Below, piece by piece: positions 1 to 44,479 of a stretch of 44,479 nucleotides of DNA. A program made the translations under genes and the position numbers. Under the pieces are notes generated by a model. That model was not told the DNA's origin, did no database searches, and saw only the letters and a program-made list of their open reading frames with translations. Source of the stretch: Geobacteraceae bacterium (GTDB lineage Bacteria > Desulfobacterota > Desulfuromonadia > Geobacterales > Geobacteraceae); assembly GCA_024281055.1 (NCBI GenBank), contig JAMXLF010000003.1, forward strand, positions 1 through 44,479, in the 5' to 3' direction. Positions within the stretch are counted from its first letter, which is position 1, and each line of letters starts with the position of its first letter.

Positions 1-800
1 GCGGGTACATACCCGACGGGAACATCGCCAGGTTCCAGCCGATCAGGAACCTGCAGGACGAGTCGCTTAGAAAAGGGGTGCAGGAGAGCACCAAGCATTC
101 CTGGTATGCGGGGAACGTGACGCGCCATCCCTGGGAGGAAGATACCGTGCCGCACTACACGGATTTTGAGGATGACGGAAAATACTCCTGGGTGAAGGCA
201 CCGACGTTTAAAGGTCGGCCCGCACAGGTAGGCCCGCTGGCCAATGTCCTCTGCATGTACGCCGCGGGGCACGCACCCACCGTAAAATACACGGATAAGG
301 CACTTGCCGCGGTAAGCAGCATGGCGGGAGAGAAAGTACCCTTGACCGCGCTTCACTCGACCATCGGCCGCCACGCAGCGCGGGCCGTGCGCGCGGCGGT
401 CACGTATGAAACCCTCCGGAAGCAATGGCAGGCGCTCATCGACAACATCGGCACCGGAGACACAAAGACCTTCAACCGCCCGGAATTCCCGAAAGGGGAG
501 GTGAGAGGCGTCGGCTTCCACGAGGCGCCGCGGGGCGTGCTTTCCCACTGGATCGTCATAAGAGAAGGGAAGATAAAGAATTACCAGGCCGTTGTCCCTT
601 CCACCTGGAATTCGGGTCCCCGCAACGCAGAGGATGCTCCCGGCCCGTACGAGGCATCTCTTGTCGGGACCCCAGTCGCCGAGCCGGAAAAACCCCTGGA
701 AGTGCTGCGGACTGTGCATTCTTTTGACCCGTGTCTTGCCTGCGCCATCCATGTGGTTGACAGGGAGAACGGTGAAGCCGTCACGGTCAGGGCGCTTTGA
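1..800 (+). CDS. hybC: [NiFe]-hydrogenase large subunit, 3' part (5' end outside window)
   Basis: C-terminal portion of a group 1 uptake-type [NiFe]-hydrogenase large subunit, which carries the Ni-Fe(CN)2CO site where H2 is oxidised. The frame is open from base 3 to the TGA at 798-800, so this gene enters from the left; an internal GTG at 78 is not a credible start because the upstream codons (GYIPDGNIARFQ) continue the protein. The medial motif DPCLACAIHV near the C-terminus is the L2 Cys-X2-Cys-X2-His motif that supplies two of the four nickel thiolates. The residues after that His (VVDRENGEAVTVRAL) match the C-terminal tail removed by the maturation protease, whose gene follows 3 bp later. 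The small subunit and any membrane subunit would lie to the left. In Geobacter this subunit is often called HybL. Family assignment is firm; subgroup is inferred. Confidence 0.93.
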   Translation, partial: GYIPDGNIARFQPIRNLQDESLRKGVQESTKHSWYAGNVTRHPWEEDTVPHYTDFEDDGKYSWVKAPTFKGRPAQVGPLANVLCMYAAGHAPTVKYTDKALAAVSSMAGEKVPLTALHSTIGRHAARAVRAAVTYETLRKQWQALIDNIGTGDTKTFNRPEFPKGEVRGVGFHEAPRGVLSHWIVIREGKIKNYQAVVPSTWNSGPRNAEDAPGPYEASLVGTPVAEPEKPLEVLRTVHSFDPCLACAIHVVDRENGEAVTVRAL

Positions 801-803
801 CCC

Positions 804-1334
804 GTGGAGGAGCGGAGCGCGAATATTCTCGTCCTCGGTGTCGGCAACCTGCTCCTGCAGGATGAGGGGGCAGGGGTGCGGGCACTGGCGAGGTTTCAAC
901 GGAAATACGAGACCCACGAAGGGGTCGATTGCCTCGACGGCGGCACCAGCGGCATGGAGCTCCTGTCCCATATCGAAGGGCGCGACCGCCTCATCATCCT
1001 GGACGTCGTGAAGGGGGGCAGTCCGCCGGGAACCGTCGTCAGGCTCGAAGCGGACGAGGTCCCGGCATTGTTCAGAAAAAAGATTTCCCCCCATCAGCTC
1101 GGTCTTTCCGACCTTCTGGCTGCCGCCTGCTTTTCCGGGAAGATGCCCCGTGAGCTCGTTCTGCTGGGGATAGAGCCCAAAGCGCTCGACACCGGCCTGG
1201 ACATGTCCACGGAGGTGGAAGGCTGCATGGAAACCGTGGCGGATATGGTGGCAGATGAACTGCTCTCTTGCGGCGTCACCGTGAGGGCGAGAACGACCAT
1301 GCCGGGAGATGGAGGCGCGCGCTGCCCGGCGTGA
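804..1334 (+). CDS. hybD: Hydrogenase maturation endopeptidase (HybD/HyaD family)
   Basis: Nickel-dependent aspartic-type protease that clips the C-terminal tail of the large subunit once the Ni-Fe centre is inserted. The 176-residue product shows the family hallmarks: GVGNLLLQDEGAGV at the N-terminus with the metal-binding Glu, DGGTSG near residue 45, the metal-ligand His in the HQLGLSD motif, and the GIEP motif. GTG at 804 is the likely start; it begins 3 bp after the large-subunit stop, so the two are probably translationally coupled. The C-terminal 15 or so residues (ARTTMPGDGGARCPA) look like an unconserved extension. The target specificity for the adjacent large subunit is inferred from position. 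Confidence 0.93.
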   Translation: MEERSANILVLGVGNLLLQDEGAGVRALARFQRKYETHEGVDCLDGGTSGMELLSHIEGRDRLIILDVVKGGSPPGTVVRLEADEVPALFRKKISPHQLGLSDLLAAACFSGKMPRELVLLGIEPKALDTGLDMSTEVEGCMETVADMVADELLSCGVTVRARTTMPGDGGARCPA

Positions 1335-1592
1335 CCTGGGTGCATGCGCGCCCTTCCTGTGTACCACCACTTCACAAAGATCTCCATGTAGTGTCGGCAT
1401 CCCTCTGGATTGAAGACGTCATACTGCGGGGAACCCCCAGTTCCCGTGGATATATTTCGCTGCGGGCGGACTATCGGGGCGGGAGCTCTCGTTGATATTG
1501 ACGGGGAAGACGGTAACATAGTATGGTGAAGCAACGAGGTCTGTTGCGAGTTCTGACGTCGGCAATTCCCTTGTTTCAGCCGGAGTACTTCG

Positions 1593-1925
1593 GTGCACGA
1601 GCTCTCCATAACCCAAAGCGTGGTGGATATCTGCCAGCAGCACGCCGCTGGCCGGCGCGTCAGCGCGGTTGTCCTGGAGATAGGTGAGCTCTCCGGTGTG
1701 GTGCCGGAGGCGGTGGAGTTCTGCTTCGAGGCTTGTGTCCAGGGGACACTCCTGGAAGGAGCGGCCCTCACCATCGAGCGGATCCAGGGACGGGGATCCT
1801 GCGCCGGCTGTGGCGCTGAATTCCCGGTCAGCGCCTATTACGACCCATGTCCCTCCTGCGGTGGCCACGGTATCGCCATTTCCGCGGGAGAAGAGTTGCG
1901 GGTCAAGGAACTGGAGGTAGAATAA
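1593..1925 (+). CDS. hypA: HypA, hydrogenase nickel-insertion metallochaperone
   Basis: Small zinc protein that works with HypB to deliver Ni2+ to the hydrogenase large-subunit precursor. The 110-residue product starts MHELSITQSVV, in which His2 and the N-terminal amine are nickel ligands in the family, and carries two CXXC pairs (CAGC and CPSC near residues 74-91) that form the structural zinc site. The start is GTG at 1593, fixed by the invariant MHE start. It follows a 258-bp spacer after the protease gene and is followed within 5 bp by hypB, so hypA begins the hyp gene block. Length is normal. Confidence 0.95.
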   Translation: MHELSITQSVVDICQQHAAGRRVSAVVLEIGELSGVVPEAVEFCFEACVQGTLLEGAALTIERIQGRGSCAGCGAEFPVSAYYDPCPSCGGHGIAISAGEELRVKELEVE

Positions 1926-1930
1926 GAATC

Positions 1931-2707
1931 ATGTGTACCACGTGCGGCTGCGACGACGATCATAAGCACGATCATCCCCATGACCACGGGGATGACCACC
2001 GGCACACGCACCATCACCACCATGGGGAAGGTGAAAACCGGGAGGCGAAGCGGCTTGCGGTGGAGACGGACATCCTCGCCCGCAACAACCGGCTGGCCGC
2101 CGAAAACCGGGCAATGTTCGCCCGGCACGGTGTTTTCGTCCTGAATCTCGTCAGCTCCCCCGGCTCGGGCAAAACTACCATCCTGGAACGGACCCTCGGG
2201 GACCTGGGGGGGAAATTTTGCTGCGCGGTGATCGAGGGGGACCAGCAGACCGACAACGACGCGCAGCGGATCGCCGCCACCGGCGTGCCGGTCACGCAGA
2301 TCAACACCGGCGCCGGCTGTCACCTCGATGCCCACATGGTCTGCCACGGGGTGGAGTCGTTCGACCTCCACGCCCTCGACCTTCTCCTTATCGAGAACGT
2401 CGGCAACCTGGTCTGTCCCGCCTCCTTCGACCTGGGGGAGAATCACAAGGTGGTGGTCCTCTCGGTGACCGAGGGGGAAGACAAGCCCCTCAAGTATCCC
2501 CAGATGTTCCGGGCCGCCGATGTCATGCTCCTTAACAAGACCGACCTTCTTCCCCACGTTGAGTTCGACGTGGCGGCGTGCCGGGAGATGGCCCGCCGGG
2601 TCAACCCGGCGATCACCATCTTCGAGGTGTCCGGCCGGACCGGAGCGGGGATGGCCGCCTGGTACGACTGGCTGGCCGAGAGGATGCGAGCGGTTACCGA
2701 GGATTGA
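1931..2707 (+). CDS. hypB: HypB, GTPase nickel chaperone with histidine-rich N-terminus
   Basis: GTP-hydrolysing nickel metallochaperone acting with HypA in the cytoplasm. ATG at 1931 is chosen because it yields the N-terminal CXXCXC motif (MCTTCGC), the high-affinity nickel site of many HypB proteins; the open frame extends further upstream but overlaps hypA. Residues 11-31 contain 12 histidines, a nickel-storage stretch. The Walker A loop SSPGSGKT lies at about 75-82, followed by the GAGCHLDAHM motif with the conserved metal-binding Cys/His, and NKTDLL as the guanine-specificity motif. At 258 residues it is a normal length for a His-rich HypB. Both the Cys motif and the His tract are present, suggesting both delivery and storage roles. 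Confidence 0.95.
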   Translation: MCTTCGCDDDHKHDHPHDHGDDHRHTHHHHHGEGENREAKRLAVETDILARNNRLAAENRAMFARHGVFVLNLVSSPGSGKTTILERTLGDLGGKFCCAVIEGDQQTDNDAQRIAATGVPVTQINTGAGCHLDAHMVCHGVESFDLHALDLLLIENVGNLVCPASFDLGENHKVVVLSVTEGEDKPLKYPQMFRAADVMLLNKTDLLPHVEFDVAACREMARRVNPAITIFEVSGRTGAGMAAWYDWLAERMRAVTED

Positions 2708-2717
2708 GGAGAATAAT

Positions 2718-2790
2718 CGTTCGACGTTCGGTGTTCGACGTTCGACGTTAAAACCTTGAACCTCGAACCTCGAACGTCGAACTTCGAACG
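2718..2790 (+). repeat. Heptad-repeat hairpin A (hypB-hypF junction)
   Basis: Imperfect inverted repeat built from 7-nt units. Left arm 2718-2749 is about 4.5 copies of CGTTCGA-type heptads. The loop is 2750-2757. Right arm 2758-2790 is GAACCTC, GAACCTC, GAACGTC, GAACTTC, GAACG. Pairing the arms by eye gives about 27 of 32 matches, with mismatches confined to the two or three middle bases of each heptad. It ends 3 nt before a GGGGG ribosome-binding site. It is one of six such structures in the window. Confidence 0.85.
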
Positions 2791-5101
2791 AATAGGGGGT
2801 TCTATCAGGCGCACCAGGCTGGAAATCGCCGGGATCGTGCAAGGAGTGGGGTTCCGCCCCTTTGTTTACCGGCTCGCGCAGCGCCACCGGCTGAGCGGCT
2901 GGGTTCGCAACACCCCCGCCGGCGTCATTGTCGAGGCCCAGGGGGAGGATGCCCCGCTGGCCGATTTCATGCGCGCAATTACGGCGGAGGCGCCTCCCCT
3001 GGCAGTCATCGCCGCTATTTGCAGCGAAGATATCCCGCCGGTAGCTGGGGAGGGATTCGAGATTATTGCCAGCGGCGGAGGTGCCGGGGTCATCCAGGTT
3101 GCCCCCGACTGCGACGTCTGCCCCGACTGCCTCGCGGAGCTCTTTGACCCTGCCGACCGGCGCTTCCGCTATCCCTTCATTACCTGCACCAACTGCGGTC
3201 CCCGCTACTCGATCATCACCGGCATCCCCTACGACCGTCCCTTCACGACTATGGCCCGCTTCCCCATGTGCCCCGCATGCCGCGCCGAGTACGAGGATCC
3301 GGGAAACCGCCGTTTCCACGCCCAGCCCATCGCCTGCCCGGAATGCGGCCCGCGGCTCGCGTTCACCGATGCCGCCGGGAACGAGATGGCCGGGGAGCCG
3401 CTGGCCTTAGCGGTCGAGCTCCTGCGCGCCGGAAAGATCGTGGCGGTCAAAGGGATCGGCGGCTATCACCTGGCGGTTGACGCCGGCAACGACCGGGCAG
3501 TGGGGGCGCTGCGCCGCCGCAAGAAGCGCGACGAGAAACCCTTTGCCCTGATGGCCCCCGACCTTGAGGCGATCCGCGCTTTCGCCCAGCTGGACGCCAT
3601 CGCCGAGCGCCTCCTGGAGGGGCCCGAGCGACCCATCGTCCTCGTCGAAAAACGGGACCGGACCCAAATGGGCCTAAAGGGACGAGGGACCGGGGATCCG
3701 CACATCTCCCCCCAGGTCGCCCCGGCCAACGGCTACTTCGGGGTGATGCTCCCCTCCTCGCCGCTCCACCACCTGCTGCTGCGGGAGAACTTCGCCGCCC
3801 TCGTCATGACGAGCGGCAACCTCTCCGACGAGCCGATCGCCTACCGGGACGCCGAGGCGCGGGAACGGCTCGCGGGGATCGCCGACGCCTTCCTCTGCCA
3901 CGACCGGGAGATCCATACCCGCTGCGACGATTCGGTGATACGGGTGTTCAGGGGCAACCCCCTGTTCCTGCGCCGCTCCCGGGGCTACGTGCCGCGGGGG
4001 ATTACGCTCTCTGCTCCGCAGCGAAGCGTGCTGGCCGTGGGGGCGGAGCTGAAAGGGGCGGTGTGCCTGACGCGGGGTGAGTACGCCTTCCTCTCCCAAC
4101 ACATCGGCGACCTGAAGAACCCTGCCACCCTCCGCTCCTTGGAGGAGACGGCCGCCCACTTGGGACGGATCCTCGAGATCCGGCCCGAGCTCGTGGCCCA
4201 CGATCTTCACCCCGACTACCTTTCCACCCGGGCGGCCGCCGGCATGGGGCTGCCGCAGGTGGCTGTCCAGCACCATCACGCCCATATGGCCGCCTGCATG
4301 GCCGAGAATCGCCTCGCGGGGGAGGTGCTCGGCGTCATCTTCGACGGGACCGGCTATGGGCCGGACGGAACAGTCTGGGGTGGAGAGTTCCTCCTCGGGG
4401 GGTATGCCGGCTACCGGCGGGTCGGCCATCTCGACCTGGTTCCGCTCCCCGGCGGGGACGCGGCAATCAGGGAGCCGTTTCGCATGGCCATCGCCTGGCT
4501 CCACCGGACCTTCGGCGCTGCGCTCTTCGATCTCGACCTTCCGTGCCTGGCTGAGGTGGCCGACCGGAAGCGGGAGATTTACCTCCGCATGATCGAGCGG
4601 GGGATCAACTCTCCCCCCACCTCCAGCTGCGGCCGGCTCTTCGACGCCGTGGCCGCCCTCCTCGGGGTGCGGAACCGGGTGAGCTACGAGGGGCAGGCGG
4701 CCATCGAGCTGGAAGCTCTGGCAGAAGAGGGTGGGGAGGCCGGGGCCTATCCCTACGTCCTCGTGACGACGGGGGGGGGGACGGTGGTCGATGTCCGGTC
4801 GATGCTCCGGGCCATCGTCGAGGACCTGGCCGGGGACGAGCCGAAGGCATTCATCGCCCGGCGTTTCCACGCCACGGTCGCGCGGGCGGCGGCTGATGTC
4901 TGCGGCAAGGTGCGCGCCGCCTGCGGTGTCGACCAGGTGGTCCTCTCCGGCGGGGTCTTCCAGAACCGGCTCCTCTCCGAGGAACTGGCCGGGCTCTTGG
5001 AGGCGGCGGGGTTTCAGGTTTTTGTGCATCGGCTGGTGCCGCCGAATGATGGGGGAATAGCGCTGGGGCAGGCGGTGATTGCGGGGCATGCATTTTCCTA
5101 G
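2756..5101 (+). CDS. hypF: HypF, carbamoyltransferase for hydrogenase CN ligand synthesis
   Basis: Transfers the carbamoyl group of carbamoyl phosphate, via carbamoyl-AMP, to the C-terminal cysteine of HypE, the first step in making the Fe cyanide ligands. Domains in order: acylphosphatase (EIAGIVQGVGFRPFVYRL, residues 23-40), two zinc-finger-like segments (CDVCPDCLAEL and CTNCGPRYS, then CPACRAEY and CPECGPRL), a YrdC-like domain (KIVAVKGIGGYHLAVDA), and a Kae1-like C-terminal domain with HHHAHMAACM and the nucleotide site FDGTGYGPDGTVWGGE. Length about 765-781 residues is normal. The start is uncertain: the only standard in-frame start upstream of the first domain is TTG at 2756, inside the repeat. 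Comparison with other HypF proteins (start MRR..LEI.G) and the AGGGGG at 2794-2799 point to ATC at 2804 as the real initiation site or a mutated ATG. Confidence 0.93.
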   Translation: MNLEPRTSNFERIGGSIRRTRLEIAGIVQGVGFRPFVYRLAQRHRLSGWVRNTPAGVIVEAQGEDAPLADFMRAITAEAPPLAVIAAICSEDIPPVAGEGFEIIASGGGAGVIQVAPDCDVCPDCLAELFDPADRRFRYPFITCTNCGPRYSIITGIPYDRPFTTMARFPMCPACRAEYEDPGNRRFHAQPIACPECGPRLAFTDAAGNEMAGEPLALAVELLRAGKIVAVKGIGGYHLAVDAGNDRAVGALRRRKKRDEKPFALMAPDLEAIRAFAQLDAIAERLLEGPERPIVLVEKRDRTQMGLKGRGTGDPHISPQVAPANGYFGVMLPSSPLHHLLLRENFAALVMTSGNLSDEPIAYRDAEARERLAGIADAFLCHDREIHTRCDDSVIRVFRGNPLFLRRSRGYVPRGITLSAPQRSVLAVGAELKGAVCLTRGEYAFLSQHIGDLKNPATLRSLEETAAHLGRILEIRPELVAHDLHPDYLSTRAAAGMGLPQVAVQHHHAHMAACMAENRLAGEVLGVIFDGTGYGPDGTVWGGEFLLGGYAGYRRVGHLDLVPLPGGDAAIREPFRMAIAWLHRTFGAALFDLDLPCLAEVADRKREIYLRMIERGINSPPTSSCGRLFDAVAALLGVRNRVSYEGQAAIELEALAEEGGEAGAYPYVLVTTGGGTVVDVRSMLRAIVEDLAGDEPKAFIARRFHATVARAAADVCGKVRAACGVDQVVLSGGVFQNRLLSEELAGLLEAAGFQVFVHRLVPPNDGGIALGQAVIAGHAFS

Positions 5102-5103
5102 CA

Positions 5104-5199
5104 GCAAATTCCAAATTACAAGCTCCAAATCCCAAATTCAAACATTGACATCGAACATTCGTATTGTTTGGAATTTGTAATTTAGAGATTTGGAATTTT
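5104..5199 (+). repeat. Heptad-repeat hairpin B (hypF-hypC junction)
   Basis: Same architecture as the other heptad hairpins but a different, AT-rich heptad: left arm about 5105-5141 is built on CCAAATT-type units, right arm about 5165-5199 on TTTGGAA and TTTGTAA units. The central 23 nt also contain a partial GAACATT unit. The right arm ends just before the hypC ribosome-binding site AAGGGG (5201-5206). Confidence 0.75.
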
Positions 5200-5214
5200 A
5201 AAGGGGTAACAAGT

Positions 5215-5445
5215 ATGTGTCTTGGTGTACCGATGCGGGTGGTGGGTATTGATGGGGCGAACATCGTCGCCGAGATCGACGGGGTGCGGCGCGCGGCGAG
5301 CCTGATGATTCTCGACGAGGAGGTGCGGGAGGGGGATTACGTCATCGTCCATGCCGGGTTCGCCATCGCCCGGCTCGACGAGGCCGAGGCGGAGGAAACA
5401 CTGCGGCTGATGCGGGAGGCCTTTTCCGAAGCAGACATGGGGTGA
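5215..5445 (+). CDS. hypC: HypC, hydrogenase assembly chaperone
   Basis: Small chaperone that binds iron with HypD, carries the Fe(CN)2CO unit and escorts the hydrogenase large-subunit precursor. The start at ATG 5215 is fixed by the invariant MCLGVPM, in which Cys2 is the iron/precursor-binding residue; the open frame extends 51 bp upstream into the repeat but that part is not HypC. Product 76 residues, a typical length, with the OB-fold core (VVGIDGANIVAEIDGVRR, then GDYVIVHAGFAIARLDEAEA). It lies between two repeat hairpins inside the hyp operon. Confidence 0.95.
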   Translation: MCLGVPMRVVGIDGANIVAEIDGVRRAASLMILDEEVREGDYVIVHAGFAIARLDEAEAEETLRLMREAFSEADMG

Positions 5446-5500
5446 GATTCCGCGAGACGTGATCTCTCGCATTCAAGCGTCTCACGTCTTACGTCTTACG
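5443..5500 (+). repeat. Heptad-repeat hairpin C (hypC-hypD junction), degenerate
   Basis: Right arm 5479-5499 is a clear run of GTCTCAC, GTCTTAC, GTCTTAC. The left arm, about 5451-5464 (CGCGAGA, CGTGATC), pairs only partly with it. The element starts at the hypC stop codon and ends at the GAGG ribosome-binding site of hypD. The same heptad sequence recurs in hairpin F at 29545-29608. Confidence 0.6.
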
Positions 5501-5508
5501 AGGTAATC

Positions 5509-6600
5509 ATGAACTACATGGACGAATTCCGCGACCGGGAGGTGGTGCGCGGCCTTGCAGCGCGGATCGGGGAGCTGGCGGCCGGAAGGACGCGGCCGCT
5601 CACCTTCATGGAGGTATGCGGCACCCACACCATGGCCATCTACCAGTACGGGCTCCGGAGCCTTCTCCCGCCGCAGGTGCGGCTCATCTCCGGCCCTGGC
5701 TGCCCGGTCTGCGTCACTCCCAACGGCTACCTGGACCGGGCCGTGGCCCTGGCGCGGCTGCCGGGCACCACCATCGCCACCTTCGGCGACATGGTGCGGG
5801 TGCCTGGCTCCTCCTCTTCTCTCATGGAGGAGCGGGCCCGCGGGGCGGAAATCCGCGTGGTCTACTCCCCCCTCGACGCCGTTGCCTTGGCGGAGCGGCA
5901 GCCGGAGCGACGAGTGGTCTTCCTCGGGGTCGGCTTCGAGACCACTGCCCCGGCCGTGGCCGGGAGCATCCTCGCCGCCCGGGAGCGAGGGCTTGCGAAC
6001 TACTTCGTCCTCGCCGCCCACAAGACGATCCCCATCCCCATGGAGGTCCTCTCCGCCGACCCGGAGCTGGGGATCGACGGCTACCTCTGTCCGGCCCACG
6101 TGAGCGCCGTCATCGGAGCCGGCGCCTACCGGCGGCTGGCCGAGGAGCGGAGGGTGCCGTGCGTGGTGACCGGGTTCGAGCCGGCCGACGTGATGCAGGG
6201 GGTGGCGATGCTCGTCCGCCAGGCGGTGGCCGGCGAGAGCCGGGTGGAGATCCAGTACCGCCGCGTCGTGAAGCCGGAGGGGAACCCGAAGGCCCAGGCG
6301 GTGCTCGCCGAGGTCTTTACTCCCTGCGATACGGCCTGGCGGGGGATCGGCGTCATCCCCAGGAGCGGCCTCGCCATCAGGGAGGAGTACGCCTCCTTCG
6401 ATGCGGAAAAGGCTATTCCCGTTGAGGTGGAAACGCCGCGGGAGCACCCGGGGTGCCGCTGCGGCGAGATCCTCAGGGGGAAGGTCTCACCCTTCGACTG
6501 TCCCCTCTTCGCCACCGTCTGCACGCCGGAAAGCCCGGTGGGGGCGTGTATGGTGTCGAGCGAAGGGACCTGCGCCGCAGCTTATAAGTATGGGAGATAG
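5509..6600 (+). CDS. hypD: HypD, Fe(CN)2CO assembly scaffold
   Basis: [4Fe-4S] protein that forms the HypCD complex on which the Fe(CN)2CO unit is built. The 363-residue product contains the family motifs MEVCGTHTM (residues 34-42), SGPGCPVCVTP, TFGDMVRVPGS, GFETTAPA and FVLAAHKTIP, and the C-terminal cysteine region (HPGCRCGEILRG, FDCPLF, CTPESPVGACMVSSEGTCAA) that holds the cluster. ATG at 5509 follows GAGG at the end of hairpin C with an 8-nt gap. Length is typical. Confidence 0.95.
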   Translation: MNYMDEFRDREVVRGLAARIGELAAGRTRPLTFMEVCGTHTMAIYQYGLRSLLPPQVRLISGPGCPVCVTPNGYLDRAVALARLPGTTIATFGDMVRVPGSSSSLMEERARGAEIRVVYSPLDAVALAERQPERRVVFLGVGFETTAPAVAGSILAARERGLANYFVLAAHKTIPIPMEVLSADPELGIDGYLCPAHVSAVIGAGAYRRLAEERRVPCVVTGFEPADVMQGVAMLVRQAVAGESRVEIQYRRVVKPEGNPKAQAVLAEVFTPCDTAWRGIGVIPRSGLAIREEYASFDAEKAIPVEVETPREHPGCRCGEILRGKVSPFDCPLFATVCTPESPVGACMVSSEGTCAAAYKYGR

Positions 6601-6604
6601 AAAT

Positions 6605-6686
6605 TAACCCCTCCTGTCCTCCCCTTAATTTAAGGGGAGGGACTTGAGTTCCCCCTCTTAAGGTAAGAGGGGGACAGGGGGAGTTA
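6605..6686. repeat. Three-way-junction palindromic repeat between hypD and hypE
   Basis: Two perfect hairpins stand side by side: CCTCCCCTTAA at 6618-6628 with TTAAGGGGAGG at 6630-6640, and CCCCCTCTTA at 6651-6660 with TAAGAGGGGG at 6664-6673. Their flanks (about 6605-6619 and 6671-6685) can also pair, about 12 of 14 positions, giving a cloverleaf-like fold. There is no T-run that would make it a normal terminator. Confidence 0.7.
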
Positions 6687-6700
6687 TACAGAAAAACCAA

Positions 6701-6838
6701 CCGGCTTCGGGAAACGTTCCAGCTGTGGTGGTGCGCAAGGAGCGGGGCGCGAGGCGTAGTACCCGCGGGCATAAACAGCGCTACGTTGAGCGTCACGCGA
6801 CGCGGCACAACGCCGCAGATGGACGTTTGCCGGAGCCG
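6701..6838. repeat. Core-conserved palindromic element 4
   Basis: Imperfect terminal arms (6701-6720 and 6821-6838, cggcttcgggaaacgttcc against the reverse complement of the right end) enclose a core with GCGTAG at 6754-6759 and GCTACG at 6780-6785. The core loop is longer than in the other members and holds CCGCGGG. It sits directly upstream of the hypE ribosome-binding site. The same GCGTAG...CTACGC core occurs at 8060-8076 and 24100-24115. Confidence 0.6.
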
Positions 6839-6852
6839 TCTTAGGAGGGAAA

Positions 6853-7863
6853 TTGGATAAAGACCTCATACTCTTGGGCCACGGCAGCGGTGGGACTCTC
6901 TCCCACCAGCTCCTGGACGACCTCATCGTCCCCACCCTCTCCGGCATTCCTCCCGCCGAGCAGAACGACGCCGCGGTCCTCGTCATGGAGGGGCGGCGGC
7001 TCGCCTTCACCACCGACGCCTACGTGGTCGACCCGGTCTTCTTTCCCGGCGGGAACATCGGGAGCCTCGCGGTGAACGGCACGGTGAACGACCTGGCGAT
7101 GATGGGGGCGCGGCCGCTCTTTCTCTCCGCAGCCCTGATTGTTGAGGAGGGGTTCTCCCGGGAGGAGCTGGCCGGGATCCTCCGGACCATGCGGGAGGCG
7201 GCCGACCGGGCCCACGTGCGGATAGTCACCGGTGACACCAAGGTGGTGCCGCGGGGGAAGGCGGACCGGATCTTCATTACCACCTCGGGGGTGGGGATTT
7301 TGGAGCACGACCTGGAGATCGCCGGAAACGGGGCGCGGCCGGGGGACAAGGTGATCGTTAGCGGCACCATCGGCGACCACGGCATCGCCGTCCTTGCCGC
7401 GCGGGAGGGGCTGGAGCTTGAAACCGCGATCCGCAGCGACTGCGCCCCGCTGAACGGGCTGGTGACGGAAATGCTCCAGGAGGGGGAGGCGATCCACGTG
7501 CTGCGCGACCCGACCCGCGGCGGGGTGGCCACCACCCTCAAGGAAATCGCCCGCCAGTCGCAGGTCGGCATCACCCTGCGGGAAGAGGCGCTTCCGTTCG
7601 ACCCCGCGGTGCAGGGGGTCTGCGCCATCCTCGGCCTTGACCCGCTCTACGTGGCGAACGAGGGGAAACTCCTGGCGGTGGTCGCCCCGGAGCGGGCAGA
7701 GGGAATCCTGGCGCGGATGCGGGAGCATCCCCTTGGCAGCTCTGCGGCCATCATCGGCGAGGTGACCGGCGAGGCCGCCGGCCGGGTGGAGCTGGAGACG
7801 GTGGTCGGGGGGAGGAGGGGGGTTGAAATGCTGGCGGGGGAGCAACTGCCCCGCATCTGCTAG
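6853..7863 (+). CDS. hypE: HypE, carbamoyl-dehydratase of hydrogenase maturation
   Basis: PurM-like ATPase that accepts the carbamoyl group from HypF on its C-terminal cysteine and dehydrates it to a thiocyanate, the source of the CN ligands. The 336-residue product ends in PRIC, the required C-terminal Cys. The N-terminus has GHGSGGTLSHQLLDD, followed by the ATP-site motifs TTDAYVVDP, NGTVNDLAMMGA, GDTKVVPRG and DPTRGGVATTL. The start is TTG at 6853, preceded by AGGAGGG at 6843-6849; no better start fits the conserved N-terminus. It completes the hypABFCDE set. Confidence 0.95.
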   Translation: MDKDLILLGHGSGGTLSHQLLDDLIVPTLSGIPPAEQNDAAVLVMEGRRLAFTTDAYVVDPVFFPGGNIGSLAVNGTVNDLAMMGARPLFLSAALIVEEGFSREELAGILRTMREAADRAHVRIVTGDTKVVPRGKADRIFITTSGVGILEHDLEIAGNGARPGDKVIVSGTIGDHGIAVLAAREGLELETAIRSDCAPLNGLVTEMLQEGEAIHVLRDPTRGGVATTLKEIARQSQVGITLREEALPFDPAVQGVCAILGLDPLYVANEGKLLAVVAPERAEGILARMREHPLGSSAAIIGEVTGEAAGRVELETVVGGRRGVEMLAGEQLPRIC

Positions 7864-8005
7864 CAGGCTGTTGAAAAACTACTGCGGGGCCGGTCTGCGG
7901 TGTTGCCGCTCGCTCAAAAGCTCAACGTACCTATGGGTACGCCTCGCTTCCTCGCTCGCTTGCGCCCTGCATCCCGGCCTCCTCATGACGTTTTTCAACA
8001 GCCTG
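7864..8005. repeat. Core-conserved palindromic element 1 (MITE-like)
   Basis: Perfect 16-bp terminal inverted repeat: CAGGCTGTTGAAAAAC at 7864-7879 and its complement at 7990-8005. The interior carries a small palindrome (CGTACCTATGGGTACG, about 7926-7941) followed by CCTCGCT. No ORF is contained. It begins 1 bp after the hypE stop codon and abuts the next element without a spacer. The stretch 7864-8193 holds no gene, only these two elements and a short AT-rich tail. Confidence 0.8.
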
Positions 8006-8126
8006 AGAAACGCGGCTTTTGGGCAATCTCGGCGTTGACGTTCGGAATCTCCTTGTGCGGCGTAGCGCTGCTACGCCTCTGCGGGATTCCTCCGTCGCCT
8101 TGACCTTGCCCAAAAGCCGCGTTTCT
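8006..8126. repeat. Core-conserved palindromic element 2 (MITE-like)
   Basis: Perfect 21-bp terminal inverted repeat at 8006-8026 and 8106-8126. Inside are a nested GGAATC/GATTCC stem (8044-8049, 8085-8090) and a perfect central palindrome GCGTAGC-GCT-GCTACGC at 8060-8076. The core is the reverse complement of the core at 24100-24115, so the two elements lie in opposite orientations. Confidence 0.8.
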
Positions 8127-8163
8127 TTCTGTTACTACTGTTAACAAAGCTTGAATTCGAGTT

Positions 8164-8186
8164 GGACTGACCGACCGGTCAGTGGC
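8164..8186. promoter_or_regulatory. Possible operator palindrome (CTGACC-N4-GGTCAG)
   Basis: A short inverted repeat, CTGACC...GGTCAG, just past the 3' end of the FmdB-like gene. It resembles the style of TetR-family operators but no regulator gene is adjacent, and the site is downstream of the nearest gene. It could also be a weak hairpin. Low confidence. Confidence 0.2.
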
Positions 8187-8193
8187 CCGGGCA

Positions 8194-8379
8194 TCAGCCA
8201 CCGCCGCCGAAGCCGCCGCTCGTGCCTCCCCCCCCGCCGATGGCGCAGGCGGAGATCTGCCGCTTCGTTTCATTCGACCCGCACTTCGGACAGCTGGCCG
8301 GCGCGTCCGCTTCGCTCATCTTCCTCAGCCTGGAAAACAGCTCGCCGCACGTCCCGCAGACATACTCGTAAATCGGCAT
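8194..8379 (-). CDS. FmdB-family zinc ribbon protein
   Basis: 61-residue protein starting MPIYEYVCGTCGELF, with CGTCG and CPKCGSNETKRQ forming the zinc ribbon typical of the FmdB/CxxC_CXXC_SSSS family. It ends in a glycine-rich tail (GGGGGTSGGFGGGG). The start at 8379 is chosen because it gives the conserved MPIYEY and is preceded by GGAGGT (complement of 8387-8392); the open frame reaches 60 bp further but lacks similarity. Function is not established; the family was named for a proposed role in regulating formamidase genes. It is a lone gene on the minus strand between two plus-strand operons. Confidence 0.85.
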   Translation of the reverse strand: MPIYEYVCGTCGELFSRLRKMSEADAPASCPKCGSNETKRQISACAIGGGGGTSGGFGGGG

Positions 8380-8565
8380 ATTTGTTACCTCCTTCCAAAT
8401 CAATAATTCAAAATACCATATGAAAAGCGGTGCGCGCAAGCCGCAAACGCTTTTCCCTTGTTTGTGGTGCCCGCCCCTTTTACCCCGTTAAAATGCTTTG
8501 CATTTATTACCACGGGGTGTAATCTTACCGGCTGGGTGCACGTCATTCACCGGAGGGTCCGTGCC

Positions 8566-9702
8566 ATGGGTCGTACTGCGCGTTTTGCCCGAAGTATTCT
8601 CTGTCTTTTCTTCATCGCCGCTGCCGGGTGTGCCCGTCTGCCGGTGACCGGCGTCCTGCCGGACACCGCCCGGGTCACCGACCTGGCCAGTGTTGAAGCA
8701 GGCTCGCCCTTTGCGCTGGACGCCCGGGGAGAAACCGTTGCCTTCGCGAATGGCGGCCTGATGGTGAAGGATGTGACTTCGGGGGAGGAACGTAAGGTCA
8801 GCGCCGATCTGCCGACGGTCCTTGCCTGGTCGCCCGACGGCAAGGAGCTGGCGGCGGCCTTTTCCCAGGGAGATGAAACCGTGCTCCGGCGCTACGACCG
8901 GCAGGGGAACGCTCTGGCGCAGGCACGGGTAAGCGGCCGTGTTAACGGCCTGGCATGGCGGCCTTCCTCCGAAATCCTTGCGTTTGCGGTGAAACAGCGG
9001 GTGTACAGTTTCGGGGCGAACCTGGCGGAAGTCCTCTACCGCTGGGACGGGAAAGGTGAGCCTTCGACGACCGCTCTCCAGGAAACCACCCTTCTGCCCG
9101 CCATCGCGAAACGGTGGCAAGGCGCCATACAACACGTCCTCACATTCGCCGTCTCCCCGCTGGATGATGAAATCGTCTATGCCCGCTTCTATGCACCGCC
9201 GGCCTTCGATCCTTACCTGAAGATCATTCTGCGTCACCTGGAAAGCGGCCGGGAGCGGGAAGTCGCAACTGCCAGCCTGCTCGCTGCCGGAGCGATATTT
9301 TCGCGGGACGGGGAGGAGGTCGTCTGCGGCGACGGGGAGCGCGAGACCCGGTTGCTCGATCCGTGGGGGGACCGGACCGTCGCGACATTTCCGTCTCCCG
9401 GACGGACGCTCGCCCTTTCCCCTGCCGGTCGCTACCTGCTGCTGGACGGCCGCCTTTACCGCGAGGGGCGGGAGATCGCCGCGTTCCCGGCGCAGAGTGT
9501 CGGGGCATTCGCTTCCGGGGGCGGCCGGCTGGCGCTCCGCTACGGCGACCGGCTCTATCTCGTGACGACGCTACCCGAAGAGCCGGCGGCGCCGCGCGAT
9601 CCCGCGGCGGCTGCGCGGCTTCGGCAATTGCACAAGTGGCTGAGCGAAGGGCTGGTTTCCCCCAAGGACTACCGCAAGGCCGTGGAGAAGGCCGCACAAT
9701 GA
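8566..9702 (+). CDS. Lipoprotein with beta-propeller-like repeats and C-terminal SHOCT-like motif
   Basis: The product (378 residues from ATG 8566) has a signal peptide ending in IAAAGC, a lipobox, so it should be lipid-anchored outside the cytoplasmic membrane. Short repeated segments such as VLAWSPDGKELAAAFS, GLAWRPSSEILAFAV, TFAVSPLDDEIVYARF and LALSPAGRYLLLDG resemble blades of a WD40/TolB-like propeller. The last 30 residues (LRQLHKWLSEGLVSPKDY) resemble a SHOCT oligomerisation motif. CGGAGGG at 8551-8557 supports this start over the upstream frame extension. It overlaps the next gene by ATGA, so it is probably coupled to the multiheme cytochrome. The exact function is unknown. Confidence 0.8.
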   Translation: MGRTARFARSILCLFFIAAAGCARLPVTGVLPDTARVTDLASVEAGSPFALDARGETVAFANGGLMVKDVTSGEERKVSADLPTVLAWSPDGKELAAAFSQGDETVLRRYDRQGNALAQARVSGRVNGLAWRPSSEILAFAVKQRVYSFGANLAEVLYRWDGKGEPSTTALQETTLLPAIAKRWQGAIQHVLTFAVSPLDDEIVYARFYAPPAFDPYLKIILRHLESGREREVATASLLAAGAIFSRDGEEVVCGDGERETRLLDPWGDRTVATFPSPGRTLALSPAGRYLLLDGRLYREGREIAAFPAQSVGAFASGGGRLALRYGDRLYLVTTLPEEPAAPRDPAAAARLRQLHKWLSEGLVSPKDYRKAVEKAAQ

Positions 9703-10994
9703 ACAGGTTCCTGCTTCCCGTGATCTCCCTCGTGACCTCGATCGTTGCGCTGGCGTCCGCCGCTCTCGCCGCCGACTGCCTCTCCTGCCACCGCCAGAAG
9801 ACTCCCGCCGCGGTCCGCCAATGGGAGGCAAGCGCCCACGCCAGGGCCGGCATCGGTTGCGCCGCCTGCCACGGGACCGATCACGGCAGGATCGAGAAGG
9901 GGGAGGCCCGGGTCGACCTCAAGGTCTGCGGCGGCTGTCACAAGAAGGCCCTTGCCGATCACCGGGCGAGCCGCCACGGCATGGGGCTCCACTCCGGCTG
10001 GGGGTGCACCCGCAACCTGCCGAACCGCGACCGGCAGGAGTGCCGCTTCTGCCACGAGCAGGGGAGCGAGGTGCCGAAGTCCGAGGTGCAGTGCGCCCGC
10101 TTCCTCAAGCAGAGCAGCGAGATGGCGGAAATCGGCTGCAATTACTGCCACATGGTGGAGAGTTCCTGCGCCGCCTGCCATACCAGCCACACTACCGACC
10201 TGAAGATCGTCCGCGACCCGAACATCTGCGCCAAGTGCCACATGGGGCCGGACCACCCCCAGTGGGAGATGTGGCAGACCTCCCTCCACGGCACCCTCTT
10301 TGCCACCGCCGGCCGGGAAACCGGTCCCGACTGCCAGACGTGCCACATGCCCAAGGGGAGCCACAATGTTTCCGTCGGCATTACCATGTCTTCGGGCGGC
10401 GATCCCTATCCGGCGGACAAGAGAAAGACGCGCCGGGACGAGATGCTGCAGATCTGCGCGAAATGCCATGCCCCCGAGTTCGCCCGCAAAGAGCTTGCCC
10501 GGGGCGACGCCGTGCGTGACCAGAGCCATGCCTTGGTGAAGGAGGCGGAGCTGATCATCGGAGACCTGGCCGACCGCGGCCAGCTCGACCCCATGCCCGA
10601 CCGGCGCCCCCCCCACCCGTTGCGCGGCAATCAGCTGGTGCTGGACAACCAGCTCCTCTACGAGGATACCTCCCATATCGAGCGGCTCCTGTTCAAGATG
10701 AAGAAGTACGACTATGCCCGGACCATCAAGGGGGCCTACCACCAGAACCCCTCCTACACCCACTGGTACGGCAATGCCGAGCTCAAGATGGACCTGGTGG
10801 ACATCCGGACCGAGGCGAGCCGGCTGCGGGACCGGCAGTCGCTTACGGCGGGAAAAGGCTCTTCGGTTCCAGCGGAAACGACGGAGGAAAAACTGCGCGT
10901 CCTGAAAAAGAAGGCGGACCGCGGCGCCATATCGCCAGCAGAGTATGAACGGGAAAAAGGGGTGCTCCTGAAGGAGCTGGCGGGGCACCCATGA
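9699..10994 (+). CDS. HAO-family multiheme c-type cytochrome (nine CXXCH motifs)
   Basis: Exported cytochrome of 431 residues with a signal peptide ending at about residue 24 (ASAALA). I count nine CXXCH heme motifs: CLSCH, CAACH, CGGCH, CRFCH, CNYCH, CAACH, CAKCH, CQTCH and CAKCH. The spacing and the segment CAKCHMGPDHPQWE are typical of the hydroxylamine oxidoreductase/octaheme family, whose members usually have eight hemes. After the heme region come about 120 residues without hemes, ending in a SHOCT-like segment (LRVLKKKADRGAISPAEYEREK). The start at ATG 9699 overlaps the previous stop (ATGA). Its own stop overlaps the start of the acetate-kinase homologue in the same way. The substrate is unknown; it could be a nitrogen- or sulfur-compound reductase or an electron carrier. 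Confidence 0.88.
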   Translation: MNRFLLPVISLVTSIVALASAALAADCLSCHRQKTPAAVRQWEASAHARAGIGCAACHGTDHGRIEKGEARVDLKVCGGCHKKALADHRASRHGMGLHSGWGCTRNLPNRDRQECRFCHEQGSEVPKSEVQCARFLKQSSEMAEIGCNYCHMVESSCAACHTSHTTDLKIVRDPNICAKCHMGPDHPQWEMWQTSLHGTLFATAGRETGPDCQTCHMPKGSHNVSVGITMSSGGDPYPADKRKTRRDEMLQICAKCHAPEFARKELARGDAVRDQSHALVKEAELIIGDLADRGQLDPMPDRRPPHPLRGNQLVLDNQLLYEDTSHIERLLFKMKKYDYARTIKGAYHQNPSYTHWYGNAELKMDLVDIRTEASRLRDRQSLTAGKGSSVPAETTEEKLRVLKKKADRGAISPAEYEREKGVLLKELAGHP

Positions 10995-12253
10995 ACATCC
11001 TCACCCTCAACTGCTGGAGCCATTCGATAAGATACCGTCTCTTTGCCTGGGACCGCCGGGCAATCCTCGCCGAGGGGACACTGGAGCGTGTGGCCATCGG
11101 TGATTCCTTCATCAACCACCGCGTACCGGGGCGGGACACGTTCTGCAGGGACGAGGAATGCGGTGATCACCGGAGCGCCGTTGCCTTCATCCTCGCCACC
11201 CTCACCGACCCGGGTTGCGGTGTGCTCGCCGACGTGGGACAGATCGCCGCCATCGGGCACCGGGTGGTGCACGGCGGCGAGAAGTTCCACCGGTCAGTGA
11301 TGGTCGATGGGCAGGTGCTCGACGCCCTTCGGGATCTCCAGCACCTTGCGCCGCTGCACAGTGCCCCCAACATCGCCGGGATCGAGGCCGCCCGGGGGCT
11401 TCTCCCCGACATCCCCCACGTGGCGATCTTCGATACCGCCTTCCACCAGAGCATGCCCGAGCATGCCTACATCTATCCGCTGCCGTACGAGTGGTACGAA
11501 AACTACGGGATCAGGCGCTACGGCTTCCACGGGCCGTCCCACCTCTACCTGGCGAAGCGGGCCGCCGTGCTTCTCGGCAAGCCGGCCTCGGCGTGCAATT
11601 TGGTGACCATCCACATCGACCGCGGGGTCTCCCTCTGCGCCATCCGCAACGGGGTCTCCATCGACACGAGCATGGGTCTCACCCCTCTGGAAGGGGCGAT
11701 CATGGGGACCCGCTGCGGGGACATCGACCCCGGCATCCTCCCGTTCATGATGCAGGAGACGAACCTGTCGGCGCGGGACATGGAAGGCGTCCTCAACCAG
11801 AAAAGCGGCCTGTGCGGCATAACCGGGCGGTACCTGGACCGCCGGCATACGCTGGAAGGTGCCCTTGACGGGGACGAACGGTGCCGGCTGGCCTTGGAGA
11901 TGGAAGCCTACCGGCTCCGGAAATACATTGGTGCCTACCTGGCCGCAGTGGGGCCGCTGGACGGGGTGGTCTTCACCGCGGGGGTCGGCATGACGGAGTG
12001 GCTCGCCCGGGAGCGGACGCTGGCGGAGCTCGGCTGCTTCGGGATCCGGCTCGACCGGGAGAGGAACCGGAACGCCAGTCAGCAGGGTGCGGAGGCGCTC
12101 ATCACGGCCGACGATTCGCCGGTAAGGGTCTTGGTCATTCCCTCCGACGAGGAGCTCGTCTTTGTCGAGGATGTGGCGGCCATCCTGGCCGGGAAGCACG
12201 ACGATCACCTGAGCTGTGGTTATTTGTTCGGTCGGCCTGATTTCGTCCCCTGA
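10991..12253 (+). CDS. Divergent acetate kinase homologue
   Basis: 420-residue member of the acetate kinase fold. Retained: HRVVHGGE (substrate Arg), IFDTAFHQSMP (catalytic Asp), RRYGFHGPSH (catalytic His), TSMGLTPLEG...MGTRCGDIDPG (second Arg) and SDEELVFVEDV near the C-terminus. Altered: the N-terminal phosphate-loop motif, usually NAGSSSLK, is NCWSHSIR at residues 7-14; the LGNGAS motif is IDRGVS at 209-214; and the GIGENS motif is GVGMTE at 331-336. It overlaps the upstream cytochrome gene by 4 bp (ATGA). It may still be a kinase, may use another phosphate donor, or may be a regulatory relative; the sequence cannot decide. A regular ackA is not in this window. Confidence 0.85.
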   Translation: MNILTLNCWSHSIRYRLFAWDRRAILAEGTLERVAIGDSFINHRVPGRDTFCRDEECGDHRSAVAFILATLTDPGCGVLADVGQIAAIGHRVVHGGEKFHRSVMVDGQVLDALRDLQHLAPLHSAPNIAGIEAARGLLPDIPHVAIFDTAFHQSMPEHAYIYPLPYEWYENYGIRRYGFHGPSHLYLAKRAAVLLGKPASACNLVTIHIDRGVSLCAIRNGVSIDTSMGLTPLEGAIMGTRCGDIDPGILPFMMQETNLSARDMEGVLNQKSGLCGITGRYLDRRHTLEGALDGDERCRLALEMEAYRLRKYIGAYLAAVGPLDGVVFTAGVGMTEWLARERTLAELGCFGIRLDRERNRNASQQGAEALITADDSPVRVLVIPSDEELVFVEDVAAILAGKHDDHLSCGYLFGRPDFVP

Positions 12254-12308
12254 CTGACCTGGAGCTGCACTCCCGGCGTGGCTGTCCGGGAAGAGGAAGG
12301 AGAAACCC

Positions 12309-12656
12309 ATGAAGATCATCGGTATCGGTTTGGCGCTGCTTGCGGCGCTGCTGTTCGGCGGCGGGACAGCCGCCATGGCGGCCGATGGCGAAGGAAATGC
12401 CCCGTCTGCTGTCACACCCCAGGTGCAGGAGCTGCAGAAACAGATGCTCGGCGACCCGGGGATTATGGTCCTTATCATGGCCCTGCAGAATGACCCGGAA
12501 ATGCAGGCGCTCCTCAACGACCCGAAGGTCGTGGCAGCGGTGCAGGCGGGGGATATCAGCGCGCTCCTCAGTGACCCGCGCTTCATGAAGCTTTTGGACA
12601 ACCCGCGCGTGAGGGAGATCGGGGAGCGGCTGAATAATCCGAAGGCCGGCAAGTAG
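12309..12656 (+). CDS. Small exported protein with STI1-like DP repeats
   Basis: 115-residue protein with a signal peptide (MKIIGIGLALLAALLFGGGTAAMA) and a mature part rich in NDP/SDP turns: LQNDPEMQALLNDPKVVAAVQ, ALLSDPRFMKLLDNPRVREI. Such helical DP repeats resemble the STI1 (heat-shock chaperonin-binding) domain, here in an exported protein. AGGAAGGAG at 12293-12301 supports ATG 12309. It lies 55 bp after the acetate-kinase homologue, so it is probably in the same transcript. Function unknown; a periplasmic chaperone-like role is only a guess. Confidence 0.75.
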   Translation: MKIIGIGLALLAALLFGGGTAAMAADGEGNAPSAVTPQVQELQKQMLGDPGIMVLIMALQNDPEMQALLNDPKVVAAVQAGDISALLSDPRFMKLLDNPRVREIGERLNNPKAGK

Positions 12657-12726
12657 CGGCCTTTTTGCATGTTTGCTCCCCGCGCAATCCGCGGGGTAGC
12701 TGAAATCCGTTCATCGGGAGGGCACG

Positions 12727-14280
12727 GTGCACGACCGGTACCGCATCTTTGCCGTTGGCGATGTCAACGCCTTTTTCGGCCTCATGCTCGACAACATGTC
12801 GAGCCTCGTCATCATGGCAACCATCCTCACCGCCGCCTTCCAGATGCCGCGGGAGATCGTCCTCTACCGGATGGTGCCGGGAAGCGCGGTGGGGGTCCTG
12901 TTCGGCGACCTCCTCTACACCTGGATGGCGGTAAGGCTTGCGCGCCAAAGCGGCAGCCGGACGGTCACCGCCATGCCACTCGGGCTCGACACCCCGTCCA
13001 CCTTCGGCATGGCCTTCGGTGTCCTCGGCCCCACCTACCTCGCCACCCGGGACGCCGTCTTCACCTGGGAGGTGGGGATGGCGACCGTCGTCCTCATGGG
13101 GGCGTTCAAGGTTGCCACCTCCTTTTTCGGCCCGGCCCTGCGCCGGTTGATCCCCCGGGCGGGGCTTCTCGGGAGCATCGCGGCGGTGGCGCTCCTCCTC
13201 ATCGCGTACCTGCCGACCCTCAAGCTTTTCGCCTCGCCGGTGGTGGGCTTCGTCTCGCTGGCGGTGGTGCTGGCGGCGCTGGTCGCAAAGCTCAAGCTTC
13301 CGTTCCGGGTCCCCGGTGCGCTGGCCGGCATCCTCTGCGGCACGCTGGCCTACTACCTCCTCGGGTCCTTCGGGCTCCTGCCGGCGAACCATCATTTCCT
13401 CCCCCATCTCCCCGAACTCCGCTTCGCCCTGCCGCTGCCGACCTTGGCCTTCCTGCACGGGGTGCCGAAGGCGCTCACCTTCCTGCCGCTCGCCATCCCC
13501 TTCGCCCTGGCCACGGTGGTCGGCGGGGTGGACGTGGCGGAAAGCGCGGCGGCGGCCGGCGACGACTACCCCACCCGCGACATCCTCCTCGTCGAGGGGT
13601 GTGCCACGCTCCTGGCCGGGATGTGCGGCGGGGTGATCCAGTCGACTCCGTACATCGGCCACCCGGCATACAAGGATATGGGGGGAAGGGCCGGCTACAC
13701 CCTGGCGACGGCCATCTTCATCGGTCTCGGCGGGGTCTTCGGCTACCTCTCCTTCTGCGTCGACCTCCTCCCCGAGGCAGCGGTGGCGCCGATCCTTGTC
13801 TTCATCGGCATCGAGATCACCGCCCAGGCCTTTGAGGCGACTCCGCAGCGGCACTTCAAGGCGATCGCCCTGGCCTTTCTTCCCACCATCGCCTACCTCG
13901 TCCAGGTGGAGCAGGGGCTCCTCCTCTCCGGCCTCGGGAAAAAGGCTTCCGAGCTCACCGGCGAGCTCGCCGCCACCTTCAAGTCGACCCTCCTCCTCGG
14001 CAACGGCTTCATCGTCACCTCACTTCTCTGGGGGGGTGCCTTCGCCGCGCTCCTCGACCACCGGCTGCGGCGGGCGGCCGCCTTTCTCGTCGTCTGCGCG
14101 GCAGCCACCCTCTGCGGGGCAATCCACTCGCCCCTGGAGTCTGGGGCGCTCTTTCTCCCCTGGGCACCGCCCGAGCCCCTGGTCTGGCACCTGGCGGCGG
14201 GGTACCTGGCGATGGCGCTGGTCTTCCTCGGGCTGGGGCGGACCGGCTCGGTGGGAGCCCAACGCGAGGAGGAACGCTAA
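12727..14280 (+). CDS. NCS2-like (xanthine/uracil family-related) permease
   Basis: 517-residue polytopic membrane protein, with roughly 12-14 hydrophobic helices by eye, including FFGLMLDNMSSLVIMATILT and LVFLGLG at the ends. The segments AMPLGLDTPSTFGMAFGVLG, ATVVGGVDVAESAAAAGDDY and GGVIQSTPYIGHPAYKDMG resemble the substrate-binding half-helices of the NCS2/AzgA transporter superfamily. The start is GTG 12727 with GGGAGGG at 12716-12722. It follows the exported STI1-like protein by 70 bp. The substrate is not predictable from sequence; purine, pyrimidine or another small anion are options. Confidence 0.75.
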   Translation: MHDRYRIFAVGDVNAFFGLMLDNMSSLVIMATILTAAFQMPREIVLYRMVPGSAVGVLFGDLLYTWMAVRLARQSGSRTVTAMPLGLDTPSTFGMAFGVLGPTYLATRDAVFTWEVGMATVVLMGAFKVATSFFGPALRRLIPRAGLLGSIAAVALLLIAYLPTLKLFASPVVGFVSLAVVLAALVAKLKLPFRVPGALAGILCGTLAYYLLGSFGLLPANHHFLPHLPELRFALPLPTLAFLHGVPKALTFLPLAIPFALATVVGGVDVAESAAAAGDDYPTRDILLVEGCATLLAGMCGGVIQSTPYIGHPAYKDMGGRAGYTLATAIFIGLGGVFGYLSFCVDLLPEAAVAPILVFIGIEITAQAFEATPQRHFKAIALAFLPTIAYLVQVEQGLLLSGLGKKASELTGELAATFKSTLLLGNGFIVTSLLWGGAFAALLDHRLRRAAAFLVVCAAATLCGAIHSPLESGALFLPWAPPEPLVWHLAAGYLAMALVFLGLGRTGSVGAQREEER

Positions 14281-14317
14281 GGAGAGCGCACAGGCTTGAC
14301 CGGTGTTTGAACTGAAT

Positions 14318-14665
14318 TTAATAATCTGGTGGAGTTGTTCCCGGAGGCTGCACAGGCGGGGGCGTTGGTGTCGAGCGATACATGCGGACTGGCCGCGGTA
14401 TTTGATTCCCGTAAGAAACCATGCATTGAACATAGGCGCCATCGTAATAAAATTGCGCTTCTTGGGACGAGGAATAATCGTAATATTTTCCCATCCGATT
14501 ATTAGCCCACTGTTGGCATTTGCCAACTTCCGATTGGAAAACATCAAAAGGTTTTCCCTGTGCCGGCAGCACCAGCACGCTGGGGCCTGTTGGCATGGTC
14601 ACGCATCCGTTCGCTGCCAGTAAAGCCGATATAGCTAAATATCTTCCCGCGCGCTTTCTGAACAT
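14318..14665 (-). CDS. Small lipoprotein of unknown function
   Basis: 115-residue predicted lipoprotein: signal peptide MFRKRAGRYLAISALLAANGC with a plausible lipobox (LAANGC). The mature part has FQSEVGKCQQWANNRMGKYYD and a Pro-rich C-terminus (RSTPTPPPVQPPGTTPPDY). ATG at 14665 is preferred over the upstream frame start because it begins the signal peptide and has AGGAGC upstream (complement of 14671-14676). It is convergent with the permease gene. No family was recognised. Confidence 0.7.
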   Translation of the reverse strand: MFRKRAGRYLAISALLAANGCVTMPTGPSVLVLPAQGKPFDVFQSEVGKCQQWANNRMGKYYDYSSSQEAQFYYDGAYVQCMVSYGNQIPRPVRMYRSTPTPPPVQPPGTTPPDY

Positions 14666-14816
14666 AGATAGCTCCTTTGCGGCCGGCGGAGTTTTCGGGG
14701 GAATCACCTTCGCTGATTGTTGGCTCCCCGTGCTTGAATATCGGGATTTGCCAGGGATGTTACTAACAATTTAAACATCACTTGGCAGGCCCTGCAACAG
14801 CATGTCCGTAGAATGA

Positions 14817-14850
14817 AAAAAGGCGGCCCGATTTTCCGGGCCGCCTTTTT
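14817..14850. terminator. Bidirectional intrinsic terminator
   Basis: Perfect 14-bp stem: AAAAAGGCGGCCCG at 14817-14830 and its complement at 14837-14850, with loop ATTTTC. T-runs on both strands make it usable in either direction. It ends the pyrophosphatase gene on the minus strand. Confidence 0.93.
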
Positions 14851-14876
14851 AGTGCGGTGTTGCTTCCTTCGATCTG

Positions 14877-16916
14877 CTACATCTTGCTCAGCAGCGGAAC
14901 GATGAGGAGCGAGACGATGTTGATGATCTTGATCATCGGGTTGACTGCCGGGCCGGCGGTGTCCTTGTAGGGGTCGCCGACGGTGTCGCCGGTGACGGCA
15001 GCCTTGTGGGCGTCGCCACCCTTGCCGCCGTGGTAGCCGTCCTCGATGTACTTCTTAGCGTTATCCCAGGCGCCGCCGCCGGTGGTCATGGAGATGGCGA
15101 CGAAGATGCCGGTGACGATGGTGCCGACGATTACCCCGCCCAGGGCTTCCACGCCGAGGGTGAAGCCGACGATGATGGGGGCGGCGATCGGGATGATGCC
15201 GGGGATGACCATCTCCTTCAGGGCGGTCTTGGTGACGATGTCGACGCAGGAGGCGTAGTCCGGCTTGCCGGTCCCCTCCATGATCCCCTTGATGGTGCGG
15301 AACTGGCGGCGCACTTCCTCGACCACCGCGCCACCTGCCTTGCCGACCGCTTCCATGCACATGGCGGCGAAGTAGTAGGGGAGCATCCCGCCCAGGAAGA
15401 GGCCGACGATAATTTTGGGGTTGGAGAGGTCGAAGGAGACCATCTTCCCGGCGGCCTTCAGCTCATCCACGTAGGAGGTGAAGAGGATGACCGCAGCGAG
15501 GCCGGCGGAGCCGATGGCGTATCCCTTGGTGACCGCCTTGGTGGTGTTCCCCACCGCGTCCAGCGGGTCGGTGACGGCGCGGACCGAATCGTCGAGCTCG
15601 GCCATCTCGGCGATGCCGCCGGCATTGTCTGTGATCGGGCCGTAGGCGTCCATTGCCACGACAATGCCGGTAAGCGACAGCATGGAGACCGCGGCGACGG
15701 CGATGCCGTAGACGCCTGCGCAGCTGAAGGCCACGATGATGCCGGCGGAGATGACGATGACCGGCAGCGCCGTGGATTTCATGGAAACGCCGAGACCGGC
15801 GATGATGTTGGTGGCGTGGCCGGTGGTGGAGGCCTGGGCAATGTGCTTGACAGGGCCGTACTCGGTGGCGGTGTAGTATTCGGTGATCCAGAAGATGGCG
15901 CCGGTGACGACCAGGCCGACGATGGCGGCGATGAAGATGTTCATGGCGCTGAAGCCGGTCGGGTTCCCGTCAGGGAACATGGCGGCGGTGACGAAGTAGA
16001 AGGCGATGCAGGCGATGACGCCGGAGGCGATCAGCCCCTTGTAGAGGGCGGGCATGATCTTCTGGCTGGCGCCCAGCTTGACGAAGAAGGTGCCGATGAT
16101 GGAGGCGATAATGGAGATGCCGCCGAGGATGAGCGGATAGCTGACCGCGCCGGCGAAGTTGTTGAAGGCGATGGCGCCCAGCAGCATGGCGGCGATGAGC
16201 GTCACGGCGTAGGTCTCGAACAGGTCGGCGGCCATGCCGGCGCAGTCGCCGACGTTGTCACCCACGTTGTCGGCGATGACCGCGGGGTTGCGCGGGTCGT
16301 CCTCGGGGATGCCCGCTTCCACTTTTCCAACCAGGTCGGCGCCGACGTCGGCCCCCTTGGTGAAGATGCCACCGCCGAGGCGGGCGAAGATGGAGATGAG
16401 GGAGCCGCCGAAGCCGAGGCCGACGAGCTGGCTGACCACTTCCTTGACCGGCGCTTCGGGCATCAGCTTTTGCAGGACCAGGTAGTAGCCGGCAACCCCC
16501 AGAAGGCCTAGGCCGACCACCAGCATGCCGGTGATGGCGCCCCCCTTGAAGGCGACGTTCAATGCCTTGTGGATGCCCGACTTGGCCGCCTCGGTGGTGC
16601 GGACATTGGCGCGTACCGAGACGAACATGCCGATGAAGCCGGTAAGCCCGGAGAAGATGGCGCCGATGGCGAAGCCGATGGCGGTCTTGACGCCCAAGGT
16701 GGCGAAGAGCGCCACGAACATGACCGCGCCCACCACCGCGATGATGGTGTACTGGCGCTTCATGTAGGCGCCCGCCCCCTCCTGGACGGCCGCGGCGATC
16801 TGGCGCATCCGGTCGCTCCCCTGGGGGAGTCCCAGGATCCACTGGGCCGAGATGAGGCCGTAGGCGACAGCTGCCACGGCGCAGACCAGGGCGAAGATTA
16901 CTGCATACTGTTCCAT
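14877..16916 (-). CDS. hppA: Membrane-bound proton-translocating pyrophosphatase, K+-independent type
   Basis: Integral membrane enzyme that couples hydrolysis of pyrophosphate to ion pumping. The 679-residue product has the full family signature, including the [19 protein letters not shown] pyrophosphate-binding motif, [33 protein letters not shown] and the C-terminal [15 protein letters not shown]. At the site that decides potassium dependence the sequence reads [10 protein letters not shown]. Lys at this place is the mark of K+-independent H+-PPases, whereas K+-dependent ones have Ala (GNTTAA). This suggests a K+-independent H+ pump. The start is ATG (complement of 16914-16916) with AGGAGG about 10 nt upstream. 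It is a monocistronic gene with its own terminator and a plausible promoter. Confidence 0.96.
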
Positions 16917-17016
16917 GAAAAAAAACCTCCTCTGTAATTGCCTTTCAAAAGGCTGTTCGACGTTATATCCGGAAAAAGGAAATCTCTATCGGGGCCAACC
17001 ACAAAAACGAAAAATT

Positions 17017-17043
17017 GTTATAGGAAATGCCCAGGTTTGTCAA
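17017..17043 (-). promoter_or_regulatory. Possible sigma-70 promoter for hppA
   Basis: On the minus strand, TTGACA (17038-17043) and TATAAC (17017-17022) with a 15-bp spacer, about 100 bp upstream of the hppA start. The spacer is short, so this is tentative. Confidence 0.35.
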
Positions 17044-17173
17044 TCTTTTATTGAATTTCTGCGCAAAAAATCATGCAGGGGTCACCTGCTGCTCTGCCGG
17101 CCGCAGGTGCCGTTCTCCGCCCCAGTTGGAAAACCTTGCGCTTTAAGCCGCGAAACTGTATCATAAAAGGGTT

Positions 17174-18466
17174 ATGGAACTGCGCTACGGCGACACATCC
17201 TTCCCCGTGGACCTGCCACCGGCAAGGCTTCTTTCCGTTATCCGCGCTTCAGCCCACACACCTCGGCACGAGCCCGCAGAGATCGTCTCCGCGGCCCTCG
17301 AAGAGTGTGGGCCGCTGCTGGATGGCTTCAAGCGCGGCGAACGGGTGGTGATCGTCACCTCGGACATCACCCGCTACACCGGGAGCGAGATCTACCTGCC
17401 GCTCCTCGTGAAACGGCTCACAACCGCCGGGGTCCGGGAGGCGGATATCGAGATCGTCATCGCCCTCGGCATCCACCGCAGGCAGACGGAGAGCGAGCAC
17501 AAAAAGATCCTGGGCGGGCTGTACGGCCGGATCAGGGTGACCGACCACGACTGCGACGACGCGGGAAAGCTCGTCTACCTCGGCCGGACCTCGAACGGCA
17601 TCGAGGTGGCGATCAACCGGAGCGTTGCCGAGGCTGACCGGGTGATCCTCACCGGCACCATCGGCTATCACTATTTCGCCGGCTTCGGCGGCGGGAGAAA
17701 GAGCATCCTGCCGGGGGTGGCGAGCCGGAAGAGCTGCATGGCGAGCCACTTCGCGGTGCTCAATCCGGAGCCGGGGACGGGACGGAACCCGCGGGCCACC
17801 ACGGGGAGCCTGGACGGCAACCCGGTCCACGGGGCGATGGTTGAGGCCTGTGCCATGGTCGCTCCCGCGTTCATCCTCAATACGGTGCTTAGTCCGGACA
17901 AGCGGATCGTCGCCGCCTTTGCCGGCGACTGGCAGGAGGCCCACATCGCGGGATGCCGGTTCTACGCGGAGCGCTTCGCCGCACCGATCCGTGAGCGGGC
18001 CGACCTCGTTGTCGTCTCCTGCGGCGGCTTCCCCAAGGACATCAACTTCATCCAGGCCCACAAGTCGATGGAGTACGGCAGCCAGGCCCTCAAGGAGGGG
18101 GGGGTGATGATCCTCCTCGCCCAGTGCCGGGACGGTTACGGCCACGCCACCTTCTTCAACTGGTTCCGCTTCCGGGAACTGTCCACGCTGGAAGCGCAGC
18201 TGCGGCAGCACTACGAGATAAACGGCCAGACCGCCTACGCGACCCTGCAGAAGGCACAGCGCTTCCGGGTGATCCTCGTCTCCGACTTTCCCCCGGAAGA
18301 GGTCGTAGCCATGGGGATGACCCCGGCGGCCTCCCTCGATGCGGCCATGGCAGAGGCGCTGGCGCTCCTGCCGGAGGATTACACGGCGTACGTCATCCCC
18401 GAGGGAGGGAGCGTTTTGCCGGTGGCAAAACGTGTTCAAGGTTCGACGTTCGATGTTCAACGTTGA
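17174..18466 (+). CDS. larA: LarA-type nickel-pincer lactate racemase
   Basis: Member of the LarA family, which interconverts D- and L-lactate (or related 2-hydroxy acids) with a nickel-pincer nucleotide cofactor. The 430-residue product keeps the residues that bind the cofactor in Lactobacillus LarA: His101 (GIHRR), His166 (GYHYFAGFGGG), Lys176 (GGRKS) and His192 (ASHFAV), matching H108, H174, K184 and H200 of that enzyme by offset. The start ATG 17174 has only a weak AAAGGG. The last 10 residues (VQGSTFDVQR) are encoded by repeat hairpin D, which supplies the stop codon. Next to it are FAD-lactate dehydrogenase and Fe-S subunits, so a lactate substrate is likely. The cofactor genes larB, larC and larE are not here. 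Other LarA homologues act on other 2-hydroxy acids. Confidence 0.88.
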   Translation: MELRYGDTSFPVDLPPARLLSVIRASAHTPRHEPAEIVSAALEECGPLLDGFKRGERVVIVTSDITRYTGSEIYLPLLVKRLTTAGVREADIEIVIALGIHRRQTESEHKKILGGLYGRIRVTDHDCDDAGKLVYLGRTSNGIEVAINRSVAEADRVILTGTIGYHYFAGFGGGRKSILPGVASRKSCMASHFAVLNPEPGTGRNPRATTGSLDGNPVHGAMVEACAMVAPAFILNTVLSPDKRIVAAFAGDWQEAHIAGCRFYAERFAAPIRERADLVVVSCGGFPKDINFIQAHKSMEYGSQALKEGGVMILLAQCRDGYGHATFFNWFRFRELSTLEAQLRQHYEINGQTAYATLQKAQRFRVILVSDFPPEEVVAMGMTPAASLDAAMAEALALLPEDYTAYVIPEGGSVLPVAKRVQGSTFDVQR

Positions 18467-18507
18467 ACAGCCTTTATAACCTGAACGTTGAACGTTGAAC
18501 ATTGAAC
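18434..18507 (+). repeat. Heptad-repeat hairpin D (larA-glcD junction)
   Basis: Left arm 18434-18464 is GTTCAAG, GTTCGAC, GTTCGAT, GTTCAAC; right arm 18480-18507 is CCTGAAC, GTTGAAC, GTTGAAC, ATTGAAC. The arms pair at about 22 of 28 positions. The larA TGA (18464-18466) lies in the left arm. The right arm ends immediately before the GAGG ribosome-binding site of glcD (18508-18511). Confidence 0.85.
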
Positions 18508-18516
18508 GAGGTGTTC

Positions 18517-19899
18517 ATGCTTGAATCTCGCATAATCGAAAAATTGAAAGCCATCGTCGGCGCGGAGAATGTCGCCACCGACCGCCAGGACCTCATCTGC
18601 TACGGCTACGACGCCACCCAGTTCGAGTTTCTCCCCGATGCCGTCGTCCACCCGGGGAGCGCCGCGGAGGTGGCGGAAGTCCTGAGGCTCGCCAATACCC
18701 AAGGGTTTCCGGTTTTTCCCCGGGGTGCGGGGAGCGGGTTCACCGGCGGGGCCCTTCCCAAGGGGGGCGGGATCGTCCTTGTCACCACCCGGATGAACAG
18801 GATCCTCCGCATCGACACCGAGAACCTGATCGCCGAGGTGGAGCCGGGGGTGGTGACGGAGGAGTTCCAACTGGCCGTGGAGAAGCTCGGCCTCTTCTAC
18901 CCCCCCGACCCGGCGTCCCTCAAGTTCTCGACCCTCGGCGGCAACGTGGCCGAGAACGCTGGTGGACCGCGCTGCGTCAAGTATGGCGTCACCCGCGACT
19001 TCGTGATGGGGCTGGAGGTGGTTCTCCCCACCGGCGAGATCATCCGCACCGGCGGCGAGACTTACAAGGGGGTGGTGGGGTACGACCTTACCCGCCTTCT
19101 CTGCGGGAGCGAAGGGACCCTCGGTGTCATCACGAAGATCATCTTCAAGCTCCTGCCGCTCCCGGAGGCGAAGAAGACCATGCTCACCATCTTCGACTCC
19201 ATCGACGGCGCGGCCCGGGCGGTCTCGACCATCATCGGCAACAAGATCATCCCCACCACCCTGGAGTTCATGGACCACGCGACGCTGCAGTGCGTGGAAA
19301 AGCGCTTCAGCCTCGGCATCCCCGAGACGGGGCGGGCGGTCCTCCTCATCGAGGTGGACGGCGACCGGGAGCTGATCGAGAAGCAGGCGGCCCGGATCCA
19401 GGAGCTGGTTGCGCCGCTCGGGCTCGTGGAATGCAAGGTGGCGAAGGATGCCGCCGAGGCCGAGGCGCTCTGGAAGGTGCGCCGGCTCGTGTCGCCCAGC
19501 TTGCGCGACGTGAACCCGACCAAGTACAATGAGGACATCGTCGTGCCGCGAAGCCGAGTACCCGACGTCATCCGGCGGATTGACGCCATCGCCGGGAAGT
19601 ACGCCATCCCCATCGTGAACTTCGGCCACGCCGGGGACGGCAACATCCACGTGAACGTCATGATCGACAAGGAGATCCCGGGGATGGAGGAGAAGGCCCA
19701 TGGGGCGATCCGGGAGATCTTCCAGGCGGCCCTCGATCTTGGCGGCACCATGTCCGGCGAGCACGGCGTCGGGCTCGCCAAGCAGCCGTACATCGACCTG
19801 GAGCTGAAGCCGGAGCAGGTGGCGGCGATGCAGGCGATAAAAAAGGCGTTGGACCCGAACAATATCTTGAATCCCGGCAAAATGTTTCCGTTGGAATAA
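18517..19899 (+). CDS. glcD: FAD-linked lactate/glycolate oxidase catalytic subunit
   Basis: FAD-dependent 2-hydroxy-acid dehydrogenase (GlcD/D-lactate dehydrogenase family) that oxidises lactate or glycolate to the 2-oxo acid. The 460-residue product has the PCMH-type FAD domain (VVHPGSAAEVAEVLRLAN, FPRGAGSGFTGGALP, STLGGNVAENAGGPRCVKYG, LLCGSEGTLGVITKI) and the C-terminal catalytic domain (RVPDVIRRID, NFGHAGDGNIHVNV, SGEHGVGLAKQPYI). ATG 18517 is preferred, with GAGG at 18508-18511; TTG 18502 lies in the repeat. It lies between larA and glcF, so D-lactate is a likely substrate; glycolate is the alternative. Confidence 0.93.
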   Translation: MLESRIIEKLKAIVGAENVATDRQDLICYGYDATQFEFLPDAVVHPGSAAEVAEVLRLANTQGFPVFPRGAGSGFTGGALPKGGGIVLVTTRMNRILRIDTENLIAEVEPGVVTEEFQLAVEKLGLFYPPDPASLKFSTLGGNVAENAGGPRCVKYGVTRDFVMGLEVVLPTGEIIRTGGETYKGVVGYDLTRLLCGSEGTLGVITKIIFKLLPLPEAKKTMLTIFDSIDGAARAVSTIIGNKIIPTTLEFMDHATLQCVEKRFSLGIPETGRAVLLIEVDGDRELIEKQAARIQELVAPLGLVECKVAKDAAEAEALWKVRRLVSPSLRDVNPTKYNEDIVVPRSRVPDVIRRIDAIAGKYAIPIVNFGHAGDGNIHVNVMIDKEIPGMEEKAHGAIREIFQAALDLGGTMSGEHGVGLAKQPYIDLELKPEQVAAMQAIKKALDPNNILNPGKMFPLE

Positions 19900-19903
19900 A
19901 ACC

Positions 19904-19983
19904 CGTTCAACGTTCAATGTTCAACGTTCTGTGTTGAAAACAGAAACAAACCTTGAACGTTGAACCTTGAACCTTGAACATTG
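19904..19983 (+). repeat. Heptad-repeat hairpin E (glcD-glcF junction)
   Basis: Left arm from 19904 is CGTTCAA, CGTTCAA, TGTTCAA, CGTTCTG; right arm about 19951-19983 is CCTTGAA, CGTTGAA, CCTTGAA, CCTTGAA, CATTGAA. It starts 5 nt after the glcD stop and ends about 15 nt before the glcF start. The heptad is nearly that of hairpin D. Confidence 0.82.
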
Positions 19984-19998
19984 AACAACAGGTTTTGA

Positions 19999-21261
19999 AT
20001 GGATCCGTTGAAAAGAGTTGAGCAGGAACTGAAGAAGTGCGTGAAATGCGGCGCCTGCCGTGCCCACTGCCCCGCGTTCCAGGAGCTGCGGCGGGAGCCG
20101 GCCGTGGCCCGGGGAAAGGTGGCCCTTGCCCAGCATCTGATGAAGGGGGACATCTCCCTGGACGACCAGACCTACCTGGCCATGTCCAAGTGCCTCCTCT
20201 GCGGCAGCTGCGTGGAGAAGTGTCCGAACGACGTCCCGACCGACGAGATCGTCATTGCCGCCCGCGAGGCACTGGCGGCCCAGCGGGGGCTCACCACCTT
20301 CCACAGGGCGGTCGGCCGGGTTATCCGGAACCGCAGGCTCATGAACATGGGGGCGGCGATGGCCGCCCTCCTCGGGCCACTCTTCTTCCGCAAGGTTCCC
20401 CGGACCTCGGGGCTCAGGCTCCGGTTTCCCCTCCCCTTCATCGGCGGCAAGCGCCACATCCCCCAGTTGGCGAAGAAACCGTTCATGGACCGCCATCCCG
20501 AGGTGATCGAAGGAGAGCCGGGCAAGCCGCGCATCGTCTACTTCGTCGGCTGCATGACCAACTTCGTCTATACGGAGATCGGCGAGGCAGCCCTCGCCCT
20601 TTTCCGCCACCTGGGGTGCACCGTCATCATCCCCAAGGAGCAGCAGTGCTGCGGCCTGCCGGGGATGTCCGGCGGTGACCTGGCCACGGTGCGGGAGCTG
20701 GCGGAGAAGAATCTCGCCGCTCTGGAAAAGTTCGAGGCCGACTACATCGTCACCGCCTGCGCTACCTGCGGCGGAGCGCTTCACAAGCTCTACCCCCTCG
20801 TGGTCGGCAAGCGCCACCCGGAGCTTAAGGCCCGCCTCGATGCCCTGGCGGCAAAGAACATCGACGCGGCGGTCCTCCTGCAGAAGCTCGGGCTCCATCC
20901 CGAGGAAACCGGTGCCGGCGAGCAGCTCGCGGTCACCTACCACGACCCGTGCCACTTGCGGACGCGTGCCGTTACCCGCCAGCCGCGGGAGCTCCTCAGG
21001 GAGACCCCTGGGGTGGAGTTCCTTGAGATGGAGGGGGCCGACAAGTGTTGCGGCCTCGGCGGCACCTTCAACGTCTACCACTACGATACCTCCCTCGCCA
21101 TCAATGCCCCGAAGGCGGCCGCCATCGAGAAGAGCGGTGCCTCCGTGGTGGCGACCGGCTGCCCCGGCTGCATGATGCAGCTTGCCGACGGGCTCCATCA
21201 CCGCGGTGCAAAGACCCGGGTGATGCACACGCTGGAGATCCTGGCCCGCCGCCTGCGCTGA
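19999..21261 (+). CDS. glcF: Lactate/glycolate oxidase iron-sulfur subunit
   Basis: Partner of GlcD that passes electrons onward. The 420-residue product has two [4Fe-4S] ferredoxin-type motifs at the N-terminus (CVKCGACRAHCP and CLLCGSCVEKCP) and two CCG domains (FVGCMTNF...QQCCGLPGM...CATCGGAL and YHDPCHLRTR...DKCCGLGG...CPGCMMQL). This domain set is standard for GlcF-type subunits. The start ATG 19999 has AGG in the segment just after hairpin E. It is the last gene of the lactate operon; the electron acceptor is unknown. Confidence 0.93.
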   Translation: MDPLKRVEQELKKCVKCGACRAHCPAFQELRREPAVARGKVALAQHLMKGDISLDDQTYLAMSKCLLCGSCVEKCPNDVPTDEIVIAAREALAAQRGLTTFHRAVGRVIRNRRLMNMGAAMAALLGPLFFRKVPRTSGLRLRFPLPFIGGKRHIPQLAKKPFMDRHPEVIEGEPGKPRIVYFVGCMTNFVYTEIGEAALALFRHLGCTVIIPKEQQCCGLPGMSGGDLATVRELAEKNLAALEKFEADYIVTACATCGGALHKLYPLVVGKRHPELKARLDALAAKNIDAAVLLQKLGLHPEETGAGEQLAVTYHDPCHLRTRAVTRQPRELLRETPGVEFLEMEGADKCCGLGGTFNVYHYDTSLAINAPKAAAIEKSGASVVATGCPGCMMQLADGLHHRGAKTRVMHTLEILARRLR

Positions 21262-21421
21262 TCTTGCGGGACGAGGCTGTTGCAGGAGGCGATAAGCTGT
21301 TTTAAAAAACCGGTCGGCACCCCGGAAAGCCGCTGATTCGTTGCCGCGAAGCCCTCTTTCCGACCCTGTTTCAGATGCATTTTGATGCCAGCCATTTTTA
21401 AGGCGGGTAAAATATTTTTTA

Positions 21422-21450
21422 TTGACATTAGAATCTAAATTGTTTATTTT
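21422..21450 (+). promoter_or_regulatory. Sigma-70 promoter upstream of the XRE-cupin regulator
   Basis: TTGACA (21422-21427), 17-bp spacer, TATTTT (21445-21450), about 45 bp before the ATG at 21495. The spacer contains TTAGA-A-TCTAA, a possible second operator half-palindrome. Confidence 0.7.
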
Positions 21451-21455
21451 TCTGC

Positions 21456-21480
21456 GGAAATAAAAACCAGTTTTATTTCC
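21456..21480. promoter_or_regulatory. Perfect inverted repeat, likely operator of the XRE-cupin regulator
   Basis: GGAAATAAAA (21456-21465) and its exact complement TTTTATTTCC (21471-21480) with spacer ACCAG, between the promoter -10 and the start codon. The position fits autoregulation by the DNA-binding protein encoded next. No protein binding is shown by sequence. Confidence 0.6.
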
Positions 21481-21494
21481 CTTGGAGACATGGG

Positions 21495-22058
21495 ATGACC
21501 GATTACAATATCGGGGCTAAAATCAAGAAACTCCGCATCGCAAAAAAGATGACCCTCCAGGCGGTGGCCAAGGAAACCGGCTTTTCGCCGGCACTCATCT
21601 CGCAGATCGAGAACAATAACGTATCTCCCCCCATTGCCACCCTCTCGAAGATCGCAAAGTTCTTCGACGTGAAAATCGGGATTTTCTTCACCGAGGACGA
21701 AGAGGAGTACCGCTACGAGGTAGTCCGTAAGGGTGAGCGGAAGCAGATCCCGCGGGTTATTTCCCGCTCCGGCACCAGCCAGGGGTATTCCTACGAGTCG
21801 CTCTCCTTTCGCAAGCAGAACAAGAAGATGGAGCCGTTCCTCCTGACCGTGACGGAAAAGGCCGCCGAGGAGAATACCTACAGCCATGACGGCGAGGAAT
21901 TCCTGTTTATCATGAACGGTACGGCGGAACTCCTCCTTGATGAGGAACGGATTCCCCTCGAAGAAGGTGACTGCGTTTATTTCGACTCCTCCCTGAAACA
22001 CCGGCTTCTTTCCCGGGATGGCTCCGAGGTCAAGGTGCTGGCGGTCGTTACGCGGTAG
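21495..22058 (+). CDS. XRE-family transcriptional regulator with cupin sensor domain
   Basis: 187-residue regulator. Residues 1-65 form a helix-turn-helix of the XRE/Cro type (IGAKIKKLRIAKKMTLQAVAKETGFSPALISQIE), and the C-terminal half is a cupin_2 fold (EEFLFIMNGTAELLLDEERIPLEEGDCVYFDSSLKH). Such proteins usually regulate metabolic genes next to them in response to a small ligand bound by the cupin. The start ATG 21495 has TTGGAGA upstream. It has its own promoter and terminator and precedes the acyl-CoA carboxylase operon, making that operon or the lactate operon possible targets. Target and ligand are inferred only. Confidence 0.9.
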   Translation: MTDYNIGAKIKKLRIAKKMTLQAVAKETGFSPALISQIENNNVSPPIATLSKIAKFFDVKIGIFFTEDEEEYRYEVVRKGERKQIPRVISRSGTSQGYSYESLSFRKQNKKMEPFLLTVTEKAAEENTYSHDGEEFLFIMNGTAELLLDEERIPLEEGDCVYFDSSLKHRLLSRDGSEVKVLAVVTR

Positions 22059-22077
22059 GGATTCCTTCAAAATTCTG

Positions 22078-22112
22078 CAGGGCTTGTTTTCAGTACATGC
22101 CCTGTTTTTTTT
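22078..22112 (+). terminator. Intrinsic terminator after the XRE-cupin gene
   Basis: Stem CAGGGCTTGT (from 22078) with ACATGCCCTG (ending 22104), one mismatch in ten, followed by a run of eight T (22105-22112). Confidence 0.85.
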
Positions 22113-22293
22113 AACTCCATGTGTATACGGTATGCGGTATGCGCCGTTCCGGAATTGTAGCCGAAACAGGCACCGTCGGCCGGTTGGCGGACGCGGCCAT
22201 CGATAAACCACCCTTGCAGAAGACGATAGCTTCAAAACGAAATTGGAACGATTGTCGCTGGTGAAAAATTTTAATACCGGAAGGATGACGGAC

Positions 22294-24018
22294 ATGTCCA
22301 AGAATGCGATTAAACCTTCACTGAAAAATCCCTTTGATCCACCCGAGAAAGTCGAATTTACCATCCCGGGCGAGATCTCCCGAACGACGGGGGGCTACGA
22401 GGAGGCGATGAAGGAAGGCTACGACCTCATTCAACGCCCCATCAAGTCGGTGAAAATCGACCAGATCGAGAAACAGCACTTCAAGAAGCGGATGACCGTC
22501 TGGGAACGGATTCGCGTCCTTTCCGACAAGGCTCCCAACGTCCTCTACCAGAACTGGGGGAAGAACCTCGACGGTGCCTCGCTGGTGACCGCGATCCTCA
22601 ACATCGGCGGCCGGGACGTGGCAGTGTACGGCCATGACTTCACCGTGCGGGCCGGTTCCATCGATGCCACCAACGGCAGCAAGCTGGCCCGGCTCTTCAA
22701 CATGGCCGGCGAAAAGGGGATCCCCCTCATCGGCATGAACGATTCGGCGGGCGCCTTCGTGCCGGCCGGGGTCGGTGGCCTCGACGGCTACGCCGAGGCG
22801 TTCACCGCCCTGCGCAAGATCAGCGGCGTGGTCCCCTCCATCATGTGCATGTTCGGCTTCAATGCGGGGGGCGGTTCCTACCTGCCGCGCCAGGGAAGCT
22901 TCGTCATTCAGCCCAACGAGACCTTTTTCGGCCTCACCGGACCCGGCGTCGTCAAGTCGGTGCTGGGCGAAGACATCACCCCCGAAGAGCTGGGTGGCCC
23001 CAAGGTGCACGGCAGATCCGGCGTGGCCGACCTTACCGTTGCAGACGAAGTGGCGGCCCTGCGGACGGCGATGCGGCTCCTCTCCTACATCCCGGACAAC
23101 AACAGCGTTGCCCCGCCGTTCCAGGAGACGAGCGATCCCCTCGACCGGAAGACCTGGGAAATCAACACCCTGCTGAAGAAGGCCTTCAACTCGCCGACCG
23201 GCTTCAACACGCCGTTCGACGTGTCCATCGTCATCCAGCAGATATGCGATCACGGCGACTACTTCGAGCTGCAGCCGGAACGGGCCAGGGAGGTGGTTAC
23301 CGCCTTCGGACGCCTCGGGGGCAACGTCGTCGGTTTCTGCGCCAACAACTCGGCGGTCGCCTCCGGCCAGATCGACTGCGATTCCGCGGTGAAGATCGCC
23401 CGGTTTGTCCGCTTCTGCAATATCTACAACATCCCCATCATCTTCATGGAAGACACCACCGGGTTCCTCCCCGGCCGCGAGCAGGAATCGCGGGGCATCG
23501 TGCAGGCAGGACGCTCCATGCTCGATTCCATCGTCGACGTCCGCACGCCCCGGATCCTGCTGATCCTGCGCAACGCCTTCGGCGGCGCCTATGCGTCATA
23601 CAACAACTATCCTACCGGCGCCGACCTGGTGCTGGCGCTCCCCACCACGCGCCTGGCGGTCATGGGGCCGGCCGGCAAAGAGTTCGTCTACAAAGACGAG
23701 CTGCGCAAGATTCGGGGGGCCGCTGCCGAAATGGCCAAGAAAGGGGCCGAGGAGCGGATCAAGTGCGGCATGGAAGCGGCTGCAGCCAAGCAGGACGCGG
23801 AGAAGGAAGCGGCCGAGTGGCTGAAGGGGCAGGAAGCACTCCTCAACCAGCGCTACGAAAAGGAGCTGATGAACCCGAAGGAGGGTTTGGCCCTGGGCTC
23901 CATCTCCTCGATCGTCATGCCGACCGACCTGCGCCAGGTGCTTGGTGAAAACATGAACTTCCTGCTGCGTCACTACAAACCGGGGCCGATGGGCGGACCC
24001 CAGCGCGAGTTCCACTAA
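22294..24018 (+). CDS. Acyl-CoA carboxylase carboxyltransferase subunit
   Basis: Biotin-dependent carboxyltransferase (crotonase-fold pair of domains) that moves CO2 from carboxybiotin to an acyl-CoA. The roughly 574-residue product shows [61 protein letters not shown] and, in the second half, [15 protein letters not shown] and [16 protein letters not shown] 22294 is chosen because GGAAGG at 22279-22284 is correctly spaced from it; an ATG at 22285 is too close, and the upstream frame is unsupported. With the next gene (biotin carboxylase/carrier) it makes an acyl-CoA carboxylase. Because mutase and epimerase genes follow, propionyl-CoA is the likely substrate, with methylmalonyl-CoA as product. 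Confidence 0.9.
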
Positions 24019-24047
24019 ATCGGATCTGTTATTGAGAAATTTAAATC

Positions 24048-24176
24048 AACGAATTCGAATTCGGACGGAGAGCAAGGCGGCAAGGAGGGACAACCGCAGG
24101 CGTAGCAGCGCTACGTCGAGGATTGTCCCGACGATGCCAACGCAGCTATACGTTTGAAGGCGAATTCGAACGAATT
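24048..24176. repeat. Core-conserved palindromic element 3
   Basis: Terminal arms rich in GAATTCG (24048-24063 and 24161-24176; ten inner bases pair exactly) enclose a nested GGGACAA/TTGTCCC stem (24087-24093, 24123-24129) and the core GCGTAGC-AGC-GCTACG at 24100-24115. The core is the reverse complement of that in element 2, while the arms are unrelated. It fills the junction between the carboxyltransferase and biotin carboxylase genes and ends at the next ribosome-binding site. Confidence 0.75.
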
Positions 24177-24190
24177 GGAGATAGAAACCA

Positions 24191-27070
24191 ATGACCGACC
24201 TGTACATGAACAACCCCATGATTCACCGGGACCGCCGCCTGGGTAACTCACCGTCCGAATGGGTCCGCTCATTCGCCTGTGTGGATCTGAAACCGCTCAT
24301 CGTCTGTCGTGGCCCGATCCGCAAGGAAGCCATGGATGTGTTCGAAGAGATGGGGATGACCCACTACGGCATTCTTCTCTCCGAGAAGGACTCGATTGTC
24401 TACGCCAATGCCCTGGCGCCCGAGCTGCGCCAGCTGACCGACTCGAACCGCGTCCACCGGGTGCCCGACTATACCGGCGCCAGCAAGGAGGAGCGGGTCG
24501 AGCGGATCGGACAGATCATCCAGATCGCCCTCGACAACGGCTATGATTCGGTGTTCGCCGGCTACGGCTTCATGGCTGAGGATGAGGAGTTCGTGGCGGA
24601 GATCGAGAAGGCGGGCTTGGCGTTCATCGGCCCCAACTCCCGCACCCAGGCCGATGCGGGCAAGAAGGACGAGGCCAAGCGGACCGCCCTGCAGGTGGGG
24701 GTGAGCGTCACCCCGGGCATCAACAATGTCACGGCCCGGACCCTGGTGAAGAAGCACCCGACCCGCGACCAGCTACTGGCTCTGGTCAAGGCCGAAGGGA
24801 TCGAGCTGGACGCCCAGGTGGCGAAGGACACCAAGCTCTCCCTTGAGGACTTGGCCGACCAGATCCTCTATGCCAGCTACGAAAAGGGGATCGACCTCTA
24901 CACCATCGAAGAGCTCTGCGCCCAGGTAAAGGTGGAAGTGGAGCAGATGTTCAAGGAGTTCCCGGGGAGCCGGATCCGCCTGAAGGCCATCGGCGGCGGT
25001 GGCGGGAAGGGGCAGCGCATCCTCGGCGCATCGCTCCTGACGGCCAAGAACCCCACCGACACGCAGATCAGGGAAGCCGCCGCCGAAGCCCCGACCCTGG
25101 TGCGGGAGGTGTTGAACGAGGTCAAGGCCAACGGTGTCGGCGACAACAAGAACGTCCTGATCGAGTTGAACATCGAGCAGACCCGCCACAATGAGATCCA
25201 GCTCGTGGGGAACGGCGAGTGGTGCGTGTCGCTGGGCGGCCGCGACTGCTCCCTGCAGATGCACGAGCAGAAGCTGCTGGAAGTTTCCGTCACCCAGGAA
25301 GGGCTGGCGCGCGCCATCGAAACGGCGAAGAAGGCGGGACGCAAGGCCGAGGTGAAGGCCCTGGAGAGTGACTTGAAGGTGCTGAAACGGATGGAAGAGG
25401 ATGCCGCAAAGTTCGGTGTGGCCGTCGGACTCGACTCCGCCTCCACCTTCGAGTGCATCGTCGACCGGGACCGCTACTATTTCATGGAGGTGAACACCCG
25501 GATCCAGGTGGAGCACCGGGTTTCCGAACTCTGCTACTCGCTCAAGTTCACCAATCCCAAGGACAAGAACGACTTCTTCATCGTCGAGTCGCTGGTGGAG
25601 GCCATGGCCCTGCTGGCCCGACACAAGAAACGGCTCCCCAAACCGGAGCGCATTCCCCGTTTCGGGGCCGGCGCCGAGGCCCGTCTCAACGCTACCGATG
25701 CATCGCTGTCGCCCCATGCCGGCGGCATGATCCGCTACTGGTCAAAGCCGATCGAAGGCGAAATCCGTGACGACCAGGGTATCTGCCTGGTGAACCCGGA
25801 TACCGGCATGTTCATGCGCTACAAGGTTGCCGGCGCTTACGATTCCAACATCGCCCTGCTCCTGACCAGGGGTGAGGACCGGCTCGCCAGCTATGAGCAC
25901 CTCGCCAGGGTGCTGGGCACGACCAACCTGCGCGGCAGCGATCTGGCCACCAACCTGGAATTCCACTACGGTCTCGTCAACTGGTTCCTCGGGCAGAACG
26001 TCATGGCTAAGCCGACCACTCGCTTCGTCGTACCGTACCTCACCCTGGTCGGCCTGTTGAAGGAAGAGGCGAGCAAGATCGACACGGTCGCGGCCTTCCT
26101 GGCGCTGAAGAAGCACTACGCCAAGAAGATGGCCGATGAGTTCCCGGATGACCCGGCCATCGGCAAGTCCATGTCGCAGATCCTCGACCGAAAGGGGACG
26201 CTGGTTACCCGCCCGATGGACAAGCTGCTGGAAGACCCCCATCTCCTCTCGGGCTGGCTCTCCGTCAACCGGAAGAATTTCACCATGGAGAAGGGGAAGG
26301 TGGTGTGGCATGACAACCCCTTCGTCATCCTGGCGGATCTCTACGAGTACCTGAACATGCAGTACGATCCGGCCGCCCCGGCTGCCGAGGTCATCTGGAG
26401 CCATGACGACGAACTGCTCCAGAAAGGGCTCCGTTTCTACACCACCCTGTCCGGGAAGTTCCAGCTGGGGATGCACGAATTCGACAAGCTTTCGGCGATC
26501 ATCACCAAGGAAAAACCGCAAGGGGGCTTTTCGCCCGAGGAGTGGGCGGAGATCCAGTCCGCCCATATGGGCTTCGAGGCCGGCCTGGAACTGCTCGGCA
26601 TGCTGTTCCTCGTTGCCGAGAACGTCAAGTTCTGGGATTTCAAGGTGGAAGACGACTTGGAAGTGACGATTCCCGATTATCTCCACGATGCGGAACTGCA
26701 GGCCCGGATGAAGAAGGTGCTGGTCCCGCCGCCGGCCACCAAGGCCGACGAGATCGTCGCCATCTGCGGCGGCATGTACTACGGCCAGGAGGCGCCCGGC
26801 ATGCCGGCGTTCATCTCCGAAGGGATGCACTTCGAGAAGGGGCAGGCCCTCTACATCATCGAGGTCATGAAGATGTTCAACACGGTCCGGGCCACCTTTT
26901 CCGGCACCATCGACAGGATCATCATGCAGGGAGCGGACGGCAGCATCGTCCAGAAGGGGCAGCCGCTGTTCAAGGTCACACCGGACGAGAAATTCGTGGA
27001 AGTGGACCCGGAAGAAATAAAGCGGCAGAAGCGGGAAAAGACCCTCGCCTATCTGAAGGCGATCATCTAG
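24191..27070 (+). CDS. Fused biotin carboxylase / biotin carboxyl carrier protein
   Basis: 959-residue subunit that carboxylates biotin using ATP and bicarbonate and carries it on its own C-terminal domain. The ATP-grasp glycine loop IGGGGGKGQR lies at about 265-275 and the catalytic EVNTRIQVEH at about 433-442. The C-terminal BCCP domain starts near residue 860 and carries the biotin lysine at K894 in EVMKMF, where Val replaces the usual Ala of EAMKM. Between BC and BCCP is a long, mostly helical linker (about residues 560-850), larger than a typical BC-BCCP link. The start ATG 24191 has GGAG at 24177-24180. It works with the carboxyltransferase encoded just upstream. Confidence 0.9.
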   Translation: MTDLYMNNPMIHRDRRLGNSPSEWVRSFACVDLKPLIVCRGPIRKEAMDVFEEMGMTHYGILLSEKDSIVYANALAPELRQLTDSNRVHRVPDYTGASKEERVERIGQIIQIALDNGYDSVFAGYGFMAEDEEFVAEIEKAGLAFIGPNSRTQADAGKKDEAKRTALQVGVSVTPGINNVTARTLVKKHPTRDQLLALVKAEGIELDAQVAKDTKLSLEDLADQILYASYEKGIDLYTIEELCAQVKVEVEQMFKEFPGSRIRLKAIGGGGGKGQRILGASLLTAKNPTDTQIREAAAEAPTLVREVLNEVKANGVGDNKNVLIELNIEQTRHNEIQLVGNGEWCVSLGGRDCSLQMHEQKLLEVSVTQEGLARAIETAKKAGRKAEVKALESDLKVLKRMEEDAAKFGVAVGLDSASTFECIVDRDRYYFMEVNTRIQVEHRVSELCYSLKFTNPKDKNDFFIVESLVEAMALLARHKKRLPKPERIPRFGAGAEARLNATDASLSPHAGGMIRYWSKPIEGEIRDDQGICLVNPDTGMFMRYKVAGAYDSNIALLLTRGEDRLASYEHLARVLGTTNLRGSDLATNLEFHYGLVNWFLGQNVMAKPTTRFVVPYLTLVGLLKEEASKIDTVAAFLALKKHYAKKMADEFPDDPAIGKSMSQILDRKGTLVTRPMDKLLEDPHLLSGWLSVNRKNFTMEKGKVVWHDNPFVILADLYEYLNMQYDPAAPAAEVIWSHDDELLQKGLRFYTTLSGKFQLGMHEFDKLSAIITKEKPQGGFSPEEWAEIQSAHMGFEAGLELLGMLFLVAENVKFWDFKVEDDLEVTIPDYLHDAELQARMKKVLVPPPATKADEIVAICGGMYYGQEAPGMPAFISEGMHFEKGQALYIIEVMKMFNTVRATFSGTIDRIIMQGADGSIVQKGQPLFKVTPDEKFVEVDPEEIKRQKREKTLAYLKAII

Positions 27071-27126
27071 GAAACTGTTAGTGTCACATCCGGAGTTTCA
27101 GGATGGACACCATCTAGGAGGATATC

Positions 27127-27762
27127 GTGAGAAAAGGGAAATTTATCGTAGTCGAGGGGATCAACGGCTCGGGGCAGTCGGTCAAAGCAGCCATTGTCGG
27201 GTTGCATAAGGCGCTGGTCGAGCAGCGCTACGATGTGGTCGAGTGCGCCAATCCTGATTCAGGGCGGGTCCAGGAGCTGGGGGGCGCTACGATGCTCAAC
27301 TGGCCGTTTGGCAAAACACCCCGGGCAGATTTCCTGTTCGAGGGGGCGGTGCGGTGCGAAATCTTCAAGAATGTCGTTGAGCCGGCGCTGCAGCAGGACA
27401 AGATCGTGCTCTGCAAGCAGTCGAGCATCTCCTCCCTGGCCAATGTCTGGATGAGCGGTTACACGAAACATTTTGACGTGCTGCGGCACCTGGACAAGAT
27501 CTCCCGCGGCTTCCTTTTCGAAGACGAGATATATCCCGACCTGACCATCTTCATGGATGTCCCCGCGAACGAGGCCTGTGAACGGATCGAGGAAGTGCTG
27601 CAGATTCACCACGAGGGGGGGCTCGAGTTTTATGAACAGATGCGGGAATTCTATCTCAAGGAAATCCCCCGCTGGCACGGCGTCAGAGTCGATGCACCGG
27701 CCAGCCGACACCCGGACGAGATCAATGCCGAAGTGCTGGCTCTGGTCAAGCAGATTCTCTGA
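27127..27762 (+). CDS. Thymidylate-kinase-like protein with degenerate catalytic motifs
   Basis: 211-residue protein with the thymidylate kinase fold by overall pattern (FIVVEGINGSG, FLFEGAVRCEIFKNVVEPAL, YPDLTIFMDVPANEACERIEE), but key motifs are changed. The Walker A GXXGXGKT reads GINGSGQSV, with Gln17 in place of the essential Lys. The REPGG motif is ANPDSG near residue 41, and the DR(Y/H) motif is KQSS at about 97-100. Ordinary TMP kinase activity is therefore unlikely. The start is GTG 27127 with TAGGAGG at 27115-27121. It lies between the biotin carboxylase and the methylmalonyl-CoA mutase, so a role linked to that pathway (regulator or chaperone-like) is suspected, not shown. Confidence 0.8.
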   Translation: MRKGKFIVVEGINGSGQSVKAAIVGLHKALVEQRYDVVECANPDSGRVQELGGATMLNWPFGKTPRADFLFEGAVRCEIFKNVVEPALQQDKIVLCKQSSISSLANVWMSGYTKHFDVLRHLDKISRGFLFEDEIYPDLTIFMDVPANEACERIEEVLQIHHEGGLEFYEQMREFYLKEIPRWHGVRVDAPASRHPDEINAEVLALVKQIL

Positions 27763-27881
27763 TCGGACATTCGCGGTTCGTTAATGCCTTTGACATCCCC
27801 TTTCCCTGCCGGCATTGAGGGTTTTTGGCCGCCGAGGAGGAAGGGGATGTTCTGCATTCATCATCTTCGAAGGAGAACGTA

Positions 27882-29537
<1,656 letters not shown>

Positions 29538-29544
29538 ATCTCAT

Positions 29545-29608
29545 GAGACGTAAGACGTAAGACGCAAAGACTTCGATCCGGTTTACGTCTCACATTTCAC
29601 GTCTTACG
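29545..29608 (+). repeat. Heptad-repeat hairpin F (mutase-epimerase junction)
   Basis: Left arm 29545-29571 is GACGTAA, GACGTAA, GACGCAA-type units; right arm 29581-29608 is GTTTACGTCTCAC ATTTCAC GTCTTAC. The outermost heptads pair perfectly and the inner ones imperfectly. It begins 7 nt after the mutase stop and ends right before GGGGG and the epimerase ATG. Its heptad is the one seen in hairpin C. Confidence 0.8.
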
Positions 29609-29617
29609 GGGGTTACC

Positions 29618-30022
29618 ATGCTCAAAAAGATCAACCACATCGGGATCGCCGTTACCTCTCTTGAGGAGACGCTCCCCTTTTACCGTGACAATCTCGGCAT
29701 GGCCGTGCAAGGCATCGAAGAGGTCGCGGACCAGAAGGTCAAGGTTGCCATGCTCCAGGTAGGGGAGTCGAAGATCGAACTCCTCGAGCCCACCTCCCCG
29801 GAGAGCCCGGTGGCCAGGTTCCTGGAGAAAAACGGCCCCGGCATTCACCACCTGGCCTACGAGGTGGATGATATCGCGGCGGCCCTTGCCAAACTGGAGA
29901 ATGAAGGGACGCGGCTGATCGATCGGACCCCGCGCAAAGGTGCCCACGGGACGCTGATCGCCTTTGTCCATCCCAAGAGCAGCCAAGGCGCTCTGACCGA
30001 GCTTTGCCAGACGTCCCATTAA
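29618..30022 (+). CDS. mce: Methylmalonyl-CoA epimerase
   Basis: Vicinal-oxygen-chelate enzyme that interconverts (R)- and (S)-methylmalonyl-CoA. The 134-residue product has likely metal ligands His7 (KINHIGIAV), His77 or His78 (PGIHHLAYEV) and Glu128 (ALTELC), and the family phrase LPFYRDNLGM. ATG 29618 has GGGGG upstream at the edge of hairpin F. It is the last gene before a strong terminator, closing the propionyl-CoA/methylmalonyl-CoA operon. Confidence 0.95.
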   Translation: MLKKINHIGIAVTSLEETLPFYRDNLGMAVQGIEEVADQKVKVAMLQVGESKIELLEPTSPESPVARFLEKNGPGIHHLAYEVDDIAAALAKLENEGTRLIDRTPRKGAHGTLIAFVHPKSSQGALTELCQTSH

Positions 30023-30062
30023 AATGTCTTTGACCCGCGGCCGAAGGACTCCTTGGGCCGGA

Positions 30063-30095
30063 ACACGAAAACCCGCCTTGAGCGGGTTTTCGTGT
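30063..30095 (+). terminator. Intrinsic hairpin after the methylmalonyl-CoA operon
   Basis: Perfect 14-bp stem: ACACGAAAACCCGC at 30063-30076 and its complement at 30082-30095, loop CTTGA, with T-richness within the descending arm. It probably acts in both directions. Confidence 0.8.
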
Positions 30096-30248
30096 TTGCA
30101 TACGAGAAATCGCGGAGCAAGGGCCTTTGGCCTCGCGTTGAGCAGGGTTTTGCGGGAAGTTCGTTGACACCGATGGGAAAATCTGGTTTGCTCATTTCAT
30201 GAGAGGTTGGCTCAACACCCCGCAAGTACGGCAGATGGAGGAGAGCAG

Positions 30249-30968
30249 ATGGAGCGCGATAACGCATATCCAAAGGAAGTGCTGACTCAGGAACAACTCG
30301 ATGCCATCCGGCGTTTCGATACCTGTACCATCGCCAACGCCATCGAATGCTTCGGCGTCCGGTTGCGCAACGAGGGGTTTACCCGTCCGGGGCTGAGCTG
30401 CGTGACCGGATCGGACGAGCGGATTCTCGGTTATGCCGCGACGTACCGCGTTAAGTCGGCCGATCCGCCGGTCACCGGCGGGCGGTTTGATGACCGGACC
30501 GACTGGTGGGGGGAGATCGAACGCCTGCCCCGCCCCAGAATAGCGGTGTGTGAAAGCATCGATACGGACTCAGGAGCAGGGGCCTGCATCGGGGAAGTGC
30601 ACGCGGCCATCCTCAAGGCCTTCGGTTGTAGCGGCGCGATTACCAACGGTTCGGTTCGCGACCTTGATGGCATCCGGAATCTGGGATTGCCGGTGTTCGC
30701 GGCATCCCTTACGGTGTCGCACTCCTTCATGCATGTCATCGACTTCGGCGTCCCGGTCGAGATTTTTGGGCTTAAAGTGCGGCCGGGAGATCTTTTGTAC
30801 GCAGACTGCCACGGCGTCTTCGCCATCCCCATCGAGATCGCGGCGGAACTTCAGGAGGTCGCCGAGCGTATGCGGCGGCAGGACCGGCGCATCATCGAGG
30901 TCTGTCTGGCGCCGGATTTTGCCCCCGAAAAGCTTTTGCAGGCCATACGCGAAAGCGACAAGTGCTAA
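30249..30968 (+). CDS. RraA-family protein, copy 1
   Basis: 239-residue member of the RraA/HMG-CHA aldolase family, whose members cleave 4-hydroxy-4-methyl-2-oxoglutarate, decarboxylate oxaloacetate, or bind RNase E. Motifs: IGEVHAAILKAFGCSGAITN, SVRDLDGIRNLGLPVFA with the conserved Arg-Asp pair, and GDLLYADCHGVFAIP. The usual DG before the RD is NG here. ATG 30249 is preferred, with GGAGGAGAG upstream. A near twin lies at 37546-38304, and both flank the RND operon. The bound substrate is unknown. Confidence 0.85.
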   Translation: MERDNAYPKEVLTQEQLDAIRRFDTCTIANAIECFGVRLRNEGFTRPGLSCVTGSDERILGYAATYRVKSADPPVTGGRFDDRTDWWGEIERLPRPRIAVCESIDTDSGAGACIGEVHAAILKAFGCSGAITNGSVRDLDGIRNLGLPVFAASLTVSHSFMHVIDFGVPVEIFGLKVRPGDLLYADCHGVFAIPIEIAAELQEVAERMRRQDRRIIEVCLAPDFAPEKLLQAIRESDKC

Positions 30969-31046
30969 AACCTTCTGTTGCTCAGTTGTTTGTACACAAA
31001 GAAATTGCTTGCTAAACATTCTTTTTTTGGTATAGACTTACTCCTC

Positions 31047-31382
31047 ATGAAAGCATTGCGAAATTCATTCACCAGCAAAATGCTTTTGATGCCGGCGATC
31101 GTCAGCATCACCTTCTTCTTGGTCTTTCTGGGGATGCGGACGCCGAATGTTCCCAGGACCTCTGCCTCCAAGGCACAAATCCGTGCCGTCGTCGAATCCC
31201 AGACCAAAGCAGCCCAGACGGGGATCGAGAAGAACGGACAGACAGCTGATGTGTGCCGATGCGTCGCACTGCCCGCGACGTTGCCCGTGCGCGTCTCAAT
31301 CTGCCGTTTCGAAGACGGCACAACTCCTGCCAATGTAGTTCTCACCATTCCCTCCCGGGCTCCACCCGCATTCCGTGCTTGA
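31047..31382 (+). CDS. Short protein with one N-terminal membrane segment, unknown
   Basis: 111-residue ORF: MKALRNSFTSKMLLMPAIVSITFFLVFLG, a membrane-anchor-like start, then a charged segment with AQIRAVVESQTKAAQTG and a Cys pair. The start of the protein resembles the first helix of chemoreceptors, so it may be a remnant of one. There is no clear Shine-Dalgarno; a TATAGA at 31031-31036 with TTGCTA at 31009-31014 could be a promoter. Weak support; may be spurious. Confidence 0.35.
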   Translation: MKALRNSFTSKMLLMPAIVSITFFLVFLGMRTPNVPRTSASKAQIRAVVESQTKAAQTGIEKNGQTADVCRCVALPATLPVRVSICRFEDGTTPANVVLTIPSRAPPAFRA

Positions 31383-31657
31383 AATTTCCTGTTTATCCAT
31401 TATCAGTACTAAATAGCCAGATACTTCTCATGATGCCACGCACGCGTGGTTGAAAAAAATAACTCTCTCCATCGATACTGCTCCCGGAGAGGCCGGACAG
31501 ATTCAGTTCCGACGATTGCTTTTGATCCGAGACACCACACAGTTTCGTGCGTCCGACAAAATGACCGCCCGAAGTTTGGAGAAAATAGTACGAATTCGTG
31601 CGCAGGTACGAAAACGTCATGGATTAATACATAACTCCATATACCAGGAGAATTACA

Positions 31658-32941
31658 ATGCCAAGATTCGTTGCACCTGCTGCGGGCGCGCTGGCGCTCG
31701 CCATTGCTGTCCTGTTCGTCACGTCCTGCTCAAAGACCGGCAAGGAGACGGCCACGGTGGCCTCGTCGCCCACGGTGGCGGTGGCCAAGGCCGCGCCGGA
31801 GGACTTGGCGCGTGACCTTGCCCTGACCGCCGAGTTGAGGCCGTTTCAGGAGATAGAAGTCATGGCCAAGGTGGCGGGATACGTCAAGGCCATTCATGTC
31901 GATATCGGGGACAGGGTGAGGAAGGGTCAGTTGCTGGCCGTGCTCGAAGTCCCGGAGATGGCGGACGACCTGGCGCGGGCGACTTCCGCGTTGAAAGCGA
32001 GCGAGGCCCAGGCGGTCCGCGCCAGGGACGAGCTGCACCGGGCGCAATCGCTGCATGACATAGCGCATCTTTCGTATACCCGGTTGGCAGGTGTCGCTGC
32101 ACAGCGCCCCGGATTGATTGCCCTGCAGGAGATTGACGATGCCCGGAGCAAGGACCTGGCCACGGAGGCCCAGGTGGCGGCGGCGCAGTCGAGTCTCGAA
32201 GTGGCCAACGAACAGGTCCGCGAAAACCGCGCCGCCCTCAACAGGGTTAAGACGATGTTCGATTACGCGCGGGTTACCGCACCTTTCGACGGTGTGATAA
32301 CCAAGCGCTACGCCGACATCGGCTCGATGATTCAGGCCGGCACAGCATCCCAGACCCAGGCGATGCCCGTGGTGCGTCTCTCCCAGAACAGCATGCTTCG
32401 GATCGTCATACCGGTTCCCGAGTCGGCGGTCCCCACCGTTCGCGTGGGGCAGCAGGTGGACGTGCGCGTGCCGACGCTCAATCGTTTGTTCTCTGGTAAG
32501 GTGACCAGGTTTGCCGATAAGCTTTCACCGAGTACGCGCACCATGGACACGGAGATCGATGTGGCGAACCCGAATTCGGTCATGGTGCCGGGGATGTACG
32601 CGGAGGTCCGCCTCGGGCTGGAGCAGCGCAAGGGGGTGCTGGCGATTCCCGTTACCGCGGTCGACCTCACCGCCACTGCCACCGCCGGCCAGGCCGCGGG
32701 TTCTGCGGGCAGTGCCGGGGCGGCCCGCACCGGTCAGGTGATGGCGGTCACGGCTGATAACCGTATAGAAGTGCGGCAGGTCACCCTGGGGCTCGAAACG
32801 GCCTCCAAGGTGGAAGTGGTGTCGGGTCTCAAGGAAGGGGAGTCTGTCGTGATCAGCGGGCGGTCGAGCCTGCATGCCGGTCAGACGGTGCAACCGAAGG
32901 TCACAACCCTGGGCGGAGCGCCGTCCTCGAACGGCCGCTAG
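31658..32941 (+). CDS. RND efflux periplasmic adaptor (membrane fusion protein), lipoprotein
   Basis: 427-residue adaptor linking the inner-membrane pump to the outer-membrane channel. The N-terminus is a lipoprotein signal ending LFVTSC (Cys24). Then come a barrel-sandwich half (KVAGYVKAIHVDIGDRVRKGQLLAVLEVPE), a coiled-coil hairpin (ARDELHRAQSLHD...NEQVRENRAALNRVKTM) and the second lipoyl half (FDYARVTAPFDGVITKRYADIGSMI). A Gly/Ala-rich insert (TATATAGQAAGSAGSAGAAR) lies in the membrane-proximal part. The start ATG 31658 has AGGAG. The permease follows 10 bp downstream. The stretch 31383-31657 upstream holds no gene I can support. Confidence 0.92.
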   Translation: MPRFVAPAAGALALAIAVLFVTSCSKTGKETATVASSPTVAVAKAAPEDLARDLALTAELRPFQEIEVMAKVAGYVKAIHVDIGDRVRKGQLLAVLEVPEMADDLARATSALKASEAQAVRARDELHRAQSLHDIAHLSYTRLAGVAAQRPGLIALQEIDDARSKDLATEAQVAAAQSSLEVANEQVRENRAALNRVKTMFDYARVTAPFDGVITKRYADIGSMIQAGTASQTQAMPVVRLSQNSMLRIVIPVPESAVPTVRVGQQVDVRVPTLNRLFSGKVTRFADKLSPSTRTMDTEIDVANPNSVMVPGMYAEVRLGLEQRKGVLAIPVTAVDLTATATAGQAAGSAGSAGAARTGQVMAVTADNRIEVRQVTLGLETASKVEVVSGLKEGESVVISGRSSLHAGQTVQPKVTTLGGAPSSNGR

Positions 32942-32951
32942 GAGGTTCTCT

Positions 32952-35900
32952 GTGTCACGCTTTGCCATTCGTAATCCGTATTTCATCATAGTCGTCAGCC
33001 TGATCGTTCTGGTGGTGGGGGTATCGAGCCTGAACCGGATGCCGGTGGACATGTTCCCCTCGATGAACATCCCGGTGGTGGTCGTGGCGACCTTCTACTC
33101 AGGGATGCCCCCCGAGCAGATCGAAACCGACATCACCAGCCGCTTCGAGCGCTTCTTCACCCTGGGGAGCGGCATCGAACACATCGAATCGCGCTCCCTC
33201 CCAGGGGTGAGCGTCATCAAGGTCTATTTCCAGCCCGGCACCAACCCCGATTCGGCGGTAACCGCCATCTCCAACTTGGCCATGGCCCAGCTGCGGCGGC
33301 TGCCGCCGGGGACCCTGCCGCCGGTGGTGCTGAAGTTCGACGCCTCGAGCCTCCCGGTCTGCCTAGTGACCCTGAAGGGGGAAGGGCTGAATGAGACGAT
33401 GCTGCGTGACCTGGCGCAATTCCAGGTGCGCAACCAGATCGCCGGCGTTCCCGGCGCCAGCGTGCCGCAGCCGTTCGGCGGCCGCTACCGCCAGATCATG
33501 GTCTACACCGACCCCCACAAGCTTGAGGCCCATCAGCTGAGCATCATGGACGTGGTGCGGTCGATCAACGAGTCGAACCTGATCCTTCCCTCCGGCGACG
33601 TCCAGATAGGGCCCCTCGACTACAACATCTACACTAACAGCCAGCTCGACACCATCGACCAGATCAACGAGCTGCCGATCAAGATGGTCAACCAGGCCCC
33701 CGTGCGGGTGGCCGATATCGGCACGGCGAAGGACGCCCAGCAGATCCAGACGAACATCGTCCGCGTCGATGGCCAACGGTCGGTCTATCTCCCGGTTTTG
33801 AAGCAGGGGGGGGACACGAACACCATCGCTGTCGTGGATGGAATCAAGCATGCGGTGAAGCGGCTGTTCGACGTGCCGAAGGAGCTGGTGAGCCGGGTGG
33901 TGTTCGACCAGTCTGTATTCGTAAAGACCGCCATCGAGACACTGCTGCACGAAGGGGCCATCGGCCTCTTCCTCACGTCGGTGATGATCCTGGTCTTCCT
34001 CGGCAGCATGCGCGCCACCGTGGCAGTCTTCTTTTCCATTCCCCTCTCGGCGCTGGCGACGTTCATCATGCTGGCGATGGGCAAGGGCTCCGTGAACAGC
34101 ATGGTGCTGGGGGGGCTGGCGCTCGCCTTCTCGCGGCTGATCGACAACTCGGTGGTCGTTCTCGAGAACATCTATCGGCACCTGGAACTGGGCGAGTCTC
34201 CTGAGGTGGCCGCCGAAAAGGGAGGGCGGGAAGTGGCCCTCCCCGTTCTGGCCGCCACTCTCACGACGGTGGTGGTGTTCTTCCCGGTCACTTTCCTCTA
34301 CGGGGTGAGCAAGTTCCTCTTCTCCGCCCTGGCCCTAGCCGTCGTCCTCTCCCTCTTTGCCTCCTACGTCGTGGCCATGACCGTCGTGCCGCTCTTTTGC
34401 GCTCGCTTCATCAAGGCGCCCGCCCACCACGGCACGCCGGCGGCGGAGGCGCCCGTCACGGTCTGCCATACCAAGGGGCGGTTTACCCTCGGCGAGCGCT
34501 TCAATATCTGGTTCAACGACCGCTTCGAGGGATTTCTCAAGTTCTACGACCGGGCCGTCGCCCTGACACTGCAGCGTCCCGTCGCGACGCTGGCGGGCTT
34601 TGCCGTGATCTTCGTCCTCAGTCTCGCGCTCTTCCCGCTGTTGGGAGTTTCCTTTTTCCCGCGCACTGACGCCGGGCAATTCGTGATCAACCTCAAGGCA
34701 CCTTCCGGCACGCGGCTCTCTGTGACGGAGGACGAGGTTGCCAAGGTCGAGGACCTCGTCCGAAAAGAGGTTTCACCCGAAGACCTCGGCATGGTCGTAT
34801 CCAATATCGGCTCGACCCCGGATTTCTCCGCGATCTATACCCCCAACTCCGCCATGCACACTGCGTTCGTGCAGGTAAGCCTGAAGGAAGATCACAAGGT
34901 AGGCAGCTACGAGTACATGGATCGGCTGAAGCGGCGCATAGCCTCTGACTTTCCCGAACTGACCGCCTACTTCCAGTCCGGCGGTCTTGTGGATGCCGTC
35001 CTTAACATGGGGATGCCGGCGCCGATCGATGTCCAAGTGGCAGGTTCCAACATGTCGGCCGCCTTTGACACCGCCCAGAAGCTGGCCGAGCAGATCCGCA
35101 AGATAAAGGGGGTGGCGGACGTCTACATTCCCCAAGACCTGGATTACCCGGCGCTCCGGATGGATATCGACCGAACCCGGGCCAGCGAGCTGGGACTCAA
35201 TCAACGGGAGGTGGTTGACAACGTCATTACTGCCCTTACCTCCAACGGTATGATCGCGCCGAGCTTCTGGATCGATCCGAAGACCGGCAACGACTACATG
35301 CTGACGGTGCAATATCCTGAAAACCAGATCAAGTCGCTGACAGATCTGTCGGCGATCCCCCTCAAGGCCGCCAAGAGCAGCGAGCCGACTCGACTGGACA
35401 TGATCAGCAGCTTGCGGCGCATCAACTCCCCCACGGAGGTGGACCACTACCAGCTGCGGCGCACCATCGACATCTACGTCCGGCCGCAGCACGAGGACCT
35501 GGGCAAGATCGCCACCGCCATCGACAGGATCATCGCGAAGACCAGCGTGCCGGAGGGGCTCTCCGTCACGCTGCGGGGGAGCGTGCAGGGGATGCGGGCC
35601 TCGTTCAGCAGTTTCGCCGTGGGGCTCTGCCTCTCGGTGGTGCTCCTCTACCTGATCCTGGTGGCCCAGTTCCGCTCGTTCATCGACCCGTTCATCATCC
35701 TGGTTGCGGTTCCGCCGGGGCTGGCCGGGGTCATCCTCACCCTCATCCTGACGGGGACGACCCTAAACGTCATGTCGCTCATGGGGGTGGTCATGCTGGT
35801 GGGGATTGCGGTGTCGAACAGCATCCTGATCGTCGAGTTCACCCGCCACCTGCGGGAGGAGGAGGGGATGGGAGTCAAGGAAGCAGTGGCCGTAGCCTGT

Positions 35901-36146
35901 CGTGTCCGGCTGCGCCCGGTCCTCATGACCTCCCTTGCCACCATCATCGGGCTTCTGCCGATGGCCCTGAAGCTGGGGGCAGGGAGCGAGGCGTACGCTC
36001 CGCTGGCCCGGGCGATCCTGGGGGGGCTCAGTGTGTCGGTCGTGCTTACAGTGTTCCTGGTACCCGCCGCGTATCTCCTTGTGTACGGCAGAGAGCGCAA
36101 GGGGTGGGATATCGGGGCGTTATTCCGGAAACGGAGGATTGCTTGA
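32952..36146 (+). CDS. RND efflux permease (AcrB-like) with altered proton-relay residues
   Basis: 1064-residue inner-membrane pump of the resistance-nodulation-division family. GTG 32952 with GGAGGT at 32941-32946 gives the normal N-terminus VSRFAIRNPYFIIVVSLIVLV; the longer ORF start overlaps the adaptor gene. Large periplasmic loops flank TM1-2 and TM7-8. In TM4 the usual LVDDAIVV of AcrB (D407, D408) reads LIDNSVVV (Asp398, Asn399). In TM10 the Lys940 position (usually in GLSAKNAILIVEF) is Ser955 in GIAVSNSILIVEF. So two of three proton-relay residues differ, placing it in a divergent RND subgroup. The stop overlaps the start of the outer-membrane factor (TGATG). Substrate unknown. Confidence 0.92.
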   Translation: MSRFAIRNPYFIIVVSLIVLVVGVSSLNRMPVDMFPSMNIPVVVVATFYSGMPPEQIETDITSRFERFFTLGSGIEHIESRSLPGVSVIKVYFQPGTNPDSAVTAISNLAMAQLRRLPPGTLPPVVLKFDASSLPVCLVTLKGEGLNETMLRDLAQFQVRNQIAGVPGASVPQPFGGRYRQIMVYTDPHKLEAHQLSIMDVVRSINESNLILPSGDVQIGPLDYNIYTNSQLDTIDQINELPIKMVNQAPVRVADIGTAKDAQQIQTNIVRVDGQRSVYLPVLKQGGDTNTIAVVDGIKHAVKRLFDVPKELVSRVVFDQSVFVKTAIETLLHEGAIGLFLTSVMILVFLGSMRATVAVFFSIPLSALATFIMLAMGKGSVNSMVLGGLALAFSRLIDNSVVVLENIYRHLELGESPEVAAEKGGREVALPVLAATLTTVVVFFPVTFLYGVSKFLFSALALAVVLSLFASYVVAMTVVPLFCARFIKAPAHHGTPAAEAPVTVCHTKGRFTLGERFNIWFNDRFEGFLKFYDRAVALTLQRPVATLAGFAVIFVLSLALFPLLGVSFFPRTDAGQFVINLKAPSGTRLSVTEDEVAKVEDLVRKEVSPEDLGMVVSNIGSTPDFSAIYTPNSAMHTAFVQVSLKEDHKVGSYEYMDRLKRRIASDFPELTAYFQSGGLVDAVLNMGMPAPIDVQVAGSNMSAAFDTAQKLAEQIRKIKGVADVYIPQDLDYPALRMDIDRTRASELGLNQREVVDNVITALTSNGMIAPSFWIDPKTGNDYMLTVQYPENQIKSLTDLSAIPLKAAKSSEPTRLDMISSLRRINSPTEVDHYQLRRTIDIYVRPQHEDLGKIATAIDRIIAKTSVPEGLSVTLRGSVQGMRASFSSFAVGLCLSVVLLYLILVAQFRSFIDPFIILVAVPPGLAGVILTLILTGTTLNVMSLMGVVMLVGIAVSNSILIVEFTRHLREEEGMGVKEAVAVACRVRLRPVLMTSLATIIGLLPMALKLGAGSEAYAPLARAILGGLSVSVVLTVFLVPAAYLLVYGRERKGWDIGALFRKRRIA

Positions 36147-37459
36147 TGAAACGTTTACTGCTTACCATTGGAGCGCTGCTCCTCGTCGTCCACAGTGGTC
36201 TGTCGCACGCCGGTGAGCCGCTTCGCCTGAACCTGGGTGAGGCGGAGAAACTGGCGGTGAAGAACAACCCGCAACTGACAGCGGCCCTTTTGAATGCCGC
36301 GGCGTCCCTGCAGGTTCCGGTGGAGTTCCGCTCGGCCTACCTGCCTACCCTGCAGGGGAACGTGACGGGGGTGATAGCCGACAGGAACAGCCGGCTGGCG
36401 GCGGGGGGGCTGAACAACCCCATCGTCTACGACCGGCTCGCCACGGGGCTCTCCCTTAGTCAGATGATCACCGACTTCGGCCGGACCGGGAACCTGGTCG
36501 ACATGGCGAAGCTGCGGGCGGATGCCCAGAATCAGGTGGCCGAACAAACCCGCGCCGATATCCTGCTCGTGACCGGGCAGGCCTACTTTGCCGTATTGCG
36601 GGCGAAGGCGGTCCTGGAGGTGGCGCAGCAAACGGTCGCCGCGCGGCAACTGGTGGCCGATCAGGTGACGGCGCTGGCCCAGAGCAACCTGAAATCGACC
36701 CTTGATGTGAGCTTTGCCAACGTCAACCTCGCCGATGCGAAACTCCTGCAGGTCCAGGCGGAAAACACCCTTAAAGCTGCCCAGGCCCAACTGGCGGCAG
36801 TGCTGGGAGCGCCGGGCGACTCGACCTTTGTGCTTGCCGAAGAACCGATGCCGGCACCGCTGCCCGAGCAACCTGACAGCCTGATTCAGGCAGCACTCCA
36901 GGACCGGCCCGACCTCAAGGCGCTGCGCCTGGAACATGGTGCGGCGGAAAAATTCACCAAGGCCGAACACGCCCTGCACTATCCGAACATCGGCATAGCG
37001 GGGGCCGCCGGTTACGTGCCGGTCACCCCGGCACCGTTGCAGCCTGGGGGCCAGTCCCCGCTGCGCGACCATTACGCCGCCATCGGCGTGAACATCACCA
37101 TCCCGATCTTCAACGGCTTTCTCTTCAAGGCGCGGGAGGCTGAAGCCGACTTGCGGGCGCAGGCGGCGCAGCAGCACGTCAACGACCAGGAGATTGCAGT
37201 GGCCCGTGATGTGCGGGTGGCCTACCTGGACGAGAAAACGGCGTACGACCGGGTGGGGCTGGCCGAGCAGATGCTGAAGCAGACACAAACGGCGCTCGAT
37301 CTTGCCCAGAGCCGCTACAACCTCGGCCTGAGTTCCATCGTCGAGCTGAGCCAGTCCCAGCTGAACCTGACGGCGGCCCAGATCGGCTACGCCAACGCCA
37401 GATACGACTGCCAGGCGCGCCGCGTGAATGTCGATTTCCAGGTCGGTGCACTGAAATAA
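36146..37459 (+). CDS. TolC-family outer membrane efflux channel
   Basis: 437-residue outer-membrane factor. Signal peptide MKRLLLTIGALLLVVHSGLSHA, then two alpha-helical repeats of the OEP family: NLGEAEKLAVKNNPQLTAALLNA in the first, and VARDVRVAYLDEKTAYDRV and LAQSRYNLGLSSIVELSQSQLNLTAAQ in the second. ATG 36146 overlaps the permease stop by one base and has ACGGAGG upstream. It completes the tripartite pump, probably as one transcript with the adaptor and permease. Confidence 0.93.
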   Translation: MKRLLLTIGALLLVVHSGLSHAGEPLRLNLGEAEKLAVKNNPQLTAALLNAAASLQVPVEFRSAYLPTLQGNVTGVIADRNSRLAAGGLNNPIVYDRLATGLSLSQMITDFGRTGNLVDMAKLRADAQNQVAEQTRADILLVTGQAYFAVLRAKAVLEVAQQTVAARQLVADQVTALAQSNLKSTLDVSFANVNLADAKLLQVQAENTLKAAQAQLAAVLGAPGDSTFVLAEEPMPAPLPEQPDSLIQAALQDRPDLKALRLEHGAAEKFTKAEHALHYPNIGIAGAAGYVPVTPAPLQPGGQSPLRDHYAAIGVNITIPIFNGFLFKAREAEADLRAQAAQQHVNDQEIAVARDVRVAYLDEKTAYDRVGLAEQMLKQTQTALDLAQSRYNLGLSSIVELSQSQLNLTAAQIGYANARYDCQARRVNVDFQVGALK

Positions 37460-37545
37460 AAGCAGCAAGGCGTTGTCCAATTGTTGACGTGGATGTGGGT
37501 GTTTCAATCTCGCGGGAAAATGGCCCGCTCATCGAGGATGGATAT

Positions 37546-38304
37546 ATGGACGAGAAAAATTTTACAGTACCATCATCTCAGGGGGAGAAATTGAGTCAGG
37601 AACAACTCGACGCCATTCTACGCTTCGATACCTGTGCCATCGCGAACGCCATCGAGTGCTTCGGCATCCGGCTCCGCAACGAAGGGTTCACCCGCCCCGG
37701 ACTCCACTGCATGACGGGAGAGGAGGGCCGGATACTCGGCTATGCCGCGACGTTTCGGGTCCGATCTGCCGAACCGCCCATGACCGGATTGAGGTTCGGC
37801 GACCGGACCGATTGGTGGGGCGAGATCGAACAGCTGCCGCGCCCGAGGATCGCGGTGTTGGAAAGCCGCAACGGAGACATCATGACAGGCGCCTGTGTCG
37901 GAGAAGTACATGCGGCGATCCTCAAGGCTTTCGGCTGCTGCGGCGTGATTACCGACGGAGTGGTCCGCGATCTTCCCGGACTCAAGAAGCTGGGACTTCC
38001 GGTGTTCGCCACGGCTGCCGCAGTGTCCCACTCCTACATGCACGTCGTCGACTTTGGCGCTCCCGTCGAGATCATGGGGCTGGAGGTGCAGCCGGGGCAG
38101 CTCCTGTACGCCGATCGTCACGGTGTACTGGCTATTCCGGATGAAATCGCGGCTGAGATTCCTCTGGTTGCGGAGCACTTGCTTCGGGAGGAGCAGGCCG
38201 TCCTGGACGTCTGCCAGTCCCCCGACTTCTCGCCCGAAAAACTTCTTGCTGCTCTTCGGAAAACGAGCAACGCGCCGGATCGGGATCGAACAGGAGGAGC
38301 ATGA
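37546..38304 (+). CDS. RraA-family protein, copy 2
   Basis: 252-residue RraA-family protein, closely similar to the product of 30249-30968: the first 45 residues after the variable start (QEQLDAILRFDTCAIANAIECFGIRLRNEGFTRPGL) are almost the same. It keeps the usual GVITDGVVRDLPGL with DG and the RD pair, and YADRHGVLAIP. ATG 37546 is preferred, with GAGGA at 37534-37538. It follows the outer-membrane channel gene by 86 bp and probably shares its transcript. As with copy 1, aldolase, decarboxylase or RNase E-inhibitor roles are all possible. Confidence 0.87.
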   Translation: MDEKNFTVPSSQGEKLSQEQLDAILRFDTCAIANAIECFGIRLRNEGFTRPGLHCMTGEEGRILGYAATFRVRSAEPPMTGLRFGDRTDWWGEIEQLPRPRIAVLESRNGDIMTGACVGEVHAAILKAFGCCGVITDGVVRDLPGLKKLGLPVFATAAAVSHSYMHVVDFGAPVEIMGLEVQPGQLLYADRHGVLAIPDEIAAEIPLVAEHLLREEQAVLDVCQSPDFSPEKLLAALRKTSNAPDRDRTGGA

Positions 38305-38360
38305 CTGTGAACTGTTAATTAGCGATTTAACTCATTGAAATCACAGAAAAATCGATAAGG

Positions 38361-38389
38361 GTCCTCGTCAAACGGCGAGGACTTTTTTT
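38361..38389 (+). terminator. Intrinsic terminator after the RND/RraA operon
   Basis: Stem GTCCTCG (38361-38367) with CGAGGAC (38376-38382), 8-nt loop, then seven T (38383-38389). Confidence 0.9.
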
Positions 38390-38919
38390 GTGCAAAATGC
38401 GATGCAAGGCGCACAGGCACCAAGACGTGGACGTCGTTATCGCAAAATCAAACAGTATCGGCGAATCGGTTAGTCCTTCGCGGCTGGTCGAAAATGTATC
38501 GGTTTAACCATGTCGCCTGTCCTATTCAACGTACGCATGCCGATTGTCCGGTGCTGGAATCTGCCGAATGGATACAGCCAAGACTTTTCACTGGTAATGA
38601 GTCGTAAAAAGAAGTAATATCCAGCATTGACTATTATTAATAAAGTATTGAAATGAAATTAATTCTTGACTTTTATTTGAAAACAAATATATTAAATCAA
38701 AATTTTTAGAACATTGTTATTTCTGCATAATGGATAAGATGCCAGACGTGTATGTTTCTCCAGAGAAGCATAGGCGGCCAATGGCTCCGTATGCGGTTGG
38801 TTTTTCTTAAATGATCAGGCACTATTCGGACCGGGTAAACGCTTTTGCTGACACGAACTTTCTCTGAGCTCCTTGTGTCCCAGTAATCGATGCCGGCCTT
38901 TAATTCATCCAAGGAGACC
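38390..38919. other. Gene-free AT-rich spacer with possible promoter
   Basis: About 530 bp without a supported gene. Bases about 38590-38710 are strikingly AT-rich compared with the rest of the window. They include TTGACT at 38666-38671 with TATATT at 38688-38693 (16-bp spacer), a promoter-like pair about 230 bp before the next gene, and a small inverted repeat TATTTG-AAAA-CAAATA overlapping its spacer. A minus-strand ORF here is not convincing. Confidence 0.5.
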
Positions 38920-39942
38920 ATGTTGCGTCTGCATAAAGTCATCGCCTTTTCCACCTGCCTCCTCCTCGCTGCCTGTGCGGGGAACCGCCCGGCGACCACG
39001 CCGAACCCCAACGACTACGTCGAGATTGACAATCCCTATCAGACCATGTCAAAAGATGCCCCGGCCACGATCTGGGTCCCCAGAAGCTCCGTGGAGGGAG
39101 CCTTCGTGCCCCGCGCCGGAGAGGTTATGAAAGCGGGGACGGAGAAAATCATGCAGAGTGGCAAGCAGCCGTCTCCGCAAGCGCAGCAAGGTGTCCCCGA
39201 GCGCCAGCAGACAGCCTCGGCTGCCCGAGCTCCTTCGCCGCCCGCCAGCCGGGTGGCTGCGGCTGAGGAAGTTGTTCCCCCGGTGAAAAGCCGAATCGCT
39301 CTCCTTGAGTTCGGCCAGAACGGGTTGGTCCCGCCTCTGTACGAAGATTTGCGCCATGCGGCAGCCGGGGTCTTGCTCGATCCGGCACAGGTGGCTTTCC
39401 TTGCCCAGTATGCCACCATTGCCAACCAGGCAGAAAAGGGCGCGTTTGCCAAGCGGCTGCAGCAGGATTACGGCGCAAACGTGGTGATGTATGTTACGGC
39501 TCCCGAGGGAATTGTCGCGGGGAAAACGATCACCTGCGAGGTGTATGACGCCATGGGGGGCGGTTTGTTGCGCAAACTCGACGCGGCTATTCCGCCTTTC
39601 GCGGCAACCGACCAGACTGCCAGGGATGCCGCTGTCGCCAAGGCCCTGGCAGGGCTCACGGAAAAGGTTCGAGACCTGGTGGCACTTCTCCCCTGGTATG
39701 GCCGAATCACTGCGGTGGAAGGAAACAGGGCATACATCGCCGCCGGCAGGGAAGTCGGCCTGCGGGTCGGGCAGGTCCTGAAGGTTTACCACGATGGCAA
39801 ATTCGTGGAGGGGCTCGGTTTTGCTCCCGGTGAGCAGATTGGGACCCTGGTGGTCGGCGGTTTCGTCGGCCCCAACGGCTCGTTCGGCGTCATCAAGGAT
39901 GGCCAGGGCGTCCGCGCCGCAGACGTGGTTTCTGTCGAATAG
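38920..39942 (+). CDS. Lipoprotein with FlgT/CsgG-like C-terminal part
   Basis: 340-residue predicted lipoprotein with signal MLRLHKVIAFSTCLLLAACAG (lipobox LLAAC). After a proline- and glutamine-rich linker (residues about 70-120) comes a segment (SRIALLEFGQNGLVPP...YGANVVMYVTA) resembling CsgG-type periplasmic domains. The C-terminal region (GRITAVEGNRAYIAAGREVGLRVGQVLKVY) resembles the C-terminal domain of FlgT-type proteins. ATG 38920 has AAGGAGA just upstream; a start 30 bp earlier is less likely. It is transcribed toward the porin gene. Function uncertain. Confidence 0.75.
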   Translation: MLRLHKVIAFSTCLLLAACAGNRPATTPNPNDYVEIDNPYQTMSKDAPATIWVPRSSVEGAFVPRAGEVMKAGTEKIMQSGKQPSPQAQQGVPERQQTASAARAPSPPASRVAAAEEVVPPVKSRIALLEFGQNGLVPPLYEDLRHAAAGVLLDPAQVAFLAQYATIANQAEKGAFAKRLQQDYGANVVMYVTAPEGIVAGKTITCEVYDAMGGGLLRKLDAAIPPFAATDQTARDAAVAKALAGLTEKVRDLVALLPWYGRITAVEGNRAYIAAGREVGLRVGQVLKVYHDGKFVEGLGFAPGEQIGTLVVGGFVGPNGSFGVIKDGQGVRAADVVSVE

Positions 39943-40075
39943 CTCAGGCAGTTTTTGCTGCGCTATCCGTTCCGTACAAATATCTAGGTGAAAGGAGGTG
40001 GGCGGTTTTCAGTCATAGGGAAACGAAAGCTCATTGGTCTGTTGTTTAATTTACGTAAAATGAAGGAGGCAAAAA

Positions 40076-41443
40076 ATGAAGAAAGCTCTAGGTTTGATCG
40101 CGGCCTCGCTGCTCATGGCGACCCCGGTCTTAGCGGCTGAGGCGGAGTATAACTGCGATTACCAGCCGTCCTGCGAAGTGGCCCCCGGTATCTACGGCAA
40201 GATGTCCAACCCGGTAACCAGCAAGTTCAAACTCTCCCTCGGCGGCTACGTCAAGTTCGACTACGCCTACAACTCGGTGAACTTTGGCCCCAGCGGCGCC
40301 ATTTCCCCGGGTACCGGCGCGATCCCCGCACCGAACATTACCGCGCAACGTTTCCAAACCCAAGAGGAGCAGTCGATCTTCACCATGCGGCAGTCCCGCC
40401 TCTGGGGCAAGGTGGACGGTCCCACCTTCCTCGGCGCCAAGACGAGCGCCTTGGTCGAGGGTGACTTCTACGGCGATCCCTCGGCTCCCCAGGAGAGCCC
40501 GCAGTTCCGGCTGCGCCTTGCCTACGGTGCCTTGGACTGGGCCAACACCCAGGTCCTCTTCGGTCAGCAGTGGGATATCTTTGCGCCGATGGTCGCCTCC
40601 ACCCAGGACTTCCGGAGCGGCGCCCCCTACGGTGCCCCGAACACCCCGCGCAGCCCGCAGATCAGACTGACCCAGAAGATCAACCTCAACGCGGACAACC
40701 AGATCAAGATCGTCCTCGGCATGCAGGACCCCGAGCAGTTCGGCAACAACTCGAATATCGGAAATCCGGGAGCGGCTGGATTCACCGCTACCACCAACTG
40801 GGGTACGAACCTGAACTATGCCGGCCAGATCATGTACATCAACAAGAGTCTCGGGGTTGCCCCGGGCTACTTCGGCATGTCCATGAATCCGCTGACCGTC
40901 GGCGTTTTCGGCCTCTACGGCAGGGAGCACATCCCCGCCGACCTCAACCAGCTGGTTGATTCCTGGGGCTACGGCGTCTACACCTTCGTTCCGGTGCTCA
41001 AGTCGAAGGACGGAAAGAGCCGCGCCATGACGATGTCCATGGAAGGCCAGGCGTACTTGGCGGCCAACCAGACCTTCAACGGCGCCACCGCTTCGGCCAC
41101 TGTCGGCCCGACCACCAATCAGAAAGCGGCGAGAAGCTGGGCCGCCACCGGCCAGGTCATCTTCTACCCGACCCAGGAGCTGGGAATCACCGGCGGTTGG
41201 GGCGCCCGTTATGCGTTCAACAACGGGGACTATACCATCGCCAACGGTGCCAACATCGCCAACTATCAGAAACTGACCCAAGAGATCTATGCCAACGCGA
41301 CCTACGACCTGAACGCCGCAATCCGGGTGGCCGTCGAGTACCAGAACATGAAAACCGTGTACGGAAACGCCAATGACATTGCCAGGGCGGAAAACACCGG
41401 CAACGACAACACCGTCCGCTTCTGCGCCTACTACTTCTTCTAA
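40076..41443 (+). CDS. Outer membrane porin, DcaP-like
   Basis: 455-residue protein with signal peptide MKKALGLIAASLLMATPVLA and beta-strand pattern throughout (LSLGGYVKFDYAYNSV, LRLAYGALDWANTQVLFGQQWD, LGITGGWGARYAFNNGDYT), ending in aromatic residues (RFCAYYFF) as usual for outer-membrane barrels. The overall pattern fits the DcaP-like/trimeric porin family. GAAGGAGG precedes ATG 40076. A terminator follows. Regulation and substrates are unknown. A strong AAAGGAGGTG at about 39991 in the leader has no start codon after it and may only be chance. Confidence 0.8.
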   Translation: MKKALGLIAASLLMATPVLAAEAEYNCDYQPSCEVAPGIYGKMSNPVTSKFKLSLGGYVKFDYAYNSVNFGPSGAISPGTGAIPAPNITAQRFQTQEEQSIFTMRQSRLWGKVDGPTFLGAKTSALVEGDFYGDPSAPQESPQFRLRLAYGALDWANTQVLFGQQWDIFAPMVASTQDFRSGAPYGAPNTPRSPQIRLTQKINLNADNQIKIVLGMQDPEQFGNNSNIGNPGAAGFTATTNWGTNLNYAGQIMYINKSLGVAPGYFGMSMNPLTVGVFGLYGREHIPADLNQLVDSWGYGVYTFVPVLKSKDGKSRAMTMSMEGQAYLAANQTFNGATASATVGPTTNQKAARSWAATGQVIFYPTQELGITGGWGARYAFNNGDYTIANGANIANYQKLTQEIYANATYDLNAAIRVAVEYQNMKTVYGNANDIARAENTGNDNTVRFCAYYFF

Positions 41444-41470
41444 TAGCGGCTTGCGTTGTTCTGCAGCTGA

Positions 41471-41495
41471 GGGGCCCGAATGGGCCCCTTTTTTT
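41471..41495 (+). terminator. Intrinsic terminator after the porin gene
   Basis: Stem GGGGCCC (41471-41477) with GGGCCCC (41482-41488), loop GAAT, followed by seven T. Confidence 0.93.
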
Positions 41496-41541
41496 ATGTC
41501 AACCTGCTCAGAATCACCGCAGCGCGGCGGGGATTTATTCG

Positions 41542-41570
41542 TTGACATTCACCCGGTATATTGCTAGCAT
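41542..41570 (+). promoter_or_regulatory. Sigma-70 promoter for hisZ-purA
   Basis: TTGACA (41542-41547), 17-bp spacer, TAGCAT (41565-41570). Transcription would begin near 41577, after the TTG at 41561, which supports a later hisZ start. Confidence 0.6.
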
Positions 41571-41641
41571 TTCATGGTTTTGCGGCAGGTTATGACCGTT
41601 TGCCCAAGAGTATCACTTCCTCCCCGGAAAGCTTATTTACC

Positions 41642-42946
41642 GTGACCCATTCCACAGGCGTAGATGCCCCCATCCCGAAGGGGGTGAGCGATTTTCTTCC
41701 GGAGAAGGCCGACAAGATCGGTTTCATCGAGGGAAAGATCCAGCGCGTCTTCGAACTCTGGGGCTTTCGGCGCATCATTCCCCCCCTCCTCGAGTTCAGC
41801 GACGTGATGGCTGTCGGTATGGGGGACGATCTCAAGGGAAAGACCTTTCGCTTCGACGACCGCCAAAGCGGCAGGCTTCTGGCTATCCCGCCGGACATCA
41901 CACCGCAGGTGGCGAGAATCGTCGCCACCAGGATGCGGGGCTACCCGCTTCCCCATCGACTCTGTTACAGCGGTCGGGTTCTGCGACACGCGGAGCTCCA
42001 GTCGGGACGAAGCAGGGAGATATTCCAGGCCGGGGTCGAGCTCATCGGTCTGGACTCTCCCGAGGCGGACGCCGAGATGGTGGCAATGGCCGTCGAAGTG
42101 CTCAGCGGATTGGGCCTGGATGATTGCAAGATCGACCTTGGTCAGGTGGAATTTTTTCGCGGCATCATGGCGGACTCTGGACTTCCGGTCCCTGTCCAGC
42201 GGCTCCTGCGGGAGGCGATTTCCAAGAAAGATGCCGCTGCCGTGCGCTCCTTGCTGGAGAATGAGCCGGTTTCCGATGCGGTCAAGGAGGGTATCGCCGC
42301 TCTTCCCCGGCTCTTCGGGGGAAGCGAAGTCCTGGCAGTGGCAGAACGGGTGACGGTCAGCGAGCGTTCCCGGCGAGCGCTTGACAACATCGCACAGGTG
42401 CTCGACATACTCGCCATCCACGGGGTGTCCGACTACCTGACCGTCGATCTCGGCGAGATCCGCGGCCTCGACTATCACACTGGCCTGACCTTTGAGGGAT
42501 TTGTCGGGGGGCTGGGCGAGGCGGTATGTGGCGGTGGCCGTTATGATGACCTGACAGCCAGCTACGGGTTCCCCGCTCCAGCCACCGGCTTTGCCTTCAA
42601 CATCCTGGCGATGCTGGCTGCGCTTGAACGGCGGCCTGAAGTAGAGGCAAGCAAGAGCAGAGACTTCCTCCTTTTCAACCTCAAGGAGGATCGGCGCGAG
42701 GTGCTCGAGATCGCGCAGCACTTGCGACGGCTGGGTTTTTCCACCGCTCGCGACATCATTCGTCGGGATTTCGAGAATTCCCTTGCCTATGCCCGACGGA
42801 TGAGTATCCGCCGCATGATGGTCATTGGCGGCGACTTTTGCGGGGATGATGAAGTCTATATCGTCCGAGTGTGCGACAAAAAAGGAAAAATCATCAAGAA
42901 GGACGAACTTCTCAGGGAGAACGCACCCCTGACATTTGAATTCTGA
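41642..42946 (+). CDS. hisZ: HisZ, ATP phosphoribosyltransferase regulatory subunit
   Basis: Histidyl-tRNA-synthetase-like protein without aminoacylation function that activates the short-form HisG in histidine synthesis. The product (434 residues from GTG 41642) has the start segment [15 protein letters not shown], then [33 protein letters not shown] and [11 protein letters not shown], and the later class II motif [15 protein letters not shown]. The C-terminal anticodon-binding-like part is short. The start is uncertain: the frame is open back to 41561 (TTG), but the promoter at 41542-41570 and the conserved N-terminus favour GTG 41642. It is followed by purA after 13 bp, a pairing I recall from related genomes. 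Confidence 0.9.
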
Positions 42947-42959
42947 CGAGGAGACGGTA

Positions 42960-44258
42960 ATGGCTAACGTGGTAGTGGTTGGCGCCCAGTGGGGTGACGA
43001 AGGCAAGGGGAAGGTGGTCGACATCTATACCGAGTTTGCCGATGATATCGTCCGCTATCAGGGTGGGAACAACGCGGGGCATACCCTTGTGGTGGGGAAT
43101 GAAAAGGTGGTGCTTCATCTCATCCCTTCCGGAGTGCTCCATCCCGGGAAACGTAACGTCATCGGCAACGGGGTAGTCCTTGACCCCGAAGTGTTCATCC
43201 GGGAGGTGACCAATCTCAAGGCCGCCGGTCGACTCCAGGACGACTCCACTCTCCTCCTTTCCGAGTCACTTCACATCATCATGCCGTACCACAAGCGGAT
43301 CGACATTGCTCGCGAGGCGAAGAGCGGTGCGAGGAAGATCGGCACCACAGGGCGTGGCATCGGCCCGGCATACGAAGACAAGATCGGCCGCCGCGGTATC
43401 CGCCTCATGGACCTGCTCGACCGGGAGACCTTTGCCCGCAAGCTTCGCGAGAATCTTGACGAGAAGAACTTCATCCTGGAGAAGCTCCTTGGCGAGAATC
43501 CCTTCAGTTTCGAGGAGATCTTCGAGGAATACAGCGGCTATGCCGAGGTTCTCAAAACGTATGTTGCCGATACGACTCTCATGCTTTACCTTGATATCAA
43601 GGGGGGAAAACGAATTCTTTTTGAGGGTGCCCAAGGGACCCTGCTCGATGTGGATCACGGCACCTATCCCTTTGTCACTTCGTCGTCTACCTGCGCGGGG
43701 GGGGCCTGTACCGGCACAGGGGTGAGCCCCCGCGACATCCATGAGATTATCGGCATTTCCAAGGCATACGTTACCCGGGTGGGGAGCGGGCCGTTTCCGA
43801 CTGAACTTGAGGATGTCGACGGCGAAAAGCTACGCACCACCGGTCACGAATTTGGCGCCACGACTGGCCGGCCGCGCCGATGTGGCTGGTTCGATGCACT
43901 GGTAATCAGGTATGCCGTGCGGGTGAATGGCCTCACCGGCATCGCGCTTACCAAGTTGGATGTGCTCGACGATTTCGATACCATCAGGGTCTGTACCGGT
44001 TATTCTTACAACGGCAAAATGCTGGAGGAGCTACCAGCCAATCTGGAGGTGTTTGCTCAATGTCGGCCGGTCTACGAGGAGATACCGGGATGGAAATCTG
44101 ACATAAGCGGCGCCAGGTCCTTTGGTGATCTGCCGGAAAGGGCGCAGCAGTACGTCAGACGCCTGGAGGAACTGGTTGGCTGCCCGATTGTCCTTGTTTC
44201 CGTCGGGCCTCGTCGTGACCAGACAATCACCCTTAAGAATCCCTTTAACGGAGAATAA
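42960..44258 (+). CDS. purA: Adenylosuccinate synthetase
   Basis: Catalyses GTP-dependent formation of adenylosuccinate from IMP and aspartate, the first committed step to AMP. The 432-residue product has the N-terminal GAQWGDEGKGKVVD loop, the NNAGHT motif (YQGGNNAGHTLVV), GTTGRGIGPAYEDKIGRRGIR, and the C-terminal GATTGRPRRCGWFD and LTKLDVLD motifs. ATG 42960 with GAGGAGA at 42948 is chosen; the frame extends 24 bp upstream. It lies in one operon with hisZ. Confidence 0.97.
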   Translation: MANVVVVGAQWGDEGKGKVVDIYTEFADDIVRYQGGNNAGHTLVVGNEKVVLHLIPSGVLHPGKRNVIGNGVVLDPEVFIREVTNLKAAGRLQDDSTLLLSESLHIIMPYHKRIDIAREAKSGARKIGTTGRGIGPAYEDKIGRRGIRLMDLLDRETFARKLRENLDEKNFILEKLLGENPFSFEEIFEEYSGYAEVLKTYVADTTLMLYLDIKGGKRILFEGAQGTLLDVDHGTYPFVTSSSTCAGGACTGTGVSPRDIHEIIGISKAYVTRVGSGPFPTELEDVDGEKLRTTGHEFGATTGRPRRCGWFDALVIRYAVRVNGLTGIALTKLDVLDDFDTIRVCTGYSYNGKMLEELPANLEVFAQCRPVYEEIPGWKSDISGARSFGDLPERAQQYVRRLEELVGCPIVLVSVGPRRDQTITLKNPFNGE

Positions 44259-44275
44259 ATAAGCGTAAAAAAACC

Positions 44276-44304
44276 TTGACGAACTGGTGAAAGTTTAGTA
44301 TAAA
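44276..44304 (+). promoter_or_regulatory. Promoter of the tRNA pair
   Basis: TTGACG (44276-44281), 17-bp spacer, TATAAA (44299-44304), 17 bp before the tRNA-Lys gene. Confidence 0.85.
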
Positions 44305-44321
44305 GTTTTTCTTGTCAGTTC

Positions 44322-44397
44322 GAGCCGCTAGCTCAGTCGGTAGAGCACCTGACTTTTAATCAGGTGGTCGTTGGTTCGATCCCAACGCGGCTCACCA
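44322..44397 (+). tRNA. tRNA-Lys (anticodon TTT)
   Basis: Complete 76-nt tRNA with encoded CCA. Acceptor GAGCCGC pairs with GCGGCTC. The anticodon stem CCTGA/TCAGG encloses loop CTTTTAA with anticodon TTT, and the T-loop reads TTCGATC. It is followed 5 bp later by tRNA-Glu. Confidence 0.97.
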
Positions 44398-44402
44398 TCC
44401 AA

Positions 44403-44479
<77 letters not shown>

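Follow-up and report, generated by a model that had tools for sequence, protein, structure and literature searches.

Thymidylate-kinase-like proteins that have lost the catalytic residues of thymidylate kinase (TMK), hereafter TMKL, are encoded directly beside a biotin carboxylase in 26 genomes and are kept under purifying selection. Our preferred reading, tentative and to be given a probability of roughly 0.45, is that TMKL, without catalysing a reaction, serves one lineage of biotin-dependent acyl-CoA (propionyl-CoA) carboxylases as an accessory or regulatory protein. The window, i.e., the whole stretch of 44,479 nucleotides analysed from a Geobacteraceae bacterium, holds the gene together with those of the carboxylase, of methylmalonyl-CoA mutase, and of the epimerase (Table 1). 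A reading of this stretch from its letters alone (the sequence-only reading) had described the open reading frame as undamaged and endowed with a strong Shine-Dalgarno sequence, and the GTG start, the stop-free frame, and the AGGAGG bear this out.

Table 1. Coordinates of the TMKL gene, its sequence elements, and the neighbouring genes in the window.
Feature	Positions	Strand	Remarks
XRE-cupin type regulator	21495..22058	+	5' of CT
CT, acyl-CoA carboxyltransferase subunit	22297..24018	+	PF01039
BC-BCCP, biotin carboxylase-BCCP fusion	24191..27070	+	959 aa; ends 56 bases 5' of TMKL
Shine-Dalgarno AGGAGG of TMKL	27116..27121	+	Read from sequence; five bases 5' of GTG
TMKL, TMK-like protein without catalytic residues	27127..27762	+	211 aa; GTG start; 0 internal stops
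Degenerate P-loop GINGSGQSV of TMKL	27157..27183	+	Residues 11-19
ANPDSG of TMKL, replacing REPGG	27247..27264	+	Residues 41-46
KQSS of TMKL, replacing DR(F/Y/H)	27415..27426	+	Residues 97-100
Methylmalonyl-CoA mutase catalytic subunit, without B12 domain	27882..29537	+	551 aa
Methylmalonyl-CoA epimerase	29618..30022	+	TIGR03081 above cut-off

Catalytic residues, fold, and selection

We aligned the relatives of TMKL with 12 canonical TMKs of related genomes and compared them column by column. The comparison confirms the losses claimed by the sequence-only reading, i.e., of the P-loop Lys, of REPGG (now ANPDSG), and of the DR motif (now KQSS). In the window protein, the P-loop Lys (canonical K15) is replaced by Q17, the Walker Ser/Thr (T17) by V19, the REPG Arg (R37) by A41, and D94-R95 by K97-Q98. 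The LID columns R156, E157, E158, R159, F160, and E161 have no counterpart, which amounts to a deletion of at least six conserved LID residues. All 27 copies of the clade to which the window protein belongs (clade A) lack the Walker A Lys and the LID counterpart and carry KQ instead of DR, and the position of the Walker Thr is occupied by Val (25) or Ala (2). The position of the Lys is taken by Gln in 23 copies, Pro in 2, Ala in 1, and Leu in 1. Hence, the proposed loss of this Lys stands throughout the clade, but Gln17 is not a specially retained residue. On the evidence of these alignments, the losses are conserved features rather than chance. Other residues are kept: E10, G11, G14, G16, P43, D44, R47, R76, K97, and D144 are invariant over 39 aligned proteins, and the column table shows E10, G11, G14, G16, R47, R76, G111, and T140 in 41 of 41 relatives and D144 in 40. 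The alignment of R47 to a canonical Arg is unsure because of a nearby deletion. R76 lies at what we take to be the position of the base-reading Arg of TMKs.

The TMK fold is complete in the structure predicted, with good confidence, by AlphaFold2 from a 39-member alignment (pLDDT 87.6, pTM 0.85). The best matches of this model are the TMKs of Aquifex and Thermus (VIA Z 21.3, rmsd 2.2-2.4 over 179-183 residues), so the fold-level pattern was rightly described as intact. In the Pfam scan, the window protein scores above the cut-off of the Thymidylate_kin family (PF02223, 37.3 bits for a cut-off of 27), which is narrowly missed by two other clade A copies in the genome scan (25.6 in G044 and 24.3 in G035). 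Pfam-based annotation would label such genes thymidylate kinase. Against the dTMP kinase equivalog TIGR00041, which has a cut-off of 83.25 bits, the window protein scores 61.4, and the canonical tmk of the window genome (G000:C35:63-647) reaches 181.9 bits. All 39 relatives match this model at E 0.001 or better, their standing relative to the cut-off being known for the window protein alone. The Pfam scan, run up to E 1, gave one further and weak match, to the deoxynucleoside kinase (dNK) domain PF01712 (E 0.19), and none to the MeaB G-protein domain PF03308, in agreement with the earlier remark that MeaB-type GTPases are a different family. TMKL is therefore like bacterial TMKs in its whole fold, its EGxxGxG loop, its R76, and its descent, but unlike them it lacks the P-loop Lys, the Walker Ser/Thr, the REPG Arg, the DR motif, and the LID arginines, and it falls below the equivalog cut-off.

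Thirteen clade A pairs that we chose give dN/dS values from 0.021 to 0.120 for TMKL and from 0.017 to 0.149 for the mutase (Nei-Gojobori; several dS values exceed 1, hence the estimates are rough). None of the 27 clade A copies has an internal stop. The low ratios rule out a pseudogene, and they agree with the claim that the protein is kept as a pseudo-enzyme free of signs of decay. That TMKL is a decaying duplicate of tmk, a view for which the lost motifs are the only argument, is thus extremely improbable given these ratios and the intact frames. Pseudoenzymes are recognised by a loss of catalytic residues common to orthologues together with purifying selection, and TMKL, as judged from sequence comparison, displays both.

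Distribution of TMKL and its sister clade

Among 277 genomes of the class, 38 match TMKL at E 1e-20 or better. Alignment assigns 26 of them, from four families, to clade A (27 copies including that of the window, since G018 has two), and Geobacter argillaceus (L035) is a named species carrying TMKL. The 12 others belong to clade B, whose proteins are 31-38% identical to the window TMKL. With a clade B protein as query, we identified 13 clade B genomes among the 141 of the order, none of which is a clade A genome. Two more (G079 and G080), from the search with TMKL, lie in the class but outside the order. We inferred a tree from 27 clade A rows, 14 clade B rows (row L212 was left out), 12 canonical TMKs, and 2 further TMK-like proteins. 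Clade A, clade B, and the canonical TMKs form one group each, and the branch uniting A and B has a support of 99/96. Two even samples of 395 genomes of the phylum returned 3 matches each (E 1e-18; E 1e-15), all from the window's order and including the window genome. Matches were also found in 16 plasmid records, all below 60% identity (a label of tmk or dTMP kinase is attached to seven of the ten listed, and the remaining three carry no feature). Viral contigs gave 17 matches at 22-30%, and genome contigs nine weak ones. We judge all of these to be ordinary TMKs or chance.

Clade B resembles its sister group in the D(S/T/C)GRA and LCK signatures and in the loss of DR. It differs in having a basic residue at the P-loop position in all 14 aligned proteins (9 Lys, 5 Arg) and in its genomic context: of the 15 clade B loci, seven of them under 10 kb long, not one contains the operon genes. 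Among the matches listed, no neighbour is common to all of these loci; shared neighbours occur within close sets (L090/L091, L092/L093, and L097/L098/L211) and are otherwise scattered. Since clade B lies outside the operon, the role of the common ancestor need not have concerned the carboxylase.

The residues kept in both clades could suggest that the family is an altered enzyme or a tight nucleotide binder, in which K97 replaces the P-loop Lys and the substrate is perhaps nucleotide-like or CoA-like. The invariance of G11, G14, G16, and K97 in 39 of 39 proteins, the Lys or Arg of the clade B P-loop, the complete fold, and the TIGR00041 matches of all relatives are consistent with this. However, nothing is left of the Walker Ser/Thr, the REPG Arg, the DR Arg, or the LID segment, and the P-loop position of clade A drifts to Pro, Ala, and Leu, so that we regard such an activity as improbable.

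The sequence-only reading had also raised the matter of a second, normal tmk elsewhere in the genome. A high-scoring tmk (E 1e-44 or better) is present in 25 of the 26 clade A genomes, the exception being G194, an 81% complete draft. Its motifs were read in the window genome and 11 relatives, and the others were judged by score. The window genome further encodes two tandem TMK-like genes (G000:C41:1455-2764, L100); the motifs are GLDGSGKST and DRY in the first and GADGSGRST and DRY in the second. Pairs of TMK-like genes with similar scores occur in 7 of the 25 other clade A genomes (G039, G042, G045, G049, G053, G055, and G194).

Partner and possible role of TMKL

Each of the 27 clade A loci has BC-BCCP immediately 5' and a mutase gene immediately 3' of TMKL on the same strand, with one neighbour cut by the contig end in six of them (L066, L068, L069, L073, L081, and L099). 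The expectation that orthologues always sit beside carboxylase and mutase genes was thus upheld across 26 genomes and four families. In the 26 loci measured, the gap on the BC side is 9-224 bases long (9-26 in eight of them) and that on the mutase side 30-253. Where the available sequence extends far enough, BC is preceded by CT and by the XRE-cupin gene, except in L081, which has no XRE match. The carboxylase itself is present in 122 of the 141 genomes of the order and TMKL in 26, leaving 96 of the 122 without it. TMKL is not essential, and the notion that the pathway needs it fails.

We inferred a quick tree of BC from 64 rows, i.e., 24 with TMKL and 40 chosen ones without it (drawn from 38 of the 96 genomes that lack TMKL), omitting G018 and G039 because BC is broken in both. 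The presence of TMKL requires 6 changes on this tree, against 19.6 when shuffled (0 of 500); the starred branches alone force 3. Hence, the presence of TMKL tracks the lineage of the carboxylase. The same BC clade includes 17 TMKL-minus rows, and G001 has CT and BC of the TMKL lineage without TMKL.

The cluster of G040 (L070, 4909-17694) separates the candidate partners. Its CT and BC are 89-92% and 80-84% identical to those of six members of the TMKL lineage (97% and 90% to those of G268), against 84-86% and 74-76% within its own genus. The other genes resemble those of the genus (xre 86-97%, oxidoreductase 86-90%, mutase 90-93%, MeaB 83-84%), save the epimerase, which fits neither side clearly (72-78% to the genus, 70-74% to others). 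The mutase next to TMKL in this genome is a different, full-length one, with MeaB in the same cluster. In G268, TMKL lies on a short contig beside a mutase fragment of the same kind, apparently the same arrangement. From the sequences, the G040 cluster looks like a recombinant, in which a CT-BC-TMKL block of another lineage has entered a cluster typical of the genus. Given the way its identities divide between CT and BC on one side and mutase and MeaB on the other, CT-BC-TMKL acts like a unit that has been attached to the resident mutase. The genetic link of TMKL to the proposed complex consists of this block and of the BC-BCCP gene adjoining it in 27 of 27 loci.

Evolutionary distances were compared in 16 loci and in two smaller subsets. 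Those of TMKL correlate with those of CT at 0.71, 0.75, and 0.64, with those of BC at 0.75, 0.76, and 0.91, and with those of the mutase at 0.12, 0.58, and 0.52, the lowest value being depressed by the foreign mutase of G040 in the first set. The XRE and oxidoreductase genes also correlate with TMKL (0.74-0.82), and in two of the three sets their values equal or slightly exceed that of BC. The distances therefore associate TMKL with the genes of the upstream half, and it is its adjacency and the G040 case that single out BC as the partner.

These results bear on the framing of TMKL as a helper of the mutase, which the sequence-only reading had suggested. As a helper or chaperone, TMKL would be a partner of or a substitute for MeaB, and the mutase gene is indeed 3' of it in 27 of 27 loci. 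Yet MeaB is present in 25 of the 26 clade A genomes (all but G268, a draft of 79% completeness), and on this ground we reject that TMKL replaces it. In addition, G040, where TMKL came with a foreign CT-BC, keeps it beside a different mutase accompanied by a MeaB of its own, and G268 likewise beside the mutase fragment. The distances of TMKL also follow those of BC more closely than those of the mutase. We thus consider a mutase helper quite improbable. MeaB/ArgK (PF03308), the GTPase chaperone of the mutase, is like TMKL a P-loop protein sometimes encoded beside the mutase, but it is of a different family, and the two co-occur in genomes and, in G040, in one cluster. In the window genome, the B12-binding small subunit is separate from the mutase and adjoins MeaB (G000:C99, L142:9034-9438).

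TMKL might instead be a passenger, a protein of general function unrelated to the carboxylase that resides in the operon for its expression or through the history of recombination. Recombination spanning CT and BC could bring it along in this way. The absence of the operon genes from all clade B loci and of TMKL from most carboxylase genomes would fit, and so would the mutual avoidance of the two clades, as if B could replace A: no genome of the order has both (2.4 expected from 26 A and 13 B among 141, P 0.062), and, within the TMKL-type BC clade, B is found in 7 of 17 rows lacking A and in 0 of 24 rows with A (Fisher 0.0009, a post hoc value that ignores kinship). Against this stand the invariable linkage across four families and the G040 cassette, and we deem a passenger somewhat unlikely.

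Purifying selection, the constant operon position, and the tmk elsewhere make a binding or regulatory role the sensible reading. This part of the earlier proposal holds, but the mutase is not supported as its target. In the scenario that we favour, a paralogue of TMK would have lost phosphoryl transfer and then become an accessory or regulatory protein encoded with the CT and BC-BCCP subunits. It would keep a ligand pocket, formed by the invariant GxxGxG loop and R76, and this pocket might bind, but not turn over, a nucleotide or some other ligand that bears a phosphate, thereby stabilising or tuning the carboxylase. The genetics point to the carboxylase as the body that TMKL may contact, and the neighbouring genes to propionyl-CoA as its probable substrate. 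To our knowledge, pseudo-enzymes derived from nucleotide kinases are rarely documented in bacteria, and TMKL would be one with a clear genetic neighbour. No paper on such a protein was found in the literature searched, subscription papers and preprints being outside its scope.

A precedent is NDUFA10, an accessory subunit of complex I with a dNK fold and bound dGTP, for which kinase activity is reported as not detected (PMC9226000). Like TMKL, it is a nucleoside-kinase-like P-loop fold kept with a metabolic complex. It is a proven subunit that has key dNK residues (PMC9226000), whereas TMKL lacks the catalytic residues and has a partner suggested by genetics. NDUFA10 moreover has a dNK domain (PF01712), and TMKL a TMK fold.

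A more specific and unlikely variant is that TMKL is a nucleotide-sensing regulatory subunit, through which a nucleotide signal would set the entry of propionate carbon. We found no description of nucleotide-signal control of a carboxylase of this kind in the literature searched. If true, it would add a layer of control to propionate and methylmalonyl metabolism in metal-reducing bacteria.

The operon slot with and without TMKL

The BC-BCCP of the window matches 18 NCBIfam models, in every case with a score far short of the cut-off (best 174.8 against 965), and roughly its residues 190-250 and 650-840 have no domain assigned. In L067 (G039, 9071-11949), BC-BCCP is split over two overlapping frames, through a frameshift, a sequencing error, or a split of the gene.

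A tblastn search with 39 TMKL proteins against 20 regions between BC and mutase of TMKL-minus genomes revealed no remnant of TMKL at E 0.01. The blastn search of such regions gave one match of 29 bases (E 0.008, in L123), taken for chance. Some TMKL-minus genomes have, 3' of BC, a zinc-ribbon-like open reading frame of about 60-70 residues (CPVC...CPxCG), whose LysW-like and CPXCG matches are weak and below cut-off. It occurs in 18 of 31 TMKL-minus regions (a non-random pick; L108-L117, L120, L122-L125, L127, L134, and L135), always on the strand opposite to the operon, and in none of the 26 TMKL-plus loci other than that of the window. A near full-length relative is present in one of the 26 TMKL-plus genomes (G018), and shorter or weaker matches in 19 others. 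TMKL and this open reading frame seem to alternate at this slot of the operon. Finally, in two relatives that we looked at, an extra protein, presumably of the GxxExxY type, is encoded between mutase and epimerase (L076:10542-10940 and L082:11572-11946).
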